A stretch of DNA of 64,000 bases, from contig NZ_CP050975.2 of assembly GCF_012273515.2 (NCBI RefSeq), positions 744,001 through 808,000 of the forward strand. The letters run 5' to 3'. The notes beneath the pieces were generated by a model. That model saw only the letters and a list, made by a program, of their open reading frames with translations, was not told where the DNA came from and ran no database searches. Each line of letters opens with the position of its first letter. The first letter of the stretch is position 1. The position numbers and the translations under genes are program-made. Source of the DNA: Streptomyces sp. RPA4-2 (lineage in GTDB: Bacteria; Actinomycetota; Actinomycetes; Streptomycetales; Streptomycetaceae). This document shows positions 1 to 64,000 of this stretch, piece by piece.

Positions 1-1140
1 GATCTGATCACCGAAGAGATGCTGCCGGCCTTCGGGGCCCGGACCGTGGCCCTGCTCGCGGCCGAGGACGGCCGCATGCGGGTCATCGGCTGCCGCGGAT
101 ACCAGGCCCGGCTCCTGCAGCAGTTCGACGGAGCGCCGCTGACCTTCCCGGTACCCGCGGTCCGGGTCCTCGCCACCGGCGTGCCCAGTTTCTTCACCAC
201 CTTCGAGGAGCTGTCCCGGGCCTATCCGGCCGTCCTCCCCCAGGACGGTCTGCACGCCTGGGCCTTTCTGCCACTGATCGCCTCCGGGCGCCCGGTGGGT
301 TCGTGCGTGTTCGCCTTCGACAGTCCCCGCTCGTTCCCCGCCCGGCAGCGGGTCGTCTTCACCGCACTCGCGGGGCTGATCGCGCAGGCGCTGGAGAGGG
401 CCCGCCTCTACGACACCAGCAAGGAGCTCGCGCAGACCCTGCAGGCGGCCCTGCTCCCCGACTCGCTGCCCGACCTTCCCGGACTGGATGCCGCCGCCCG
501 CTATCTCCCCAGCGTCCGCGGCATGGACATCGGCGGCGACTTCTACGACCTGGTCCGGGTGGACGACACCACCGCGGCCGCGGTCATCGGCGACGTCCAG
601 GGCCACAACGCCACCGCCGCCGCGCTCGTGGGCCGCGTCCGCCCCGCGATCCGCTCCCAGGCCCTCGCCGGGGCCACACCGGCGCACGCACTCACGCAGG
701 CCAACCGCCTGCTGGTCGACATGGACCCGGGCCGGTTCGTCAGCTGCCTGTACGCCCATCTCGACCTCGCACGCCATCGGGCCGTCCTGGCCACTGCCGG
801 GCATCCCCCGCCGGTCGTGCGCCACCCGGACGGACACGCCGAGGTCCTCGCCCTGCCGCCCGGGCTGCTTCTCGGCATCGACCCCGACGCGGACTTTCCC
901 TCCACCGAGATCCCGCTGCCGCCCGGCACCGTCCTCGCCCTGTACACCGACGGGCTCGTCGAGACGCCCGGAGTCGACCTGGACGACGCCATGAGCGGGC
1001 TCGCCGCCCAACTCGCCCAGGCCGACCGGCCCCAGCCCATGGACCGCCTCGCCACAGCCCTGATCGACCATGCGCGACGGACCGCGACCCGGACGGACGA
1101 CATCGCCCTGCTGCTCATCGGGCTCGCCACCGCCGGATAG
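1..1140 (+). CDS. GAF-SpoIIE (PP2C-type) serine phosphatase, 5' end outside the window
   Basis: The reading frame is open from base 1 with no stop or convincing start, so the N-terminus lies upstream; 379 codons are visible. The first ~130 residues look like a GAF sensor domain. The rest is a SpoIIE/RsbU-type PP2C phosphatase: the metal-binding GGDFYD and GDVQGH motifs, then ATAGHPPP and YTDGLVE. Such enzymes dephosphorylate anti-anti-sigma factors in Streptomyces partner-switching pathways. One deviation is GHN where GHG is usual after GDVQ. No anti-sigma or STAS gene is visible next to it. Family assignment is firm; the substrate is unknown. Confidence 0.9.
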   Translation, partial: DLITEEMLPAFGARTVALLAAEDGRMRVIGCRGYQARLLQQFDGAPLTFPVPAVRVLATGVPSFFTTFEELSRAYPAVLPQDGLHAWAFLPLIASGRPVGSCVFAFDSPRSFPARQRVVFTALAGLIAQALERARLYDTSKELAQTLQAALLPDSLPDLPGLDAAARYLPSVRGMDIGGDFYDLVRVDDTTAAAVIGDVQGHNATAAALVGRVRPAIRSQALAGATPAHALTQANRLLVDMDPGRFVSCLYAHLDLARHRAVLATAGHPPPVVRHPDGHAEVLALPPGLLLGIDPDADFPSTEIPLPPGTVLALYTDGLVETPGVDLDDAMSGLAAQLAQADRPQPMDRLATALIDHARRTATRTDDIALLLIGLATAG

Positions 1141-1318
1141 GACACCCGCAGCTCCGGCCGACGGCCGGCGGCCGGACCGGTCCCCGTGCGCGGCGCGCCT
1201 CCTCGGTCCGGCGCGTGCGGCCGCGCCGGAAGGACGTCCGGCGTCCGCGGTGCCGCCAGGACCTCCTTCTCCTCGGTCTGTTTCTCATGCCTTGACAGCG
1301 GAGGAACGGAAAGCAAGC

Positions 1319-2002
1319 ATGGAAACCATGGAAACTAAATCAGTTTCGCAAGTTTCCGAGAAGGGCGAGCGGCGTGCCGACGTGATCGTGGAGGCTGCCG
1401 GCCGGCTGTTCTTCGCACCGGGTTTCGCCCGCGTGAGCATGGACGATCTCGCCCGTGAGCTCGGGATGAGCAAGAAGACGATCTACCGTCACTTCCCGGA
1501 CAAGCGCAGCCTGCTGACCGCGGTGCTCGACCGGCAGTTCGCGGCGGTGGAGGCCACGATGGTGGCGGCTGCCGAGGAGACGGAAGGCCGGCCGTTCGGT
1601 GTGCGGGTACAGGGGTTCCTGCTCGCGGCGGGCAGTGAGCTCGGACGCATCGGCGCGGCCCAACTCGCCTCGGGAAGAGGCGATGTGATGCTCCGCCAGT
1701 ACGTGGAGCAGCGTGTGGACGCGGTGGTCTACGGACGGCTCGACGAACTCTTCCGGGAAGGGCACCGACAGGGACTGCTGGCGACGCCGCCCGAGTTGCT
1801 CAGCGAGATCACCCGCGGCGCGGTGGAGCGGCTGCTCAGCTCACAGTTGCCGCGCGAACTCGACTGGACCGCGGCCGATCTGCTGCGGGCGACCGTCAAC
1901 ACCGTGCTCCACGGGGCGATACGCCCGGCACACCCCGACGACGAACGACGCGAGGCGGTCATTCCGACAGCCCGCGATGACGAACAGGAGGTGAGCTCAT
2001 GA
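1319..2002 (+). CDS. TetR/AcrR family transcriptional regulator
   Basis: 227 residues. A TetR helix-turn-helix lies at about residues 20-65 (SMDDLARELGMSKKTIYRHF), followed by a helical ligand/dimer domain. I chose ATG 1319 because GGAGGAA lies at 1300-1306; ATG 1328 is an alternative. Upstream in-frame sequence is Arg/Pro-rich and unconvincing. The stop overlaps the ATG of the SDR gene (ATGA at 1999-2002), so the two are translationally coupled. A composite palindrome covers codons 1-13 and is a likely autoregulatory operator. The regulator probably controls this TetR-SDR pair; its ligand is unknown. Confidence 0.93.
   Translation: METMETKSVSQVSEKGERRADVIVEAAGRLFFAPGFARVSMDDLARELGMSKKTIYRHFPDKRSLLTAVLDRQFAAVEATMVAAAEETEGRPFGVRVQGFLLAAGSELGRIGAAQLASGRGDVMLRQYVEQRVDAVVYGRLDELFREGHRQGLLATPPELLSEITRGAVERLLSSQLPRELDWTAADLLRATVNTVLHGAIRPAHPDDERREAVIPTARDDEQEVSS
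1321..1357. promoter_or_regulatory. 37-bp composite palindrome at the TetR start codon (putative operator)
   Basis: The pattern is GGAAAC-N4-GAAAC-N7-GTTTC-N4-GTTTCC. Two half-sites on each side are spaced identically around a central TAAATCA. Paired half-sites fit two TetR dimers. The site lies inside the first codons of the regulator, so binding could block transcription start or elongation. That it is an operator is inference. Confidence 0.6.
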
Positions 2003-2763
2003 CCGGGGCTACCGGCAGGGTGGCATTGGTGACAGGGGCCAGCAGCGGAATCGGTGCGGCCACCGCGAGCCTTCTGGCCGCACGGGGGATGCGCGTGGTG
2101 GTCAACTACCTCCGCAATGCCACGGCGGCCGAGGAGGTCGTGGCCGGCATCGAGGCCGCGGGCGGCCAGGCCATGGCCGTGCAGGCGGACGTGCGCGAGG
2201 TGGCGGCGATCGACAGCATGGTCGAGCAGGTCCGGGCGGCGTGGGGCGACGTAGACGTGCTCGTGCACAACGCGTTGATCCCGTTCGCGGTCAAGTCGTT
2301 CCGGGACATGACCTGGGACGAACTGCGCGACAAACTCGACGCGGAGATGCACGCGGCGTTCGCGGTCACGAAAGCGGTCCTGCCCGCCATGGCCGAACAG
2401 GGCTGGGGACGCCTCATCTACATCAGTACCGGCCTCAGCCGCCGGCCGCGGGAGAACATGATCGCCCTGGGCACGGCCAAGGCCGCACTGGAGCAGTTCG
2501 CCCGGTACGTCGCCCAGGAACTGGGCCCGCAGGGCATCACGGTCAACATCGTCGCGGCCGGCCCGGTGGAGGACACCCGCATGGCCCGCATGACGGACGT
2601 GTTCGACGACGCGCACAAGCAGCGGCAGATCGCCGCCACTCCTCTGGGCCGCCTGGCCCACCCGGACGACGTCGCCCAGGCGATCGCCTTCTACGCCGCC
2701 GAGGACAACTCCTTCATGACCGGAACCACGGCCGCGGTCAACGGCGGGATGGCCATGTACTGA
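1999..2763 (+). CDS. SDR-family oxidoreductase (FabL-like) lacking the catalytic tyrosine
   Basis: 254 residues, the usual SDR length. The N-terminal Rossmann motif TGASSGIG (13-20) binds NAD(P), and VHNA replaces the usual NNAG. The region IYISTG followed by ALGTAKAALEQF, and AAGPVEDT after the last beta strand, resembles FabL-type enoyl-ACP reductases, where the motif is Tyr-x6-Lys. Here the residue seven before the lysine is Met, in the context R-E-N-M. The residue four before it, where classical SDRs have Tyr, is Leu. The cofactor fold is intact but the proton-donor Tyr is missing, so activity is uncertain. It is coupled to the upstream TetR gene. SDR membership is sure; reaction and substrate are not. 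Confidence 0.92.
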   Translation: MTGATGRVALVTGASSGIGAATASLLAARGMRVVVNYLRNATAAEEVVAGIEAAGGQAMAVQADVREVAAIDSMVEQVRAAWGDVDVLVHNALIPFAVKSFRDMTWDELRDKLDAEMHAAFAVTKAVLPAMAEQGWGRLIYISTGLSRRPRENMIALGTAKAALEQFARYVAQELGPQGITVNIVAAGPVEDTRMARMTDVFDDAHKQRQIAATPLGRLAHPDDVAQAIAFYAAEDNSFMTGTTAAVNGGMAMY

Positions 2764-2820
2764 CACCCGGCCGTCCTGCACGCACGGCGCCGTACGCCCG
2801 GATCCGTCATCCGTCCTGCG

Positions 2821-2848
2821 GCATTCGGCATTCGGCATTCGGCATTCG
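2821..2848. repeat. Four tandem copies of GCATTCG
   Basis: A perfect 7-bp unit repeated four times in the gap between the SDR gene and the next gene. It is not in a convincing reading frame and could vary by slippage. Confidence 0.9.
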
Positions 2849-2955
2849 GCCGCGCCTCTTCCAGCACACCGTCACCCCAGCACCATGGGCCGCGGCACCC
2901 TCCGCCTGCGGCACGCGCGGGCACAGCGCGGCTACACGATCAAGGAAAGGCGTTC

Positions 2956-3834
2956 ATGCACACGATCGATCTCGCCTACGTCGGGCGGGGCCTGCACGAG
3001 GAACTGGCCGCCTACATCGCCGACCAGCAGGACTACTACGCCGACGAAGGCGTCCACGTCGCACTGCGCGACGGCTGCACCTGGGACGACGAGCGGCTGC
3101 GCCGCGGCGCCACCATCGGACTCGGCCGGGCACTGCTGTCCCGCCTGACCGACGGCACCCCCTGGGTCGGGCTCAACGTCAACACGACCCGCCCGCTGTT
3201 CTGGTTCCTCGCCCGCCCCGGCCTGACCTCCCTGGCCGACCTGGCCGGCCGGCGCCTGGCGGTCCACGCCCCGCACACCGCACCCGGTTGTTTCACCCGG
3301 ATCGTGCTGCGCCGGGCCGGTCTCGACCCGGACCGCGACATCCACACCGTCGTCCGCCCGCCCGGCGACTACGGCATGGACCTGCGCCTGCTGCACGAGG
3401 GCAAGATCGACGCCGCCCTGGTCGGCAGCACCATCGCACCGGAGGCCGTGGCCGCCGAACACGGCTGGCACGTCCTGGCATGGGTCGGCGACCACTTCCA
3501 CATCCCCACCGTGGGCCTGGCCGTCGACCCCACGTACACGGACCCGGACGGCCCCGCGGTCCAGGCCGTCCTACGAGCCCACCGGCGCGCTCTGGAGGTG
3601 ATCCGCAACGACCCCGACACCACGGTGCGGCACATGCAGACGTTCCTGGGCGGACACACCGCGGCCGAGGTCCGGGCCCACTACGACACGTTCATCGCCC
3701 CGCATTTCACGACAGACGGCCAAGCCGACCTCACCGTCGGCGCCGCCGCGATCACCGCGGTCGCCGCCGAACTCGGCGTCCCCGCCACCGTCACCGCGGC
3801 CGAGTTCTACCGCACCGCGGCCATCACTCCGTAG
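2956..3834 (+). CDS. NMT1/THI5-like periplasmic-binding-fold protein without signal peptide
   Basis: 292 residues with the two-lobe fold of NitT/TauT (SsuA/ThiY) substrate-binding proteins. Supporting segments are LTSLADLAGRRLAVHAP (lobe hinge) and MDLRLLHEGKIDAALVG. GGAAAGG precedes the ATG at the right distance. Such proteins normally feed an ABC importer, but this one begins MHTIDLAYVGRG, with neither signal peptide nor lipobox, and no permease or ATPase is nearby. It may be a cytosolic sensor, or an enzyme of the THI5 or dihydroxyphthalate-decarboxylase type. The ligand cannot be read from sequence. Confidence 0.8.
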   Translation: MHTIDLAYVGRGLHEELAAYIADQQDYYADEGVHVALRDGCTWDDERLRRGATIGLGRALLSRLTDGTPWVGLNVNTTRPLFWFLARPGLTSLADLAGRRLAVHAPHTAPGCFTRIVLRRAGLDPDRDIHTVVRPPGDYGMDLRLLHEGKIDAALVGSTIAPEAVAAEHGWHVLAWVGDHFHIPTVGLAVDPTYTDPDGPAVQAVLRAHRRALEVIRNDPDTTVRHMQTFLGGHTAAEVRAHYDTFIAPHFTTDGQADLTVGAAAITAVAAELGVPATVTAAEFYRTAAITP

Positions 3835-3869
3835 GGTCAACGGCCCCGGGGTCGACCGCCTCGACCCGC

Positions 3870-4016
3870 ATGCCGTCGGCCCCGAGGTCGGCCACCGTGA
3901 CCCAAGTCAGTGACGGCGCCGCTCCCTTGCTCGCCGAACTCGTCGCCCTGGGCACCTCCGCGGAGATCGCCGACATCGGCCTCTTCTCCTTCACCGAGCC
4001 CTCGGCCAAGGCCTGA
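3870..4016 (+). CDS. Possible short ORF of 48 residues, unknown
   Basis: An open frame from ATG 3870 (or GTG 3897) to TGA 4016 follows the binding-protein gene and ends just before a strong hairpin. The peptide contains LLAELVALGTSAEIADIGLF, which looks protein-like, but there is no ribosome site and I recognise no family. It may be a small gene or the remnant of a larger one. Confidence 0.25.
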   Translation: MPSAPRSATVTQVSDGAAPLLAELVALGTSAEIADIGLFSFTEPSAKA

Positions 4017-4067
4017 ACCCTCCGGGACCGACGACCCGGGCGTGCACGGCCCTGCCGTCACGACAAC

Positions 4068-4108
4068 GGCCCCTCCGGAAGAACCACTGAGGTTCTTCCG
4101 GAGGGGCC
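4068..4108. terminator. Bidirectional rho-independent-type terminator
   Basis: A perfect 18-bp stem, GGCCCCTCCGGAAGAACC, with loop ACTGA and the exact complement. It sits between the converging binding-protein gene (+) and the giant GH92 gene (-). No T-tract follows, as is common in Streptomyces. Confidence 0.88.
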
Positions 4109-4181
4109 GGCCGTACGGTCGTGACACCCGAAGCGCGGCAGGATCCTGCCCCGGCTTCGCGACTCACGGCGCGTCAGGCGG

Positions 4182-7100
4182 TCACATCGTGCCCTTCGCC
4201 CCGCGGACACCCATGGGCCGCGCCCACTCCGCGCCCGACCGGAGTCCGGTGCCGCCGATCAGGCCCGTCCCGATGCCACCGGGGCCCGACAGACCGGAAA
4301 GGGACCACAGGCTCGACCCTCCGGCGTCGCGGTAACCGCTGGTGCCGCCGGCCGCGACCGGCCGGTCGTCCCGGTCCGTGAGCTGGAACCCGATCGTGTA
4401 GGTCCGGGTGACCGAACCGTTGGCCGAGGTCACCTTGATGGTGCGGGCGGTGAACTTGTGCCCGCTCGACGAGAGGACCGAACTGCCGTCGGTGACCTTC
4501 ACCCGCGCGCCGGACTGGGCCGGTACGGCGGAGACGGCCGGGATCCTGGCGTTCTTCGGCCAGTCGACGACGTACGTGGACACGTTCGGGTCGAACCCGT
4601 CGATCGCGGCACCTCCGACGGTGAGCGCCTTCGCGTCGGCGACACTGGCCTTGGTGGCGTCCGCGAAGTTCTTCACCGTGACCGACCCGTCGGCGCCCAC
4701 GACCACCTTCGCCGCCATCGCCGCCGCGAGGTTGATCCGCTGCCAGCTCGCTCCGCCGTCGGCGGTGAGGTCGAGCGGGTAACCGGAGTCCGTCGCGGTC
4801 TGCTCCAGGATCTGGGTGCGCTGCTCGGCGGTGAGGTCCGGGAAGGCCGTGATCAGCAGCGCCGCCGCGTCGGACGGCGTCTTGAGAGCCTGCCCGGCCT
4901 TGCCCACCTGGGAGAACCCGTAGGTCAGGCGCCGCGTGTACAGGTCGACGTCCTGCGCCTTGCTCAGACCGGCGTACGAGTCGCCCTCGCAGGCCGCGAG
5001 CGTGTCGCCGTATCCCTCCTTCTCGCACTGCGCGAGCAGCACGTTCTCCATCTCCGTGTGGGCCTGTGTCAGCAGCTTCGCGAAGTCGGGGTCCGCCCAC
5101 CGGTGCGCCACGGTGGCCTGACCGGAGATCCGGCCGCCCATGACGTCCAGCGGGTAGTGGAACCCGAGCACGATGCGGTTGTCCCCGTACTCGGAGGTGC
5201 GCGCGAGGATCGACGGTGCCAGCTCCGGCAGGAGCGTGGCCAGGACGGTGCCGGCCTCGTAGCCGCCGTAGGTGTGGCCGCTCGGGTAGGAGCCGCTGGT
5301 GGCGAGGCTGCCGTACGAGCCGTCCTGCGACTCGTAGATGGAACCGCCGTCGCCGACGAACCCGAGCCGCACGTACGGGCGCAGGTAGCCGTAGTGGTTC
5401 TTCGCCGCGTCGACCTTGTCCAGGTTCTGCGTGACGCGGGAGAACAGGGCGTTGGTCTTCGGCAGTTGGCCGCCCTTCAGGGCGTCGCTGTAGATCTGGC
5501 CGAGCCGGGATCCGAGGCTGTCGGCCATCGTGACGGTGGAGCTGTTCGTCGCGTCGACCTCGGCCCGGTCCACCTCCTTCTGTGTCGCCGCGTTGTTGAT
5601 CCGCACGGCGATCTTGTCGTTCTCAGCGGTCAGCCGGGTGCCCTGGGACACCTTGGTGTCGGCGCCGAGGATGCCGGAGCCGAGGTCATCGATGCCGTTG
5701 AGCAGGTCGTAGAAGTAGTCGGTCCCGTCGCCGGTCCCCGGCCACTTGTCCGACGTGTAGGTCGCGTTCAGCGTCTCGTCCGGGAAGGGGGACGCCACGT
5801 ACGTCGGGTCGGAGGCGTCCGCCGAGGCGGTCGCGACGGAGTTGTCCGCCGAGCCGGTCGTGACGGAGTCGTCCGAGGTCCCGGCCAGGGTGATCGCGGT
5901 GACGGTGGCCGTGTGCGCCTTCGCCTTGCCCGCGGTGGTGAGCAGCGCCGTGTCCGTCGTGGCGGAGAGGTGCGCGGTGGTTCCGTCGCCGAGGGCCACG
6001 GTGTAGCCGATGACCGGGAACCCGCCGTCGCCGGCCGGCCGCCAGGTCACCCGGACCTGCTTGCCGTCGGTGACCACGCCCGTGACGGTCGGCTTCTGCG
6101 GCTTGCCGCCGGCGGTCACCACGGGTGCGGTGGCCGCGCTCGGGCTCGAGGTGCCGACGGTGTTCACCGCGCGGACGCGTGCCGTGTACGACTTGCCGGC
6201 CCGCAGCCAGGTGAACGTCGTGCTCCGGCTGTCCGGATCGCGGATCTCGATCTGGTGGCCGTCGTCCAGAGTGACCTTGTAGCCGGTGACCGGTGAGCCG
6301 CCGGTGTCCTTGGGCGGGGCCCAGGCGACGGTCACGCTCGTACCGGACGACGTCGCCGACACCCTGTCAGGCGCGGCGGGCACCGTCCTGGGCTTCGTGG
6401 TGAGCGCGGACATGGCGCGCTGGAGCGCGTCGTACCGTGCGGCCAGGGTGGCGTCCGTGGCCGTGTCGCTCGCGACCGCGGTCTTCGCCTCGGCGAGTGC
6501 CTTGGTGAACGCCTTCCACGACGCGTCCGTGTAGCGCGCGTCCTGGAGGGCCGACGCGGTCGTGACCAGGTCCTCCAGTCGCAGTCTCGGCACCGGGATC
6601 AACTGCTTGGCGGCGAGGGTGAGGCTACGGGTCTGGGTGTCGGCCTCGAGCTGGGTCACGCCGTCGGCGTCGACGAGGGTGCGGGCGGCGGCGAGTTCGC
6701 GCCGGTACACACCGAAGTCGATCGTGTCGTAGCGCGCCGCGTCGGCGGAGAGCCCCTCGTACTGCTCGATCGCCTTCCGCAGGGCGGACTTGTCCGTGAC
6801 GGCGGGCGTCTCGACGTGGTTGAAGGTGATCCGGCCCAGGTTCGCGACGTACGGGTGCGAGGAGTCCGGGGTCGTCGTCAGCCGCAGGTAGACGGTGTGC
6901 GTGCCGCTGATCGCCTTGGGCAGCGTCAGACTCGTCGTCCCTCCGGACGACCACGCGGCTCCCGTGACCGGCAGCGGTACGGTCGCGTACGGCGTGCCGG
7001 GGTTGGCCGCGTCGAAGGAGTCCAGGTAGAGCTGGGCCGCGGAACCGGTGCCGCAGCGGGCGGAGTTGTTGACGTAGGTGATCGTGACGGTGCTCTTCGG

Positions 7101-10100
7101 GGAGGCGCCGAAGTCGACGTCCCCGTAGTTGAGCCAGGCTCCGTCGTAGGTGCCGCCGAGGTCGGTGGTGGAGCCCGACCCCGTCCAGCCGACCGGCTCG
7201 CTCTTGAGCCCGCCGCCGCTGTTCGCGCGGAACGCGGTGGCGTCGAAGCCGACGGGGGCGTTGGTGTCCTGCGTCAGCGCCAGCGAGTAGACGTTGCCCA
7301 CGTAGGGCTGGGACGCGGACTGCGTGCTGGAGACGAAGTCGGCGTACACGTCCTGGACGCCGGTGAAGACGCTCGGGTCGAGATGCACGCTCGTGGTGGC
7401 GATGGTTCCCCAGCCCGAACCGCTGTAGTCGAGCGGGACGGACACGGTCTTCGGGCCGTCCTTCGAACCCAGGTGCAGTTCGATGTGCGAGTCCGAGGCC
7501 GCGCGCGACTGGGGCTTGTCATAGCGGACGGTGACGGTGTCGGCGCCGTCGCGCAGGTCGGTGTCCTTCCATTCGGCCCACGCGCCGTTCGTCACGTTCT
7601 CGAAGATGCCGTTCGAGAGGTTGAGCGGGGCCGAACCGCCGCCGGTCGTGGTGCTGTTGACCGCGGTCAGCGTGGCGAGCGTGGTCGTCGGGGACGTGGA
7701 GACCTCGTACGGCGAGAACTGGTGCCAGTCGAAGTTCGACACCCACTGCTGGCCGGCCGGCGCGTGGAACACGAACGTCGCGCTCGACGCGTTCAGCAGG
7801 GCGGCCGGGTCGGTGACGGCCGCCTGCACCGTGCTGTAGTACTGCCAGCCGCCGGTTCCGGGGAGCTGGACGGTGGCGACGACGGGACCGTCGGCGGCGC
7901 CGGCGTGGATGTCGACGCTGCTCGGCTTCGCGTTCGTCGCCTGCGAGTTGGCGTAACGGACCGAGATGGTCCGCGGGGCGACCCCGCCGAAGTCCAGCTT
8001 CGTGTACCGCTCCCACGAACCCTCGGTGACGCCACCGAGGTTGCCGTCCGAGTTGTTCCGCTCGCTGACGAGGCTCGGGCCCTCCTTCTGGTCGGGGGAC
8101 TCGGCCTGCAGGACGGCGTAGCCGCCCTCGTCGATGGTGAGCGTGTCGACGGCGGACCGCAGCGCGGCGTCCGCGGCCATGACGGTGCCCGTCGCGGAGG
8201 TGGTGTCCGCGAGGACGGTCCGCGCGCGTTCGAGCGCCGACCGGAACAGGGTCCAGGAGCCGTCGGAGTAGTTGCCGCTGCGCACCAGGGACGCCTGGTC
8301 GACGAGTGCGCCGAGGGCCTTGCGGTGCACCGCGGCGGCGGAGATGACGAGCGGGTCGGTCGGGGATATCCCGGTCCCGTGCACCGTCGAGGCCCGCACG
8401 CCGTGGGCGAAGGCCGCGTCGGCGAACGTGATGCCGAAGTGCGCGTCGACCTGCGTGGTGCCGGTGAGCGACAGCGTCGCCGTGCGCGAGCCGGTGACGC
8501 GGAGGTCCGCCGTGACACCGCCCGGCAGGCCGGTCACGGTCGCCGCCCCCGTCTTGGTGAGGCTGGTTCCCTTGCGGGCGGCGAAGGACGCCGGTCCGGA
8601 CAGGGTGAGCTGCACGCCGCCGTCGACGCTGCCGTTCGCGGCCGTGTCGACGGTGCCCGGACGGGCGGAGACGACGGTGTCGCCCTTGCCCGTTCCCGCG
8701 CCGCCGTCACCCGTGTCGCCCGAGTCGGTGTTCAGCGAGTACGCGGGCTTCGTGTGGGCGCCCCACTGGGACGGCTTGGAGCCCATGGTGAAGTCCAGCG
8801 TTCCGCCGGAGATGATCTGCGAGTAGTCGAGCCACGTGTTGTCGAACCGCTTGCCGTTGAGGGTCGCGCTCTGCACGTAGTAGTTGCTCGGCGACACGCC
8901 GTCGGCCTTCACCGTGAACCGGCTGCCGTTGGCGTAGCTGATCGTCGTGGAGTCGAAGAACGGGCTGCCGATCTGGAACTGGCTGGAACCGGCGGTCACC
9001 GGGAACAGACCCAGGGCGGCACCGACGAACATGGTCGACATGGTGCCGGCGTCGTTGTCCATGGTCGGCAGGAAGCCGTTCGGGGAGAGCTTGTAGACCT
9101 GGGTCTTGACCGGCGGGGTGAACTGGCCGCCGGAGCTGGGGGCTTCGTTCGTGGAGCCCGTCGCGATGTAGCGGTTCCAGGTCGTGCCGGTGTAGATGGC
9201 GCGCACCCACTTCTGCGTCAGGCTCGGCTCACCGACGTAGTTGAACAGGTACGGGGCCTGCAGGTCGATCTCGTTCGCGTTGGAGTGCAGCATGGTCGAG
9301 CCGTCGTCGACGCTGGAGTCCTCGCCGAACATGTGCTTGACCGCGGCCTTGCCGGCCTTGTCGCCGCCCATGGCCTTGATGAGGCCGCCCATGTCGTACG
9401 CGTCGTACCAGTGGTACTGCCAGAGCGTGCCCTGGTAGAGGCCGGCCGCCTCGAACTTCTCGTAGTCCGCGCTCTGCCAGTCGCCGCCGGACGCCCGCGG
9501 GGTGAGCAGACCGACCTTGGTGCCGTCGGCCGCGGTCCAGGCGTCGGACTTCACGAGGTTGTCGATCGCCATGGTCGACTGGGTACGCAGCTTCTTCGCG
9601 TCCGCCTTCTTGCCGAGCGCGTCGGCGATGACGGAGAGAGCCCACTGGTCGTAGCCACGCTGGACAGTCGTACCGGGATCCCCGGTGACGTACCCCTGCC
9701 GCAGCTGCGCCCCTGTGTAGTACCCGGAGTACGACAGCAGCGCCGGGTACGCCTCGTCGAGCCGGTCGAAGTTCTTGAAGCCCTTCGACAGCGCGTCGGC
9801 GACCAGCACGGCCGAACGCTCCCAGCGCACGGTCGGAACCGAGTGGGTGAGGCTGCTGAGACTCTTGCCCGAGGCGCGCGCGTCGGCGAAGAGCTCGACG
9901 AGCGACTGCACCATGTCCCGGTAGGTGGCCGGGTCGATGTAGGCCTCGACGGAGTACTTGCGGAAGTCGTCCCAGGTGGACCAACCGTCGTAGTACGTGA
10001 AGCCGTTCGCCTTGTGCACCGCTCCGTCGGCGCCGCGGTACGTCCCGCTGGTGCTGGTGGCGTTCACCGGCAGCGCGTACATGCGGTACAGGTGCGTGTA

Positions 10101-11204
10101 GAACTCCTTGGTCAGCGTCGACCCGGGGTCGGACTTCGCGGAGGCGCGCACGTCGACGGCCCCGAGCGCACGGTTCCAGTCCGCCTTCGACTGCGCACGC
10201 GCCTGGTCGAAGGTGAGGTGGCCCACCTCGTTCCGCTGGTCGGTCGCGGCCTGTTCGGCGCTGATCGGCGACAGCGTGACGCGCAGCTCGATGTCCTGAC
10301 CGGCGGACTTGTCGAACCCGAGGACGGCGCCGGTGTCGGCGCCGTCCTGCGTGCTCGCGTCGCTCAGCTTGCCGTCGCCGCCCCAACTCTTCAGGGAGGT
10401 CACGGGTACGTTCGTGGTGGCGTCGTAATACAGCTGGTACGAGGCGCCGTTGAACGACCCGGCGATGAGCCCGCTGATCGAGCTGGTCCCGTCCGGGAGC
10501 GTCGTCGCCTTCATGGTCGAGCGGGTGCGGCTGGTGAAGTTGTTCGCCAGGTCGAGGACGAGCTCGGGGTCCGACCCGGCGGGGAAGCTGTACCGTTCGA
10601 GCGCCGTGCGCGTCGTCGCGGTCATCTCGGCCTTGATGCTGCCGGGGTCCTGCGTCACCGACGACGCGGTTCCGGAGACCGACCCGAGCCCCACCTGGTA
10701 GTAGCCGGGCGTCGCGGTCTCGTCGTCGTGGCTGTACGTGTGGGCGTACGTGCTCGGGGCGGGGCGCTTGTCGTACCGCACGGACGTCGGGACGACCAAC
10801 AGGTCGCCACCGCCTCCCGAGCCGCCGACGCCGTCGAGGTCCGTCGCGGTGAACCCGGCGATGTGGTCCTCGTTGTGGTCGTACCCGGAGTGGTTGCGGT
10901 CCGGCGTGGTCATCGGGTTGACCTTGGCCAGACTGTGCGGTGCCTGGGCGCCCGGCAGGTCGTTGCCGTCGTCACCGGCGGTCGACACGAACGGGTCGAC
11001 GAGTTTCGTGTAGTCCGTGCCGCCTGAGTTCCCCGCGGACGTGGTCGCGGCGGGCAAGGCCGCGGCCGCGCCACCACCCGCCAGCGCGGCGACGCCGAGC
11101 GCCCCGGTGAGCAGCGCGGCGACCGCCGCGCGCAGTGGCCGGCGGTGCCGGCCGGTTCTCGGCAGGACCCCGACGGGCATGGGTGGATGGGATCTGATGG
11201 GCAC
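4182..11204 (-). CDS. Secreted GH92 mannosidase fused to class A acid phosphatase (PAP2), 2340 aa
   Basis: GTG start with GGAGAGG upstream; signal peptide about residues 19-50. Residues ~65-815 are glycoside hydrolase family 92 (VDPFVSTAG, FTYYDGWSTWDDFR, APYLFNYVGEP, DNDAGTMS). Asp718 fits the conserved base position. Where GH92 alpha-mannosidases have Glu in EGNxWQY, this protein has Gln591 (LYQGTLWQY). Next come a FIVAR-like helix pair, three CBM6-like beta-sandwich segments (~1030-1460), two FIVAR repeats (~1470-1600) and two fibronectin III domains (~1607-1790). Residues ~1800-2160 form a phosphatase with the complete signature: K1935-x6-R1942-P, PSGH 1974-1977, and R2010-x5-H2016-x3-D2020. 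A cadherin-like sandwich and a Gly-rich tail close it, with no membrane anchor. I infer that it removes mannose from, and then dephosphorylates, phosphorylated mannans such as yeast cell-wall glycans. Confidence 0.93.
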   Translation of the reverse strand: MPIRSHPPMPVGVLPRTGRHRRPLRAAVAALLTGALGVAALAGGGAAAALPAATTSAGNSGGTDYTKLVDPFVSTAGDDGNDLPGAQAPHSLAKVNPMTTPDRNHSGYDHNEDHIAGFTATDLDGVGGSGGGGDLLVVPTSVRYDKRPAPSTYAHTYSHDDETATPGYYQVGLGSVSGTASSVTQDPGSIKAEMTATTRTALERYSFPAGSDPELVLDLANNFTSRTRSTMKATTLPDGTSSISGLIAGSFNGASYQLYYDATTNVPVTSLKSWGGDGKLSDASTQDGADTGAVLGFDKSAGQDIELRVTLSPISAEQAATDQRNEVGHLTFDQARAQSKADWNRALGAVDVRASAKSDPGSTLTKEFYTHLYRMYALPVNATSTSGTYRGADGAVHKANGFTYYDGWSTWDDFRKYSVEAYIDPATYRDMVQSLVELFADARASGKSLSSLTHSVPTVRWERSAVLVADALSKGFKNFDRLDEAYPALLSYSGYYTGAQLRQGYVTGDPGTTVQRGYDQWALSVIADALGKKADAKKLRTQSTMAIDNLVKSDAWTAADGTKVGLLTPRASGGDWQSADYEKFEAAGLYQGTLWQYHWYDAYDMGGLIKAMGGDKAGKAAVKHMFGEDSSVDDGSTMLHSNANEIDLQAPYLFNYVGEPSLTQKWVRAIYTGTTWNRYIATGSTNEAPSSGGQFTPPVKTQVYKLSPNGFLPTMDNDAGTMSTMFVGAALGLFPVTAGSSQFQIGSPFFDSTTISYANGSRFTVKADGVSPSNYYVQSATLNGKRFDNTWLDYSQIISGGTLDFTMGSKPSQWGAHTKPAYSLNTDSGDTGDGGAGTGKGDTVVSARPGTVDTAANGSVDGGVQLTLSGPASFAARKGTSLTKTGAATVTGLPGGVTADLRVTGSRTATLSLTGTTQVDAHFGITFADAAFAHGVRASTVHGTGISPTDPLVISAAAVHRKALGALVDQASLVRSGNYSDGSWTLFRSALERARTVLADTTSATGTVMAADAALRSAVDTLTIDEGGYAVLQAESPDQKEGPSLVSERNNSDGNLGGVTEGSWERYTKLDFGGVAPRTISVRYANSQATNAKPSSVDIHAGAADGPVVATVQLPGTGGWQYYSTVQAAVTDPAALLNASSATFVFHAPAGQQWVSNFDWHQFSPYEVSTSPTTTLATLTAVNSTTTGGGSAPLNLSNGIFENVTNGAWAEWKDTDLRDGADTVTVRYDKPQSRAASDSHIELHLGSKDGPKTVSVPLDYSGSGWGTIATTSVHLDPSVFTGVQDVYADFVSSTQSASQPYVGNVYSLALTQDTNAPVGFDATAFRANSGGGLKSEPVGWTGSGSTTDLGGTYDGAWLNYGDVDFGASPKSTVTITYVNNSARCGTGSAAQLYLDSFDAANPGTPYATVPLPVTGAAWSSGGTTSLTLPKAISGTHTVYLRLTTTPDSSHPYVANLGRITFNHVETPAVTDKSALRKAIEQYEGLSADAARYDTIDFGVYRRELAAARTLVDADGVTQLEADTQTRSLTLAAKQLIPVPRLRLEDLVTTASALQDARYTDASWKAFTKALAEAKTAVASDTATDATLAARYDALQRAMSALTTKPRTVPAAPDRVSATSSGTSVTVAWAPPKDTGGSPVTGYKVTLDDGHQIEIRDPDSRSTTFTWLRAGKSYTARVRAVNTVGTSSPSAATAPVVTAGGKPQKPTVTGVVTDGKQVRVTWRPAGDGGFPVIGYTVALGDGTTAHLSATTDTALLTTAGKAKAHTATVTAITLAGTSDDSVTTGSADNSVATASADASDPTYVASPFPDETLNATYTSDKWPGTGDGTDYFYDLLNGIDDLGSGILGADTKVSQGTRLTAENDKIAVRINNAATQKEVDRAEVDATNSSTVTMADSLGSRLGQIYSDALKGGQLPKTNALFSRVTQNLDKVDAAKNHYGYLRPYVRLGFVGDGGSIYESQDGSYGSLATSGSYPSGHTYGGYEAGTVLATLLPELAPSILARTSEYGDNRIVLGFHYPLDVMGGRISGQATVAHRWADPDFAKLLTQAHTEMENVLLAQCEKEGYGDTLAACEGDSYAGLSKAQDVDLYTRRLTYGFSQVGKAGQALKTPSDAAALLITAFPDLTAEQRTQILEQTATDSGYPLDLTADGGASWQRINLAAAMAAKVVVGADGSVTVKNFADATKASVADAKALTVGGAAIDGFDPNVSTYVVDWPKNARIPAVSAVPAQSGARVKVTDGSSVLSSSGHKFTARTIKVTSANGSVTRTYTIGFQLTDRDDRPVAAGGTSGYRDAGGSSLWSLSGLSGPGGIGTGLIGGTGLRSGAEWARPMGVRGAKGTM

Positions 11205-11593
11205 GTAACCTCTCCAGCGTCGTCATACGCACGCACGGTTCGGCCCCACCAGAAGACAACGTTGTCAGCCCGGGGCACCGGGCGCGCAACCCAGGGTGAG
11301 ACGGAAGTGAACACACAGGATGGCACCCGAACACCGGATTGCACCCCGCCGCGTTCACAACCTCCGCCATGAGACACGGAGAAGGCGTACAACGGGCGAA
11401 CAATATTCGTACAGCACGCGCGTACCGGACGCCACGAAGACGACGCGCAGGCAAAGCGGTCATGGAGCCCCAAGGGTGAAGCGCCGTCAGCCGATGCTTC
11501 TCCTACGCCTCGTACCCGGCACACCTCGGTGCAGGACAAGCCCGCCGCCCGGAACAGGCGTGGGCCTCCCGCGAGCGGCCAGGGGATGAGAAA
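11205..11593. other. Divergent intergenic region between GH92 gene and EACC1 gene
   Basis: 389 bases without a convincing gene. It must hold the promoters of both divergent units. It contains the 12-bp palindrome at 11255-11266 and, around 11395-11410, a locally AT-rich stretch with CGAACAATATTCG. I could not assign -35/-10 boxes with confidence. Confidence 0.6.
11255..11266. promoter_or_regulatory. LacI-family-type operator GACAACGTTGTC
   Basis: A perfect 12-bp palindrome with the central CG typical of LacI-family operators, 51 bases upstream of the GH92 start. Such sites commonly repress Streptomyces glycoside hydrolase genes until the sugar appears. No lacI-like gene is in the window, so the regulator would act from elsewhere. 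Confidence 0.55.
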
Positions 11594-12034
11594 GTGATGG
11601 GCGTGACGGACGACACGGAGGATGCGAGCGCCACCGTACTGCTGACCGCGGGCGACGACGCGAGCGCGAACGAACTGCGTTCCTTACAGACGTGGTTGAA
11701 CGATGTCGATGAGGTCCGGGGCCGTGCTGAGCTGAGGGAGGGCCCGCCGGTCCCCGGCACGCTGGGACCGGTCGTCGACGGACTGCTCGTGACTCTCGGG
11801 CCGGGCGGCGCCGTCACCGCGCTGGCGACCGCGCTGGTCGCCTGGATCCGGCACCGGCGCAGTGAGGTGACCCTCAAGGTGACCCGCGGCGACGGCGCGT
11901 CCTTCGAGGTGTCGGCGAAGCGGGTCCAGTTGCTGAGCGCCGCCGAACTGCGCGGATTCGTGGGCGAGTTGGCCGCACAACTGGCCTCGGATGAAACAGC
12001 GGCCCGGCCGGATGCGGACGCCGGTCCGTCATGA
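11594..12034 (+). CDS. Effector-associated constant component EACC1 family protein
   Basis: Up to 146 residues; GTG 11594 or ATG 11597 could start it. An N-terminal LRSLQTWLND helix, a central Gly-rich amphipathic segment (VVDGLLVTLGPGGAVTALATAL) ending AWIRHRR, and a small C-terminal beta/alpha part (VTLKVTRGDGASFEV) match the EACC1 pattern. Comparative genomics describes EACC1 as the constant partner of caspase, trypsin-like and NTPase effectors in actinobacterial conflict systems. The stop overlaps the start of the caspase-nSTAND gene (ATGA), so the two should be made together. Codon 31 is TTA (11684-11686), suggesting bldA-dependent translation. The molecular role of EACC1 is not established. 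Confidence 0.8.
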   Translation: MMGVTDDTEDASATVLLTAGDDASANELRSLQTWLNDVDEVRGRAELREGPPVPGTLGPVVDGLLVTLGPGGAVTALATALVAWIRHRRSEVTLKVTRGDGASFEVSAKRVQLLSAAELRGFVGELAAQLASDETAARPDADAGPS

Positions 12035-15000
12035 CGGATCTGACGGGGGACGGTGTCCGGATCCTGCTGATCGGCACGCAGACCCATGCGGGGCCGACAC
12101 TGACGTCCGTGCCCGCCGTGTCCCGCACGGTCGAAGAGCTGCACCGCAAGCTCCTGACGGTATGCCGGGTACGGCCCGCATCGATACGAACGGTCCTTGA
12201 TCCTCCCGACGCATGGATGATGGCCGCCGCCATCGCGGAGGAGGCACAGCGCGCCCAGGCCGTACTGCTGATCTACTACGTGGGCCATGGCCTGATCGGG
12301 CCCGGGGACGAGCTGTACCTGGCCGCGACCAGCACCGACCGGCTGACCCCCGGCCTCGCCGCCCACCAGGCACTGCCGTTGTCCGCGCTCCAGCAGGCCC
12401 TCACTGTCTGCCGGGCCTCGTCCGTCGTCGTCGTGCTCGACTGCTGTTTCTCCGGGCGCGCCAAGCTCGGCGCCGGCGCCCCGCCCCCGGCGATCACGCT
12501 GCCCGGAGCGCATGGAATCCACCTCCTGGCCTCGGCCGAGCAGTTGGCGCTGGCCCCGGAGGACGCCGACTACACCGCTTTCACCGGCGAACTGATCAAC
12601 CTGCTCGACCGTGGCGACCCCCGCGGGCCCCGGCTGCTGACTCTCGACGCCGTCTACGACTTCCTGTTCCGCACCTTGCGGGCCAAGGGCGGACCGCTGC
12701 CGCGCCGCCAGGCGGGTGACCGCTCGGGGGACCTGGTGATCGCGGTGAACGCCGCCCAGCCGGAGCCGGCGACCGATCCGGAGGACGAGGCCGGAACCGT
12801 ACCGGGGCGCTGCCCCTACCTCGGCCTCGAAGCATTCGCCGTCGACGACGCCGAACTGTTCCACGGACGGGAGCGACTCGTCGAGGAGCTCCTGGAGGCG
12901 GCCGCCGGAGCGATGAGCGCCGGACGGCCGGTGATCGTCGTCGGGCCGTCGGGTGTGGGCAAGACGTCGCTGCTGCACGCCGGGCTGCTGGCCGCGTTGC
13001 GCCGGGGCGCCCCACAGCTACCGGGGTCCACCGGGTGGCCATGGACAGTGCTCACGCCCGGCGACGATCCGGTGCACGCGCTGGCCGCCGTGCTGTATCC
13101 GGACGGCCCCGCCGGGGCCGACGCCCTGATCGAGGACCCCGGATCGGCCGTACCGCTGGCCCGACGGTTCTTGGAGGACCGCGGTCACGACCGGCTGGTG
13201 CTGGTGGTCGACCGGCTGGAGGAGTTGTTCACCGCCGGCGAGCGGGAACGTACGGCGTTCTGCGCCGCGCTGGCGGCGCTGGCCGCGGACGGCGGGCGCA
13301 CCCTCGTCGTCATGGCGCTGCGCGCCGACTTCTACGGCCAGGCCCAGGCGCTGCCTGTCCTGGCCGCGGTCCTGCGGGAGCACCAGGTACAGGCCGCGCC
13401 CATGCGGTTGGAAGAGCTGCGGGCCGCGATCGAGGAGCCCGCCGCCACGGTCGGGGTCCGGCTGGACGAGGGCCTGGCAGACCTGGTGTTGCACGAACTC
13501 GACGCCGTGAATCCACCAGGACCGCAGGCCGGCAGTCTGCCGTTGCTCTCCCACGCCTTGCGGGCGACCTGGTCCCAGGGCGGCGGCGGCCGCCTGACCG
13601 TCGCCGGTTACCGCGCGAGCGGCGGAGTCGTCGCCGCGCTGGCGACCACCGCCGACCGCGTCTACGGCGAACTCGACGCCGGGGGCCAGGATGCGCTGCG
13701 TCACATGCTGCCCCGCCTGGTGCGGATCGGCGACGGCACCGTGGACACCGGGCGCCCTGCCGACCGCGATGCGCTTCTCGACGGCACGTCGAACCGTCGG
13801 GCGGCCGAGGACGCGCTGCACCGCTTGGCCCGGGAGCGGCTGCTGGTCCTCCACGAGCGAACCGTACGGCTCAGTCATGACGCGCTGCTCCGGGCGTGGC
13901 CGCGACTGCACGGCTGGATCGACGCGGACCGCGACTGGCTGCGTATCCGGCAGCAGTTGGCCGCCGACGCCGACGTGTGGTGGCGGTCCGATCACGACCC
14001 GGCCCTGCTGTACCGGGGGAGCAAGCTGGCCGCGGCTCGGGAAGGCGCCGCGAACGCGGGACGCGCCAAGGCCTACGAACCACGGCTGACGGAGTTCCTC
14101 GACGCGTCCTTGCGCCAGGAACGGCGCTCGGCGCGGGTGCGTACCGCCGCACTCACGGTACTGGTCGTGCTCTTCCTGCTCGCGACGGCCGGCGGCGTCA
14201 CCGCAACCGTCTACCAGCATCAGGCCGATGCTCAGCGTCGCCATGCCGTGGCCCGCCTGGTGGCGACCGAGGCCGCCGGCCTGCGTGACACCCAGCCGGG
14301 CCTCGCCAAGCAACTCAGCGTCGCGGCCTACCGGATGGATCCGGGAATCAGCGTCGCCCCGCTCATCTCGATGCTCGAGACCCCTGGTTCCTACGACAGC
14401 CAGGACTCCGTCGTCGACATCGCCCGCACCGGCGACGGCCGCACGATGGCCTTGTCGACCGGTCTGTCCGTCGTCCTGTGGAGGACGTCGGGGGGACGGG
14501 CGGCCACCATCGACCTGCCCGGCGCCGGAGCCGTCGCGCTCAGTCCCGATGGGCGGCTGCTCGCGGCGCTCGCCCCACCCTCGGCCCCAACACCCCGGCC
14601 CAGTACCGGCGAGAACGCGGCGACAGTGCACCTCTGGTCCATCGCCGATCCCGCGCACCCGTCCCGACTCCCCCTGCCGCGGGCCCCGTCCCAGGCGGTC
14701 ACCGCTCTCGCTTTCGCCCCCGACGGCCACCTGCTCGCCTTGGGCACCGCCGCCGGCGCCGTCCGCAGATGGAATCTCACTGATCCCGAGTCACCAAGAG
14801 CCCTGGCGGAACTCACCGGGCCCAGCGCCCAGGTGGACTCCCTCGCTTTCACGCCCGGCAGCCACCTGCTGGCCGCGTCCGACGCCGACGGCAGGGTCCG
14901 GCTGTGGGACACCACCGACCCGGATCGCACCGCCCCGGTGTCGACGATGACCGGCTCGCCACCCCCCACCACGAAGCCGCACGGGATACCGCACCGCGTC

Positions 15001-16491
15001 TCCTTCCGTGCCGACGGCACCGTACTGGCCGCGCCCGGGGACGGTCACTCCGATGGTGTGCGCCTGTGGGGTCTCGCCGACCCACGACATCCGAAGCTGC
15101 TGGCGAAGCTCAACAACACCTTGCAGGACTGCACCGACCAGCTGATCTCCACCGCCTTCAGCCCTGCCGGTGACCTGCTCGCCACGCCCTGCGGCACCGA
15201 GGTGTACCTGTGGGACACGACCGACCCGGCGCACACCGTCCAGGTCAACGAGCTCACCGAACCCGACACCTACCAAAGCGGTGCCGTCCCCGCGCTCTTC
15301 GCCCCGAGCCGCGCTCCGGTGCTTCTCCTGCACGCCACGACCACGGGCGTCCACGTGTGGGACGTCACCAACGCACCACGCCTGGGCGCGGCTTCCAGCC
15401 TCGGCACCTCCCCTTCGGGCTTCGATCTCACCGCGCAGTTCAGCGGCGGCAGCCGGCGGCTGCTCATCGTCCACGGCGCCGACCATGCCGCCCTGTGGGA
15501 CATGTCCGGACCGCCTCCCCACCGCAAGCTGGCCGATCTGCCCGGCAGCGGGGACCCCGCCTCGGGCGCGGCCGCGTTCAGTCCCGACGGCAGCGTCCTG
15601 GCCGACGCCGAAAGGGCGGGCGGTGCCCCCGTCGTCCGGCTGCGCGACACCGCTCATCCGAAAGCGGTGCTCACGACCCTCCCCGGTCTCGCCAACGGTG
15701 TCGGAGCCCTCGCGTACAGCGCGGACGGCCACGTCCTGGCCGTCTCGGACACCGGAGACGCCACCCATCAGGCCGCACCGTCGACGGTTCACTTGTTCGA
15801 TGTGAGTCGGCCGGCGCATCCCCGGCGGCTCGCCGTCATCCATGCCAGGGCCTTCCACTTGGTCTTCTCCCCCCGCGGCCGTCTGCTCGTCGGCACTTTT
15901 GACGGTCGGCTGCTGCTGTGGGACACCACCGACGCCCGGCACCCGGTCGCGGGGACGCCACGACGGCTCACCCCGGGCTCGCTCGACGCCGTACCCGCGT
16001 TCCGCGGAGACGGACGCCTGCTCGCCGTCACGGACACAGGTGACACCGTCCGCCTGTGGTCCGTCGAGCACAATCGGATCGCGGCGGAACCAGTGGGCGC
16101 GATACGTGCTCTCGGCACCGGCGGATCAATCGCGTTCACCCCGGACGGCCGCACTCTCGCCATGACCAGCACCGGCTCGCTCACCGGCTTCGCCGGGACC
16201 GCCCTGGGCCACATCGAACTGTGGGACGTGACCGACCCCGCGATCCCGGTCTGGCGCGCCTCGTTCGGCTTCAACCAGGTGGACCTCGGGGGTGAGAGCA
16301 TCTCCTTCAGCCCGCAGAGTCCCACCCCCTACCTCGCGGTGACCAGCAGCGTCGTGGCCGTGTGGAACGTCGAACCGAGCTCCGTCGTCAGGCATGTATG
16401 CCTGAGCGCCGGCGAGCCCGTCAGCCGGGCGCAATGGGCGCGGTACGTCCCGGACTTGCCCTTCCACGCGCCGTGCCCGGCAGGACGGTGA
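12031..16491 (+). CDS. Caspase-like / nSTAND NTPase / transmembrane / WD40-repeat conflict-system protein
   Basis: 1486 residues in four parts. Residues ~8-240 are a caspase-like (metacaspase) peptidase with both catalytic motifs: His86 in YYVGHG and the DCCFSG motif with Cys139. Residues ~260-680 are a STAND NTPase of the nSTAND1 type, with CPYLGLEAF, a Walker A GPSGVGKTS (305-313) and a Walker B-like VVDRLEELF (Asp394). A hydrophobic helix at ~705-728 is followed by ~750 residues of WD40-type repeats (LAFSPDG/VRLWD-like motifs) likely to form one or two propellers. A ligand sensed by the propeller would drive NTP-dependent assembly and unleash the protease, by analogy with NLR-like bacterial defence ATPases. 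Topology puts protease and propeller on opposite sides if the helix spans the membrane. It is coupled to EACC1. Confidence 0.93.
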   Translation: MTDLTGDGVRILLIGTQTHAGPTLTSVPAVSRTVEELHRKLLTVCRVRPASIRTVLDPPDAWMMAAAIAEEAQRAQAVLLIYYVGHGLIGPGDELYLAATSTDRLTPGLAAHQALPLSALQQALTVCRASSVVVVLDCCFSGRAKLGAGAPPPAITLPGAHGIHLLASAEQLALAPEDADYTAFTGELINLLDRGDPRGPRLLTLDAVYDFLFRTLRAKGGPLPRRQAGDRSGDLVIAVNAAQPEPATDPEDEAGTVPGRCPYLGLEAFAVDDAELFHGRERLVEELLEAAAGAMSAGRPVIVVGPSGVGKTSLLHAGLLAALRRGAPQLPGSTGWPWTVLTPGDDPVHALAAVLYPDGPAGADALIEDPGSAVPLARRFLEDRGHDRLVLVVDRLEELFTAGERERTAFCAALAALAADGGRTLVVMALRADFYGQAQALPVLAAVLREHQVQAAPMRLEELRAAIEEPAATVGVRLDEGLADLVLHELDAVNPPGPQAGSLPLLSHALRATWSQGGGGRLTVAGYRASGGVVAALATTADRVYGELDAGGQDALRHMLPRLVRIGDGTVDTGRPADRDALLDGTSNRRAAEDALHRLARERLLVLHERTVRLSHDALLRAWPRLHGWIDADRDWLRIRQQLAADADVWWRSDHDPALLYRGSKLAAAREGAANAGRAKAYEPRLTEFLDASLRQERRSARVRTAALTVLVVLFLLATAGGVTATVYQHQADAQRRHAVARLVATEAAGLRDTQPGLAKQLSVAAYRMDPGISVAPLISMLETPGSYDSQDSVVDIARTGDGRTMALSTGLSVVLWRTSGGRAATIDLPGAGAVALSPDGRLLAALAPPSAPTPRPSTGENAATVHLWSIADPAHPSRLPLPRAPSQAVTALAFAPDGHLLALGTAAGAVRRWNLTDPESPRALAELTGPSAQVDSLAFTPGSHLLAASDADGRVRLWDTTDPDRTAPVSTMTGSPPPTTKPHGIPHRVSFRADGTVLAAPGDGHSDGVRLWGLADPRHPKLLAKLNNTLQDCTDQLISTAFSPAGDLLATPCGTEVYLWDTTDPAHTVQVNELTEPDTYQSGAVPALFAPSRAPVLLLHATTTGVHVWDVTNAPRLGAASSLGTSPSGFDLTAQFSGGSRRLLIVHGADHAALWDMSGPPPHRKLADLPGSGDPASGAAAFSPDGSVLADAERAGGAPVVRLRDTAHPKAVLTTLPGLANGVGALAYSADGHVLAVSDTGDATHQAAPSTVHLFDVSRPAHPRRLAVIHARAFHLVFSPRGRLLVGTFDGRLLLWDTTDARHPVAGTPRRLTPGSLDAVPAFRGDGRLLAVTDTGDTVRLWSVEHNRIAAEPVGAIRALGTGGSIAFTPDGRTLAMTSTGSLTGFAGTALGHIELWDVTDPAIPVWRASFGFNQVDLGGESISFSPQSPTPYLAVTSSVVAVWNVEPSSVVRHVCLSAGEPVSRAQWARYVPDLPFHAPCPAGR

Positions 16492-16505
16492 AGTGGCGAT
16501 CCGGG

Positions 16506-16534
16506 CCGGGTGCCACCCAGGGAGGATCACCCGG
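16506..16534. terminator. Weak hairpin between convergent genes
   Basis: CCGGGTG pairs with CACCCGG across a 15-base loop, between the WD40 protein gene (+) and the sigma-partner gene (-). The stem has only 7 pairs, so termination is tentative. Confidence 0.35.
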
Positions 16535-16572
16535 GCGGAAGCACCGGGCGACCTCTTCAAGGGGTCGTAGCC

Positions 16573-17235
16573 CTACCGATACACGTGCTCCGGGGGCGCG
16601 ACCGCGTCGCAGGTCAGCTTCGTGTTCCTGGGCACGAGGCGCTCGACCGACCCGGGATTGCCGTGCACGGCGGCCAGTTGTGCCTTGTCGAGGTAGCCGA
16701 TGAACAGCTGGGTGTTCGGCGGCATGTGCTCCGGCCTGAAGATGAAGGTGACTCTCCCGTCGTCCTCGCGTACTCCTTCCCGTACGCGATCCACCCCGGC
16801 GCCCTCGCCCGACGGAGTCAGCTTCCCGTCATCGTCAGGTCCCTTGCAGAAGACACCGGTCTTGATGAGGACGGGGAACCCTGCCTTACGCAGGGCCGCC
16901 TCCAGGCCGGCGTGGTCGGTGAAGTACCGCTGCTTGTCGAAGGTGGCATGGATGGTGCCGTCCTTCTGGGTGTCCACGGTGTACGCGACGGTGTGGATGT
17001 GCACGTCCGCACCCGACGTGGCGACGGCCGGTGGCGCGGTCGACGGGCGGGAGAGGACCGACGCGCCGACAGCCAGGCCGGCGGTGAGGGCGACCGCGGT
17101 GACCCCCATGACCCGGCGGCGCCGCTTGCGTGCGTGCCCCTCAGCGACGATCTCCTCGACCGGCGTGGAGAGACGGACGTCGTCCAGTGAATGCCTCAGT
17201 GCGTCCAGCAGCCGGGTGGTTTCCGTGTCGTTCAT
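16573..17235 (-). CDS. Membrane protein paired with ECF sigma factor (possible anti-sigma)
   Basis: 220 residues. The cytosolic N-terminus begins MNDTETTRLLDALRHSLDDV and carries an Arg-rich stretch (36-41). One transmembrane helix (~42-62) precedes an extracytoplasmic domain of ~155 residues, with two cysteines (KTGVFCKGPDDD and LTCDAV). Its ATG overlaps the stop of the upstream sigma gene (ATGA at 17232-17235). Position and topology are those of an anti-sigma or signalling partner, but I see no zinc-binding HxxxCxxC motif, so a classical ZAS anti-sigma is unlikely. The external domain is not recognised. Confidence 0.75.
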   Translation of the reverse strand: MNDTETTRLLDALRHSLDDVRLSTPVEEIVAEGHARKRRRRVMGVTAVALTAGLAVGASVLSRPSTAPPAVATSGADVHIHTVAYTVDTQKDGTIHATFDKQRYFTDHAGLEAALRKAGFPVLIKTGVFCKGPDDDGKLTPSGEGAGVDRVREGVREDDGRVTFIFRPEHMPPNTQLFIGYLDKAQLAAVHGNPGSVERLVPRNTKLTCDAVAPPEHVYR

Positions 17236-17726
17236 GCCAGGTTCTCCTGTTGCGGTACGGATACGAGTTCCCTGCGCAACGCAGCGACGGCCCGCGCGAG
17301 ATGGGCGGTCACGGTCCCCGGAGCGATCCCGAGGGCGTGGGCGGTGGCCGCGGTGTCCTGATCGAGGAAGACCCGGAAGGCGACCACCTCCCTCTGCCGC
17401 CGCGGTAGTCGGCGCAGCGCGTTCAGCAACGTGGGGTCAAGGCCGGCGTCGGTGGCCGTGGAACCCGCGACCTCGTGGTCCTCGGCCAGCGCCACCTCCC
17501 GCCGTCGGCGCCGCCACCAGGACACACGGGTGTTGAGCGCGGTCCGTACGACCCACGCCCGCGGTGACGGATGCCGACTCACTTTCGTCCAAGACGTCCA
17601 CGCGCGGGTGAAGGCCTCGGCCACCAGGTCCTCGGCCAGTTGCCGGTCACCGACGCTCGCCAGGACGGCCCGCAGGCATACGTCCCGGTCGGCTTGGTAG
17701 AACTCCTTGAAATCCAGGTGCTTCAC
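17232..17726 (-). CDS. ECF RNA polymerase sigma factor (SigE-like family)
   Basis: 164 residues. Region 2 is seen as FYQADRDVCLRAVLASVGDRQLAEDLVAEAFTRAW and region 4 as LRRLPRRQREVVAFRVFLDQDTAATAHALGIAPGTV, joined by a short linker. The pattern is that of small SigE-type ECF factors frequent in Streptomyces. I chose GTG 17726 because AGGAGG sits immediately upstream and the homologous region begins HLDFKEFYQ; an upstream start at 17774 would add an Arg-rich tail. It is translationally coupled to the membrane partner that follows. The regulon is unknown. Confidence 0.88.
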   Translation of the reverse strand: MKHLDFKEFYQADRDVCLRAVLASVGDRQLAEDLVAEAFTRAWTSWTKVSRHPSPRAWVVRTALNTRVSWWRRRRREVALAEDHEVAGSTATDAGLDPTLLNALRRLPRRQREVVAFRVFLDQDTAATAHALGIAPGTVTAHLARAVAALRRELVSVPQQENLA

Positions 17727-18100
17727 ACCCCTCCTACGCTTTGGGGCCCCGAACCGCTTACCTACGGGACGCAAAGATGCCGTCCTCCGCGAGGGAGATC
17801 CATGACGACTCTGTCCGTGCTCGCGGTCAGGGCCTTCTGATCAAGGCCTTCTGCAAGACCGGCGAGCGGACATCGCGAAGGGGCGGAGGGGCGGTGGCGG
17901 CCGTGGGGTGGTGGTGGCCGCGGCGGGCGGGCAGGCGGCGGAGGAACTGGCGCGCAGGCTGTGAGCCCTACGGCGAGTGCCGAGATCTCCGGGTCCGAAA
18001 GACAGGGGCCCGCGGGGTCGGCCGTACCGTACTTCACCTTGTCGCGGCGGCGGGGTTTCTCCTGTCGGTATGCACCACCCACTGCCGCCGCACCTCAGGC
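17727..18100. other. Intergenic region upstream of the sigma factor gene
   Basis: 374 bases. The only coding hint is an 11-codon frame at 17803-17838 (+), MTTLSVLAVRAF, behind a good GAGGGAGA ribosome site. It is too short to call, and could be a leader peptide or the stump of a deleted gene. The sigma promoter should lie here but I cannot define it. Confidence 0.5.
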
Positions 18101-18988
18101 TCAGTCCACCAGGGTGATGTCCAGTCGTCCGGCCACGGTGGTGAGGGCTGCTCCCAGAGGAACCGCGACCCGGGTGAGGGCGTGCTGGTCGCCCCGGGTC
18201 GGGTCCCGGTTGACGATCAGTACCGGCTTCCCGGCGTGGGCCGCCTCGCGGACGAACCGGAACCCGGACATCACCGTCAGCGACGAGCCCAGCACCAGAA
18301 GCGAAGTGGCCTCGCGGACCAGCCGGCGGCAGTGCTCCACCCGCGACGGTGGCACGGTCTCCCCGAAGAAGACCACGTCCGGCTTGAGGATGCCGCCGCA
18401 GACCGTGCAGGGCACCACCCGGAAGTCTCCGACCTGTTCGTCGGCGAGGTCGGCGTCACCGTCCGGGTTGATCGCGGCCGCCACCGGCTCGAAGCCCGGA
18501 TTGGCTTCCTCCAGCCGCTGGGCGAGTTCACGGCGCGAGCTCGATGCGCGGCAGGAGAGGCAGACCACTCGGTCCAGGCTTCCGTGGAGTTCCACGACGC
18601 CCTCACTGCCGGCCAGCTGGTGCAGTCCGTCGACGTTCTGAGTGATCACCCCAGAGAGCAGGCCGTGCCGCCCGAACGCGGCGACCGCCCGGTGTCCGTC
18701 GTTGGGGCGGGCACGGCCGAAAGTGCGCCAGCCGAGGTGGCTGCGAGCCCAGTACCGCCGCCGGGCCTGGGCGCTCGCGGTGAAGTCCTGGTAGGTCATC
18801 GGGGTGTGCCGGCTCAGGCTGCCGTTCTCGCCCCGATAATCAGGGATGCCCGACTCTGTCGAGATGCCGGCTCCGCTGAGCACCAGCACACCCCCCGTGT
18901 TCAGCGTGTCCGTGATCGGCTCCAGATCGGTGGTGCCGGGCGGCAGATCCTTCGTAGGGGTCCAGCTCAGAGTGGGGCGCATGCGCAT
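18101..18988 (-). CDS. Sir2-family NAD-dependent protein deacylase
   Basis: 295 residues with all sirtuin hallmarks: GAGISTESGIPDYRG (~40-53) for NAD, QNVDG (117-121), and the catalytic His135 in VELHGS. Two Cys pairs (143/146 and 194/197) make the structural zinc site, and GSSLTV (~235-240) closes the NAD pocket. It removes acyl groups from lysines using NAD in the cytoplasm. The start is the first Met of MRMRP; no clear Shine-Dalgarno precedes it, so a few residues either way are possible. It stands alone with ~140 bases to the next gene. Family certain; target proteins unknown. Confidence 0.94.
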   Translation of the reverse strand: MRMRPTLSWTPTKDLPPGTTDLEPITDTLNTGGVLVLSGAGISTESGIPDYRGENGSLSRHTPMTYQDFTASAQARRRYWARSHLGWRTFGRARPNDGHRAVAAFGRHGLLSGVITQNVDGLHQLAGSEGVVELHGSLDRVVCLSCRASSSRRELAQRLEEANPGFEPVAAAINPDGDADLADEQVGDFRVVPCTVCGGILKPDVVFFGETVPPSRVEHCRRLVREATSLLVLGSSLTVMSGFRFVREAAHAGKPVLIVNRDPTRGDQHALTRVAVPLGAALTTVAGRLDITLVD

Positions 18989-19131
18989 GCTGCCAGGGTA
19001 CGGGCACGACGACACGGCGCACCGGCCCGCGCGGTCGCCCCCGCCGGGAGAGCTCCGTGCGGGCGCCGGTCCCTTCCTGCGTGCCGCGGGGTCGTCGATC
19101 TCTTCGGGAGCTCTTCCCGGCGGGCACGGGG

Positions 19132-20832
19132 TCAGTCGGACGCGACCCTTTCGGGGTCGTCCGCCGGTGTACCGACGCGCAGCCACCGGTACCCGTAGGC
19201 GGGCAGTTCGATGGGGAGCAGGCCGTCGTCCGGCACCGTGAGCCCGGCATGTCCCTCGTCGAGCAGATCCGTGAGCCTTCCGCCGGGTCCGGCCTCGGGC
19301 AGCCGCAGCCGTGCGGTGACCGGCCGGTCCGCGAAGTTGTGGACGGCCAGGATCGTCCCGTCGGTGGTGCACCCGATGTGTGCGAGCACGGCGCGCTCCC
19401 CCGCCTCGACCACGCGGTACTCGCCCCAGGCCAGCTCGGGAGCCTCGCGGTAGCGCTCGGCGAACAGCCGGATGCGGCTCAGCAGCGAGCCGGGGTCGCG
19501 GCTCTGCTCGCACACGTTGACCTTCCGGGGTGCGAACGCGCCGTCCGCCAGCGGGTTGGGGAAGGTTCCGGGTTCGGCGGTGGAGTAGCCGGCACCCGCC
19601 TCCGGGGTCCACTGCATGGGGGTGCGTACGGCCTGACGGCCCTCGGCGGCCAGGTTCTCCCCCATGCCGATCTCCTCACCGTAGAAGAGGACGGGGGTGC
19701 CGGGCAGGGTGAAGAGCAGGCTGTAGGCGAGTTCGACGCGGCGGCGGTCGCCGTCGACCATGGGGGGCAGCCTGCGGCGCAGCCCTCGGTCGTACAGCTG
19801 CATGTCCTTGTCCGGGCCGAAGACCGCGAAGACCTCGGCGCGTTCGTCGTCGTTCAGCTTGTCGAGGGTGAGCTCGTCGTGGTTGCGTACGAACGTGGCC
19901 CAGTGGGCGTCGCGCGGGGCGGCGGGTCGGTCCCGCAGTGCGGCGGCCAGCGGCCCCGCGTCCTCGCGCGCCATCGACAGGTACATCCGCTGCATGCCGA
20001 TGAAGTCGAAGCACATGGTGAGTTCGTCGCCGCGGTCCGAGTCGGGGTCGCCGAAGAACCGGGCGAGGCCGTCGTAGGGCAGATTGACCTCGCCGAGCAG
20101 CACCGCCTCGCCGTTGCGGCGGCCGAGGAAGGCGCGCAGGTCGGCGAGGTAGTCGTGCGGGTTCGGCAGTGCCCCGGCGTCGTCCTGCCCGGCCGTCTCC
20201 AGCAGGAAGGGCACGGCGTCGACCCGGAAACCGGACAGCCCGAGCTGTGTCCAGAAGCCCATGACGCGGGCTATCTCGTCGCGCACTTCGGGGTTGGCGA
20301 CGTTGAGGTCGGGCTGTTGTTTGTAGAAGCGGTGCAGGTAGTACTGGCCGCTGCCCCCGTCGTACTCCCACAGACTGTCCTCCGCGTCGGGGAAGACCAC
20401 GCCTTCGGGGCCGTCCTCGGGGGGTGCGTCCTGCCAGACGTACCAGTCGCGGTGGGCAGAGTCCCGTCCGGAGCGGGCGTCCTGGAACCAGGGGTGGTCC
20501 TCGGAGGTGTGGTTGACGACGAGGTCGGCGATCACGCGGATGCCGCGGTCCTTGGCGGTGCGGACGAACTCGGTGAAGTCGCCGAGGGTGCCCAGGCGGG
20601 GGTCGACGCCGTAGAAGTCCGTGATGTCGTATCCGTCGTCGCGTTCCCGGGTCGGGTAGAAGGGCATGAGCCACACACAGGTCACGCCGAGGCGCACCAG
20701 ATGGTCGATGCGCTGTGTGAGGCCCGCGAAGTCGCCGATCCCGTCGCCGTTGCCGTCCTGGTACGTCTCGACGTCCAGGCAGTACACCACCGCGTTCTTC
20801 CACCACAGGTCGGACGTGCGGGTCAGACGCAT
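19132..20832 (-). CDS. GH13 trehalose synthase-like alpha-glucan/maltose isomerase
   Basis: 566 residues, close to TreS length. The GH13 barrel motifs are in order: VIADLVVNHTS, GFRVDAVPF (nucleophile Asp), LLGEVN (acid Glu) and VRNHDE. PGTPVLFYGEEIGMG and VRTPMQWTP are typical of subfamily 16 (maltose to trehalose interconversion). The N-terminus LWWKNAVVYCLDVETYQDGNGDGIGDF also fits TreS-like enzymes. Its start overlaps the 3' end of the upstream LLM oxidoreductase gene by 10 bases, so the two form an operon. Other GH13 activities, such as oligo-glucosidase, cannot be excluded. Cytosolic: no signal peptide. Confidence 0.9.
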   Translation of the reverse strand: MRLTRTSDLWWKNAVVYCLDVETYQDGNGDGIGDFAGLTQRIDHLVRLGVTCVWLMPFYPTRERDDGYDITDFYGVDPRLGTLGDFTEFVRTAKDRGIRVIADLVVNHTSEDHPWFQDARSGRDSAHRDWYVWQDAPPEDGPEGVVFPDAEDSLWEYDGGSGQYYLHRFYKQQPDLNVANPEVRDEIARVMGFWTQLGLSGFRVDAVPFLLETAGQDDAGALPNPHDYLADLRAFLGRRNGEAVLLGEVNLPYDGLARFFGDPDSDRGDELTMCFDFIGMQRMYLSMAREDAGPLAAALRDRPAAPRDAHWATFVRNHDELTLDKLNDDERAEVFAVFGPDKDMQLYDRGLRRRLPPMVDGDRRRVELAYSLLFTLPGTPVLFYGEEIGMGENLAAEGRQAVRTPMQWTPEAGAGYSTAEPGTFPNPLADGAFAPRKVNVCEQSRDPGSLLSRIRLFAERYREAPELAWGEYRVVEAGERAVLAHIGCTTDGTILAVHNFADRPVTARLRLPEAGPGGRLTDLLDEGHAGLTVPDDGLLPIELPAYGYRWLRVGTPADDPERVASD

Positions 20833-21827
20833 CGGTACTCCTTCGCCGTGGCGGGAAGGGGGCGGCTGACGTCGAGCCGTGGCAGTACCTCGGCCCCGAA
20901 CGCCTCGATGAACGGGCTCTGTTCACGGCCCACGTGGTGCAGCATCACCGTGTCGAAGCCGAGTGCCGCGTACTCCTGAAGCCAGGCGGTGTGCCGGCCG
21001 AGGTCGGACGAGACGTTGACCGTCTCCGCCACGTGCTCGGGCGTGACGTGTTCGCTGACGAGGTCGAACAGTTCGGCGGAGTCGAGGTCCCAACTGGCCG
21101 GGGGCGAGTGCACGTTGGTGCGCCACTGGTCGTGCGCCAGGGCCAGGGCCTCGTTCTCGTCGGGTGCCCAGCTCAGGTGCACCTGGAGGTGCAGGGGGCC
21201 CCGGCCGCCCGCGTCCCGGTACGCGTCGGCGATCTCGCGCAGCCGTTCCCGCGGGGCGTTGACCGTGATGAGGCCGTCCGCCCACTCGGCGCACCAGGCC
21301 GCGGTGGCCGTGCTGCACGCGGCTCCGATGAGCGGTGGCACGGCGGGCGGCAGCGTCCACAGCCGGGCCCGGTCCACGGTCACCAGCCCGTCGTGGCTGA
21401 CCTCCTCCCCTTGCAGCAGCGCCCGGATGACGTCGACGCACTCCCGCAGTCGTGCGTTGCGCATGTCCTTGCGGGGCCAACGTGCCCCGGTGATGTGCTC
21501 GTTGGAGGCCTCGCCGCTGCCGAGCGCGACCCAGAACCGGCCCGGGTACATGGACGCGAGGCTGGCGACCGCCTGGGCGATGATCGCGGGATGGTAGCGC
21601 TGGCCTGGTGCGTTCACCACGCCGAACGGCATCTGGTCGGTGGCCTGGAGCGCGGCGCCGAGCCATGACCAGGCGAATCCGGACTCCCCCTGGCGGACGC
21701 TCCACGGGGAGAAGTGGTCCGAGCACATGGCGGCGGCGAATCCCGCGTGTTCCGCTCGCACCACGGCGTCGAGCAGATCCGCGGGCGGGACCTGTTCGTG
21801 CGAGGCATGTAATCCGTAGACAGTCAT
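20823..21827 (-). CDS. LLM-class flavin-dependent oxidoreductase (TIGR03885-like)
   Basis: 334 residues with a luciferase-like TIM barrel: AAMCSDHFSPW near the N-terminus, GFAWSWLGAALQAT, GRFWVALGSGEASNEHITG and a C-terminal YAALGFDTVMLHHVG. This matches the non-F420 flavin subgroup that I recall as commonly adjacent to trehalose-synthase-like genes, as here. The start is ATG 21827 with GGAGGG upstream; the longer in-frame extension is low-complexity and contains the tandem repeats. Codon 6 is TTA (21810-21812), so translation of this first operon gene may depend on bldA. Substrate unknown; a link to sugar metabolism is inferred from the partner gene only. Confidence 0.87.
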   Translation of the reverse strand: MTVYGLHASHEQVPPADLLDAVVRAEHAGFAAAMCSDHFSPWSVRQGESGFAWSWLGAALQATDQMPFGVVNAPGQRYHPAIIAQAVASLASMYPGRFWVALGSGEASNEHITGARWPRKDMRNARLRECVDVIRALLQGEEVSHDGLVTVDRARLWTLPPAVPPLIGAACSTATAAWCAEWADGLITVNAPRERLREIADAYRDAGGRGPLHLQVHLSWAPDENEALALAHDQWRTNVHSPPASWDLDSAELFDLVSEHVTPEHVAETVNVSSDLGRHTAWLQEYAALGFDTVMLHHVGREQSPFIEAFGAEVLPRLDVSRPLPATAKEYRCV

Positions 21828-21888
21828 GCCGGGGCGGGTACCCTCCCGGCCGCTCCTCAGCGGAGACCTGGCCGGAAGAGCCTCGAAA

Positions 21889-21960
21889 CCCCGGTGTACG
21901 TCGGCGGACCTGCCCCGGTGTACGTCGGCGGACCTGCCCCGGTGTACGTCGGCGGACCTG
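21889..21960. repeat. Three perfect tandem copies of a 24-bp unit
   Basis: The unit begins CCCCGGTGTACGTCGG and ends CGGACCTG; a degenerate fourth copy starts at 21961. The copies directly abut with no spacers. Unit length is a multiple of three, so the array may once have been coding. It lies 62 bases upstream of the LLM gene start. Confidence 0.9.
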
Positions 21961-22138
21961 CCCCGATGACCGTCGGCGGCTCGATCCTGTTCGCCGACGG
22001 CGGCGAGCTCGGCACCCCGCCCGTCTGAGGAACGCCTCCCGAGGCGGCCGAAACCAGGGGCCCGGCCGCCGCCACTGACCGGCTGCGCGGCGTGGTCATC
22101 CGTCCCGGTCCGCCCGTGCCCGGGTGACCGATGCCGGG

Positions 22139-22165
22139 CCGCCCCGGAGATCGCTTCCGGGGCGG
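22139..22165 (-). terminator. Terminator hairpin downstream of the universal stress protein gene
   Basis: CCGCCCCGGA pairs with TCCGGGGCGG across a 7-base loop, about 60 bases past the stop codon of the minus-strand gene. Confidence 0.6.
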
Positions 22166-22226
22166 GCCGTGGCCTCGCGGTCGGTGTCCGCCGCCTCACA
22201 GCGGCGTGGCGTGGTCCTCGGTGTGA

Positions 22227-22658
22227 TCAGGCCGCCGTGCCGTCCTCCGGGGCCAGCAGGACGGCGGTGCGGCTCGCGTGCGCGACGGCGTCGCTGATCC
22301 GGGGGTTGAACAACGCCTCGACGGATCCGCGGTGATGGGGGCTCAGCACGATGAGGTCGGCGTCGAACTCCGCCGCCGCCTCGGAGATGGCCGTGGCGAT
22401 CTGGGTGGTCAGTCCGTGGGCGAGGGCCGCGTCGGCCTTGACGCCCTTGTCGCGCAGGGCGGCCAGGGCCTCGTCGACGATGACCTTCGCCTGGGCGTCG
22501 TCCTCGAGCGGGACGACGGCCGCGAGGGTCGCGGTGGAGGCCACGACGTGCACGACCCGGACCTGGGCGTCCGACAGCCGGGCCAGGTCACCCGCCAGGC
22601 GTACCGCGGAGAGCCGGCTGGGGCTGGGATCGACGGCGACCAGGATGCGCTGGAACAT
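22227..22658 (-). CDS. Universal stress protein (UspA family)
   Basis: 143 residues, single Usp domain. It starts MFQRILVAVDPSPSR, with the beta1 Asp, then RVVHVV, and ends with the nucleotide-loop region LIVLSPHHRGSVEALFNPRISDAVAHASRTAVLL. The last part resembles G-2x-G-9x-G(S/T), although glycines are partly replaced (HHRGSVEALFNPRIS), so ATP binding is uncertain. The start ATG 22658 is preceded by GGAAAGAAG. Repeated GAAGAT/ATCTTC elements lie just upstream. Monocistronic. It probably functions in stress survival. Confidence 0.9.
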   Translation of the reverse strand: MFQRILVAVDPSPSRLSAVRLAGDLARLSDAQVRVVHVVASTATLAAVVPLEDDAQAKVIVDEALAALRDKGVKADAALAHGLTTQIATAISEAAAEFDADLIVLSPHHRGSVEALFNPRISDAVAHASRTAVLLAPEDGTAA

Positions 22659-22660
22659 GG

Positions 22661-22699
22661 AATCTTCTTTCCATTTTCTGGAAGATACGGAGGATCTTC
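22661..22699. promoter_or_regulatory. GAAGAT/ATCTTC repeat elements upstream of usp
   Basis: AATCTTC (22661-22667), GGAAGAT (22680-22686) and GATCTTC (22693-22699) sit within 40 bases of the usp start. The last two form a 6-bp inverted repeat with a 7-base gap. Operator function is a guess from position. Confidence 0.3.
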
Positions 22700-22817
22700 G
22701 CGGTGAGCAGTGACGCCGAAGGGCCGGTGTCACCAGGAGCAACGTCCGGCGCGGCGCGAGCCTTCCCGATTTCGACCCCTTGATCGTCCCGGGCGCTGGA
22801 GGCGACGATCCGGTCGA

Positions 22818-23792
22818 TCACGACGAGGCTCTATCCGTCGGCGACAGCACTCGAGCCAGCCAGTCGTTGCGCGTCCGGCGGGCACCGGCCGAGATGCGAG
22901 CCTGCGGGTACAGCGCGTCGAATCCGTGGAATCCTCCCGCCCAGATGTGCAGTTCCGCCTGGCCGCCGGCCGCCCAGATCCGGGTGGCGTAGGTGACGTC
23001 CTCGTCGCGGAACACCTCGGCCGACCCGGCGTCGATGTACGTGGTCGGCAGCCCGGAGAGGTCCTCGGCCACCGCGGGTGAGACGTAGCCGGGCACCTCG
23101 TCGTCGCGGAGGCCGCCGAGAACCGAGCGCCAGCCGAAATCGTTCATCTCACGGGTCCAGACACCGGGGCCGCCGGAGTACTGCCGACTCGACGTGGTGA
23201 CGTTGCGATGGTCGAGCATGGGACAGACGAGCATCTGTGCCGCGATCGGCGGTGTACCCCGGTCGCGCGCCATCAGCGTGACTCCCGCGGCGAGGCCGCC
23301 GCCGGCACTGACTCCCGCCACGACGATACGGGCGGGATCGATGCCCAGTTCGTCGGCGTGCTCGTCGACCCAGAGGAGACTCCGGTAGCAGTCGTCGACC
23401 GGTGTCATGCCAGCTGCTTCCGGCGCCAGCCGGTAGTCCACGGAGATGATCACGGCACCGAACAGGTCGAGCCACTCCAGAGGTATGTCGATCTGGGAGA
23501 AACGGTCTCCCATGACCATCCCGCCGCCGTGCATCCACAGGACGCACGGCGCCCCGGTGACGCGGGTGGCACCGGACGGGCTGAAGACCGACAGGGGAAT
23601 CCGCGCACCGCCCTCACCGGGCACGGTGACCTCGCGCCGGTCGACCTGGCGGCCTTCGAGGAGGGATTCGACCGGAGCCGACGGCAACCGGCGCAGTTGG
23701 GCGAGCACTTCGGGGTCGAGCCGCGTCATGAGCGGCATGTCGGCGAGCAGCGCGCGCAGTTCGGGGTCCATGTCGGGTCGTACGGACGTCAC
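22818..23792 (-). CDS. Alpha/beta-hydrolase esterase, hormone-sensitive-lipase-like
   Basis: 324 residues. The oxyanion motif HGGG (88-91) and nucleophile GVSAGG (Ser162), with DE-D and GGFHGFD supplying acid and His, define the HSL-type esterase family. Substrate is usually short acyl esters. GTG 23792 is preceded by AAAGGTGA; an internal ATG at codon 8 is an alternative. No signal peptide, so intracellular. No operon partner. Confidence 0.92.
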   Translation of the reverse strand: MTSVRPDMDPELRALLADMPLMTRLDPEVLAQLRRLPSAPVESLLEGRQVDRREVTVPGEGGARIPLSVFSPSGATRVTGAPCVLWMHGGGMVMGDRFSQIDIPLEWLDLFGAVIISVDYRLAPEAAGMTPVDDCYRSLLWVDEHADELGIDPARIVVAGVSAGGGLAAGVTLMARDRGTPPIAAQMLVCPMLDHRNVTTSSRQYSGGPGVWTREMNDFGWRSVLGGLRDDEVPGYVSPAVAEDLSGLPTTYIDAGSAEVFRDEDVTYATRIWAAGGQAELHIWAGGFHGFDALYPQARISAGARRTRNDWLARVLSPTDRASS

Positions 23793-23870
23793 GGGATCAC
23801 CTTTCGTCGGGTTGCGCCGGAGGGATGTTCAGGACCAACGGGCGGGGGCGCTTAAGCCGGGGCGCCGGGC

Positions 23871-23910
23871 CGGGCGAGCGAGGGCCGGGGCGGGCGAGCG
23901 AGGGCCGGGG
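23871..23910. repeat. Two tandem copies of a 20-bp G-rich unit
   Basis: A 20-base unit (CGGGCGAGCG then AGGGCCGGGG) is repeated exactly twice in the gap between the ABM and esterase genes. Confidence 0.85.
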
Positions 23911-23930
23911 CGGGATCGAGCGGCGGCCTC

Positions 23931-24248
23931 TCAGAAAGTGGCCTTGCCGCGGACCGGTACGTAGTCCGTGTACTCGGGCTCCTTGGCCAGCATCCCGTCG
24001 ATCCGCTTCACGATCGCCTGCGCGGCGTCACCGGCGAAGATCCGGTGGTGGTCCTCCTCGCTGGTCCAGCCCTCGGTGACGTGCACGACGTCGGGGTCGG
24101 ACGCCGATCGGCAGACGAGATAGACGACGCAGTACTCGCTCGCGCCGGGGTTGCCGTCGCTCAGACCGGTCAGCAGGAGGTCCGTCAGTCGCGCACCCGT
24201 TCCGGGCTTTGCGGTCAGGGTGGCGTTGAATCCGTAGCGGGCGGTCAT
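23931..24248 (-). CDS. Antibiotic biosynthesis monooxygenase (ABM) domain protein
   Basis: 105 residues, a single ABM ferredoxin-like alpha/beta fold: ARYGFNATLTAKPGTGARLTDLL, then CVVYLVCRSASDPDVVHVTEGWTSEEDHHRIF. Family members act as cofactor-free quinol monooxygenases or simple dimeric binding proteins. The ATG at 24248 follows GAAGAAGG. It diverges from the AraC-type regulator gene across 191 bases, suggesting that regulator controls it. Enzymatic role unproven. Confidence 0.88.
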   Translation of the reverse strand: MTARYGFNATLTAKPGTGARLTDLLLTGLSDGNPGASEYCVVYLVCRSASDPDVVHVTEGWTSEEDHHRIFAGDAAQAIVKRIDGMLAKEPEYTDYVPVRGKATF

Positions 24249-24439
24249 GACTGCCTTCTTCCGTGGGCGAGGGTCGACGGACTGTTGTCCTGAGGTGGAG
24301 CATTTCTGCCCTCCCCGGGATTCCAGTGACTCCATTGAACCCGCCTGACCTGCGTAAAAGGTAGAACGATGCTGCCTGACACTTGCACGATCCTCTCGTG
24401 TACGGGAGCGAGGAACGCGGCGTGTGCTGCAATGAGGGC

Positions 24440-25345
24440 ATGTATCTCGAAGAGCTCCGCACCCTGCTGGACCGGCATGTGCGGCCCGACTGGACCACGG
24501 CCATCGACGGTGTCCTCATCTCGAAGGTGGAGCGGTCCGACCCGCCGGCACCCTCGATGTCCGGCACGGTGCTGGCGGTCATCGCCCAGGGCGCCAAACG
24601 TCTCGCACTGGGCGACCGGATGTTCGAGTACCGAGCTGGGCAGTACCTCGTCGCGTCGGTGGACCTGCCCGTGACCGGCCAGTTCGTCGGAGCCTCCCCG
24701 GAGCGTCCGGCACTGGGATTCGGTCTGACGCTGGAACCGTCGGCCGTCGCCGAACTGCTGCTGCAGGCAGGATCCGCGGACTCTCCCCGCACCGGCGGGG
24801 GTGCGTTGCCGGGCATCGCCGTCAGCGACGCTTCGGACCGGCTGCTCGACGCGGTGGTCCGGCTGCTGCGTCTGCTCGACGAGCCGCGTGACCGGACGGT
24901 GCTCGCTCCGATGGTCAAGCGCGAGATCCTGTGGCGGCTGATCACCGGCGAGCAGGGCGGCATCGTGCGCCAGCTCGGCCTCGCCGACAGCAGCCTCAGC
25001 CACGTCGCACGGGCCGTGCGCTGGATCCGCGAACACTATGCGCAGCCGTTCCGGGTCGAGGACGTGGCGCAGCTGTCGGGCATGAGCGTCTCCGCCTTCT
25101 ACCGCAACTTCCAGGCGGTGACCGCGATGAGCCCCATCCGCTTCCAGAAGCAGATCCGGCTTCAGGAGGCCCGGCTGCTGCTCGCCGTCCATCCCCATGA
25201 CGTCACGGGGGTCGGCCATCGCGTCGGGTACGACAGCCCGTCACAGTTCAGCCGGGAATACCGCCGCCAGTTCGGGGCGCCTCCCAGCCAGGACGCCGCC
25301 CGCCTGCGTCTCACCGCGGGGACCACCGCGGCTGTTCTCCCCTGA
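24440..25345 (+). CDS. AraC-family transcriptional regulator with AraC_N domain
   Basis: 301 residues. The N-terminal domain (~20-170; GTVLAVIAQGAKRLALGDRMFEY, GQYLVASVDLPV) is of the AraC_N type seen in regulators of oxidoreductase genes. The C-terminal double helix-turn-helix (~195-290) contains FRVEDVAQLSGMSVSAFYRNF and VTGVGHRVGYDSPSQFSREYRRQFG. ATG 24440 was chosen over the in-frame GTG at 24383 because the domain starts MYLEELRTLL; the ribosome site is weak. It is divergent from the ABM gene, its likely target. Confidence 0.92.
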   Translation: MYLEELRTLLDRHVRPDWTTAIDGVLISKVERSDPPAPSMSGTVLAVIAQGAKRLALGDRMFEYRAGQYLVASVDLPVTGQFVGASPERPALGFGLTLEPSAVAELLLQAGSADSPRTGGGALPGIAVSDASDRLLDAVVRLLRLLDEPRDRTVLAPMVKREILWRLITGEQGGIVRQLGLADSSLSHVARAVRWIREHYAQPFRVEDVAQLSGMSVSAFYRNFQAVTAMSPIRFQKQIRLQEARLLLAVHPHDVTGVGHRVGYDSPSQFSREYRRQFGAPPSQDAARLRLTAGTTAAVLP

Positions 25346-25462
25346 CCGCCACCGAGGCCCCGTCACGACGCGTCCCGTCCCGTGCCGGCCCGTCCCGGCT
25401 TCCCGCGGCGATCGCCGCCCGAATGACTACGCTGTCCGCGTGACGACCGGAGAGGTGCCCCG

Positions 25463-25891
25463 TTGAGCCAGTACTACGCCATGGGCGGCCGGACGCTGTG
25501 GAACCCGTCGAACGGCGCCTCACGGCTGTTCCTGCGCCAAGTCACCCTCTTCGAAGCCGAATTGGGACTGCCGTCGGGTATCGGGCCCATGGAGGCCGAC
25601 GAGTGCCAGATCGCCCCCGGCGAATTCGAGGCGTTCGTCGACGCGCTGCTGGCGCGGCATCGCCGAACCACTCATGCCGTCATGATCGCCCTGTCCGAAG
25701 GGTTCGTCTCCACGGTGCTGGTTCTCGCACGGAGGGCCGACATCGAGGTCGCCTGGAACACGGGCGAGAGCGCCGCAAGCGAGGAACTCACGGACATCCA
25801 GGTCCCGGCGACTCCGGCTCCCGACCAGGAGACATGGGCGGCCTCCCTGCACCAGAGGTCGCTCGAGCTCGGCCGCTTCATGGCCCGCTGA
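25463..25891 (+). CDS. DUF6086-like hypothetical protein
   Basis: 142 residues from a TTG start, supported by GGAGAGG seven bases upstream; the next ATG would remove the conserved-looking MSQYYAMGGRTLWNPSNG. That beginning, and the segment LFLRQVTLFEAELGLPSGIGPMEADECQI, resemble a Streptomyces family I know as DUF6086. No catalytic motif, signal peptide or membrane segment. Function unknown. Confidence 0.75.
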   Translation: MSQYYAMGGRTLWNPSNGASRLFLRQVTLFEAELGLPSGIGPMEADECQIAPGEFEAFVDALLARHRRTTHAVMIALSEGFVSTVLVLARRADIEVAWNTGESAASEELTDIQVPATPAPDQETWAASLHQRSLELGRFMAR

Positions 25892-26054
25892 GCCACACTC
25901 TCCCGCCGACAGGGGCCAGGAAGCACGCCGCCGCACGGGGCCAACACCGCGCACCGCGCGTCCGGTTACGCAAGCGCCGCACCTCACCACGTCCCGACCA
26001 GCCCCCCATCACTCCCCCTTCGCTCTCCCGTGACGCCCCAGATGAAGACGGCGG

Positions 26055-26651
26055 TCACTCCGCCTTGCCGGCCGCGGCGTCGAGAAGAGGGCCGAGTTCC
26101 TGGCACACGGTCGTCAGAGCGCGGAGGTCACGTTCGGCTCTGGCCATGAGGATCGCCCCCTCCAGGGCGCTGATCATGAGCGTGGCGAGGGCGTCGGCGC
26201 GCCCCTCGGGCACGCCCATGTCCGCCAGGGCCCGGGACACCGCGCCGGTCCAGGTGGTGAAGGCGGCGGACGCGGCCTCCCGTGTGGAGACGGTGGACTC
26301 CGCGCAGTCCACCGTGGCGGCGGCCACCGGGCAACCTCCCGCGAAGCCGGCCGTCCGGTACTCCTCGGTCCACTGGCGGACCATCTCGGCGAAGAGAGCG
26401 CTGGGCGTGGGCTCGGGCAGCGCGGCGAGGAAGCGGGCGACACGATTGCCCGCGTACCGACCCGCCCAACCGACGGCCTCGTTGACGAGCTGTTCCTTGC
26501 CACCGGGGAAGTAGTGCTGGAGCGAACCGCGCGGCGCTCCGGCGTGCGCGGCGACCTCCCGCATGCCCGCGGCGGCAACCCCGTCACGCCGGATGAGCTG
26601 GGCCGCGCTGAAGACCATCCGCTCCCGTGGCCCCCGTTCGGACACCGCCAT
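26055..26651 (-). CDS. TetR-family regulator (LmrA/YxaF-type)
   Basis: 198 residues. The HTH at ~10-55 (MVFSAAQLIRRDGVAAAGMREVAAHAGAPRGSLQHYFPGGKEQL) is typical of the LmrA/YxaF subgroup, and the C-terminal domain contains GGCPVAAATVDC, common in these quinone- or flavonoid-responsive repressors. ATG 26651. It diverges from the dehydrogenase gene; two 16-bp palindromes lie in the shared region, so autoregulation plus control of the neighbour is likely. Confidence 0.92.
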   Translation of the reverse strand: MAVSERGPRERMVFSAAQLIRRDGVAAAGMREVAAHAGAPRGSLQHYFPGGKEQLVNEAVGWAGRYAGNRVARFLAALPEPTPSALFAEMVRQWTEEYRTAGFAGGCPVAAATVDCAESTVSTREAASAAFTTWTGAVSRALADMGVPEGRADALATLMISALEGAILMARAERDLRALTTVCQELGPLLDAAAGKAE

Positions 26652-26695
26652 CCCTGACCTCCACCACCGTTCCGTGAACTGTCCGGAGTCCAGCC

Positions 26696-26738
26696 TATGA
26701 CCGCCGTCATAGAACCGACTACTATGACCGCTGTCATA
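26696..26738. promoter_or_regulatory. Twin 16-bp operators TATGACCGC(C/T)GTCATA
   Basis: Two nearly identical palindromes (26696-26711 and 26723-26738), with centres 27 bases apart, sit between the divergent TetR gene (start 26651) and the oxidoreductase gene (start about 26837). Each is symmetric apart from the central bases. They are strong candidates for the neighbouring TetR regulator. Confidence 0.75.
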
Positions 26739-26836
26739 ATCGCGAAGGGCGACGGCGCGCCGACACGTCTGCCGGTCGACGCCGGCGACGGCTCGGCGTC
26801 CTCGGCTTCCTCGGCGTGGAGCGGAAGCGGTGGCGC

Positions 26837-27739
26837 ATGGTGTACGTGGGGTTCGTCGGCCTCGGGGTCATGGGACAGCCCATGGCGCTCAACCTCGCCC
26901 GCGCGGGCACCCCCCTCGTCGTCTGGAACCGCACCCGGGCCAGATGCGACCCCCTGCGCTCCGCCGGAGCCGAGGTCGCTTCGAACCCGGGTGAGGTGTT
27001 CGACCGGGCGGACTCCGTCATTCTCATGCTGGCCGACGAGAGCGCCGTCGACACCGTCCTCGGGCGGGGGACCCCGGACTTCGCCGCCCGCGTCGCCGGA
27101 CACACCGTCGTCCACATGGGCACGGTCTCGCCTGAGTACTCCGTCGGCCTGAGGGACGACATCAGGTCCGCGGGCGGAAGGTACGTCGAGGCGCCGGTCT
27201 CCGGTTCCCGAGTCCCGGCGGAGCAGGGGCAGTTGGTGGCGATGCTGGCCGGTGACGCCGAGTCGGTGAAGGCCGTGCGCCCGCTGCTCGCCCCCCTGTG
27301 CCGTGAGGAGTTCGACTGCGGTCCCGTCCCCTGCGCGTTGCTGATGAAGTTCTCGGTGAACCTGTTCCTGATCACGCTGGTCACCGGTCTGACCGAGGCT
27401 TTCCACTTCGCCGACGGGCACGGGCTGGACCAACGCCTGCTCCAGAACGTCCTGGACGCGGGCCCGATGACCAGCGCCGTGTCCCGCGTGAAGGCGCCGA
27501 AACTGCTCGCGCGCGACTTCACCGTCCAGGCGGCGACCACGGACGTCCTCAAGAACAACCGCCTGATCGCGGAGGCCGCCCGAAAGGCCGGCCTCGCCTC
27601 CCCGCTCCTCGACATCTGCCACGCGCTCTTCGACGAGACGGTGGCCCAGGGCCACGGTGGTGAGGACATGGTGGCCGTACTGCACGCACTGGAGGCGCGG
27701 ACCGGCAGCGCGCGCCGCCCCGGCTCGCCGGGCGACTGA
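26837..27739 (+). CDS. NAD(P)-dependent beta-hydroxyacid dehydrogenase-like oxidoreductase
   Basis: 300 residues from ATG 26837 (GTG 26816 would add seven). The Rossmann motif [16 protein letters not shown], then [23 protein letters not shown], and [19 protein letters not shown] with the conserved Lys, place it in the 3-hydroxyisobutyrate dehydrogenase / imine-reductase superfamily. The usual S-G-G-x-x-G substrate loop reads SGSRVPA here. It is divergent from the TetR gene with twin operators, which suggests induction by its substrate or a related compound. Exact substrate unknown. Confidence 0.9.
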
Positions 27740-27788
27740 CGCGGACGGGATGCCGCGCCCCGGGCGATGCGCGCGGCACGAACCAGAC

Positions 27789-27812
27789 GCCGGGCAGGGC
27801 TCCTTGCCCGGC
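27789..27812. terminator. Terminator between convergent oxidoreductase and P450 genes
   Basis: GCCGGGCA pairs exactly with TGCCCGGC across an 8-base loop in the 88-base gap between stop codons. Confidence 0.55.
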
Positions 27813-27827
27813 ACGGTCCGCTCGCGG

Positions 27828-29042
27828 CTACCAGGTCACCGGCAGGGCGCGAAGGCCGTAGACGATGGCGTCCTGGTGGTAGACGAGTTGGTCCGGTGGT
27901 GTCGCCAGGCGCAGTCCGGGCAGGCGCCGAAGCAAGGTGGCGAGGATGATCTGAAGCTCGACCCTGGCCAGGGTCTGGCCCAGACACTGGTGGATTCCGT
28001 GGCCGAAGGCCACATGGCGCCGCGCGTCCCGGGTGACGTCGAGCTCGGAGGGGCAGGTGCCGCCCTCCGTCGCGAACAGCGACGGGTCGCGGTTGGCGGT
28101 GGACAGCATGCAGATCACCCCGTCGCCCGTCGCGACGGTGACCCCGCCGACCTCGACGGAGCGCGTCGCCACACGGCCCAGGCCGAGGTGGATGATGGTG
28201 AGGTGGCGCAGGAGTTCCTCGACGGCTCCGCGGACGAGTTCCGGATCGTCGCGCAGGAGCGCCGTCTGCGCGGGGTCGCGCAGCAGCGCGAGTACACTGA
28301 TGGCCGCCATGTTCGCGGTGCTCTCGTGACCGGTGACCAGCAGCAGGAACCCGAGTGACGCCGTCTCCTGAGGAGTGAGGTCGTCGCGTGCCACCAGCCG
28401 GCTGAGAATGTCGTCCGCCGGGTGGCGACGCTTGTGCTCGGCCAACTCCGTCAGATAGTCCATGAGTTGGGCATGCGCCCGTTCGGCCCGCTGGAGGGTC
28501 GTGCCGTTGTCGAGCAGGGTGCGGCTGAGCGACTGGAACAGGTCGTGGTCCTCGTAGGGAACTCCCAGCATCAGGCAGATGGCCAGCGACGGGATCGGAA
28601 GGGCGAAGTCGGCCACGAGGTCGGCCGAGGTGCGTCCGTCCGTCATTCGGTCCACGGCCCTGTCGACGATGTCCTGGATTCCGGGCCGGAGTTCCTCGAT
28701 GCGCTTGACCAGGAAGTCCTTGGTGACCATACGGCGCAGCCGAGCGTGTTCGGGGTCGTCCATGCGGATGAAGCTGGGCTTCGCGGTCGCCAGTTCCCGC
28801 TGACCCGCCGAGAGGAACGGGAAGCCGGGGTTGCGCGCGTCGGCACTGAAGCGGGGGTCGGCCAGCACGGCGCGTACCTCCTCGTAGCCGGTGACGAGCC
28901 AGCACGCGGTGCCGTCCGGCAGTACGGCTCGGGTGACGGCGGCGTCATGGGCGGCGGCCGTGTACGCGGGGGGCGGATCGAACGGACACGTTCCGTAGGA
29001 GCCGGGGAGGTTGAGCGAAGGGGCGGGCGCGGTGGCAGTCAT
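27828..29042 (-). CDS. Cytochrome P450
   Basis: 404 residues, typical soluble bacterial P450. The I-helix motif is TGHEST (237-242), with Glu in place of the common Asp. The ExxR motif is EELLR, and the haem loop is FGHGIHQCLG with Cys353. It is the last gene of the six-gene ketosynthase cluster; the preceding gene encodes a [3Fe-4S] ferredoxin domain 27 bases upstream, its likely electron donor. ATG 29042 is preceded by AGGAGA. It probably hydroxylates or desaturates the ACP-derived acyl product. No ferredoxin reductase gene is nearby. Confidence 0.94.
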   Translation of the reverse strand: MTATAPAPSLNLPGSYGTCPFDPPPAYTAAAHDAAVTRAVLPDGTACWLVTGYEEVRAVLADPRFSADARNPGFPFLSAGQRELATAKPSFIRMDDPEHARLRRMVTKDFLVKRIEELRPGIQDIVDRAVDRMTDGRTSADLVADFALPIPSLAICLMLGVPYEDHDLFQSLSRTLLDNGTTLQRAERAHAQLMDYLTELAEHKRRHPADDILSRLVARDDLTPQETASLGFLLLVTGHESTANMAAISVLALLRDPAQTALLRDDPELVRGAVEELLRHLTIIHLGLGRVATRSVEVGGVTVATGDGVICMLSTANRDPSLFATEGGTCPSELDVTRDARRHVAFGHGIHQCLGQTLARVELQIILATLLRRLPGLRLATPPDQLVYHQDAIVYGLRALPVTW

Positions 29043-29068
29043 GAGCCGGGTCGTCTCCTGGTGGGGGG

Positions 29069-29848
29069 TCACGTGGCGTCCATGAGGGTGATGGCACCGC
29101 TGGGGCACAGGTCCGCGGCCAGGCGCACATCGTGGGCGTACTTCTGATCGGGCTCCGGTACGAGCAGGGTGACGCGTCCGTCCGTGTCGCTCTGCTCGAA
29201 CACCTCCGGCGCGGCCCCGGCGCACCGCCCCGCGCTGCGGCAGCGCTGCCTGTCCACGCGCACGGTGAGGTGCGGGCGTACCGCCCCGGCGTCGTCGGAG
29301 GGGGTGCGCAGGACGCCGAGAGTGGTGGACATGGCCGCGGTCTGGCCGGCCAGGACCAGCAGTTCGATCAGTTGCTCCGGGTCCAGTTCACGCGCAAGCC
29401 GCTGCCACAGTCCGTCGGGCAGCGTGGAGTGGGCGGCGAGCAGGTCGCAGGTCTCCAGAAGTGTGCGCTCCTCGTCCGTCCAGGGGTGGGCGTCCGGGGC
29501 CGCTGCCGTGGCACGGATCTCCTCCGCCGTCAGTCCGGCCTCCGTCGCCGGCGTGCGGTGGCGCTCGTGGACGAAGGTCCCGCCGAGCCGGTGGGCGGTG
29601 CGCAGGACGACCAGCTCGCGTCGGCGGTCACCGAGCGTTCCTTCGTGGGTGAGCACACGCGCGAGGGAGAGCCAGGCGTGGGCGAGGACGGGGTGATGGG
29701 CGAGGGTGCCGAAGAGGTTGACCCGCCCGGCACCGTCCTTGTGGGAGTCCGCCAGGAGGGACCGAAGCGACGCGGGCCACTCGGACGGTGGGAGGGGTGC
29801 AATGCGGGGAGTGCCGGGCACCCGGACGGATGCGGGTGATGAGGTCAT
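29069..29848 (-). CDS. Carboxymuconolactone decarboxylase-like / [3Fe-4S] ferredoxin fusion
   Basis: 259 residues. Residues ~20-180 are an AhpD/carboxymuconolactone-decarboxylase-like helical domain (RRELVVLRTAHRLGGTFVHERHRTPATEAGLTAEEI) without the CxxC of AhpD peroxidoreductases. Residues ~193-259 are a P450-type ferredoxin: VRVDRQRC, Cys203-x5-Cys209, GAAPEVFEQ, and Cys248 in CPSGAI. With only three cysteines the cluster should be [3Fe-4S]. The frame is continuous across the junction. Fusion of these domains is unusual and I infer it couples electron delivery to the P450 encoded next with a substrate-binding or release role. ATG 29848 follows AAAGG. Confidence 0.9.
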   Translation of the reverse strand: MTSSPASVRVPGTPRIAPLPPSEWPASLRSLLADSHKDGAGRVNLFGTLAHHPVLAHAWLSLARVLTHEGTLGDRRRELVVLRTAHRLGGTFVHERHRTPATEAGLTAEEIRATAAAPDAHPWTDEERTLLETCDLLAAHSTLPDGLWQRLARELDPEQLIELLVLAGQTAAMSTTLGVLRTPSDDAGAVRPHLTVRVDRQRCRSAGRCAGAAPEVFEQSDTDGRVTLLVPEPDQKYAHDVRLAADLCPSGAITLMDAT

Positions 29849-29912
29849 GGGGGTGCCTTTCGGATGCGTACGGAGTCGGATGAGGCAGGGGGTTCCCGGG
29901 GGTGACAGCGGC

Positions 29913-30908
29913 TCACCACCTGCAGACGACGACTCCCGCGCTGGCCCCGCTCGCGAAGCCGAACATGCCCACCAGATCCCCGCGCCGCAGTCGCCCGATC
30001 TCCAGGGCGGTGGCCAGCTGGAGCGGGATGGTGTTGGTCGCCACGTTGCCGTGGGCCGGAAAGGTGGCCAGGATCCGTGCCGGGTCCACGCCCACCCAGT
30101 CGCAGACGACCCGGGTGAACGGCACCGACGGCTGGTGCACACAGACGAGGTCCAGGTCGTCGCTCTCGACGCCGATCTCCTTCAGCGCTCCGCGTACCTT
30201 GTCGGGCAGTCCCTCGAACGAGTCCACCAACTGCTGGGAGTCGATGCGGAGATGGCCGAGCCTTCGGTGCTGCGCGTAGGGGTTGGGCAGCGTCGCCGCG
30301 CGCCAGCCCCAGGAGTTGGCGAAGAAGCGCGAACCGACAATGCCGGGCAGGGCGCTCGCCTCCACCAGCAGGGCGGAGCCCATGTCGCCGGTGCTGAGGC
30401 TGGGCAGCGCGCTCAGGATGTCCGCCGGGTCGTCGACCTCCCAGCGGCTCTCGCGGGTGCTGACCTCGGCGGTGGTCACCAGCACTCTGCGGTACCGGCC
30501 GCCCCGGATGAACGCGTCGGCGACCTCCAGGGCGTTGAGGACGCCGTTGCAGGCGTTCTTGAGGTCGAGCACGGGACACCCGAGGCCCAGCTTGTCGGCG
30601 ACGACATGGGCCGTGGCGGGCTCCTCCATGTCGGCGAGGATGCCCGCGTAGAGGAGCAGGTCGACATCGGCCGGATCGGTGTCCGTGTCCGCGAGCAGGC
30701 GCCGCGCCGCGTGGACGGCCAGGTCGGAGGGCTGGTCGTGGTCGGGGGCCACGGTGCGCTCGGCCAGCCCGTACATGCGCTGGAGCACTCCGCGGGACAG
30801 TGTGACGGCGGGGCTGCCCTCGCGGAAGCGGTCCTCCACCGCGGCCACGCTCTGTCGCCCCTCGGGGATGTGGACGGTCGCGTGAACGATGCTGCTGTGA
30901 ACGGTCAT
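29913..30908 (-). CDS. KASIII-like (thiolase-superfamily) condensing enzyme, divergent
   Basis: 331 residues. Cys120 in LKNACNGV, His258 in CVHQP and Asn288 in AHGNVATN give the complete Cys-His-Asn triad of KASIII enzymes. Sequence around the active site differs from FabH (LDLKNACNG rather than DxxAACxG), closer to OleA or acyl-transferring KASIII relatives. It may join two acyl chains, transfer an acyl group, or prime with an unusual starter. It lies 41 bases after the KASII gene and 64 before the fusion gene, clearly in the same operon. Confidence 0.88.
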   Translation of the reverse strand: MTVHSSIVHATVHIPEGRQSVAAVEDRFREGSPAVTLSRGVLQRMYGLAERTVAPDHDQPSDLAVHAARRLLADTDTDPADVDLLLYAGILADMEEPATAHVVADKLGLGCPVLDLKNACNGVLNALEVADAFIRGGRYRRVLVTTAEVSTRESRWEVDDPADILSALPSLSTGDMGSALLVEASALPGIVGSRFFANSWGWRAATLPNPYAQHRRLGHLRIDSQQLVDSFEGLPDKVRGALKEIGVESDDLDLVCVHQPSVPFTRVVCDWVGVDPARILATFPAHGNVATNTIPLQLATALEIGRLRRGDLVGMFGFASGASAGVVVCRW

Positions 30909-30949
30909 TGATTCAGTCCTCGGTTCGGTCCTCACTGAAGGGCGGCAGG

Positions 30950-32182
30950 TCAGTCCTCGGTGAGGAGCAGCACGACGTTGTGCCCGCCGAACCCGAAGGA
31001 CTGGCTCACGGCGGCGCGGACGCGCTGGGTACGCGGCCGTTCCGTCACGCAGTCCAGGTCGAAGGCGAGGTTGTCGGCCGTGAGGTTGGCGATCGGCGGC
31101 ACGGTGGACCGGTGGATGGTCAGGGCCGTGAGCGCCGCCTCGATCGCGCCGGCGGCGCCGAGGCTGTGCCCGAGCACTCCCTTGGGCGCGGTCACGCTGG
31201 GCCGGTGGGGAAGTACCCGGCCGATCAGTTCGGCCTCGGTCAGGTCGTTGAGGGGCGTGGAGGTGCCGTGCGCGTTGACATGATCGACGTCGGCCGCGCG
31301 CAGGTCCGCTTCGGCGAGCGCCGCCCGCAGCGCCACCTCGGCGTGAACTCCGCCGGGAGCCGGGGCGGTTGGATGGTGGGCGTCGGAGGAGAGGCCGACC
31401 CCCGCGAGCCGCGCGTAGGCGCGCCGGCCTCGGGCCCGCGCGTCCGCCTCCCGTTCCAGTACGAGTACGGCGGCGCCCTCGGCGATCACGAAGCCGTCCC
31501 GGTCCGCCGCGAAGGGCCGCGACGCCGCCCCTGGGTCGCCGGTACGGGCCGAGAGCGCGCCCATCCGTTGGAAGCCGGAGGTGATCACGGGAGTGACGGC
31601 CGCCTCCGCGCCCCCCGCGACCGCGATGTCGCACAGGCCGGCCAGGAGCAGGTGGCGCGCCGTGGCCAGCGCGCTGGCGCCGGACGCGCACGCCGTCTCC
31701 GTCGCCAGGGAGGGCCCATGGGCGCCGAGGTCCAACAGCACCTCTCCCGCTGCCATGTTGGGGATCAGCATGGGTACCAGCGCGGGGGAGACCAGCTCGG
31801 GACCGCCTTGGTGATGGCGGAGGGTCTGCTCCTCCAGGTGCGCCGCTCCGGCGAGCCCGGAACCGATCACGACGGCGACGCGGGTACCGTCCCACCGGGC
31901 GGGGTCGAGGCCGGCGTCGGCGACCGCCTCGCGCGCGGCGAGCACGGCGAGCCGGCTGAAGTGACCCATGCGCCAGGCCTTGCCGCCGCCGATTCGGGCC
32001 TGCTCCGGAGTCATGGCCGGGATGCGGCAGGATAAATCGACAGGGCAGTCCTTGAGTTCGGGGTCCGTCGCCGCGGCGGAACGGCCGCGCAGGATCCCCT
32101 CCCAGGTCGGCTCCCGGCCGACACCGGCCGGGGTGATCAACCCCAGGCCGGTGATCGAGACAGCGGACTGACGTGACGTCAC
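30950..32182 (-). CDS. Beta-ketoacyl-ACP synthase II (FabF-like)
   Basis: 410 residues. Elongating KAS with nucleophile Cys165 (TETACASG), His305 (NAHGTSTPLND), Lys334 and His339 (PKGVLGHSLGAAG). The GTG start overlaps the ACP stop (GTGA at 32179-32182), coupling synthesis of enzyme and carrier. Codon 50 is TTA (32033-32035), an indication of bldA control. There is no partner chain-length factor, so it resembles fatty-acid rather than aromatic type II PKS KS. It condenses malonyl-ACP with the growing chain on the adjacent ACP. Confidence 0.94.
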   Translation of the reverse strand: MTSRQSAVSITGLGLITPAGVGREPTWEGILRGRSAAATDPELKDCPVDLSCRIPAMTPEQARIGGGKAWRMGHFSRLAVLAAREAVADAGLDPARWDGTRVAVVIGSGLAGAAHLEEQTLRHHQGGPELVSPALVPMLIPNMAAGEVLLDLGAHGPSLATETACASGASALATARHLLLAGLCDIAVAGGAEAAVTPVITSGFQRMGALSARTGDPGAASRPFAADRDGFVIAEGAAVLVLEREADARARGRRAYARLAGVGLSSDAHHPTAPAPGGVHAEVALRAALAEADLRAADVDHVNAHGTSTPLNDLTEAELIGRVLPHRPSVTAPKGVLGHSLGAAGAIEAALTALTIHRSTVPPIANLTADNLAFDLDCVTERPRTQRVRAAVSQSFGFGGHNVVLLLTED

Positions 32183-32427
32183 GAGGTGCCCCACTGGGCT
32201 CGCTTGGCGTTCAGCGCGGCGACAAGTTCACCGACAGTGCTGTGCTTGGCCGCCTCGTCCTCCTCCACGGGGACGCCCAGTTGCTCCTGGAGCGCCAGGG
32301 CGAGTTCGGCGAGCGCGAGCGAGTCGAGGTCGAGGCTCTCCAGGGTGGCCTCGGGGCGGATGCTCTCGGGACTGACCTCGAACTTCTCGGTCAGTACGGT
32401 GGTGACGGCGGTCCGGACGGGGGACAT
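32179..32427 (-). CDS. Acyl carrier protein
   Basis: 82 residues. Ser36 in LDLDSLALAEL is the phosphopantetheine attachment site; flanking acidic helices are as in FAS/PKS ACPs. ATG 32427 is preceded by AAAGGA. It sits between the FabH-like and KASII genes and is translationally coupled to the latter. No phosphopantetheinyl transferase is nearby, so a housekeeping enzyme must load it. Confidence 0.93.
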   Translation of the reverse strand: MSPVRTAVTTVLTEKFEVSPESIRPEATLESLDLDSLALAELALALQEQLGVPVEEDEAAKHSTVGELVAALNAKRAQWGTS

Positions 32428-32515
32428 GGACGGTCCTTTCGACACAACTGACAGCGGTGGCAGGGAAGGTGACGAGGGGAGACGGTGGACGGCGGGCCCC
32501 GGGGAGGACCGAGGG

Positions 32516-33568
32516 TCAGACGGCCGGAGCGGCGGGGACCGCCACCGGCGGGACGACACCGTCGAGTTGTGGCACGGACGGGAGCTCCGGCCACAGCAGC
32601 GCGGCCGATCCCCAGGTCAGTCCGGCTCCGAAGGCGGTCAGCAGTACGCGCTGTCCGCTGCGCAGTTCACCCCGGGCCGCGGCGTCGGCCAGGGCCAGTG
32701 GAATGGAGGCTGAGCCCGTGTTCCCGACCCGCTCGATGTTGGTGACGTGCCGGTGAGCCGGCACGGGGATGCGGGCTCCGACGGCGGACAGGATGCGGGC
32801 GTTGGCCTGATGGGCGCAGAACCGGTCCACGTCCTCGGCCGACCAGCCCGCGTGTTTGAGCACGGTCCGCGCGGACTGTGCCATCCGGGTGACCGCGTGC
32901 TGGAACACCTCACGTCCGCGCATACGGAAGTAGCGGTCCTCCGGCCGGTAGTCGTCGGGGCGGGCACGCTCCAGCGCTCCGCCGCCGGGCACCTGGATCA
33001 GGGTGTCCTGCGAGCCGTCGCTGCCGAGGTCGAACGCGACGACGCTGCCCGGCTCGCCCTTGCCGCCCCTCCGTAGTACGGCCGCCGCCGCACCGTCCGC
33101 GAACACGATTCCGGCGGAACGGTCCTGCGGATCGATCAAGGTCGAGTACACCTCGGCGGCCACCAGGAGGACCCGGTCGGCACACCCGGACGCCAGGACA
33201 CCGGAGGCCGTCGCGAGACCGTAGACGAATCCGGTGCACGCGGCGGACACGTCCCACGCGGCCGCCCCGCCCAGCCCGAGCCGGGTGGCCAGCCAGGGCG
33301 CCATGGCCGGCATGGGCCGGTCGGGAGTGGACGTGGCGACGATGACGGCGTCGACCAGCGGAAGGCCCGCGACGGACAGCGCCTTGCGAGCGGCCTCCAG
33401 GGCGAGATGGCCCGTGGCGACACCGGGTGCGACCCAACGCCGCTCACCGATGCCACTGCGTCTGCGCACCCAGGCGTCGTCGACACACCAGCCGACGGGC
33501 AGCTCGCCGTTGGCCACCGTACGCGGCGGAACGAATCCGGCGATGCCCTCGAGGACGGCCGTCGTCAC
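32516..33568 (-). CDS. Beta-ketoacyl-ACP synthase III (FabH-like), first gene of the cluster
   Basis: 350 residues. The triad is Cys111 (DVSAACTGF), His253 (CAHQANARI) and Asn283 (NIERVGNTGSASIP), all in FabH context. It should condense an acyl-CoA starter with malonyl-ACP. GTG 33568 is preceded by GAGGT. It opens the operon KASIII, ACP, KASII, KASIII-like, CMD-ferredoxin, P450. An inverted repeat at 33660-33704 lies in its promoter region. Starter specificity is not readable. Confidence 0.93.
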   Translation of the reverse strand: MTTAVLEGIAGFVPPRTVANGELPVGWCVDDAWVRRRSGIGERRWVAPGVATGHLALEAARKALSVAGLPLVDAVIVATSTPDRPMPAMAPWLATRLGLGGAAAWDVSAACTGFVYGLATASGVLASGCADRVLLVAAEVYSTLIDPQDRSAGIVFADGAAAAVLRRGGKGEPGSVVAFDLGSDGSQDTLIQVPGGGALERARPDDYRPEDRYFRMRGREVFQHAVTRMAQSARTVLKHAGWSAEDVDRFCAHQANARILSAVGARIPVPAHRHVTNIERVGNTGSASIPLALADAAARGELRSGQRVLLTAFGAGLTWGSAALLWPELPSVPQLDGVVPPVAVPAAPAV

Positions 33569-33659
33569 CGGGCGACCTCGGTGCGCGGGGCCGACAGTGG
33601 GATCGCCAAAAGAGCGTCGGGGCAAGGAAATTGGTGAGTCACACACGCCTCGGTGGGGA

Positions 33660-33704
33660 GTGATCTTGAACGAGCGGCATGACTGTAGATCGGATCAAGA
33701 TCAC
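33660..33704. promoter_or_regulatory. 10-bp inverted repeat upstream of the ketosynthase cluster
   Basis: GTGATCTTGA (33660-33669) and its exact complement TCAAGATCAC (33695-33704) flank 25 bases, starting 92 bases before the FabH-like start codon. The arms could be half-sites for a pathway regulator; no regulator gene lies in the cluster. Confidence 0.5.
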
Positions 33705-34185
33705 CTCGCCACGCGACGAGATTCGAACGAAAGAACCATTGAAGCCGAATGACCGGAAAAGGCCAGCTCAGCAACGGGACCGCAGAATCGTTACGGCCAT
33801 TGGGCCAGTCGTGCGCCACCCGAAAGGCGGCAAAAAGGGACGACCGTTCGAGAACGCGCCGCACACATGAACAGCGCGCAAACGCTCCCACCGCGTCCCG
33901 TCGGACCCGATCAGCGGCGCCACCCCGCCCCCACCTGCGAGCTCCCGACTCCCGGCACCGGCAGGCACGGCTTACCCACTCCGCCCCCGATCACGGCGTC
34001 CCGAACGAAGCACCGGGAGATTCGGGCAGCAATTCCACGTCCGAACGCACTGACGACCGACTGACGTTCGGAAACGTGACCGAACCGGGTGTCGCGCGGT
34101 CGGAACTTCGACTCCGGCAGCGGGCTCCGCCACGTTCAACTCCTTGTGCTCCGAGCCCAATTCACAGACTCCTTTGCTTCATCTC

Positions 34186-34214
34186 TTGACGACTTTGGTT
34201 CAGACCTTTAGGTT
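34186..34214 (+). promoter_or_regulatory. Promoter of the chitinase operon with chitinase-type operator
   Basis: TTGACG (34186-34191), a 17-base spacer and TAGGTT (34209-34214) match Streptomyces vegetative promoters. The spacer contains TGGTTCAGACCT (34196-34207), one base from the 12-bp motif TGGTCCAGACCT known from Streptomyces chitinase promoters, and resembling the core of DasR sites. Regulation by N-acetylglucosamine or chitin signals is inferred. Confidence 0.65.
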
Positions 34215-34246
34215 CCCGATCACCACGGCTCCATGAATGCACCCAT

Positions 34247-34258
34247 CGTTCATGAACG
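34247..34258. promoter_or_regulatory. 12-bp palindrome CGTTCATGAACG
   Basis: A perfect palindrome between the promoter and the start codon of the chitinase gene, about 33 bases past the -10 box. It could be a repressor site or affect the leader RNA; function not known. Confidence 0.35.
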
Positions 34259-34308
34259 TGAACACTCCCCCACCATCAGCCTCACCTGAAGGGCTGTGAT
34301 CCCCCCTG

Positions 34309-35691
34309 ATGACCAGCCAACGCCTCACGCGCTCAACCGTGTTGCGCGCCGCGCTCACCACCTCGCTGCTCGCGCTCTCGGCCGGTGCCCTGACCGCGGC
34401 ACCCGCCTCCGCAGCCACCGGTACGATCACGGGTCTCGCGGGCAAGTGCCTCGACGTGGCCGGGGCGAACTCCGCGAACGGAACGGCCGTACAGCTCTAC
34501 GACTGCAACGGGACCACCGCCCAGCAGTGGACGGTCGGCTCCGACGGAACGATACGGGCCCTCGGCAAGTGCCTTGACATCACCGGCAACTCGACCGCGG
34601 ACGGTGCCAGGCTCCAGCTGTGGGACTGCTCGGGCGGCGCGAACCAGAGGTGGACGGTCTCCGCGGCCCGCGACATCGTCAATCCGCAGGCCAACAAGTG
34701 CGCCGACGTCACGGGCAACACCTCGGCGAACGGCGCCCCGATACAGATCTGGACCTGTACGGGCAGCGCCAACCAGAAGTGGACCGTGCCCGCCGCGGAC
34801 GGCGGCGGCACGAATCCCAACGCGCCGATGGCCGTCGCCCCGTACCTCTACAACGGCTGGGGCAGCCCGCCGAACCCCACCACCGTCATGAACGCCACCG
34901 GCGTCAAGTGGTTCACGCTGGCCTTCGTGCTCAGCAACGGCTACTGCAACCCGCAGTGGGACGGCGGCCGCGCCCTGACCGGCGGCGTCGACCAGCAGAC
35001 GGTCAACACCGTACGGGCGGGCGGCGGTGACATCATCCCGTCGTTCGGCGGCTACAGCGGCAACAAGCTGGAGAGTTCCTGCTCGAGTGCCGGGGAGCTG
35101 GCGTCCGCGTACCAGAAGGTCATCAACGCCTACGGGCTCAAGGCCATCGACATCGACATCGAGGCCGACGCCTACAGCAACACGACGGTCCAACAGCGCA
35201 CCGTGGACGCGCTCAAGACCGTCAAGGCCAACAACCCGGGCATCAAGGTGTACGTCACCATCGGAACCGGGCAGAACGGCCCCGACACGGGACTCATCAA
35301 CCGGGCCGCCTCGTCCGGCCTGACCGTGGACAGCTGGACGATCATGCCGTTCGACTTCGGTGGCGCCGGCCAGAACATGGGCACGCTCACCCTGCGCGCG
35401 GCCGAGGGCCTCAAGACGGCACTCAAGAACGCCTACGGCTACAGCGACGACCAGGCGTACCGGGACATGGGCATCTCCTCCATGAACGGGATCACCGACC
35501 AGAACGAGACGGTCACCGTCGCCGACTTCCAGACCATCCTCGGCTACGCCCAGCAGCACCACCTGGCGCGGCTGACCTTCTGGTCGGTCAACCGCGACCG
35601 CCCCTGCACGAGCGGCGTCGCCGACAGCTGCTCCGGGGTGGGCCAGCAGGACTGGGACTACACACGCGTCCTCGCGAAGTACACCGGCTGA
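34309..35691 (+). CDS. Secreted GH18 chitinase with N-terminal ricin-type (CBM13) lectin domain
   Basis: 460 residues. Signal peptide ~1-36 (cut after ASA). Residues ~40-160 form a beta-trefoil lectin with three repeats, each with Cys pairs and QxW motifs (AQQW, NQRW, NQKW). Residues ~172-460 are a GH18 barrel with the catalytic DxDxE motif DIDIE; Glu285 is the acid. It resembles ChiD-type chitinases. It is the first gene of a three-gene secreted operon under a chitinase-type promoter. Substrate is probably chitin or a related GlcNAc polymer. Confidence 0.93.
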   Translation: MTSQRLTRSTVLRAALTTSLLALSAGALTAAPASAATGTITGLAGKCLDVAGANSANGTAVQLYDCNGTTAQQWTVGSDGTIRALGKCLDITGNSTADGARLQLWDCSGGANQRWTVSAARDIVNPQANKCADVTGNTSANGAPIQIWTCTGSANQKWTVPAADGGGTNPNAPMAVAPYLYNGWGSPPNPTTVMNATGVKWFTLAFVLSNGYCNPQWDGGRALTGGVDQQTVNTVRAGGGDIIPSFGGYSGNKLESSCSSAGELASAYQKVINAYGLKAIDIDIEADAYSNTTVQQRTVDALKTVKANNPGIKVYVTIGTGQNGPDTGLINRAASSGLTVDSWTIMPFDFGGAGQNMGTLTLRAAEGLKTALKNAYGYSDDQAYRDMGISSMNGITDQNETVTVADFQTILGYAQQHHLARLTFWSVNRDRPCTSGVADSCSGVGQQDWDYTRVLAKYTG

Positions 35692-35724
35692 CCTTCCCCA
35701 CCCCCACCAGCGCAGGAGAACCCC

Positions 35725-37941
35725 GTGTTCCGATCAACAAGACCTTCCGGCCGCCGCCGGATACCGAAAGCGCTCACCGCGGTCGCCCTCGTGGCGACCA
35801 CCGTCTCGGGCCTGGCGGCCGCCACGCAGAACGAGGCGACCGCCGCGGCCGCCGCCCTGCCCACCGGCTGGGCCACGGTCGTCAACGCGGCCAGCGGCAA
35901 GTGCGTCGACGCGCGCGCGGCCGCGACGGCGAACGGCACCGCCGTCCAGCAGTACGCGTGCAACAGCAGCCAGGCCCAGCAGTGGCAGATCGCGGCCACG
36001 TCCGGCGGTTACTCCCAGGTCGACAACCGCGCCGACGCCACCAAGGCGTGGGACGTCACCGATGTCTCGACGGCGGACAGCGCGCTGGTGCAGCTGTGGA
36101 CGTACAGCGGCGGCAACAACCAGCAGTGGCAGGCCGTGGCGGACTCCGGCGGCTCCTACCACTTCGTCAACCGCAACAGCGGCAAGTGCCTGGACGTACC
36201 CAGCGCGTCCACCGCGGACAGCGTGCAGCTCCAGCAGTACACGTGCAACGGCACCGCGGCCCAGTCGTTCTTCGTCAATCCCGTCGACGCGACACCGCCG
36301 CCCGGGACCCCGGACCTCGGCCCGAACGTCACCGTCTTCGATCCGTCGACGCCCGCGGCCACGATCCAGAGCAGCCTCAACTCGGCTTTCTCGCAACAGG
36401 AGACCAACCAGTTCGGCACCGCCCGCAAGGCCTTCCTCTTCAAGCCGGGCACCTACGACGCCAACGCCAACGTCGGCTTCTACACCCAGGTCGCCGGCCT
36501 CGGCCTCTCCCCCGACGACGTCAATATCCGCGGCGCGGTGCACGCCGAGGCCGACTGGTTCCAGGGCAACGCCACCCAGAACTTCTGGCGGTCGGCGGAG
36601 AACCTGTCGGTGACCCCGACGGGCGGCTCGGACCGCTGGGCGGTGTCGCAGGCCGCTCCGTACCGGCGGATGCATCTGCGCGGAAACCTCGCCCTGGACG
36701 ACGGCGGTTGGTCCAGCGGCGGCTACATGGCCGACACGAAGATCGACGGCCAGGTCAACTCCGGCTCGCAGCAGCAGTGGCTGTCACGGAACACCGAGTG
36801 GGGCAGCTGGACCGGCTCCAACTGGAACATGGTCTTCGTCGGCTCCAAGAACGCCCCCGCCAACAGCTTCCCCAACCCGCCGTACACCACGGTCGCCCAG
36901 GCGCCGGTCACCCGTGAGAAGCCCTTCCTCTACGTCGACTCCGCGGGCGCCTGGAAGGTGTTCGTGCCCTCCGTACGCACCAACACCAGCGGCACCACGT
37001 GGAGCGCAGGTACCCCGGCGGGCGCGTCGCTGCCCCTCTCCGACTTCTTCATCGTGAAGCCGGGCGCGACGGCCGCCCAGATGAACGACGCGCTCGCCCA
37101 GGGCAAGAACCTGCTGGTGACGCCCGGGGTCTATCACCTCGACCAGACGCTGAAGGTGACCCGGCCCGACACCGTCGTCCTCGGCCTCGGCCTGGCCACG
37201 CTCATCCCCGACAACGGCATCACGGCGATGACGGTCGCGGACGTGGACGGGATCCAGCTCGCGGGTCTGCTGATCGACGCCGGGACCACCAACTCCGCCC
37301 AGCTCGTGGAGATGGGTCCGAGCGGCTCCTCCGCCGACCACAGCGCGGACCCCAGTTCTCTGCACGACGTCTTCTTCCGCATCGGCGGCGCGGGCGTCGG
37401 AAAGGCCACCACCAGCCTGACCATCAACAGTGACGACGTCATCGGCGACCACCTGTGGCTGTGGCGCGCCGACCACGGCAGCGGTGTGGGCTGGACCAGC
37501 AACACCGCCGACACCGGCCTCGTCGTCAACGGCGACGACGTGACGATGTACGGCCTGTTCGTCGAGCACTACCAGAAGTACCAGACCCTCTGGAACGGCA
37601 ACGGCGGCCGCACGTACTTCTACCAGAACGAGATGCCGTACGACCCGCCCAACCAGGCCGCCTGGATGAACGGCTCCACCCAGGGCTACGCCGCCTACAA
37701 GGTGGCGAACTCGGTGACGAGTCACCAGGTGTACGGATTCGGCAGCTACTGCTACTTCAACGTCAACTCGTCCGTCGCCGCCGAGCACGCCATCGAGGCG
37801 CCGAACAACGCGAACGTGAAGTTCAAGGACATGGTGACGGTCTCCCTGGGCGGCACGGGCACCATCCGGCATGTCATCAACGACCGGGGCGGCCCGTCCA
37901 ACTCCGCCACCAACGTCGCCAACCTCGTCAGCTACCCGTGA
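35725..37941 (+). CDS. Secreted ricin-lectin plus right-handed beta-helix protein
   Basis: 738 residues from a GTG start with AGGAG upstream. Signal peptide ~1-42. Residues ~48-185 are a CBM13 trefoil (GKCVDARAAATANGTAVQQY, NNQQW). Residues ~195-738 look like a pectin-lyase-type beta-helix (ATIQSSLNSAF, AFLFKPGTYD, NLLVTPGVYHLDQTLKV, VVLGLGLATLIPD). Relatives are loosely annotated as adenylyl cyclase or coagulation-factor-like; I do not trust those names. It may be a glycan hydrolase or lyase acting with the chitinase, 33 bases upstream. Catalytic residues not identified. Confidence 0.85.
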   Translation: MFRSTRPSGRRRIPKALTAVALVATTVSGLAAATQNEATAAAAALPTGWATVVNAASGKCVDARAAATANGTAVQQYACNSSQAQQWQIAATSGGYSQVDNRADATKAWDVTDVSTADSALVQLWTYSGGNNQQWQAVADSGGSYHFVNRNSGKCLDVPSASTADSVQLQQYTCNGTAAQSFFVNPVDATPPPGTPDLGPNVTVFDPSTPAATIQSSLNSAFSQQETNQFGTARKAFLFKPGTYDANANVGFYTQVAGLGLSPDDVNIRGAVHAEADWFQGNATQNFWRSAENLSVTPTGGSDRWAVSQAAPYRRMHLRGNLALDDGGWSSGGYMADTKIDGQVNSGSQQQWLSRNTEWGSWTGSNWNMVFVGSKNAPANSFPNPPYTTVAQAPVTREKPFLYVDSAGAWKVFVPSVRTNTSGTTWSAGTPAGASLPLSDFFIVKPGATAAQMNDALAQGKNLLVTPGVYHLDQTLKVTRPDTVVLGLGLATLIPDNGITAMTVADVDGIQLAGLLIDAGTTNSAQLVEMGPSGSSADHSADPSSLHDVFFRIGGAGVGKATTSLTINSDDVIGDHLWLWRADHGSGVGWTSNTADTGLVVNGDDVTMYGLFVEHYQKYQTLWNGNGGRTYFYQNEMPYDPPNQAAWMNGSTQGYAAYKVANSVTSHQVYGFGSYCYFNVNSSVAAEHAIEAPNNANVKFKDMVTVSLGGTGTIRHVINDRGGPSNSATNVANLVSYP

Positions 37942-37967
37942 CCCGCTCAGAGGGGACTGATCAGCCG

Positions 37968-39260
37968 ATGCACACCACCAGATCCGGACCGACACGCGCG
38001 GTCCTGCGGGTCCTGCTGCTGCTGGCGACGCTGCTCGCCGTGGCGGCACCGCCCGCCGCGCGGGCGAGCACGACGGCCACCCCGTTCAAGGTGCTGGCGC
38101 TCTACAGCGGCACCTGGGACGCGGCGCACATCGACTTCGAGAAGGAAGCGAACGACTGGTTCCCCAAACAGGCCGCGGCCAACGGCTTCACCTACACGGC
38201 CAGCACCAACTGGGACCTGCTCGGCAACGGCGGCGTCAACGCCTATCAAGTCGTGCTGTTCCTGGACGACCTGCCGCAGACGTCGGCCCAACGGACCGGT
38301 TTCGAGCAGTACATGCGCAATGGCGGCGCATGGATGGGCTTCCATGTCTCGGCCTTCACCACCAGTGCCTCGGACTGGCCCTGGTACCACAACCAGTTCC
38401 TCGGCAGCGGGAACTTCCAGTCGAACACCTGGGGCCCGACCACGGCGGTCCTCAAGGTCGAGGACCGTACGCACCCGGCCACCAAGAACCTGCCCGCCAC
38501 GTTCACCTCGGCGGTCAGCGAGTGGTACAGCTGGTCCAACGACCTGCGGCAGAACCCGGACATCAAGATCCTGGCGTCCGTCGACCCCAGCAGCTTCCCG
38601 CTGGGCACGGATCCCAACCAGAGCTGGTACAGCGGCTACTACCCGATTCTGTGGACCAACACCAAGTACAAGATGCTGTACGCGAACTTCGGTCACAACG
38701 CGATGGACTACTCGACCAACACCCGTCTGTCGTCGACGTTCGCGAGTGAGACACAGAACCGGTTCGTGCTGGACGGCCTGAAGTGGCTGGGCGGGGCCGA
38801 CAACACGACCCCGCCGGCGGACTCGATCTCCGAGACCGCCTGGTACTCGCTGACCAACGCCGGGAACGGCACGTGTGTGGACGCACGCGCGGCCGCCACG
38901 GCGAACGGGACCGCGATCCAGCAGTACGCCTGCAACGGCACGCAGGCACAGCAGTTCCAGTTCCGCTCGACCGACAGCGGCTACCGGCAGGCAGGCATCC
39001 GCGGCAACCCGCAGCAGGTCATCGACGTGACCGGCGTCTCGACCGCCGACAACGCCCCACTACAGCTGTGGAGTTACGGGGGCGGGCAGAACCAGCAATG
39101 GCTGCCCGTCAAGGAGAGCACCGGGCGCTACCACTTCAGCGCCCGGCACAGCGGCAAGTGCCTGACGGCGGCGAGCGCCGCGACGAACAGCGTGCAGCTC
39201 ACCCAGCGCACCTGCGACGGCTCGTCCGCGCAGAGCTTCACCCTCACCGCGCAGCCCTGA
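37968..39260 (+). CDS. Secreted ThuA-domain protein with C-terminal ricin-type lectin domain
   Basis: 430 residues. Signal peptide ~1-33 (ARA cut). Residues ~38-280 are a ThuA-like class-I-amidotransferase fold (FKVLALYSGTWDAAHIDFEKEANDWF, GGAWMGFHVSAF, PILWTNTKYKMLYANFGHN). Residues ~295-430 are a CBM13 trefoil nearly identical in places to that of the previous gene (ARAAATANGTAIQQYACNG). Secreted ThuA-lectin proteins may process disaccharides or glycans, but the reaction is not established. Last gene of the operon, 26 bases after its neighbour, followed by a strong terminator. Confidence 0.9.
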   Translation: MHTTRSGPTRAVLRVLLLLATLLAVAAPPAARASTTATPFKVLALYSGTWDAAHIDFEKEANDWFPKQAAANGFTYTASTNWDLLGNGGVNAYQVVLFLDDLPQTSAQRTGFEQYMRNGGAWMGFHVSAFTTSASDWPWYHNQFLGSGNFQSNTWGPTTAVLKVEDRTHPATKNLPATFTSAVSEWYSWSNDLRQNPDIKILASVDPSSFPLGTDPNQSWYSGYYPILWTNTKYKMLYANFGHNAMDYSTNTRLSSTFASETQNRFVLDGLKWLGGADNTTPPADSISETAWYSLTNAGNGTCVDARAAATANGTAIQQYACNGTQAQQFQFRSTDSGYRQAGIRGNPQQVIDVTGVSTADNAPLQLWSYGGGQNQQWLPVKESTGRYHFSARHSGKCLTAASAATNSVQLTQRTCDGSSAQSFTLTAQP

Positions 39261-39274
39261 CCGACCAGTACAAG

Positions 39275-39318
39275 GGTGCCCCTGTCCCACCGCACGCCGG
39301 CGGCGGGACAGGGGCACC
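39275..39318 (+). terminator. Terminator of the chitinase operon
   Basis: GGTGCCCCTGTCCC (39275-39288) pairs perfectly with GGGACAGGGGCACC (39305-39318) across a 16-base loop, 14 bases after the last stop codon. Confidence 0.9.
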
Positions 39319-39680
39319 GCCGCGTCCGATCCGGTTCCGGCGGACGTGGGCGCACAGGGCCGTCAGTCGGTCGGTGGCGGGTCAGCCGGCCGGCCGGTCC
39401 GTGCGTCGGGGCGGGGAGCAGGCGGAATGGACGGCGCCGGCCGGGGCACACGGCCAGGGGAGCCTCGTCGCCCCCATCCCCGTGGCGGCGAGGCTCCACA
39501 GCGGGGCGCGGCAGCCCGCGAAGCGTGGTATGCAGCAGCGAAGCCGGACCCGCCTGGCCTCGCTGAACCGCTGGCGCGGTGCCGGTTTGCGTCACCCGCC
39601 CAGCGGCCACACGGTGAAGAAAGGTGCGTCGTCCCTACGGGGAAGGCGCGCGCCGGCGATTCGGGAAGAGGGCGATCGTG
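39319..39680. other. Intergenic region with no recognisable gene
   Basis: About 360 bases of GC-rich sequence. Open frames exist on both strands but have no family resemblance, no ribosome sites and Arg/Pro-rich composition. Confidence 0.5.
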
Positions 39681-39857
39681 ATGATCAAGGGAAACGCCAG
39701 GACGAAACAGATCACGGGCAGGATGCGGGAGACCCTGGGCAAGGCCCTGGGAGACAAATCCATGCAGCGCAAGGGCCGCAACGAACAGTTGCGGGGCAAG
39801 GCCCATGAGATGACCGGAAAGGCCGCGGACCGGATTCGCAAGCGGACCAAGCACTGA
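39681..39857 (+). CDS. CsbD-like small stress protein
   Basis: 58 residues: ITGRMRETLGKALGDKSMQRKGRNEQLRGKAHEMTGKAADRIRKR. The spaced Gly-Lys pattern is that of CsbD proteins, small, highly charged and induced by general stress. ATG 39681; GTG 39678 is possible. Monocistronic. Function of the family is not defined. Confidence 0.85.
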   Translation: MIKGNARTKQITGRMRETLGKALGDKSMQRKGRNEQLRGKAHEMTGKAADRIRKRTKH

Positions 39858-40021
39858 AAGCGAGTGGCCGGTAAGGCCACCGCTGCGTCCGGCGGGCGTC
39901 AGGGCTGTCGTGCGGGACTGCGCACGACACCCCGCCCCGCCGAGGACATGACGCCCCCTGCCTGGAACGGTCGGTCCTGGGAGGATGGAGGATCGAAACC
40001 CCGCGACGGAGAGCACAGAGG

Positions 40022-40393
40022 ATGATGACCATCGAGCACCCCGCGGACCGCGGCGGCGACGAACGTGGAAGATTCGAAAGGTTCGCCGAGTCTGCGTCGA
40101 AATTCACCAGCTCACCGGTCTTCTTCGTGTTCTGCCTCGCGCTGGTCTCCCTTACCGTCGTGCTCCACATCGTGGGCGTCGAAGTGACCTGGCTGCTCTT
40201 CGCCGGCGAATCCATGACGGCCGTGACCCTCATGCTCCTCGCCCTGCTGAAGAACTCGGAACTCCGGGCGGACCGAGCGATCCAGCGCAAGCTGGACGCC
40301 ATCGCCGCCGCCCTGCTCGAGGCGCAGGAAGGCACCCCCGGAAAGGCGCACGAAGACCTCAGGAACGTCATTCGGCTGGAGGACGAGATCTGA
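40022..40393 (+). CDS. Low-affinity iron permease (Fet4)-like membrane protein
   Basis: 123 residues with two transmembrane helices (~32-52 and ~55-76), after a charged N-terminus containing RFERFAESASKFTSSPVFFVFC. The motif after helix 2, LLKNSELRADRAIQRKLDAI, is characteristic of the low-affinity iron permease family. Bacterial members are half the size of fungal Fet4 and their transport role is unproven. The last codons form the left arm of a large hairpin. Confidence 0.82.
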   Translation: MMTIEHPADRGGDERGRFERFAESASKFTSSPVFFVFCLALVSLTVVLHIVGVEVTWLLFAGESMTAVTLMLLALLKNSELRADRAIQRKLDAIAAALLEAQEGTPGKAHEDLRNVIRLEDEI

Positions 40394-40426
40394 GAGGCGC
40401 GCCCGCGCCTCTCAGATCTCGTCCTC
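40379..40426. terminator. Large perfect hairpin overlapping the end of the iron-permease-like gene
   Basis: 23-bp arms (40379-40401 and 40404-40426) separated by only two bases. The left arm includes the last codons and stop of the gene. It can act as a terminator for this gene and for the minus-strand gene arriving from 40482. Confidence 0.85.
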
Positions 40427-40481
40427 GCCCTTCACCAAAAGTGTCGAGCCGCTTGGTGACGCGCCGCGCAGGAGCGCGCCG

Positions 40482-40637
40482 TCACCAGTAGTGCCGTCGG
40501 CCGCCGACCGCGTGTCCGATGCCTCCCAGAATCCACAGAACGACTCCGATGATCACCAGGATGACCCCGATGGTCCATAGAATGCCGATGCCTGCCACGA
40601 GGCCGATGACGAGCAGAATAACTCCGAGGATGATCAT
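40482..40637 (-). CDS. Small hydrophobic membrane protein (DUF6131-like)
   Basis: 51 residues, beginning MIILGVILLVIGLVAGIGIL and ending GHAVGGRRHYW; two short hydrophobic helices with a Gly-rich turn. GGAGGAAAAG directly precedes the ATG, an ideal ribosome site. It resembles small conserved Streptomyces proteins of the DUF6131 or hydrophobic stress-peptide type. Function unknown. Confidence 0.8.
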   Translation of the reverse strand: MIILGVILLVIGLVAGIGILWTIGVILVIIGVVLWILGGIGHAVGGRRHYW

Positions 40638-40748
40638 CTTTTCCTCCGGTCGGGGAAGCTTGACCCCCTAAGCGCCGAGTCCCCGCAAATATTCAGCCGC
40701 AAACACGGGGAGAGTACGGTCGGCGGGCCCCCGGACCGCCGGGGCCCG

Positions 40749-41852
40749 TCATGGCCTGCCCTCGGCCGGGAGCTCCAGGCACAGTTCGTAGCCGCCGTCC
40801 GCGGTGGGGCCGGCGGTGACGGTGCCGCCGAGGAGTGCCGCGCGCTGGCGCAGGCCGACCAGTCCGTGGTGCGCGCTCGGGAGCGGGAGCGGGGGGTGGG
40901 TCGGTGCGGTGTTGGTCACCGTGGCGCGGACGGCGCCGTCGTGGTGGCGGATGTGAACCGTCGCGGTGGTTCCGGGGGCGTGCTTGCGTGCGTTGGTCAG
41001 CGCTTCCTGGACGGTGCGGTAGATGGCCCGCTGCACGGTGGGCGGCAGGTCGTCGGGCACGTCGGTCCGCAGCTCGGTCTCGATACCGCTGTTGTCGACC
41101 AGCCGGTGGAGGTCCGCCAGGGACGGCTGCGGTGTCAGCTCCGTGGGCCGTCCCCCGGAGGCACGCAGAACGCTGACCATGTGCCGCAGCTCGTCCAGTG
41201 TCTGGACGCTCAGCCGCCGGATCGTGGCGGCCGCCTCCTTCACGTCGGCGTCCTGGGCACCGACCTGGAGCGCTCCGGCCCGCACCGCGATCAGACTGAC
41301 CTGGTGGGAGACCACGTCGTGCATCTCCCGGGCGAGCTGTGCGCGTTCCTTGGCCAGCACGCTCTGCGCGGTCAGCAGCCGCTTGTGGTCGCGCGCCTCG
41401 GAGATCTCGGCGAGCTGCCGCGACAGATCCCGCCGGGCCTGGACGAGCTGGCCGAGGAAGACGGGAGCGGCCGCCGTCGCCGCGGTGTACCCCAGGGTGA
41501 TCACGGTCGCCGTCTTGGCGAAGTCGTAGCTCAGTGACGGCCAATTGGTCATGTCACAGATCGTGAACACCGTGACACAGACGGCGAGCATGGTGCGGTG
41601 ACGGGTGAACGAGGCGAGGGTGTACAGCGCGGCCAGCGCGGCGAAGACGGCGTCGGAGACCAGGACCGCGGGCAGCGTGAGCAGAAAGGTGAGCAGCGGC
41701 CGGCGACGTCGCAGAAAGAGGGAGAAGGCGGCGACCAGGGCACAGGACAGCCGGAGTGGCTCGTCGATGTGGACCTTGACCCAGACGTCGAGGAGCGACG
41801 CGGCGACGAGGGCGGCGTCCAGCAGCGGTGCGCGCAGCCGGCGGAGGTTCAT
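40749..41852 (-). CDS. Two-component sensor histidine kinase (NarL/DesK type)
   Basis: 367 residues. Four or five N-terminal transmembrane helices (~10-130) with almost no external domain; HisKA_3 dimerisation with His178 in EMHDVVSHQVSLIAV; HATPase domain with RTVQEALTNARKHA and ending GLVGLRQRAALLGGTV. The ATG overlaps the stop of the response-regulator gene (ATGA at 41849-41852). The stimulus is probably membrane-borne; target unknown. Confidence 0.94.
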   Translation of the reverse strand: MNLRRLRAPLLDAALVAASLLDVWVKVHIDEPLRLSCALVAAFSLFLRRRRPLLTFLLTLPAVLVSDAVFAALAALYTLASFTRHRTMLAVCVTVFTICDMTNWPSLSYDFAKTATVITLGYTAATAAAPVFLGQLVQARRDLSRQLAEISEARDHKRLLTAQSVLAKERAQLAREMHDVVSHQVSLIAVRAGALQVGAQDADVKEAAATIRRLSVQTLDELRHMVSVLRASGGRPTELTPQPSLADLHRLVDNSGIETELRTDVPDDLPPTVQRAIYRTVQEALTNARKHAPGTTATVHIRHHDGAVRATVTNTAPTHPPLPLPSAHHGLVGLRQRAALLGGTVTAGPTADGGYELCLELPAEGRP

Positions 41853-42514
41853 CCCCCCTCCTCGCCCCGCGGCTCCTTGAGAAGGCCGGCCCGTTCGGCG
41901 AGCAGGGCGGCCTGGACCCGGCCGTCCACCTCGAGCTTGCCGAGGATCGCACTCACGTGGTCCTTGACCGTGCCGGTGCTGAGGTGCATCCGCGTGCCGA
42001 TGTCGGCGTTGGACAGTCCCTCGGCGATGAGGACGAGCACGGCCCGTTCGCGGTCGGTCAGCCGGGCGAGGCTGTGGGCGGCGCTTTCCCGGGGGCCGGC
42101 GTTCAGGTAGCCGTCCACGACCGTCCGGGTGACCTTGGAGGACAGGACGGTGCCGCCGTCGGCCAGCGTCCGCACCAGGAACGGGAGCTCCTCGGGGTCG
42201 GTGTCCTTGAGCAGGAAGCCCGCCGCGCCCGAGCGCAGCGCCGTCGCCACGTATTCGTCCATGTCGAACGTCGTGAGCATGGCCACCACCGGGGGGTGCG
42301 GCAGCCGACGGAGGCCGGCGAGGACGGTGAGGCCGTCGACGTCAGGCATCCGGATGTCGAGGAGTACCACGTCAGGGCGTATGTCCTGGGCCGTCTGGAG
42401 GGCCTGGCCGCCGGGGACCGCGGCCGCGACCTCGATGTCGTGTGCCGCGTCGAGGATGTGCTGAAAACCCGTACGGATCATGGCCTCGTCGTCGACCACC
42501 AATACCCGGATCAC
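41849..42514 (-). CDS. Response regulator, NarL/LuxR type
   Basis: 221 residues from GTG 42514 (GGAG upstream). Receiver domain with VVDDEA and phospho-acceptor Asp53 (LLDIRMPD), Lys in FLLKD. C-terminal LuxR helix-turn-helix (LTDRERAVLVLIAEGLSNADIGTRMHLSTGTVKDHVSAI). First gene of the pair, coupled to the kinase that follows. Confidence 0.95.
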   Translation of the reverse strand: MIRVLVVDDEAMIRTGFQHILDAAHDIEVAAAVPGGQALQTAQDIRPDVVLLDIRMPDVDGLTVLAGLRRLPHPPVVAMLTTFDMDEYVATALRSGAAGFLLKDTDPEELPFLVRTLADGGTVLSSKVTRTVVDGYLNAGPRESAAHSLARLTDRERAVLVLIAEGLSNADIGTRMHLSTGTVKDHVSAILGKLEVDGRVQAALLAERAGLLKEPRGEEGG

Positions 42515-43010
42515 AGGTGCTCCACTCGCCGTCGGACCACTGTCCGATTCGTACCATGCCGGGCACGCCCCGCGGCTGTCCGACACCGGATACGGCCAGG
42601 CGGCGGGGAGTGCGCCAGCCAGTCGGCGGGGCGGTTCCGGACACCTGCCGGATGTCTGCCGCGAGCGGCGTCTTCGACCCTGGAGCGTATGACGCACGAC
42701 GTGGCGGAGGCCGTACCGCCCGGGGCGGCGCCCGCAGTGCGGGCATCCGCCTCTCCCTCTCGTACGCCGTCACCGTCCCCTTCGGGCCCCGCGTCGCCAT
42801 CCCCCTTCGGCCCCTCGTCGACCGGGCGGCCGGACTGGCCCGCTGCCCGGTGGTGCTCGGCATGTTCGCGGTCCACATCGGTCCCGACGCCGATCCCTCG
42901 GTGGACGGCCGGAAGCCCCCTGACGCGGCACGGCCTCCCGACGGCACCCGCGGTCGGCGGCGAACTCACACCATCCGGCACCCGAGCCGGGCCAGTTAGG
43001 AGGTACGCCG
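42515..43010. other. Intergenic region between divergent regulator and phosphatase-like gene
   Basis: 496 bases. A + frame from ATG 42690 to 43078 is Ser/Pro-rich, runs into the next gene and has no ribosome site; I do not accept it. AGGAGG at 42998-43003 belongs to the next gene. Nothing else recognised. Confidence 0.5.
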
Positions 43011-43895
43011 ATGTCGGTCCGCCTGACGTTCATGTGCGCGACAGCCGGGGACACCAGCGGGAGCGCGGTCTTCGGTGACGGCCCCCTGAGCGAGCACGGT
43101 CTGGGTGAGGCGCGTGCCGTCGGCGCGACGCTCCCTCCGTACTCCTCGGTCGTCCGGGCGCCGTCGGTCCGCTGCGCGCTGACCGCCGACGCGCTCGGCC
43201 TGGACGCCACGCCCGAGCCCGCACTGCGCGACTTCGACTACGGCGCCTGGCGTGGCCGCACCGTCCGTGAGGTCGTCGAGGACAACCCCTACGGTTACGC
43301 GAGCCGGCTCACGGACCCGGATGCGACACCGCACGGAGGCGAGTCCGTACGACAGCTGTGCCGCCGTGTCGCGCACTGGATGAGCAGCGTGCCGCCGTTC
43401 ATGGACCAGGCTCTGGTCATCACCGAACCGGCCGTCGTCCGGGCCGCACTCGTCCACGCGCTGTCCGCGCCTGCGACGGCTTTCTGGCACTTCGAGGTGC
43501 CACCCCTGTCCACGGTCTCGCTGACCCTGCGCGAGGGCCGCTGGAACGTCCGGCCCGGTCGGCTCATCGCTGAACGAGCCGGCACGAGTCGCACCGTGCC
43601 CATGCCGTGTGACGCCCCGCAGGACCGCACGGCCCCTTTGTGGGGCGACGCGGTGAGCGACGAGTGGTACGACCTCGTCGCCCGGGTGACACCCTCCGAC
43701 CGCACCGGCCGGACCGTGAAACCGAGCAGGCTGCACGGCCTGGAGAACAGGGCCGACGGTGCCGCCCCGGCGGGCCCGGGGCCGGTGGGCCGGGCTCTGG
43801 CCGCTCGGGGCCGGGAGCCGCTGACCACGGGTGGCCACCGGGTGTGCGGGCGATGCCGGGTGCGCCTGCACCCGCGTACCGAACCGGAGCGGTGA
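43011..43895 (+). CDS. Histidine-phosphatase-fold protein with catalytic residues lost
   Basis: 294 residues; ATG preceded by AGGAGG. The fold is recognisable: DFDYGAWRGRTVREV, PHGGESVRQLCRRVAHWM, and VITEPAVVRAALVHAL. However, the N-terminal RHG motif is CAT (residues 9-11 in LTFMCATAGD), and the second His region, normally SHGG or THGG, reads TEP. The phosphohistidine chemistry cannot work as usual. A C-terminal extension (~200-294) carries GGHRVCGRCRVRL, a possible half zinc site. It may bind phosphorylated ligands or serve as a scaffold. Confidence 0.85.
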   Translation: MSVRLTFMCATAGDTSGSAVFGDGPLSEHGLGEARAVGATLPPYSSVVRAPSVRCALTADALGLDATPEPALRDFDYGAWRGRTVREVVEDNPYGYASRLTDPDATPHGGESVRQLCRRVAHWMSSVPPFMDQALVITEPAVVRAALVHALSAPATAFWHFEVPPLSTVSLTLREGRWNVRPGRLIAERAGTSRTVPMPCDAPQDRTAPLWGDAVSDEWYDLVARVTPSDRTGRTVKPSRLHGLENRADGAAPAGPGPVGRALAARGREPLTTGGHRVCGRCRVRLHPRTEPER

Positions 43896-43912
43896 GGCTC
43901 CGGCCCGCTGTC

Positions 43913-44401
43913 TCAGCCCGGAAACCCGCCCTGGTCCCGTCGGCCCTGTCGTGGCTGCGGACGACCGCGGACGCCGGAGCGGCGACGCGACGGCGCGGGA
44001 GGGGCGTCCGCGCTGTTGAAGCCCGGTCCGGAGGGGGCGCTGAAGCCGCCGGGCACCGCTGGTGACGTCGCCGGCTCGGCGTGCGCCGGCGCGGCGGCCG
44101 GCACGGGGGCCTCGCGGGTGCGCGGCAGCGCGCGGCCGACGACGCGGGAGAGTGTCATCAGAGGGGCGCACGCGGTGCAGACCTCGAGCAGGGTCCAGAC
44201 CTGTCCGACCGCGGGGTCGTGACGCAGAACCAGGACCACGCCGCCCGCGCAGTGCGTGTGCGTACCCTCGTGGGCCGCGCACTGTGTCTGGCGGCAGGCG
44301 CAGGCGGCGTCGGGATGCACGGTGGCGGCGCGGGCGTGTGCCGCCGCGTGGGCTTCGGCGAAACGGCGAAGTGCCGTCAGGTCGCGGGATCGGGGCGGCA
44401 T
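43913..44401 (-). CDS. Cysteine-rich putative zinc-binding protein, unknown
   Basis: 162 residues from ATG 44401, but no ribosome site is visible and the start is uncertain. Residues ~15-75 contain AAAHARAATVHPDAACACRQTQC, then CAGGVVLVLRHDPAVGQVWTLLEVCTACAPLM, with seven Cys and several His suited to a zinc ribbon. The rest is Pro/Ala/Arg-rich and disordered. Similar unnamed proteins occur in Streptomyces as I recall. The three-base-periodic Cys pattern supports coding. Confidence 0.6.
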   Translation of the reverse strand: MPPRSRDLTALRRFAEAHAAAHARAATVHPDAACACRQTQCAAHEGTHTHCAGGVVLVLRHDPAVGQVWTLLEVCTACAPLMTLSRVVGRALPRTREAPVPAAAPAHAEPATSPAVPGGFSAPSGPGFNSADAPPAPSRRRSGVRGRPQPRQGRRDQGGFPG

Positions 44402-44881
44402 TGCGCACGACGACGAGCACGACACGGAGGCGGTACGGTCGCTGTGGCCGGAGACCCGGATGATCCACGTCCGTCCCGGGCGGCGTGCAGCGGGTGTTTC
44501 GGGGTACGCGAGGTCCAAGACCGGCAGTCCTTCGGTATGGGGAGGCGGGGTGCACGTCGGTGCTGGGCACCACGTATACCTGTACCCCGTTCTCGGGCGG
44601 GTCATTTACCAGTTGCGCCGTGGTCCTTGGGACGCGACTCCCCGCACGGCACAGCGACTTCTGGCAAAAGCGACTGTGATCATGCCATGGGCGCACGCGG
44701 ACGTGGAAAGCGCGGCACGGCATGCCGGACGTCCGCGGCGTTCACCGCCCCGGAGGGCCCGCGCGGTTTCGCGGGCCGCCCCGGGGCAACCTCCTTGGCC
44801 CTCGGCGTAGATGTCGTGGGGACCCGGTGCGGTGAAGGCGGCCGGGGAGGAACGATGGCCGCCCTCCCGGGCGCCCGCGCC
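44402..44881. other. Region without a supportable gene
   Basis: About 480 bases between two minus-strand genes. Frames on both strands are open but compositionally poor. The promoter of the Cys-rich gene should be here. Confidence 0.45.
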
Positions 44882-45211
44882 TCAGAGTTCGCGGTCGATA
44901 CCGGTGTCGATGCCGGTCACGACCGCCGCCCCCAGCATCGCGTCGTCCTCGGCGAGCCCGCTGTCGCGCAGCGCCCCGGACACCAGCCGTACGGCCTCGT
45001 GCTCGGCGCTGGAGCGGTCCGCGGCCTCGACCTCGACGCGGGCGGCGAACCTCCCGTCCTCCTCCACCGTGAGCAGGCTCAACTCCTCGTTCTCGCCCAG
45101 ATCGGTGTTCTTCGGGTCCTGGGGCCGAAGCCTGCGCTCGATGTCGGAGCGGGCGCCGTCGGACATGCCGTGGACGAAGGTGCCGGGGACAGTGATGACG
45201 TATGTGGTCAC
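44882..45211 (-). CDS. Conserved hypothetical small acidic protein
   Basis: 109 residues from GTG 45211, AAGGAG six bases upstream. It starts MTTYVITVPGTFVHGMSD and has alternating strand/helix character (LSLLTVEEDGRFAARVEVEAADRSSAEHEAVRLVSGAL), likely one small alpha/beta domain. No motif for catalysis or membrane. Function unknown. Confidence 0.78.
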   Translation of the reverse strand: MTTYVITVPGTFVHGMSDGARSDIERRLRPQDPKNTDLGENEELSLLTVEEDGRFAARVEVEAADRSSAEHEAVRLVSGALRDSGLAEDDAMLGAAVVTGIDTGIDREL

Positions 45212-45569
45212 GGGAACTCCTTACGAGAACGACCGGGGCGCCCCCTCGCCCGCCGAATCACCGGCATCATGGGGGTTCCCGAGTTGCATGCGGTGCGTCT
45301 TCCCCTCCTCGGGCCGAGAACACCGGTCACCGCACGACCGGCCCCCGTGAGCTCACCCGTCCGGCTTACCGGGACCGCGGGGTCGAGTTGACGAGGCACG
45401 CCCGACCCCTCACGTACCCAGGGCCCGTCGTGGCCCGCGGGTGGCGTGCGGCGAAAGACTTCAGCCGGATTCGTGGCCGGATCCCGCCCTCCGTACGACC
45501 GGCCCGTCTCAGCTGGGTAGCCATACCGCCGGCACATCGGTGCACGCGGGGTGGGAGGAGCCGACCCGG
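45212..45569. other. Intergenic region, nothing recognised
   Basis: 358 bases between divergent genes. An in-frame extension of the next gene exists from ATG 45441 but lacks a ribosome site, whereas GGGAGGAG at 45552-45559 supports GTG 45570. Confidence 0.5.
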
Positions 45570-46238
45570 GTGGCGTGGAGGGGACCAAGGCCCGAGAAGA
45601 TTCCGTCACGCCGTACGCGGCGGCGACTGGCGATCCGTGCACTGCGCGACCAGGGGCGTTACGGGCCCGGCCTCCGTGAGGTGCTGCCCGCGCTCGTGGT
45701 GGTCGTGCTCGTCGTGTGCGGGGTGGTGGCGGGATGCGCCGTGGCCTTCCGCGCCCTGGGTGCCGGCGTACTCGTCGCGGCGCTGGGGCTCCTCGCCGTC
45801 GCCACCCCGTTCGCGGTCCGGCATCACCGTCCGCTGGCCCGTCGGCGGCTGGGGCACTACACACCCGAGGAACTCGCGGAACTGGACACGGAGGGGCTCG
45901 CCCTGGCCGTGTCCCGGATGCTGCGCCGGGACGGCTGGTTCGTACTCCCGCCGTCCAGGGTGCGGGACCGGCCGCACGTGCGCGCGCGCAACGGTCAGGG
46001 ACACCGCATCGAGGTGGCGTTCCGTCCGGTGGCCGAGCCCCTGCCCGACGAGGACGCACCCGCGCGGTCCGGGCGCCGGGCGAGCGTTCCCCTGCGACTC
46101 GTGGTGCACCGCGGGACCTTCAGCCACCGTGACGTCCAATGGGCGCGACGGCAGGGCGACATCCACCTCATCGACGGCCCGCGCCTCAGGAGCTGGGCGC
46201 ACGGCACACCTCTGCACCGGCTGACCGATGCCTCCTGA
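45570..46238 (+). CDS. Membrane protein with degenerate Mrr-type restriction-endonuclease-like domain
   Basis: 222 residues. Two transmembrane helices (~35-78), then a cytosolic domain: LALAVSRMLRRDGWFVLPPS, with strand RIEVAFRPV and a C-terminal FSHRDVQWARRQGDIHLIDGPRLRSWA. The last part matches the end of Mrr_cat domains (LIDG..L..W). The expected catalytic Asp and QxK are not visible; RPHVRARN and RIEVAFRP stand there. So a nuclease-like fold that is probably inactive. GTG 45570 is backed by GGGAGGAG. Two-TM plus Mrr-like proteins are frequent in actinobacteria with unknown roles. Confidence 0.72.
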   Translation: MAWRGPRPEKIPSRRTRRRLAIRALRDQGRYGPGLREVLPALVVVVLVVCGVVAGCAVAFRALGAGVLVAALGLLAVATPFAVRHHRPLARRRLGHYTPEELAELDTEGLALAVSRMLRRDGWFVLPPSRVRDRPHVRARNGQGHRIEVAFRPVAEPLPDEDAPARSGRRASVPLRLVVHRGTFSHRDVQWARRQGDIHLIDGPRLRSWAHGTPLHRLTDAS

Positions 46239-46616
46239 GCGGCCGCTGCCTCCCGAGACCGCGCGGCGGGCCGAGCCGGCCGATACCCCGCGTGCCACGA
46301 CATGTCCCTTCCGTACCGCCGACCCCGCCGACCGGTGTCCCGTCGAGGACACCGCCGTCATCCCCGCGACCGACCATCCCCCGCACCGGGAAGCCACCGA
46401 TCACATGTGCCTCACTCGAAGCTCGCACCCCGCCCGTCACAGCCATGACAGCAGTAACACAGGAGGTCAGAGGCCCGGACAGGGCCCGACCAGGCACTTG
46501 AGGAAAAACCCTTTGCACTGCCCGGCCCGCCGAATAGCGTGCGAGGACCCGAGCAACTCCCCCACCTCTTCGCGCGGTCCATGTCCGTCGGTCCCGAACC
46601 CGCCAGGAGACCCGGA
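46239..46616. other. Intergenic region carrying the symporter-operon promoter
   Basis: 378 bases with no convincing gene. The downstream part contains TTGCAC/TAGCGT promoter boxes (46513-46540). The upstream part is plain GC-rich sequence. Confidence 0.5.
46513..46540 (+). promoter_or_regulatory. Probable promoter of the DUF485-symporter operon
   Basis: TTGCAC (46513-46518), 16-base spacer, TAGCGT (46535-46540), 77 bases before the start codon. Fits the Streptomyces TTGAC/TAnnnT pattern. Confidence 0.5.
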
Positions 46617-47057
46617 ATGTCCTACGACAGCTCCGCTTCGAACTCCGCCCGACCGCACCACGGACAGCACTCCTCCCCCGCCCGCGACCCCGCGCCCCCG
46701 GCTCCCTCCGGGGAACCGTTACACGGCGGCACCCCGCCTCGCCCCTGGACCGGACACCACCGCGACCTACGTATCCTCCGCCGCGCCTACCGCCGACAGC
46801 GATGGCTCACCACACTGGCGGCGCTCGGTTACTTCTCCCTCTTCCTCGCTCTCTCCGTCGGCCGCCCCGACATCATGGCGCGGCCCGTGACGGGCGGTCT
46901 GCCGACGGGCCTGGTCCTCGCCCTCGCCCAACTCCCCGTCACCTGGCTCGCCGTGGCGCTGTACGAGCGCACGGCCCGCCGCTACGTCGACCCGCTGGCG
47001 CGCCGGGTGAACCGGCAGGCGCCCTGGGCCGGCGGCGACCAGGAGAGCGAGCGATGA
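46617..47057 (+). CDS. DUF485 family membrane protein, symporter partner
   Basis: 146 residues. Disordered N-terminus (~1-60), then RILRRAYRRQRWLTTLAALGYFSLFLALSV and a second hydrophobic helix (GLVLALAQLPVTWLAVALYERTARRYVDPLARRV), the DUF485 (YjcH) pattern. These proteins accompany ActP/MctC-type acetate or monocarboxylate symporters, as here: the stop overlaps the symporter start (ATGA). AGGAG precedes ATG 46617. Codon 35 is TTA (46719-46721), so the pair may depend on bldA. Confidence 0.88.
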   Translation: MSYDSSASNSARPHHGQHSSPARDPAPPAPSGEPLHGGTPPRPWTGHHRDLRILRRAYRRQRWLTTLAALGYFSLFLALSVGRPDIMARPVTGGLPTGLVLALAQLPVTWLAVALYERTARRYVDPLARRVNRQAPWAGGDQESER

Positions 47058-48661
47058 CGGACTTCAGCGACTCCGCACGGTCCTGGTCCCTCGTCGCCTT
47101 CTGCATCGCCGTCTCCGTGACCCTCCTGCTGTGCGTACTGACCGGTCCCGACAGCGACGACCTCGAGGAGTTCTACACCGGTTACCGTTCGCTGTCCCCC
47201 GTCCGCAACGGCCTCGCCATCGCCGGCGACTACATCTCGGCCGCGACCGTGTTCACCATCGGCGGGGTCATCGCACTCTGCGGATACGACGGGGTCGTCC
47301 TGGCCCTCAGCACCCTGCTCTCCCTCCTGTTGTTGATGTTCCTGCTGGCCGAACCCCTGCGGAACACGGGCAAGTTCACCATGGGTGACGCCCTCGCCCG
47401 GCGGATGCCCGGGCGTGCGGTGCGCATCACGGCGTGCGCGGTCACCATCGTGGCGCTGGTACCGATGATGCTCGTCCAACTCGCCAGCACCGGACAGCTC
47501 CTGGCCTTCATCCTCGGCTTCTCCGACAGCGCCATGAAGACCGGCTGCATCGTCGGGGTCGGCGCGCTGATGATCACCTACGCGGCCATCGGCGGGATGC
47601 GGGGCACCGCGCTGATCCAGACCCTGAAGATGGTCGTGCTGCTCGGCTCCGGAGTGACCGTCGCGGTACTGATCCTGCGGACCTTTCACTGGAACCCGGG
47701 GACCCTGTTCGGCGCGGCCGCCGACCACAGTGGTGCGCGGGACCAGTTCCTGCACGGCGGGCTGGAGTTCGCCGGCGGTCCGCATCCGCACCTCGACATG
47801 CTCAGCACCCAGTTGGCCATCGTGCTTGGCGGTGCCTGCCTCCCTCATGTGACCATGCGCATGTACACCGCGAAGAGCGCACGTCAGGTGCGGCGTTCGA
47901 TGTCGTGGGCGGTGTCGTCGGTGGCCCTGTTCGTCGCGGTGGCCACGGTCATCGGTATCGGCGCGACGGCGCTGATCGGCCGGGCGGGCATCGCGAAAGC
48001 CGACCCGTGGGGTCACACCGCGTACCTGCTCAGCTCCCGGGCTGCGTTCGGTGCGGACATGTCGCGGGCGGAGACCCTCGTGTTCACCACGGTCACCACG
48101 GCGATCTTCCTGACGCTGCTCGCCTCGGTGGCCGGTATGACACTGGCCTGCGCCAACTCCCTCGCCCACGACGTGTTCGCCACCCGGGGCTCCGGCATGG
48201 CGCCGCACCACGAGACGATGCTGGCCCGCGTCTCCGCCGTGGTCGTGGGGGCTCCGATCGTCGTACTCGCCGCCCTGGTCCAGCACCGCAGCCTCCAGCC
48301 GCTCGCGACCCTCTCCTTCTGTCTGGGAGCCTCGGCGATCGCCCCGGCACTGATCTACAGCCTCTTCTGGCGCAACTTCACGCGCGCCGGCCTGTTGAGC
48401 ACGCTCATCGGCGGCACCCTCTCGGTGCTTCTGCTGATGCCGGGCACCAGACTCGTGTCCGGCTCACCGACGTCCGCGTTTCCCCACGCGGACTTCAACT
48501 GGTTCCCGTTCACCACCACGGGGCTGGTCTCCGTCCCCCTGGGATTCGCCTTCGGATGGCTCGGCAGCGTGCTCTCCGGACGCCGCAGAGCCGCCCGCGA
48601 ACGCCGTCGTTACGAGGCCATCGAAAGTCTGATCCTGGCGGGGCCGAGACCGAAACGGTGA
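47054..48661 (+). CDS. Sodium:solute symporter (ActP/MctC-like monocarboxylate transporter)
   Basis: 535 residues with about 13 transmembrane helices. SSS-family features: EEFYTGYRSLSPVRNGLAIAGDYISAATVF near the N-terminus, YAAIGGMRGTALIQTLK in the middle and LPHVTMRMYTAKSARQVRRSMSWAV. This resembles E. coli ActP and corynebacterial MctC, which import acetate, propionate or pyruvate with Na+ or H+. Coupled to the DUF485 gene. Exact substrate inferred. Confidence 0.92.
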   Translation: MTDFSDSARSWSLVAFCIAVSVTLLLCVLTGPDSDDLEEFYTGYRSLSPVRNGLAIAGDYISAATVFTIGGVIALCGYDGVVLALSTLLSLLLLMFLLAEPLRNTGKFTMGDALARRMPGRAVRITACAVTIVALVPMMLVQLASTGQLLAFILGFSDSAMKTGCIVGVGALMITYAAIGGMRGTALIQTLKMVVLLGSGVTVAVLILRTFHWNPGTLFGAAADHSGARDQFLHGGLEFAGGPHPHLDMLSTQLAIVLGGACLPHVTMRMYTAKSARQVRRSMSWAVSSVALFVAVATVIGIGATALIGRAGIAKADPWGHTAYLLSSRAAFGADMSRAETLVFTTVTTAIFLTLLASVAGMTLACANSLAHDVFATRGSGMAPHHETMLARVSAVVVGAPIVVLAALVQHRSLQPLATLSFCLGASAIAPALIYSLFWRNFTRAGLLSTLIGGTLSVLLLMPGTRLVSGSPTSAFPHADFNWFPFTTTGLVSVPLGFAFGWLGSVLSGRRRAARERRRYEAIESLILAGPRPKR

Positions 48662-48677
48662 CGGGCGGGGGCTCTCG

Positions 48678-48693
48678 CGGACCCGCCGGTCCG
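48678..48693. terminator. Small hairpin between convergent genes
   Basis: CGGACC-CGCC-GGTCCG lies between the symporter gene (+) and the large membrane protein gene (-). With 6 pairs, it is a weak candidate. Confidence 0.35.
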
Positions 48694-48730
48694 ACGGAGC
48701 GCCGCCCGCGTACGAGCGGTGCGCCCGTTG

Positions 48731-50287
48731 TCAGTAGTCGAGACTCGTCATATAGGCGCACTCGGTGTAGATGTAGCCGGGCCTCAGTTTGGCGGTGTCC
48801 GACGCGGGCGACTTCCCCGTGCCGGTCCGGGACTTGTGGACGAAGTACGTAGTGCCGATGGGCAGCCGGATGGTCCGCTGCGGGTAGTTCTTCCCGCTGT
48901 CGTGGCAGGGGGTGAACCCCGCCAGCACCGTGCTGGTGAGGGAGTAGGTGGTGCAACTCCCGCAGGCCTTGAGGGAGAAGCTGCCCGTCACGGGCCCGGT
49001 GTACATCACCGTGATGTCGTCGGGGCTGTCGTTCTTGACGGTGACGGCGATGCTGCCGCCGGACGCCGTCGTCGGCAGCCGCCTGCCCGCCGCGGGCACC
49101 GTCTGGGCGATCTCCGCCGCGATGGCGATCTTCTGTGCGCGGGCCCGGTTCCTGGCATGCTGGTTGTTCTTGACGAACTCGTTCATCGTGGTGACGGCCT
49201 CGACGAACCGTCCGCCCTTGTACTGGCTCACGCCACAGTCGTACGTACCCGAGTCCGCGTTCGTCGCCGCTCGGTCGGCGTCCTTGCCGAGGGCCGCGGT
49301 CAATCCCGCCTGCTCTCCGGGGAGTGCGGTGACCTGGGTGCCGAGGCTCCTGAGGTGTTCGACGGCCGCGCAGGGGTCGCTTCCGCCCACCTGCTTCACG
49401 GCCCTGTCGACCTCGGCGCTCACCGCGGGCTCCACCTTCCCGGCCGGCGCGGACCGCGGGAAGGTCGACAGGAGGTCGCCGAAGTGAGTCGTCCAGTCCG
49501 CGTCCCCGTGCCCGAGTGCCTGTGACGCGCACTCGTAGAGCGAGGTGGCGAGCCGGTCGTCGGGCCAGGTGGACAGCGCTCCGAGTTCCTTCTTGCCCAT
49601 GGTTCCCGGGACCGTACGGAGGTACTTCAAGGGCGCTATGGCGTCGCAGTAGTTCTTCTGGGCGTAGGGCGAACCGACCGTGGTGTAGAAGGTCTTGAGC
49701 CGGCCGGGCACACGATCGGCCGCTTTCGAGCCGGGATGGTCGCTGCGCAGACCCCGGTAGGCGGCCAGTGCCCGGCGGTAGTCGGACTCCGCCGTGGTGA
49801 ACGACTGCTGTCCGGAGGCCCGGACGAGTTTGTCCGCCCGCTCCAGCCGGTCCATGAGCATCGCCTCGGTCGCCCTGTCCCGCGCGTTGCCGTACAGGGC
49901 GACGCCTCCCGCCGGTACGGCCAGGAGGACGACCCCGAGCACGATCGCGAGCCAGGCGCGCGGCGGCCACACGAGACGGGTGCGCAGACCCAGGAACGCT
50001 CCGTGTACGCCTGCCAGGCCGAGCAGAACCAGGTAGAGGACGACGGCCGCGCCGGGCACGCCGTCGGGGTCCGCGGGAAGGGCCACCAGCAGCAAAGCCG
50101 CGGTCGCGACCCAGCACACGGCCATCAGGCCCCAACGGCGCGTCAGCGCGTAACCCAGGCCCAGCCCGGACAGGTTCAGCAGCGCCACCGCGACCGCGCG
50201 CAAGGCGTCCGCCGGAGCGCGCGGCGGCGCGGTGGGCATCGGCGGTACGGCGAACGTGCCAGGCATGTCGTTGTGATCCCAGGACAT
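48731..50287 (-). CDS. Large membrane protein with helical-repeat extracytoplasmic region, unknown
   Basis: 518 residues; ATG 50287 follows GGGGGAG. Four hydrophobic helices (~28-130), then ~390 residues outside: a helical TPR-like part (ATEAMLMDRLERADKLVRASG, RALAAYRGLRSDHPGSKAA, QYKGGRFVEAVTTMNEFVKN) and a C-terminal beta domain (SIAVTVKNDSPDDITVMYTGP, IRLPIGTTYFVHKSRTG). Several conserved-looking cysteines (YDCGVS, KACGSCTTY, TPCHDSG, YTECAY) suggest disulfides. I do not recognise a named family. Confidence 0.82.
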   Translation of the reverse strand: MSWDHNDMPGTFAVPPMPTAPPRAPADALRAVAVALLNLSGLGLGYALTRRWGLMAVCWVATAALLLVALPADPDGVPGAAVVLYLVLLGLAGVHGAFLGLRTRLVWPPRAWLAIVLGVVLLAVPAGGVALYGNARDRATEAMLMDRLERADKLVRASGQQSFTTAESDYRRALAAYRGLRSDHPGSKAADRVPGRLKTFYTTVGSPYAQKNYCDAIAPLKYLRTVPGTMGKKELGALSTWPDDRLATSLYECASQALGHGDADWTTHFGDLLSTFPRSAPAGKVEPAVSAEVDRAVKQVGGSDPCAAVEHLRSLGTQVTALPGEQAGLTAALGKDADRAATNADSGTYDCGVSQYKGGRFVEAVTTMNEFVKNNQHARNRARAQKIAIAAEIAQTVPAAGRRLPTTASGGSIAVTVKNDSPDDITVMYTGPVTGSFSLKACGSCTTYSLTSTVLAGFTPCHDSGKNYPQRTIRLPIGTTYFVHKSRTGTGKSPASDTAKLRPGYIYTECAYMTSLDY

Positions 50288-50485
50288 GACGGCTCCCCCA
50301 GTCAATCACGCCCGAAGTTCTATGACTTGTCAGTGTACGTTCAGTCACGGAGGAGCGACAGAGGATGAGGTTCGGGACTTGATGGATCGTCAAGTGTGCC
50401 TCATGGAGCGGTGCGGATCGACGGGGTGGGGTGGCGGGCGTGACGGCTGTGCGACACGCGGTGGTGGCCGCGGGCCGGTGCGAGG

Positions 50486-51031
50486 TCAGGGCCTGCCGAG
50501 GCCGTTGAGGAACATGTCCACGACCAGGTCCGCCGCCTGCGGAGCTTCGACGTCGGGGAATCGGTGCGCGGCGCTGTCCACCAGGTCGTCGAGGACGCCC
50601 CTCACCCACGCCTCCGGGATGTCGGTGCGCAGAAAGCCTTCGTCGGCTGCGCGCTGGAGGAAGTCGTCCAGCCGCCGGCTCTGTTCCTCACGTCGGCCGC
50701 GGGCCTTCGGGTCCGCCATCATCATGCGGCGTGTGTCGACGGGCCACTCCCGGCTGACCGGAATGATCCCCTCGACGTAGCGGTGCAGAGCCACGGCCAC
50801 CGGCGCCTCGGTCAGCCGGGCCTCGTCGAGGACTCGTGCGGCGGAGTCGAGCTTCGCCTGGAACACGGCGTCGAGCAGGGCCTCACGGGTGGCGAAACGA
50901 CGGTGGACGGTGGTGCGGTCCACGCCCGCCGCGGCGGCGATGGCCGAGATCGAGGTGCCCGGGTCGTCGGCGAGAAGGCGGGCCCCGGTGCGCAGGACCG
51001 CGGCCAGGTTGCGTGCGGCGTCAGCTCTCAT
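50486..51031 (-). CDS. TetR-family transcriptional regulator
   Basis: 181 residues. HTH at ~10-55 (LAAVLRTGARLLADDPGTSISAIAAAAGVDRTTVHRRFATREALLDA), and a C-terminal helical domain ending MFLNGLGRP. ATG 51031, no strong ribosome site. It is not obviously paired with a target gene; the next gene upstream is the channel-like gene on the same strand, 123 bases away. Ligand unknown. Confidence 0.9.
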   Translation of the reverse strand: MRADAARNLAAVLRTGARLLADDPGTSISAIAAAAGVDRTTVHRRFATREALLDAVFQAKLDSAARVLDEARLTEAPVAVALHRYVEGIIPVSREWPVDTRRMMMADPKARGRREEQSRRLDDFLQRAADEGFLRTDIPEAWVRGVLDDLVDSAAHRFPDVEAPQAADLVVDMFLNGLGRP

Positions 51032-51154
51032 GACCGGCCAGTGTATCAATCAGTCGCAATTGAGCTCCGATCCTCACCGGTCCACGGGCATCAGTCCCTC
51101 TTAGCGCAATATAACTGATGCACTTAGGCCACTTTCTCCGCAGTTCGTCTCCTG

Positions 51155-53143
51155 TCACTGTTGCTGCGGCCTGGCGTCCCGCCGCTCGACTCGGAGCTCT
51201 TCCGTGTCCCGTTCGCAAGGGCCGGCGGGAGCGGCCGGTTCGGACGCCACGACGACCACCTGGTCCTCGGCGCTCCACTCGCGCCGCTCCCCCTTGTGGG
51301 GATTGAGCCGGACCCCGAGGTCCGGGAGCGTGGCGCGCCGGTCGTGACGGCGGTATCCGATGGCGCACTCACCGCGGTCGCGCGCCGCGGCCACCACGGT
51401 GGCGAAGCTCGCCTCGCTGCCCGGACGGACGTAGTACACGGCAGGCCGCAGGCAGATGGTGCTGCCGTCGGCGGAGAACAACTCGTCGAAGACGGCCGCG
51501 AGGTGCCGGTTCTGCGCGATCTGTGCCATGAGCAGTCCGGTGAGCTCGCCACTGACGATGACGTCGGAGCCGGGGTTGAGGGGTGCCAGCGGCCGGTTGC
51601 GGTCGTCGATGAGTTCGGTGACCACGCGCATCTCCCGTCCCGTCCGGTCCTCCAGCAGCCGCACGGCCAGCAGGGTGACCAGAGTCCGGTCGTCGGGCCG
51701 GTCGGGACCGTCGCCCGGATCGGGTCCGAGGACGACCATCCCGTCGTACGGGGCGAGGTCGAGCCCGAGAAGCGTCTCGGGGCGCGACAGATCGGCGGAC
51801 TGGAACCGTACGGTCAGCCGGGCGGCGGCCGCGGTCTCCGGTTCCCGCGCCGGTCCCGGCACGGCCCGGTCCGTGACCACGTGCAGCACCGAACCCGGGT
51901 GGGCCGTGCGCCGCAACTGGTCCACGATGAGAGGCGCCCGCCGGTTCCAGCCGAGCAGCAACAAGTGGGCGGCGGCGTCCGGGGGTGGCGGGTCGGTGAC
52001 GATCACCGCCTGGTCGACGAGGCGCCCGCAGTCCTCCGGCCGCGTCGTGTCGTCGTCACCGGTGAGGACGATCAGGAGGCTGCCCGGCGCGACGACGGTG
52101 TCGGCGGGCGGATTCAGCAGCGTACGTCCCTCCGGGGTGAGCAGCCCGACCAGGCAGGAGGTGGCGTGGCCGAGCAGGACCGTGCCGAAGGGGCTCCCGT
52201 GGAACGCGGAGCTGTCGGCGAGGTGGAACTCGTCGCCCGCGAAGTCCAGCAGGTCACGCAGGACCACGGAGAGGCCGGGGCGGCCGACGCACTGCGCGAT
52301 CAGCCTCGCCGTGACCGTGTCGGTCTCCAGGACCGTGCCCCGCGCACCGGCGGCCAGCCGGGCCGGCGCGCGGTAGCGGTCGTCCCGCACGGCGGCCAGC
52401 ACCGGTGGCCCGTCCGTCCCCTCGCCCAGGACCGCTCGCAATGCCAGCAGGACGCGCAGGACCTCGGCGTCGGCCGTGGGCTCCCCGGACGGCAGCACCA
52501 GCACGGTGCTCGCCGTGCGCGGGCTGACCAGCGCGAGTACGTCGGGGTCGCTGGCCGGGCCGCTGCGGCAGATGATCCGGGCGCGGCCCGGCGGACCGGT
52601 CTGGAGGGCCAGCGCCCGCTCCATCTCGGTCTTGTCCCGGTCGGCGAGCAGGACGATGGCCCGCGGCCGGTGCGCGGCCTGGGCGGCGATCAGTTCGCCG
52701 ACCACCGTGGCCACTTGGTCCGACCAGCCGAGTACGACGGCATGGCCCTCCTCGATCACCGTCGATCTGCCGCGGCTCAACTCCGCCAGCCGGTCGGCGA
52801 GGCCCGTGGTGATGACCCCGACAAGAGTCGACACGCACAGCAGGGCGACCAGCCCGAGCAGGGCCGAGAGCAGCATGCGCAACGGGGTGCCCGTCACCGC
52901 GCCGAGGCGCAGCGTCTCCGCGCTGGTCCGCCACACCGCGGTCAGCCGCCCCGGCAGCGAGCGCGGGGAACCGGGGTCCGTCCACACCAGCAGCGCGCTG
53001 ACCGGGACCACGACGGCCAGGCAAGTGATCACCAGCCAGCCCATCAGGGTGCCCGTACTGCGGGCCAGCGTACGGTCGAAGCGGTAACGCGCCCGGTCCG
53101 GTAACGAAACCGGCCGCGGCTCCTCCAGCCGTTCCAATCCCAC
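51155..53143 (-). CDS. CASTOR/POLLUX/SYM8-like ion channel with RCK-type domains
   Basis: 662 residues. Two or three N-terminal transmembrane helices (~32-115), then STVIEEGHAVVLGWSDQVATVVGELI, a Rossmann-like RCK domain, and a second one starting AAHLLLLGWNRRAPLIVDQL. GHAVVLGWS and LGWNRRAP are hallmarks of the CASTOR/POLLUX family, which in plants forms nuclear calcium-permeable channels; bacterial members are poorly characterised. GTG 53143 start. Codon 14 is TTA (53102-53104). Stand-alone gene. Confidence 0.88.
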   Translation of the reverse strand: MGLERLEEPRPVSLPDRARYRFDRTLARSTGTLMGWLVITCLAVVVPVSALLVWTDPGSPRSLPGRLTAVWRTSAETLRLGAVTGTPLRMLLSALLGLVALLCVSTLVGVITTGLADRLAELSRGRSTVIEEGHAVVLGWSDQVATVVGELIAAQAAHRPRAIVLLADRDKTEMERALALQTGPPGRARIICRSGPASDPDVLALVSPRTASTVLVLPSGEPTADAEVLRVLLALRAVLGEGTDGPPVLAAVRDDRYRAPARLAAGARGTVLETDTVTARLIAQCVGRPGLSVVLRDLLDFAGDEFHLADSSAFHGSPFGTVLLGHATSCLVGLLTPEGRTLLNPPADTVVAPGSLLIVLTGDDDTTRPEDCGRLVDQAVIVTDPPPPDAAAHLLLLGWNRRAPLIVDQLRRTAHPGSVLHVVTDRAVPGPAREPETAAAARLTVRFQSADLSRPETLLGLDLAPYDGMVVLGPDPGDGPDRPDDRTLVTLLAVRLLEDRTGREMRVVTELIDDRNRPLAPLNPGSDVIVSGELTGLLMAQIAQNRHLAAVFDELFSADGSTICLRPAVYYVRPGSEASFATVVAAARDRGECAIGYRRHDRRATLPDLGVRLNPHKGERREWSAEDQVVVVASEPAAPAGPCERDTEELRVERRDARPQQQ

Positions 53144-53440
53144 CCCACCCCTAGTCCTCGCACCGCGTCACCGCGGCGACGGCCCGTGCCGGACGGATGT
53201 CCGCCGTGCCGCCGCCTCACAGTGCGGTCTCCGGCACCGGGACACGCGGGAATCGGGAGCCGATTCATTCTTTCGGGCAGACGCCGTGACGAGGGGACGG
53301 GCGCCGTGGCGAGGAGACGGGCGGTGGGCGAGCGGCTCGGAGTGCGCCGTCCACCCGTTGTCCGTCCCGATCCGCCTCCGGTCGTGACCCCCGTCCGGGT
53401 CGGGTGAAGACCGTCCAGCGAGGTGGGGACGGGGCGCGGA
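53144..53440. other. Intergenic region, nothing recognised
   Basis: About 300 bases between two minus-strand genes, with short Arg-rich frames only. Confidence 0.5.
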
Positions 53441-54175
53441 TCACGGCCGGTCCGCCGCCGAGGCGACGGATCCGGTCACCGAGGGGTGGGCGTGGGCGGC
53501 CTGCAGGAGGGCCGCGGCCCCGCGGACGGCGGCGGTGTGCGGCGCCGCGACGGTGCGCAGGGGCGTACGCGACCTGCGGGTGAGGCGATAGGTGATCTCC
53601 GGGCGCAGGGCGCCTCCGCCGGCCAGCAGCGCGCCCCTGTCCAGGGCGTCGAGGGTGAGTGACGTACGGTCCTGCCGCAGCATCGTGGTCACCATGGCGG
53701 CCACCGCCTCACTGATGCGGGACGCCGGGACGGTGTCGAGGTCACCGGTGCCCAGAGCGGTGCGGTGCGCGTCGACGACGGCTCCGTCGGCCAGGAGCAC
53801 CACTTCGGTGAGGTGGGCGCCGATGTCCATGACCAGCAGCGGCCGGGACAGGTCGGCGCCCGCGCCCAGCGCGATGGCGCGGGCGCCGGGGACGGTGATC
53901 ACACCGCGCGGCCGCAGCACCTCCACGGCCGTGCGAGCCGCCGCCCGGTAGGCGACGCCGTCCAGGACGGGGGCGGTCACGACGATCAGCGGGCGGGTGC
54001 CGCCGGGAAGCCGGTGGCCGAGCAGACGGTCCAGCATCCGGGCCGCTCCCGCGGTGTCGACGATGGTGCCGCGCCGGATCGGGTACACGACACCGGCTCC
54101 CGGAAAGGTGACCGTAGGGACGTCGAGGACCAGGCCCCGGCCCGCGATCCAGGCGCGCGTGCGGGCGCTGCCCAT
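53441..54175 (-). CDS. mbl: MreB-like (Mbl-type) actin-fold protein, N-terminus irregular
   Basis: 244 residues, versus ~340 for MreB. Actin-fold motifs: PVLDGVAYRAAARTAVEVLRPRGVITVPGARAIALGAG and LLVMDIGAHLTEVVLLADG (phosphate 2), and LLAGGGALRPEI (adenosine). Phosphate-1 should be GIALDMGSARTRAW, but an in-frame TGA stands directly before its GIALD. ATG 54175 therefore starts inside the motif with no good ribosome site. In the next frame, GTG 54215 gives MAPLPEVLR, which would join GIALD perfectly after a 2-base change. Either the protein begins late or there is a frameshift. Streptomyces Mbl is known to be short and to help build the spore wall. Confidence 0.78.
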   Translation of the reverse strand: MGSARTRAWIAGRGLVLDVPTVTFPGAGVVYPIRRGTIVDTAGAARMLDRLLGHRLPGGTRPLIVVTAPVLDGVAYRAAARTAVEVLRPRGVITVPGARAIALGAGADLSRPLLVMDIGAHLTEVVLLADGAVVDAHRTALGTGDLDTVPASRISEAVAAMVTTMLRQDRTSLTLDALDRGALLAGGGALRPEITYRLTRRSRTPLRTVAAPHTAAVRGAAALLQAAHAHPSVTGSVASAADRP

Positions 54176-54264
54176 GTCGAGCGCGATCCCTCAGCACTTC
54201 CGGCAGAGGGGCCACGGCCGGTGCCGGGCGGGACGGGCTCCGACGCGTAGGCGGCGTGCCGTGT

Positions 54265-54639
54265 TCACCGGCCGGCCTCCCTGACCTGCCGGCAGCGGGT
54301 GCAGTGGCGGGCCTGCGGCACGATCGCCAGCCGCTCGCTCTCGATCGGGCGCCGGCACAGCCCGCAGACGCCGTACCCGCCCTCGTCCATGCGGATGAGG
54401 GCGGCGTCGACGTCGGCGAGGACCATGCGGGCGGAGGCGGCGAGTTGGACGCGGACCTCTGCCTGCGAGACGGCCCGCTGTCCGGGCGGCGCGTCCGCGC
54501 GGGCCGTGGCGGCGATCTGCCGCAATTGCTCCTGTCGGAACAGACGCTGTTCGAGCAGGTTGTCGCGGAGTGCCACGAGGTCGAGGTCCTCGGGCGGGAG
54601 ATGTGTGTCGCGGGCGCCGATGATCTGGTTGTTCACCAC
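54265..54639 (-). CDS. DksA/TraR C4 zinc-finger protein (first of two)
   Basis: 124 residues from GTG 54639. Long helical hairpin, then CGLCRRPIESERLAIVPQARHCTRC, the DksA/TraR zinc finger with C-x2-C and C-x2-C. The coiled-coil tip lacks the DxxDxA of E. coli DksA as far as I can see (DVDAALIRMDEGGYG). It may enter the RNA polymerase secondary channel. It sits between mbl and a second dksA-like gene on the same strand. Confidence 0.9.
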   Translation of the reverse strand: MVNNQIIGARDTHLPPEDLDLVALRDNLLEQRLFRQEQLRQIAATARADAPPGQRAVSQAEVRVQLAASARMVLADVDAALIRMDEGGYGVCGLCRRPIESERLAIVPQARHCTRCRQVREAGR

Positions 54640-54691
54640 TTCATCCCTTGGGCAGGCCAGTTGACGGGTGTCGGAGGGGGACGGTCAGCTT

Positions 54692-55018
54692 TCAGCCGGC
54701 CCGGCGCCGGCAGGCGACACAGTGTCCCGTGTACGGGAGGATCTCCAGCCGCTCCGCCGGGACGGACCTGGCGCAGCCCAGGCAGGTTCCGTAGGTGCCG
54801 TCCTCGATACGGACGAAGGCCGCGTCGATCTCTTTGAGCACGCGTTCGATGGAGTACTTCTGCGCGGACGTCAGATGGTCGTCGGCGGCCGGCCCGGTGT
54901 CGGTGAGCGCCCGCAACTGGATCAGCCTGGTCCCCCGGGCGTGCTCGAGACGCCGGCGGGCCTCCTGAGCTGTCGGACGGTCGCGGCGCGGTTCGGTTCG
55001 GGTGACGTCGAGCGACAT
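54692..55018 (-). CDS. DksA/TraR C4 zinc-finger protein (second of two)
   Basis: 108 residues from ATG 55018 (AAAGGA upstream). Helical region RRRLEHARGTRLIQLRAL, linker EIDAAFVRIEDGTYGTC, zinc finger C-x2-C-x17-C-x2-C (CLGCARSV to CVACR). Likely a paralogue of the next gene (54265-54639); together they may tune RNA polymerase under stress. The upstream gap shared with the two-component genes contains repeated GGACCC motifs. Confidence 0.92.
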   Translation of the reverse strand: MSLDVTRTEPRRDRPTAQEARRRLEHARGTRLIQLRALTDTGPAADDHLTSAQKYSIERVLKEIDAAFVRIEDGTYGTCLGCARSVPAERLEILPYTGHCVACRRRAG

Positions 55019-55313
55019 GGTGCGTTCCTTTCGCGGGGCCTGGTGAGCAACGGGCTGCGGCATGCCTCGAGCCTGGCCGTCCGGGCCGCGGAACCCCATA
55101 GGGTCCAGGCTCCATTCGTACGGGGTCGAGGCATCCACGCCGTACGGGCATGGGTGGGCCGGGCCCTGGGAAATGGGCGTTGGACCCCATGGACCCGGCC
55201 GCCCGGGGACACGCAGGCTGGCGGCAGGCCGGTTCGGGATCAGGGGCCGCGCCTCGTCCGGGGTGCGCGATGCCCGCCGTACGGGCCGCGTCACAGAAGG
55301 AGGCTCAACCCCG
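55019..55313. promoter_or_regulatory. Divergent control region with repeated GGA(A)CCCCAT motifs
   Basis: 295 bases between the dksA-like gene (-) and the sensor kinase gene (+). GGAACCCCATAGGGTCC (55090-55106) is a near palindrome, and GGACCCCATGGACCC (55182-55196) repeats its core. They could be sites for the response regulator encoded at 56264. AGAAGGAGG (55296-55304) is the kinase ribosome site. Confidence 0.45.
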
Positions 55314-56267
55314 ATGTCCCTGTTCTGGCGGATCTTCGGGCTCAACGCGGTGGTGCTGGGTACGGCCACCGGGCTGCTGCTCTGGGCTCCGGTGACCGTC
55401 TCCGTACCGGTGGTACTGACGGAGGCCGTCATCCTGGTGGGCGGTCTGGTGGTCATGCTGGTCGCCAACGCCGCGCTGCTGAGCTGGGGCCTGGCGCCAC
55501 TGGTCCGGCTGACCGGACTGATGACCACCGTCGACCTGTTGCGCCCCGGTCAACGGCTGCCCGCGCGGGGTGGCGGTGAGGTCGCCGAGCTGATCCGCGC
55601 GTTCAACGCCATGCTCGACCGGCTCGAACAGGAACGGGCCACGAGCAGCGCCCGCGTCCTGCTCGCCCAGGAGGCCGAGCGGCGCCGTATCGCGCATGAG
55701 CTGCACGACGAGGTGGGTCAGAGCATGACCGCGATCCTGCTGGCCCTCAAGCGCGCCGCGGACGACGCGGACGGGCCGCTGCGCGACGAGCTGCACCAGG
55801 CTCAGGAGATCACCCGGGGAAGCCTGGACGAGGTCCGCCGTCTGGTGCGCCGGCTGCGCCCCGGTGTGCTGGACGATCTCGGTCTCGTCAGTGCCATGAC
55901 CTCGCTCACCCACGACTTCGCCACCCACACCGGGCTGCGCGTACTGCGTCACTTCGACGCCGATCTGCCCGCCCTGGAGCCGGAGACGGAGCTGGTTCTC
56001 TACCGTGTCGCGCAGGAGAGCCTGACCAACGTGGCCCGCCACGCCGACGCCGAACGGGCCGAGGTCAGCCTGCGTCACACGGACGGCGCCGTGGTGCTGG
56101 CCGTCGTCGACGACGGCCGCGGTATCGAGGCCGCCTGCGAGGGTGCCGGGATCCGCGGCATGCGCGAGCGTGCCCTGCTCATCGGGGCCGCCCTCGACAT
56201 CACCCCCGCGGCCCGCACCGGTACCCGGATCCGGCTGACCGCGCCGGTCCCCGGGAGACGGCCGTGA
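55314..56267 (+). CDS. Sensor histidine kinase (NarL-type, HAMP)
   Basis: 317 residues. Two transmembrane helices (~8-26 and ~32-58) with almost no outside loop, HAMP-like segment (~60-105, LVRLTGLMTTVDLLRPGQRLP), HisKA_3 with His131 in AHELHDEVGQSM, HATPase with RVAQESLTNVARHA and DDGRGI. ATG after AGAAGGAGG. GTGA overlap with the response regulator gene. The signal is probably intramembrane or cytosolic. Confidence 0.95.
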   Translation: MSLFWRIFGLNAVVLGTATGLLLWAPVTVSVPVVLTEAVILVGGLVVMLVANAALLSWGLAPLVRLTGLMTTVDLLRPGQRLPARGGGEVAELIRAFNAMLDRLEQERATSSARVLLAQEAERRRIAHELHDEVGQSMTAILLALKRAADDADGPLRDELHQAQEITRGSLDEVRRLVRRLRPGVLDDLGLVSAMTSLTHDFATHTGLRVLRHFDADLPALEPETELVLYRVAQESLTNVARHADAERAEVSLRHTDGAVVLAVVDDGRGIEAACEGAGIRGMRERALLIGAALDITPAARTGTRIRLTAPVPGRRP

Positions 56268-56929
56268 CGATGACCGAACCCACCAGGATCCGTATCCTGC
56301 TCGCCGACGACCACGCGCTGGTACGACGCGGGGTGCGGCTGATCCTCGACCGGGAACCGGACCTGGAAGTGGTCGCCGAGGCCGGGGACGGCGCGGAGGC
56401 GATCGGGATGGCCCGCGCTCACGACATCGACCTCGCCGTCCTGGACATCGCGATGCCCCGTCTGACCGGACTTCAGGCAACCCGCGAACTGGCGTCGCTG
56501 AAGCCGGATCTGCGCGTCCTGATGCTCACGATGCACGACAACGAGCAGTACTTCTTCCAGGCCCTCAAGGCCGGGGCCTGCGGCTACGTGCTGAAATCGG
56601 TCGCGGACCGGGACCTGGTGGCCGCCTGCCGGAGCGCGATGCGCGACGAGCCGTTTCTCTATCCCGGCGCGGTCGCCGCCCTCATCCGCAACTACCTCGA
56701 CCGGGTCCGTCACGGCGAGGAGCTCTCCGACCAGGCTGTGACGCCCCGCGAGGAGGAGGTCCTCAAACTCGTCGCGGAGGGGCACTCGTCCAAGGAGATC
56801 GCCGACCTCCTCTTCATCAGCGTCAAGACCGTCCAGCGGCACCGCGCCAACCTGCTGCACAAGCTCGGTCTGCGCGACCGTCTGGAGCTCACCCGTTACG
56901 CCATCCGGGCCGGCTCCGTCGAACCCTGA
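56264..56929 (+). CDS. Response regulator, NarL/LuxR type
   Basis: 221 residues from GTG 56264. Receiver LLADDHALVRRGVRLIL with Asp61 (LDIAMP) and Lys in YVLKS; LuxR HTH VTPREEEVLKLVAEGHSSKEIADLLFISVKTVQRHRANLL. Partner of the preceding kinase; probable targets are the flanking dksA-like genes and SecDF unit, by position only. Confidence 0.95.
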   Translation: MTMTEPTRIRILLADDHALVRRGVRLILDREPDLEVVAEAGDGAEAIGMARAHDIDLAVLDIAMPRLTGLQATRELASLKPDLRVLMLTMHDNEQYFFQALKAGACGYVLKSVADRDLVAACRSAMRDEPFLYPGAVAALIRNYLDRVRHGEELSDQAVTPREEEVLKLVAEGHSSKEIADLLFISVKTVQRHRANLLHKLGLRDRLELTRYAIRAGSVEP

Positions 56930-56980
56930 CCGGCCTTGGCCGCGCCGCCGGACGCACCCCACACGAAACGAGGACGGTGC

Positions 56981-57613
56981 ATGCTCGACGCTTCGCGCAC
57001 CGCTCGTCGCGTGACCGGTGCCCGGCGCCCCACGGCCCGCGCCGTACTGGTGGCCGTCCTGCTGGCACTGTTCACCACGTTCGCCGTGGACGGTCCACCG
57101 GCGGGGCGGGCCGACCGGGTACGCGGCGGTGCGGCGTCGGCCGGCCTCCACATCCCCATGGCCGCGACCGGGGACCGTCCCGGCACGGACGCGACCGAAC
57201 ACCGTCCCGGCACGGACGCGACCGAACACCGTCCCGGGACGGACGCGACCGAACACCGTCCCGGGACGGACACTGCCGCTCGCACCCTCCGCACGGACGG
57301 GCCCGCCCTCTCTACCGACACCGACATGGCCGGCCCCTCTCACGGCCCGGACGCCGCCGATCACCGTCCCGGCGTCGTCCCGCGCGCCCACGAGGAGTGC
57401 GCCGCCCTCTGCTCCATCCGGGCGGCCGGACGCAACCAGCTCAACGGCGAGTGGCCGACGCCGCCCTCTCACCCCGCCACCACCGCCGACGCCACGGCCG
57501 TCCCCCCGGCCGCCCTCGTACGGACACCGCCCGTTTCCGAACCCGCGCCCCGCTCCCCCGGCCCCGCGGTCCACGACCGTGGGCGGGCACCTCCCGCGTC
57601 CTCCGGCATCTGA
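56981..57613 (+). CDS. Exported or membrane-anchored protein with nine-residue repeats, unknown
   Basis: 210 residues. A hydrophobic helix at ~20-36 (AVLVAVLLALFTTFAV) acts as signal or anchor; the remainder is Pro/Thr/Asp-rich and likely disordered. Residues ~66-98 consist of HRPGTDATE repeated, matching the 27-bp DNA repeats. One CAALC motif near residue 145 could make a disulfide. It lies between the two-component genes and the SecDF gene on the same strand. Function unknown. Confidence 0.6.
   Translation: MLDASRTARRVTGARRPTARAVLVAVLLALFTTFAVDGPPAGRADRVRGGAASAGLHIPMAATGDRPGTDATEHRPGTDATEHRPGTDATEHRPGTDTAARTLRTDGPALSTDTDMAGPSHGPDAADHRPGVVPRAHEECAALCSIRAAGRNQLNGEWPTPPSHPATTADATAVPPAALVRTPPVSEPAPRSPGPAVHDRGRAPPASSGI
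57174..57273. repeat. 27-bp tandem repeat, three full copies and a partial one
   Basis: Units 57174-57200, 57201-57227 and 57228-57254, with a partial copy to 57273, differ by single bases. Each encodes nine residues inside the exported protein, so copy-number change keeps the frame. Confidence 0.92.
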
Positions 57614-57689
57614 CGCCCCGTTCCGTTCCCCGTTCTTTCCGCCGCGACCGCACTGAACACGGTCGCGGTGTGCCCGCCGGAGGCCACCG

Positions 57690-59963
57690 TTGATCCGCTC
57701 CGCCCGGGTGAGGGCACTGCTCGCCCTCGCCGTGATCGCCGTATCGCTGTACGTCGCCCGCACCGTGCCGGTCCGTCTCGGACTCGACCTGCGCGGCGGC
57801 ACCCAGATCGTGCTGGAAACCCGCTCCACGCCGACGACCGAGGCCGGCCGGGAGGCCACCGACCGCACTCTGGAGGTGCTGCGCGGGCGCGTCGACGCCC
57901 TCGGCGTCGCGGAACCCACCCTCGTCCGCTCGGGCAGCGACCGGATCATCGTCGAACTGCCGGGCGTCCGGGATCCCGAAGAGGCGGCCGACGTACTGGG
58001 CCGTACCGCTCAGCTCACCTTCCACCCGGTGCTCGGCACGGCGGACGGACCCGTGGACCGGCGCGAGGACGCCCGGGACCTCGTCCTGCCCGACGAGTCG
58101 GGCCACCCTCTGCGTCTCGCCGAGAACAGTGCCCTGACCGGAAAGGACGTCAAGGGCGCCGCCGCACGCTTCGACCAGGAGACGGGAGCCGGCTGGCATG
58201 TGACCCTGGACATCGACCACGCGGGCCGTGACCGGTGGGCCCGGCTGACCGGAGAGGCCGCCTGCCGGCCCGCGGACGACCCCACACGCCGCGTCGCCAT
58301 CGTCCTCGACGACAGGATCATCTCCGCTCCGCGGATCAACCCGTCGGTGTCCTGCGGGACGGGCATCCCCGGCGGCTCCACGCGGATCACCGGCTCCTTC
58401 GACGACACCGAGGCCCGGGAGCTGGCCCTGCTCATCAACGGCGGCGCCCTGCCGGTACCGGTCGAGACCGTCGAACAGCACACCGTCGGGCCCACCCTGG
58501 GCGCGCGCGCCATCACGGCCAGCGCCAGGGCCGCGGCCATCGGCACCGCCCTGACCTCGCTGTTCATCATCGCCGTCTACCGGCTGATGGGCTTCTTGGC
58601 CGTCGTGGCCCTGCTCTGCCACGCGCTGATCTCCTACGCCGCCCTGGCCGTCGTCGGCGCCACGCTGACCCTGCCCGGCCTGGCCGGCTTCGTGCTGGCG
58701 ATCGGCATGGCCGTGGACGCCAACGTGCTCGTCTTCGAACGCGCCCGCGAGGAGTACACCACCGGGCACCGCCCCAGTACGCGCTCGGCCCTCACCGCCG
58801 GATTCCGCAACGCCTTCAGCGCGATCGCCGACTCCAACGTCACCACACTGATCGCGGCCGCGCTGCTGTTCCTCCTCGCCTCCGGGCCCGTACGCGGATT
58901 CGGTGTCACCCTCGGCCTCGGCGTCGTCGCCTCCATGGTCAGCGCGTTGGTGGTCACGCGCGTGCTCGCCGACCACGCCGCGTCCCGCCCGTGGGTGCGC
59001 CGTCGGCCCGGTCTCACCGGAATCGCGACGCCCGGCCGGGTCCGCGACCGTCTCATGCGCCGCGGTCCGGCCCTGATGCGCCGACCGCGCCGCTGGCTGG
59101 CCGTCTCGGCCGCCGTCCTCGTCCTCGCCTCGTCGGGCATCGCGGTGCGCGGCCTTCAGTTCGGCATCGACTTCACCGGCGGCCGCCTGATGGAATACGC
59201 CACCGGCGTCCCCGTGGACCCGGAACGCGCCCGCGCCGACCTCGCCGCCGCGGGAGTCTCCCGAGCGGTCGTCCAGTCCTCCGGCGACACCGGACTCACG
59301 GTACGCACCGAGGAGTTGACCGACACCGAGGCGGCCACGGTCACACGGACCGTCGGGGCGCTCGGCGGTGGTGCGGACAAGGTCCGCGACGAGCTGATCG
59401 GCCCCAGCCTGGGCGACGAACTGCGCCGCAACGCCCTCATCGCGCTCGCCGTGGCCCTCGGCGCCCAGCTGCTCTACCTCGCGGCCCGCTTCCGCTGGCT
59501 GTTCGGCACCGCGGCGGTCGCGGCGCTCGCCCACGACGTTCTCATCCTCGTCGGCGTCTTCGCCTGGCTGGGCAAGCCCGTCGACGGCGTCTTCCTCGCC
59601 GCCCTTCTCACCGTCGTCGGCTACTCGGTCAACGACTCGGTCGTCGTCTTCGACCGGATCAGGGAGCTGCGCCGGCGCGACGCCGCCAAACCGCTGCCGG
59701 ACCTCGCCGATCACGCGATCCTGCAGACGCTGCCCCGTACCGTCAACACGGGTATGGGCGCGGCGCTCATCCTCACCGCGCTGGCCGTCCTCGGCGGGGA
59801 CTCGCTGACCGACTTCGCACTCGCCCTGCTCATCGGCCTCGCCGTCGGCACGTACTCCTCCGTCTTCACGGCCGTCCCCGTCGCGATCGAACTCCAGGGT
59901 GTGGGCCGTCCCCGGCGTCCCGCACGCCGGGAGCGCGAGGTCGGCCATGAAGGAATCCCCTGA
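57690..59963 (+). CDS. secDF: Fused SecD-SecF protein translocase accessory protein
   Basis: 757 residues from a TTG start with GGAGG seven bases upstream. SecD half: GLDLRGGTQIVLE, the periplasmic P1-like domain, IDHAGRDRWARLT, and helices with FVLAIGMAVDANVLVFER. SecF half: FGIDFTGGRLMEY and VVGYSVNDSVVVFDRIRE. Twelve transmembrane helices expected. SecDF uses the proton gradient to pull proteins out of the Sec channel. Streptomyces normally also has separate housekeeping secD and secF, so this is probably an extra copy serving particular conditions or clients. Confidence 0.95.
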   Translation: MIRSARVRALLALAVIAVSLYVARTVPVRLGLDLRGGTQIVLETRSTPTTEAGREATDRTLEVLRGRVDALGVAEPTLVRSGSDRIIVELPGVRDPEEAADVLGRTAQLTFHPVLGTADGPVDRREDARDLVLPDESGHPLRLAENSALTGKDVKGAAARFDQETGAGWHVTLDIDHAGRDRWARLTGEAACRPADDPTRRVAIVLDDRIISAPRINPSVSCGTGIPGGSTRITGSFDDTEARELALLINGGALPVPVETVEQHTVGPTLGARAITASARAAAIGTALTSLFIIAVYRLMGFLAVVALLCHALISYAALAVVGATLTLPGLAGFVLAIGMAVDANVLVFERAREEYTTGHRPSTRSALTAGFRNAFSAIADSNVTTLIAAALLFLLASGPVRGFGVTLGLGVVASMVSALVVTRVLADHAASRPWVRRRPGLTGIATPGRVRDRLMRRGPALMRRPRRWLAVSAAVLVLASSGIAVRGLQFGIDFTGGRLMEYATGVPVDPERARADLAAAGVSRAVVQSSGDTGLTVRTEELTDTEAATVTRTVGALGGGADKVRDELIGPSLGDELRRNALIALAVALGAQLLYLAARFRWLFGTAAVAALAHDVLILVGVFAWLGKPVDGVFLAALLTVVGYSVNDSVVVFDRIRELRRRDAAKPLPDLADHAILQTLPRTVNTGMGAALILTALAVLGGDSLTDFALALLIGLAVGTYSSVFTAVPVAIELQGVGRPRRPARREREVGHEGIP

Positions 59964-60348
59964 CCAACGCACCGCGGACGAAGGTGAGTTCACGGAGGGC
60001 GCCGATGAGGCCGGGTACGTCGGCGCCACTCCACTGGCGGGCTCGGGTCCCGACGCCGCGGGGCACTCGGCTCCGTCGTGGCACGAACGCGCCGGCCTGG
60101 CCTTCCGCGCCGCGCCGCGCCGCGCCGGAGGGGGCCGCCCGGCCGGAAGGGTGATCGACCGCCGGGGCGTGTTTGGTCCGGGAGCGGGGCGGGAAACCGT
60201 CAACGTTCCCCCAGGCGGCTGGGCCGGACCCCCGGTACCGCTGTCCGTGGGTGCCGGCTCAGGGAAGGAGCGCCAGATGCCGGGAGCCTTTCGGCGCGCG
60301 GGAGACAGCCACAGGCCTCGGAGGCACCGGGAAGCGAGGTGCACATGA
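59947..60348 (+). CDS. Doubtful ORF upstream of the YihY gene (133 aa, or 23 aa from an internal ATG)
   Basis: The frame from ATG 59947 overlaps the end of secDF and is low-complexity. Within it, ATG 60277 has an excellent GGAAGGAG site and encodes only 23 residues (MPGAFRRAGDSHRPRRHREA...), whose stop overlaps the next start (ATGA at 60345-60348). The short version could be a leader peptide coupling translation to the YihY gene. No family recognised. Confidence 0.3.
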   Translation: MKESPDQRTADEGEFTEGADEAGYVGATPLAGSGPDAAGHSAPSWHERAGLAFRAAPRRAGGGRPAGRVIDRRGVFGPGAGRETVNVPPGGWAGPPVPLSVGAGSGKERQMPGAFRRAGDSHRPRRHREARCT

Positions 60349-61178
60349 CGGGCTCCTCCGACGTGCCACCCGACGGACGGCGCCGGCGCCGGACCCCGCG
60401 AGCCGTCTGGCACGACTCGGCCCTCGGACGCCTCTGGCAGCACGGCGGCGAACTGGAGCTGCTGCACCGGGCCATGGGGTTCGCGGCACTGAGCATGGTC
60501 ACCCTGACGCCGCTGCTGATCGTCGTCGCGGCGGCGGCCCCCTTCGAACACCGGGGCTTCGCTCTGTGGGTGATCGACGGCATGAGCCTGTCAGGGCATC
60601 CGGCGGACGCCGTCGAAAAGTTGTTCTCGGCACCGCGGAGGGTGCTGAGCACGACCAGCGCCTTCAGTGTGCTCGCCGTCGCGCTGTTCGGTCTCAGCTT
60701 CGCCTCGAGCGTGCAGAACGGCTACGAGCGGATCTGGGAGATCCCCGCGGGCCCGTGGCACCACGCGTGGCGCCGCGTGGTGTGGCTCGCCGCCCTGACG
60801 GCGTATCTGTTCAGCGAGGCGGAGAGCGGCGCGGTGCTGGTCGGCGGCCTCACGGAGACCATCGTGCGCGTCGCCCTCACCGTGTTCTTCGGCATCCTCT
60901 TCTTCTGGTGGGGGCAGCACTTCCTGCTCGGCGAGCGGGTGAGGTGGTCGGCGCTGTTGCCGGGCGCGGTGGCCACGATGGCGGGGCTGGTCGGCCTGCG
61001 CGGGTTCTCGTATGTCGTGTTCTCGCCGCTGATCGTCAACAACGCGATCAGCTACGGAACCGTCGGCACCGTCCTCGTCGTGCAGTCGTGGCTCATCGGC
61101 GTCGGTTTCGTCGTCTTCGGCGGAGCCCTGCTGGGCCGCCACATCCACGACGCCGTGGAGCGGCACGCCGCCCTGTGA
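60345..61178 (+). CDS. YihY/BrkB-family inner membrane protein
   Basis: 277 residues, six hydrophobic helices. ELELLHRAMGFAALSMVTLTPLLIVVAAA and the final YVVFSPLIVNNAISYGTVGTVLVVQSWLIGVGFVVFGGALLGRHIHD match the YihY/UPF0761 (BrkB-like) family, once misnamed RNase BN. Start overlaps the preceding small ORF. Role unknown, possibly transport. Confidence 0.88.
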   Translation: MTGSSDVPPDGRRRRRTPRAVWHDSALGRLWQHGGELELLHRAMGFAALSMVTLTPLLIVVAAAAPFEHRGFALWVIDGMSLSGHPADAVEKLFSAPRRVLSTTSAFSVLAVALFGLSFASSVQNGYERIWEIPAGPWHHAWRRVVWLAALTAYLFSEAESGAVLVGGLTETIVRVALTVFFGILFFWWGQHFLLGERVRWSALLPGAVATMAGLVGLRGFSYVVFSPLIVNNAISYGTVGTVLVVQSWLIGVGFVVFGGALLGRHIHDAVERHAAL

Positions 61179-61200
61179 AGGCCGTGCGTCCACGGGGGTT

Positions 61201-62676
61201 TCACGCCCGGCCGCGGTCCCGGACCCCGTTCCGCGGCCGCGCCGTCATCGTGGCCGCGGCGACCGCGGTCGCCGCGAGGACGGCCCCGGCCGTGCCGAGC
61301 GCCGCCTGCGCGGCGCCGCGCGGGGTGCCGTCGCCCGCCAGGTACACACCGCCGACCACAGCGACACCGAGCGTGCCGCCCAGTTGCTGGACGGCGTTGA
61401 GAAGCCCGGCCGCCGAACCGGTCTCCTGCGCGCCGACACCGCTCAGCGCGGCGGTGAAGAACGGCGGCGTGAACAGACCGGTGCCAAGGCCCGCGACGGC
61501 GAGCGCGAAAGGCAGCGCCGCCGGGTACGTGTCGAGCGGGGCGGACCGGTAGGCGAGAACCGCGCCGGCGAGCCCGCCGGCGAGGGTGGCGACCCCCGCG
61601 TGCATGACACGGGTCCCGTACCGCGGGACCAGGTACGCGCCCGCGGCCCACGACGCGACGGCCAGCCCGGCGGACCACGGCAGCAGGGTCAGGCCCGCGG
61701 TGAGCGGGCCCCGGTGCAGGCCCAGCTCCAGGTGGAGCACCACGGTGATCATGACGCCGTTCATGACGGCGAAAAAGAGCGTGGAGGTGGCCAGCGCGGC
61801 GGGAAACGCACGACCGCGCAGCAGAGCCGGTTCGATCAGCGGAGCCCGGCCGCGGCGCGCGGCGCGACGCTGGTGGGCGACGAACAGCACCAGGACGGCC
61901 GCGCCCAGGGACACCGCCGTCCATCCGGCCGGTCCCGGTGTGCCGGTCGTCGCCGGGCACACCACCAGCGCGATGCCGGCCATCGCCAGCAGCGTCCCCA
62001 CCGGGTCGAGCCGGGGCCGGACCGGCGCGCGGTCCTCACGCAGTCGCCGCGCGACGAACAGGACGACGCCGGCGAGAGGGAGGTTGACCAACAGACAGGC
62101 GCGCCATGACGTGCCGAACAGGTCGGCGTGTGTCAGGACCCCTCCGAGTACCGGACCCAGGACCGCCGACAGACCCATGACCGGGCCTATCGTGCCCAGC
62201 GCCCTGGACAGTTCGTCGCCGTCGAACATCGCCCGGATCAGGCCGAACGTCTGCGGGATGACCAGCGCCGCGGCACCGCCCTGCAGCGCGCGCAGCCCGA
62301 TCAGCACCTCGGTGTTCGGCGCCAGCGCGCACGCCAGGGACAGGGCGGCGAACGTCGCGACGCCGATGCGGAAGACACGGCGGCGGCCCGCGATGTCGCC
62401 GAGCCTCGCGCCGGTGAGCAGCCCGAGCGCGAACACGAGGGTGTAGGAGGCGCTGAACCACGGGACGGCGGCGTCCGCGCCCCCGAGATCGGTGTGGATG
62501 ACCGGGCCCGCGACCTGGACGATCGTGGTGTCCAGCAGGTTCATCGCCTCGGCGACCAGCACCGCGGCCAGCGCGGGCCACCGCCACCGGTACGCGCTCC
62601 GGGCCGGCGGCCCGCCCTCGTCCTCGCCCTTCGAGCCGGTGCCGATCGGCGTGTCATGACCGGTGCTGTGGGACAT
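61201..62676 (-). CDS. MFS drug transporter, DHA2 (14-TM) family
   Basis: 491 residues, fourteen helices. Motifs: LLDTTIVQVAGPVIHTDLG (helix 1, DHA2 motif), GARLGDIAGRRRVFRIG (motif A), RALQGGAAALVIPQTFGLI and GPVLGGVLTH (motif C). It should export hydrophobic compounds with the proton gradient. ATG 62676 follows GGGGGAGA. It diverges from an Lrp-type regulator gene across 184 bases, the likely controller. Confidence 0.93.
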   Translation of the reverse strand: MSHSTGHDTPIGTGSKGEDEGGPPARSAYRWRWPALAAVLVAEAMNLLDTTIVQVAGPVIHTDLGGADAAVPWFSASYTLVFALGLLTGARLGDIAGRRRVFRIGVATFAALSLACALAPNTEVLIGLRALQGGAAALVIPQTFGLIRAMFDGDELSRALGTIGPVMGLSAVLGPVLGGVLTHADLFGTSWRACLLVNLPLAGVVLFVARRLREDRAPVRPRLDPVGTLLAMAGIALVVCPATTGTPGPAGWTAVSLGAAVLVLFVAHQRRAARRGRAPLIEPALLRGRAFPAALATSTLFFAVMNGVMITVVLHLELGLHRGPLTAGLTLLPWSAGLAVASWAAGAYLVPRYGTRVMHAGVATLAGGLAGAVLAYRSAPLDTYPAALPFALAVAGLGTGLFTPPFFTAALSGVGAQETGSAAGLLNAVQQLGGTLGVAVVGGVYLAGDGTPRGAAQAALGTAGAVLAATAVAAATMTARPRNGVRDRGRA

Positions 62677-62860
62677 GCGTCTCCCCCTGGGTGTGGCGAT
62701 ACGTGGCTTGTCGTACGCGGTGTCGTGCGCGGTGTGTCCTGGTTGGCGGGCCGCCGAGCGGGCGGTCCGCGACCGACGACCACCGTCCCGTCGATCAGGC
62801 GCGTGGTTCCATGTCCTGGACAGAACACGGCGATTACTTCCACGAACGGGGGTCAGGTCG

Positions 62861-63913
62861 ATGGATGGGTTCACACTGGACGAGCTGGACCGCGGCTTGA
62901 TCCATGCCCTGCAGGTGGACGGTCGGGCGCCGTTCACGCTCGTCGCCGAGATCCTCGGCTCCTCCACCCAGACGGTCGTGCGCCGCTACCGCCGTCTGTA
63001 CGCGCAGGCGGGACTTCGCGTGGTCGCTCTGCCGTCGCCGCGCAGCTCCGGCGCCCACCAGTGGTTCGTACGACTGACCGCCGCGACGCGGACCGCGCAC
63101 GACATCGCGGTCGCGCTCGCCCGCCGCCCCGACACCTCGTGGGTACGGCTGACCTCCGGCGGTACCGAGATCGTCGCGATCATCCACACCACGCCGTCGG
63201 GCCCAGACGCGCACGCACTGCTGCTGCGTGACATCCCGCGTACCGCCGGGATCACCGCGGTGTCCGCGCACTACCTCCTGCACACCTATCTCGGCGGCCC
63301 GACCGCGTGGCGCGGACGCGTCGCCACCCTCGATGCCGCCCAGCAGGCTCGGCTGCGGGCGGAAAGTACGCCAGGCCCCTCACCGGGAAAAGACACCGGC
63401 ACGAACATGGGCAAAGGAATGGGCACAGGCTCGGGCGCGACGGAACCCGACCCGCGCGGCTCCGCCTACCAGCTCACCGACGCCGACCGGCTCCTGCTGA
63501 CCGCGTTGCGCGACGACGCCCGCCTCAGCTACGCCGAACTCGCCGCCACGACCGGTTCGACGGCGTCCACCGTGGCCCGCAGGCTCACCACGCTAAGGGC
63601 GCGCGACGCGCTGTTCTTCGACGTGGACATCGAGCCGTCCGTGCTGGGGGTGACCGTGTCGGCGCTGCTGTGGATGCAGGTGGCGCCCGCGCACCTGGAC
63701 GCGGTCGCCACCGAGCTGGCCGGACACCAGGAGCTGGCGGTGGTCGCGGCGACGACGGGACCGACGAACCTGGTCGCGCACGCGCTGTGCCGGGACGCCG
63801 AGGAACTGCACCAGTACCTGACGCGCAAGGTGGCGTTGCGGGCGATCGCCCGGATCGAGACCGCGCCGGTCCTGCGCACCTACAAGGCCGCCGCGACGCT
63901 GCGCACGAACTGA
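62861..63913 (+). CDS. Lrp/AsnC-family regulator, duplicated architecture
   Basis: 350 residues, twice the normal Lrp length. Two HTH-plus-RAM units: LDELDRGLIHALQVDGRAPFTLVAEILGSSTQTVVRRYRRL at the N-terminus, and LTDADRLLLTALRDDARLSYAELAATTGSTASTVARRLTTL at ~205-245, each followed by a ligand-type alpha/beta domain. A Gly/Thr/Lys-rich linker (~170-200) joins them. Divergent from the MFS gene, which it probably controls, sensing an amino acid or drug-like ligand. Confidence 0.92.
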   Translation: MDGFTLDELDRGLIHALQVDGRAPFTLVAEILGSSTQTVVRRYRRLYAQAGLRVVALPSPRSSGAHQWFVRLTAATRTAHDIAVALARRPDTSWVRLTSGGTEIVAIIHTTPSGPDAHALLLRDIPRTAGITAVSAHYLLHTYLGGPTAWRGRVATLDAAQQARLRAESTPGPSPGKDTGTNMGKGMGTGSGATEPDPRGSAYQLTDADRLLLTALRDDARLSYAELAATTGSTASTVARRLTTLRARDALFFDVDIEPSVLGVTVSALLWMQVAPAHLDAVATELAGHQELAVVAATTGPTNLVAHALCRDAEELHQYLTRKVALRAIARIETAPVLRTYKAAATLRTN

Positions 63914-64000
63914 GGGACCGGACCCGGTCCCGACGTCAGTCGACGGCGCCCCCGGGGAGCGTCGTTCTTCGTGTGCTTCGGCAGTCACTCCCGACCGCAC

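Follow-up and report, generated by a model that had tools for sequence, protein, structure and literature searches.

A conserved secreted protein of Streptomyces joins a CcMan5-type GH92 module to a class A acid phosphatase and may uncap and dephosphorylate fungal phosphorylated mannan

The window analysed here, a stretch of 64,000 nucleotides from Streptomyces sp. RPA4-2, contains an open reading frame (4182-11204, minus strand, GTG start) whose 2340-residue product raises the question of what a GH92 module and an acid phosphatase might accomplish together in one secreted polypeptide. The GC3 of this frame, 0.95, fits a genuine gene in a high-GC genome. An earlier note on this DNA had claimed that one secreted protein carries both a GH92 domain and a complete class A phosphatase, and the Pfam domains, the full motif set and the single frame agree with it (Table 1). 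The domains scoring above the Pfam cut-off are GH92N (68-312) and GH92 (from 318), with PF17678 at 173.8 bits and PF07971 at 287.1 bits, three CBM6 modules, two fn3 modules and PAP2 (1932-2034; 36.5 bits vs a cut-off of 27.2), and those below it are FIVAR and the cadherin-like domain.

Table 1. Features of the GH92-phosphatase gene and its upstream region (window positions)
Feature	Position	Strand	Residues	Basis
Secreted protein, GH92-FIVAR-CBM6x3-FIVAR-fn3x2-PAP2-cadherin-like	4182..11204	-	2340 aa	ORF and Pfam
Probable secretion signal: basic n-region, hydrophobic stretch, Ala-rich cleavage region	11055..11204	-	1-50	judged by eye
GH92 catalytic module, CcMan5 type	8724..11021	-	62-827	phmmer to 2xsg/4aq0, 1099 bits
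General-acid position	9432..9434	-	Gln591	alignment
Candidate general-base pair (MDNDAGTM)	9051..9059	-	Asp716-Asn-Asp718	analogy with Bt3990
FIVAR domain 1	8139..8321	-	962-1022	sub-threshold Pfam, 25.0 bits vs cut-off 29.2
Three CBM6 modules	6807..8123	-	1028-1466	Pfam
FIVAR region 2; final part common to Cellulosimicrobium orthologues	6390..6806	-	1467-1605	Pfam and alignment
Two fn3 modules	5970..6389	-	1606-1745	Pfam
Class A acid phosphatase domain	5001..5768	-	1813-2068	Pfam, structural alignment
K-x6-RP phosphatase motif	5376..5402	-	1935-1943	motif reading
PSGH phosphatase motif	5274..5285	-	1974-1977	motif reading
R-x5-H-x3-D phosphatase motif	5145..5177	-	2010-2020	motif reading
Cadherin-like domain	4389..4628	-	2193-2272	sub-threshold Pfam, 18.8 bits vs cut-off 24.2
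Palindromic operator candidate TGACAACGTTGTC (GACAAC/GTTGTC), lying 51 nt ahead of the GTG start	11255..11266	.		palindrome search

The nearest solved relative of the GH92 module is CcMan5 from Cellulosimicrobium cellulans (2xsg, 4aq0), matched by phmmer at 1099 bits over residues 62-827, and in a residue-by-residue alignment the acid-site stretch LYQGTLWQYHWYDAYDM is the same in both proteins, Gln included. Gln591 aligns with Glu in 6f8z (BT3130), 6f91 (BT3965; PMC10167667) and 7zgm, and the general acids of the first two are given as Glu535 and Glu531, respectively, while CcMan5 is described as targeting Man-alpha-1,6-PO4-Man phosphodiester linkages (PMC5930347). Two further proposals of the earlier note, that Gln591 equals the acid position and that uncapping GH92 enzymes carry Gln in place of the acid Glu, thus hold in these alignments. 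The catalytic Glu acid of an ordinary GH92 alpha-mannosidase is replaced here by Gln591, as it is in CcMan5, which is also called GH92. Since phosphate is a good leaving group, Gln could be tolerated at the acid position. The Asp-x-Asp motif at 716/718 is retained and, by analogy with the general base Asp642/Asp644 of Bt3990 (PMC10167667), Asp716/Asp718 is a candidate general-base pair.

The same distinction runs through related proteins. The genome holds eight GH92 genes, and the seven besides this one all have Glu at the acid position. When acid sites were surveyed with five short or partial rows set aside, 12 CcMan5-type rows (9 different genes) read Gln, and the other catalytic GH92 frames read Glu in 24 of 27 cases, with one Thr beside Glu (an alignment shift) and two unaligned there. 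In the GH92 tree, 37 CcMan5-type rows, the Gln-type gene of C. cellulans included, were split from five Glu-type rows with support of 100/100. By its sequence, the GH92 half is of the CcMan5 type, with mannose-phosphate uncapping as its predicted activity. A Gln-type GH92 is also present in the gammaproteobacterium Solimonas flava (L068).

The phosphatase domain carries the complete class A signature, K1935-x6-RP, PSGH at 1974-1977 and R2010-x5-H2016-x3-D2020, just as the earlier note had read it. Structural alignments of a predicted model place the PAP2 domain in the class A fold, with 17-28% identity to PhoC, PhoN and the Escherichia blattae acid phosphatase; around the PSGH loop, this model is weak (pLDDT 44-66). 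Motif and predicted fold both mark the phosphatase as intact and class A. Members of this class hydrolyse a broad range of phosphomonoesters; the non-specific enzymes among them are free, whereas the phosphatase described here is tethered to GH92 and CBM6 modules. Of 49 phosphatase stretches found, the window's included, 23 were compared as rows; since these were located via the motif itself, motif invariance in them is not evidence.

To what extent this architecture is conserved was addressed by a search of 5.8 billion proteins, in which the best 7995 candidates were scored and at least 254 homologues were found, 120 of them listed. By Pfam, GH92 and PAP2 lie together in a single protein in each of the 120 listed homologues, so the fusion is not a chimaeric product of a single assembly. 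Among these listed matches, Gln stands at the acid position in 120/120 and the phosphatase signature is intact in 119/120; the sole exception shares its degenerate stretch with the S. lushanensis locus (L003), where the fusion is retained and the phosphatase site is degenerate at two motifs. A survey of GTDB genomes, with 77 loci kept from 213 relatives, gave Gln in 73 and Glu in none, the remaining four being unreadable in the frame examined. Gln and an intact phosphatase signature share one frame in 34 of the 38 streptomycete loci; the others are the degenerate L003, L004, which is cut short by the end of its contig, and two loci with broken frames, L016 and L060. The fusion was found in 8 of 39 loci outside the streptomycetes (two Leifsonia, Schumannella, an Actinomycetales bin, Mangrovihabitans, Micromonospora, Actinoplanes and Mycetocola), and the search for other GH92-PAP2 architectures that had been suggested for this protein was productive both among the listed homologues and beyond the streptomycetes. 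Databases already contain such fusion proteins, a few of which UniRef names acid phosphatase. The fusion is a conserved bifunctional variant of known parts, both halves being of known kinds. A region 90.5% identical to the phosphatase region lies on a 678-kb Streptomyces plasmid record (NZ_CP109366.1, 183260-184429), where the protein is annotated as glycoside hydrolase domain-containing.

Comparison with Cellulosimicrobium shows which part of the protein is shared. The orthologue L053 (1722 aa) is co-linear with residues 64-1601 of the window's protein at 52% identity, through FIVAR and CBM6, and this and two further Cellulosimicrobium orthologues all end short of the fn3-fn3-PAP2-cadherin cassette; for CcMan5 as deposited, the comparison covered the crystallised GH92 module. 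Against four orthologues that belong to three other genera, the GH92 module shows 64-69% identity, and identity to C. cellulans L049 is 64% for GH92, 48% for the first CBM6 and 45% for the second FIVAR region. The third CBM6 is about 48-53% identical to the second and third CBM6 of C. cellulans, and the middle one is about 31-32% identical to C. cellulans CBM6. At E 1e-3, L049 matched neither fn3 nor PAP2, nor did fn3 find a counterpart in either of the two Cellulosimicrobium orthologues used here; both fn3 and PAP2 match Leifsonia and Micromonospora at 48-61%. CcMan5 is described with three CBM6 modules, of which CcCBM6a binds yeast mannan and CcCBM6b showed no binding (PMC5798181); by analogy, the first CBM6 of the present protein may bind mannan. 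Unlike in the Bacteroides yeast-mannan utilisation systems, both predicted activities sit here in one secreted polypeptide. NnGH92 of Neobacillus novalis likewise combines GH92 with accessory domains, but it uses Glu944 as general acid where the present protein has Gln591, and its report mentions no phosphatase, the main text containing no 'phosph-' word (PMC10167667).

Association of the phosphatase with GH92 is not confined to C-terminal fusion. In Bifidobacterium jacchi (L067 3-7440 / L109), the phosphatase is N-terminal to GH92 in one frame, the reverse order, and the record's frame breaks further on; Bifidobacterium was dropped as a source of further N-terminal fusions, with a CcMan5-type GH92 in 1 of 112 genomes. 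The phosphatase frame directly follows the Gln-type GH92 in C. arenosum and C. terreum, and in Luteimicrobium it is convergent and adjoins the Gln-type GH92. C. cellulans NBRC 15516 and three further Cellulosimicrobium have the phosphatase behind one or two Glu-type GH92 genes, and the Gln-type gene of these four lies on another contig. The phosphatase tree groups the fused copies together (91/94), joins B. jacchi to them (95/86) and places the neighbouring-gene copies in a group of their own (99/91). In the GH92 tree, Luteimicrobium and C. arenosum/terreum are on separate branches, two changes being forced and 0% of bootstraps having one, and the unfused Salinispora falls among fused Micromonosporaceae, as if it had lost the fusion. 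The separate branches and differing arrangements suggest that the linkage probably arose more than once; one old phosphatase-GH92 association with later losses is possible as well. Class A phosphatases of about 700 aa that lie about 1 kb from a Glu-type GH92 in three genomes of one genus (L110, L111, L112) belong to a distant phosphatase group and were set aside.

Genomes with unfused genes give a mixed record. Among the 30 unfused loci outside the streptomycetes, 25 genomes were searched (L051, L054, L069, L072 and L076 left out; Gln unreadable in one of the 25, L077), and a close phosphatase was found in seven, all seven copies lying beside a GH92 gene. It was absent from the other 18 of the 25, and uncapping can thus presumably occur without the phosphatase; KH10 has only a more distant phosphatase relative, away from the Gln-type gene. 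The order to which Cellulosimicrobium belongs was surveyed in 297 genomes, with at most nine and three candidates per genome scored; phosphatase relatives were found in at least 23, Gln-type GH92 in at least four and both in at least one. Outside the linked lineages, neither these 297 genomes nor the unfused ones searched showed a general tendency of phosphatase and Gln-type GH92 to occur together. Flanking stretches were examined for 12 of the 22 other phosphatase-bearing genomes, and none of these solo phosphatase relatives had a GH92 there, three stretches being shorter than 10 kb. Among 41 genomes of the window's family, four have a close phosphatase and the same four have a split Pfam GH92 match of CcMan5 type, with Gln read directly in two; seven further genomes have weaker phosphatase relatives only.

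The region upstream of the gene might tie it to other mannosidase genes. The palindrome GACAACGTTGTC, with at most one mismatch, lies within 700 nt before the GH92 module in all 37 streptomycete loci with upstream sequence (35 exact), and in 42/75 of all loci vs 10/1992 background stretches of the same length. A variant, GACAGCGCTGTC, occurs at a similar upstream place in Micrococcales Gln-type GH92 genes (L034-L036, L043, L046, L048, L049, L051, L071, L072, L076). Across the whole genome, 28 palindrome sites with at most one mismatch were found (from 42 strand matches; two for the reversed control), eight of which sit upstream of the probable start of six of the eight GH92 genes; in two of the six, the site falls within the longest frame called, yet before the first start codon preceding a signal-like stretch. 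In a seventh GH92 gene a ninth site falls within the coding sequence, some 43 codons from its start, and no palindrome was found at the eighth, at 1,334,595. An exact site lies at a divergent LacI/ROK pair (1388212, L165); further sites, at 7896383 (L167), 8911745 (L169) and 9840293 (L166), precede an alpha-galactosidase-like gene, an F5/8-C protein and two GH2 enzymes that carry Ig domains of the mannosidase type. Together these sites may mark a glycan regulon; several other one-mismatch sites, inside genes or by unrelated ones, may be chance. That one palindrome precedes both this gene and further mannosidase genes suggests a mannosidase regulon, in which a LacI protein might repress at the palindrome. 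PHO-box regulation was also considered and set aside, a simple PHO-box-like pattern, which makes a weak test, being absent from all 65 upstream regions scanned. A GH85 endo-N-acetylglucosaminidase is clustered with LacI and transporter genes (L171, 8763-10538); the one-mismatch site at this cluster lies within the preceding transporter gene and was not counted.

The mechanism proposed here (ALTERNATIVES) would begin with a mannan-bound enzyme, the GH92 module acting first, the phosphatase second and co-regulated Glu-type GH92s last. The CBM6 modules would keep the enzyme on mannan, while the Gln-type GH92 would take the capping mannose off Man-alpha-1-phosphate-6-Man with water activated by Asp716/Asp718; no proton donor would be needed in this uncapping, because the phosphate would depart as an anion. 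The tethered class A phosphatase might then remove the exposed 6-phosphate via a phospho-histidine intermediate at His2016, a step that could gain from the tethering, and the resulting neutral chain would be trimmed by the co-regulated Glu-type GH92 mannosidases. This uncap-then-dephosphorylate reading, which the earlier note had put forward and in which both catalytic activities are predicted from sequence, is well supported. Quite probably the protein is secreted and carries out both steps on phosphorylated mannan or high-mannose N-glycans of fungi, and its target could be phosphorylated high-mannose N-glycans generally rather than phosphomannan alone. We lean, with appreciable reserve, towards the more specific version, a dedicated two-step phosphomannan enzyme whose phosphatase became linked to Gln-type GH92s on more than one occasion (by C-terminal fusion, N-terminal fusion, tandem gene and convergent gene) inside a LacI-type regulon degrading fungal high-mannose glycans.

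The main rival holds that the GH92 module uncaps mannosyl-phosphate and that the phosphatase is a general scavenger, anchored on fungal mannan and acting on any soluble phosphoester. The broad phosphomonoesterase activity of its class and the phosphatase relatives without GH92 nearby speak for such a role, which nevertheless appears rather unlikely: the phosphatase is repeatedly linked to GH92, the palindrome upstream is shared with other GH92 genes, and the scan for PHO-box-like patterns, a weak test, found none. The repeated linkage and an operator-like site common to most GH92 genes point in the same direction as the two-step reading. Counted against that reading are the 18 unfused genomes without a close phosphatase, the lack of general co-occurrence in the 297 genomes and the solo relatives without GH92, as well as the four Cellulosimicrobium that pair the phosphatase with Glu-type GH92s, the degenerate site of S. 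lushanensis, the weak PSGH-loop model, and two of the eight GH92 genes, one lacking the palindrome and another having it inside the coding start.

Doubts about the GH92 half itself are much less likely to be justified. It might be an ordinary or weak alpha-mannosidase in which Gln is a lineage quirk and the fused phosphatase is unrelated in role; substrate cannot be read from sequence, and Ala and Gln variants of Bt3990 are reported to retain some mannobiose activity (PMC10167667), but Gln is fixed across the clade in the rows read and the acid-site stretch is identical to that of CcMan5, described as acting on Man-PO4-Man, which leaves this explanation very improbable. Slighter still is the chance that the Gln-type GH92 has become a lectin-like, carbohydrate-binding and non-catalytic module: a missing acid residue often marks a pseudo-enzyme, whereas the Asp-x-Asp base pair is retained here and the whole module keeps its high identity to the orthologues of three other genera.

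The papers found on uncapping mostly concern yeast glyco-engineering and lysosomal enzymes; a C. cellulans alpha-mannosidase (Tiels 2012) is reported to have exposed mannose-6-phosphate on a yeast-made lysosomal enzyme (PMC9246025). In the open-licence papers searched, which leave out the key CcMan5 paper (Tiels 2012), no description was found of a GH92-phosphatase fusion, of a GH92 regulon or of the fate of the exposed phosphate in natural CcMan5 relatives. The fused architecture proposes what CcMan5 relatives do with that phosphate and, if the proposal is true, names a second step for CcMan5-type enzymes wherever a phosphatase is linked, pointing to the phosphatase in Cellulosimicrobium gene clusters as worth attention. 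The joined parts show how bacteria could clear charged groups from fungal glycoproteins, and a native fused enzyme could destroy the mannose-6-phosphate wanted in glyco-engineering uses. Moreover, the shared palindrome opens the streptomycete use of fungal high-mannose glycans to direct testing.

Elsewhere in the window, an EACC1 protein followed by a 1486-aa nSTAND1-WD40 protein (11594-16491, plus strand) resembles a STAND-type conflict or signalling system. Two adjacent plus-strand frames (34309-35691 and 35725-37941) encode proteins with ricin-type lectin domains, one of which has a weak GH18 match.
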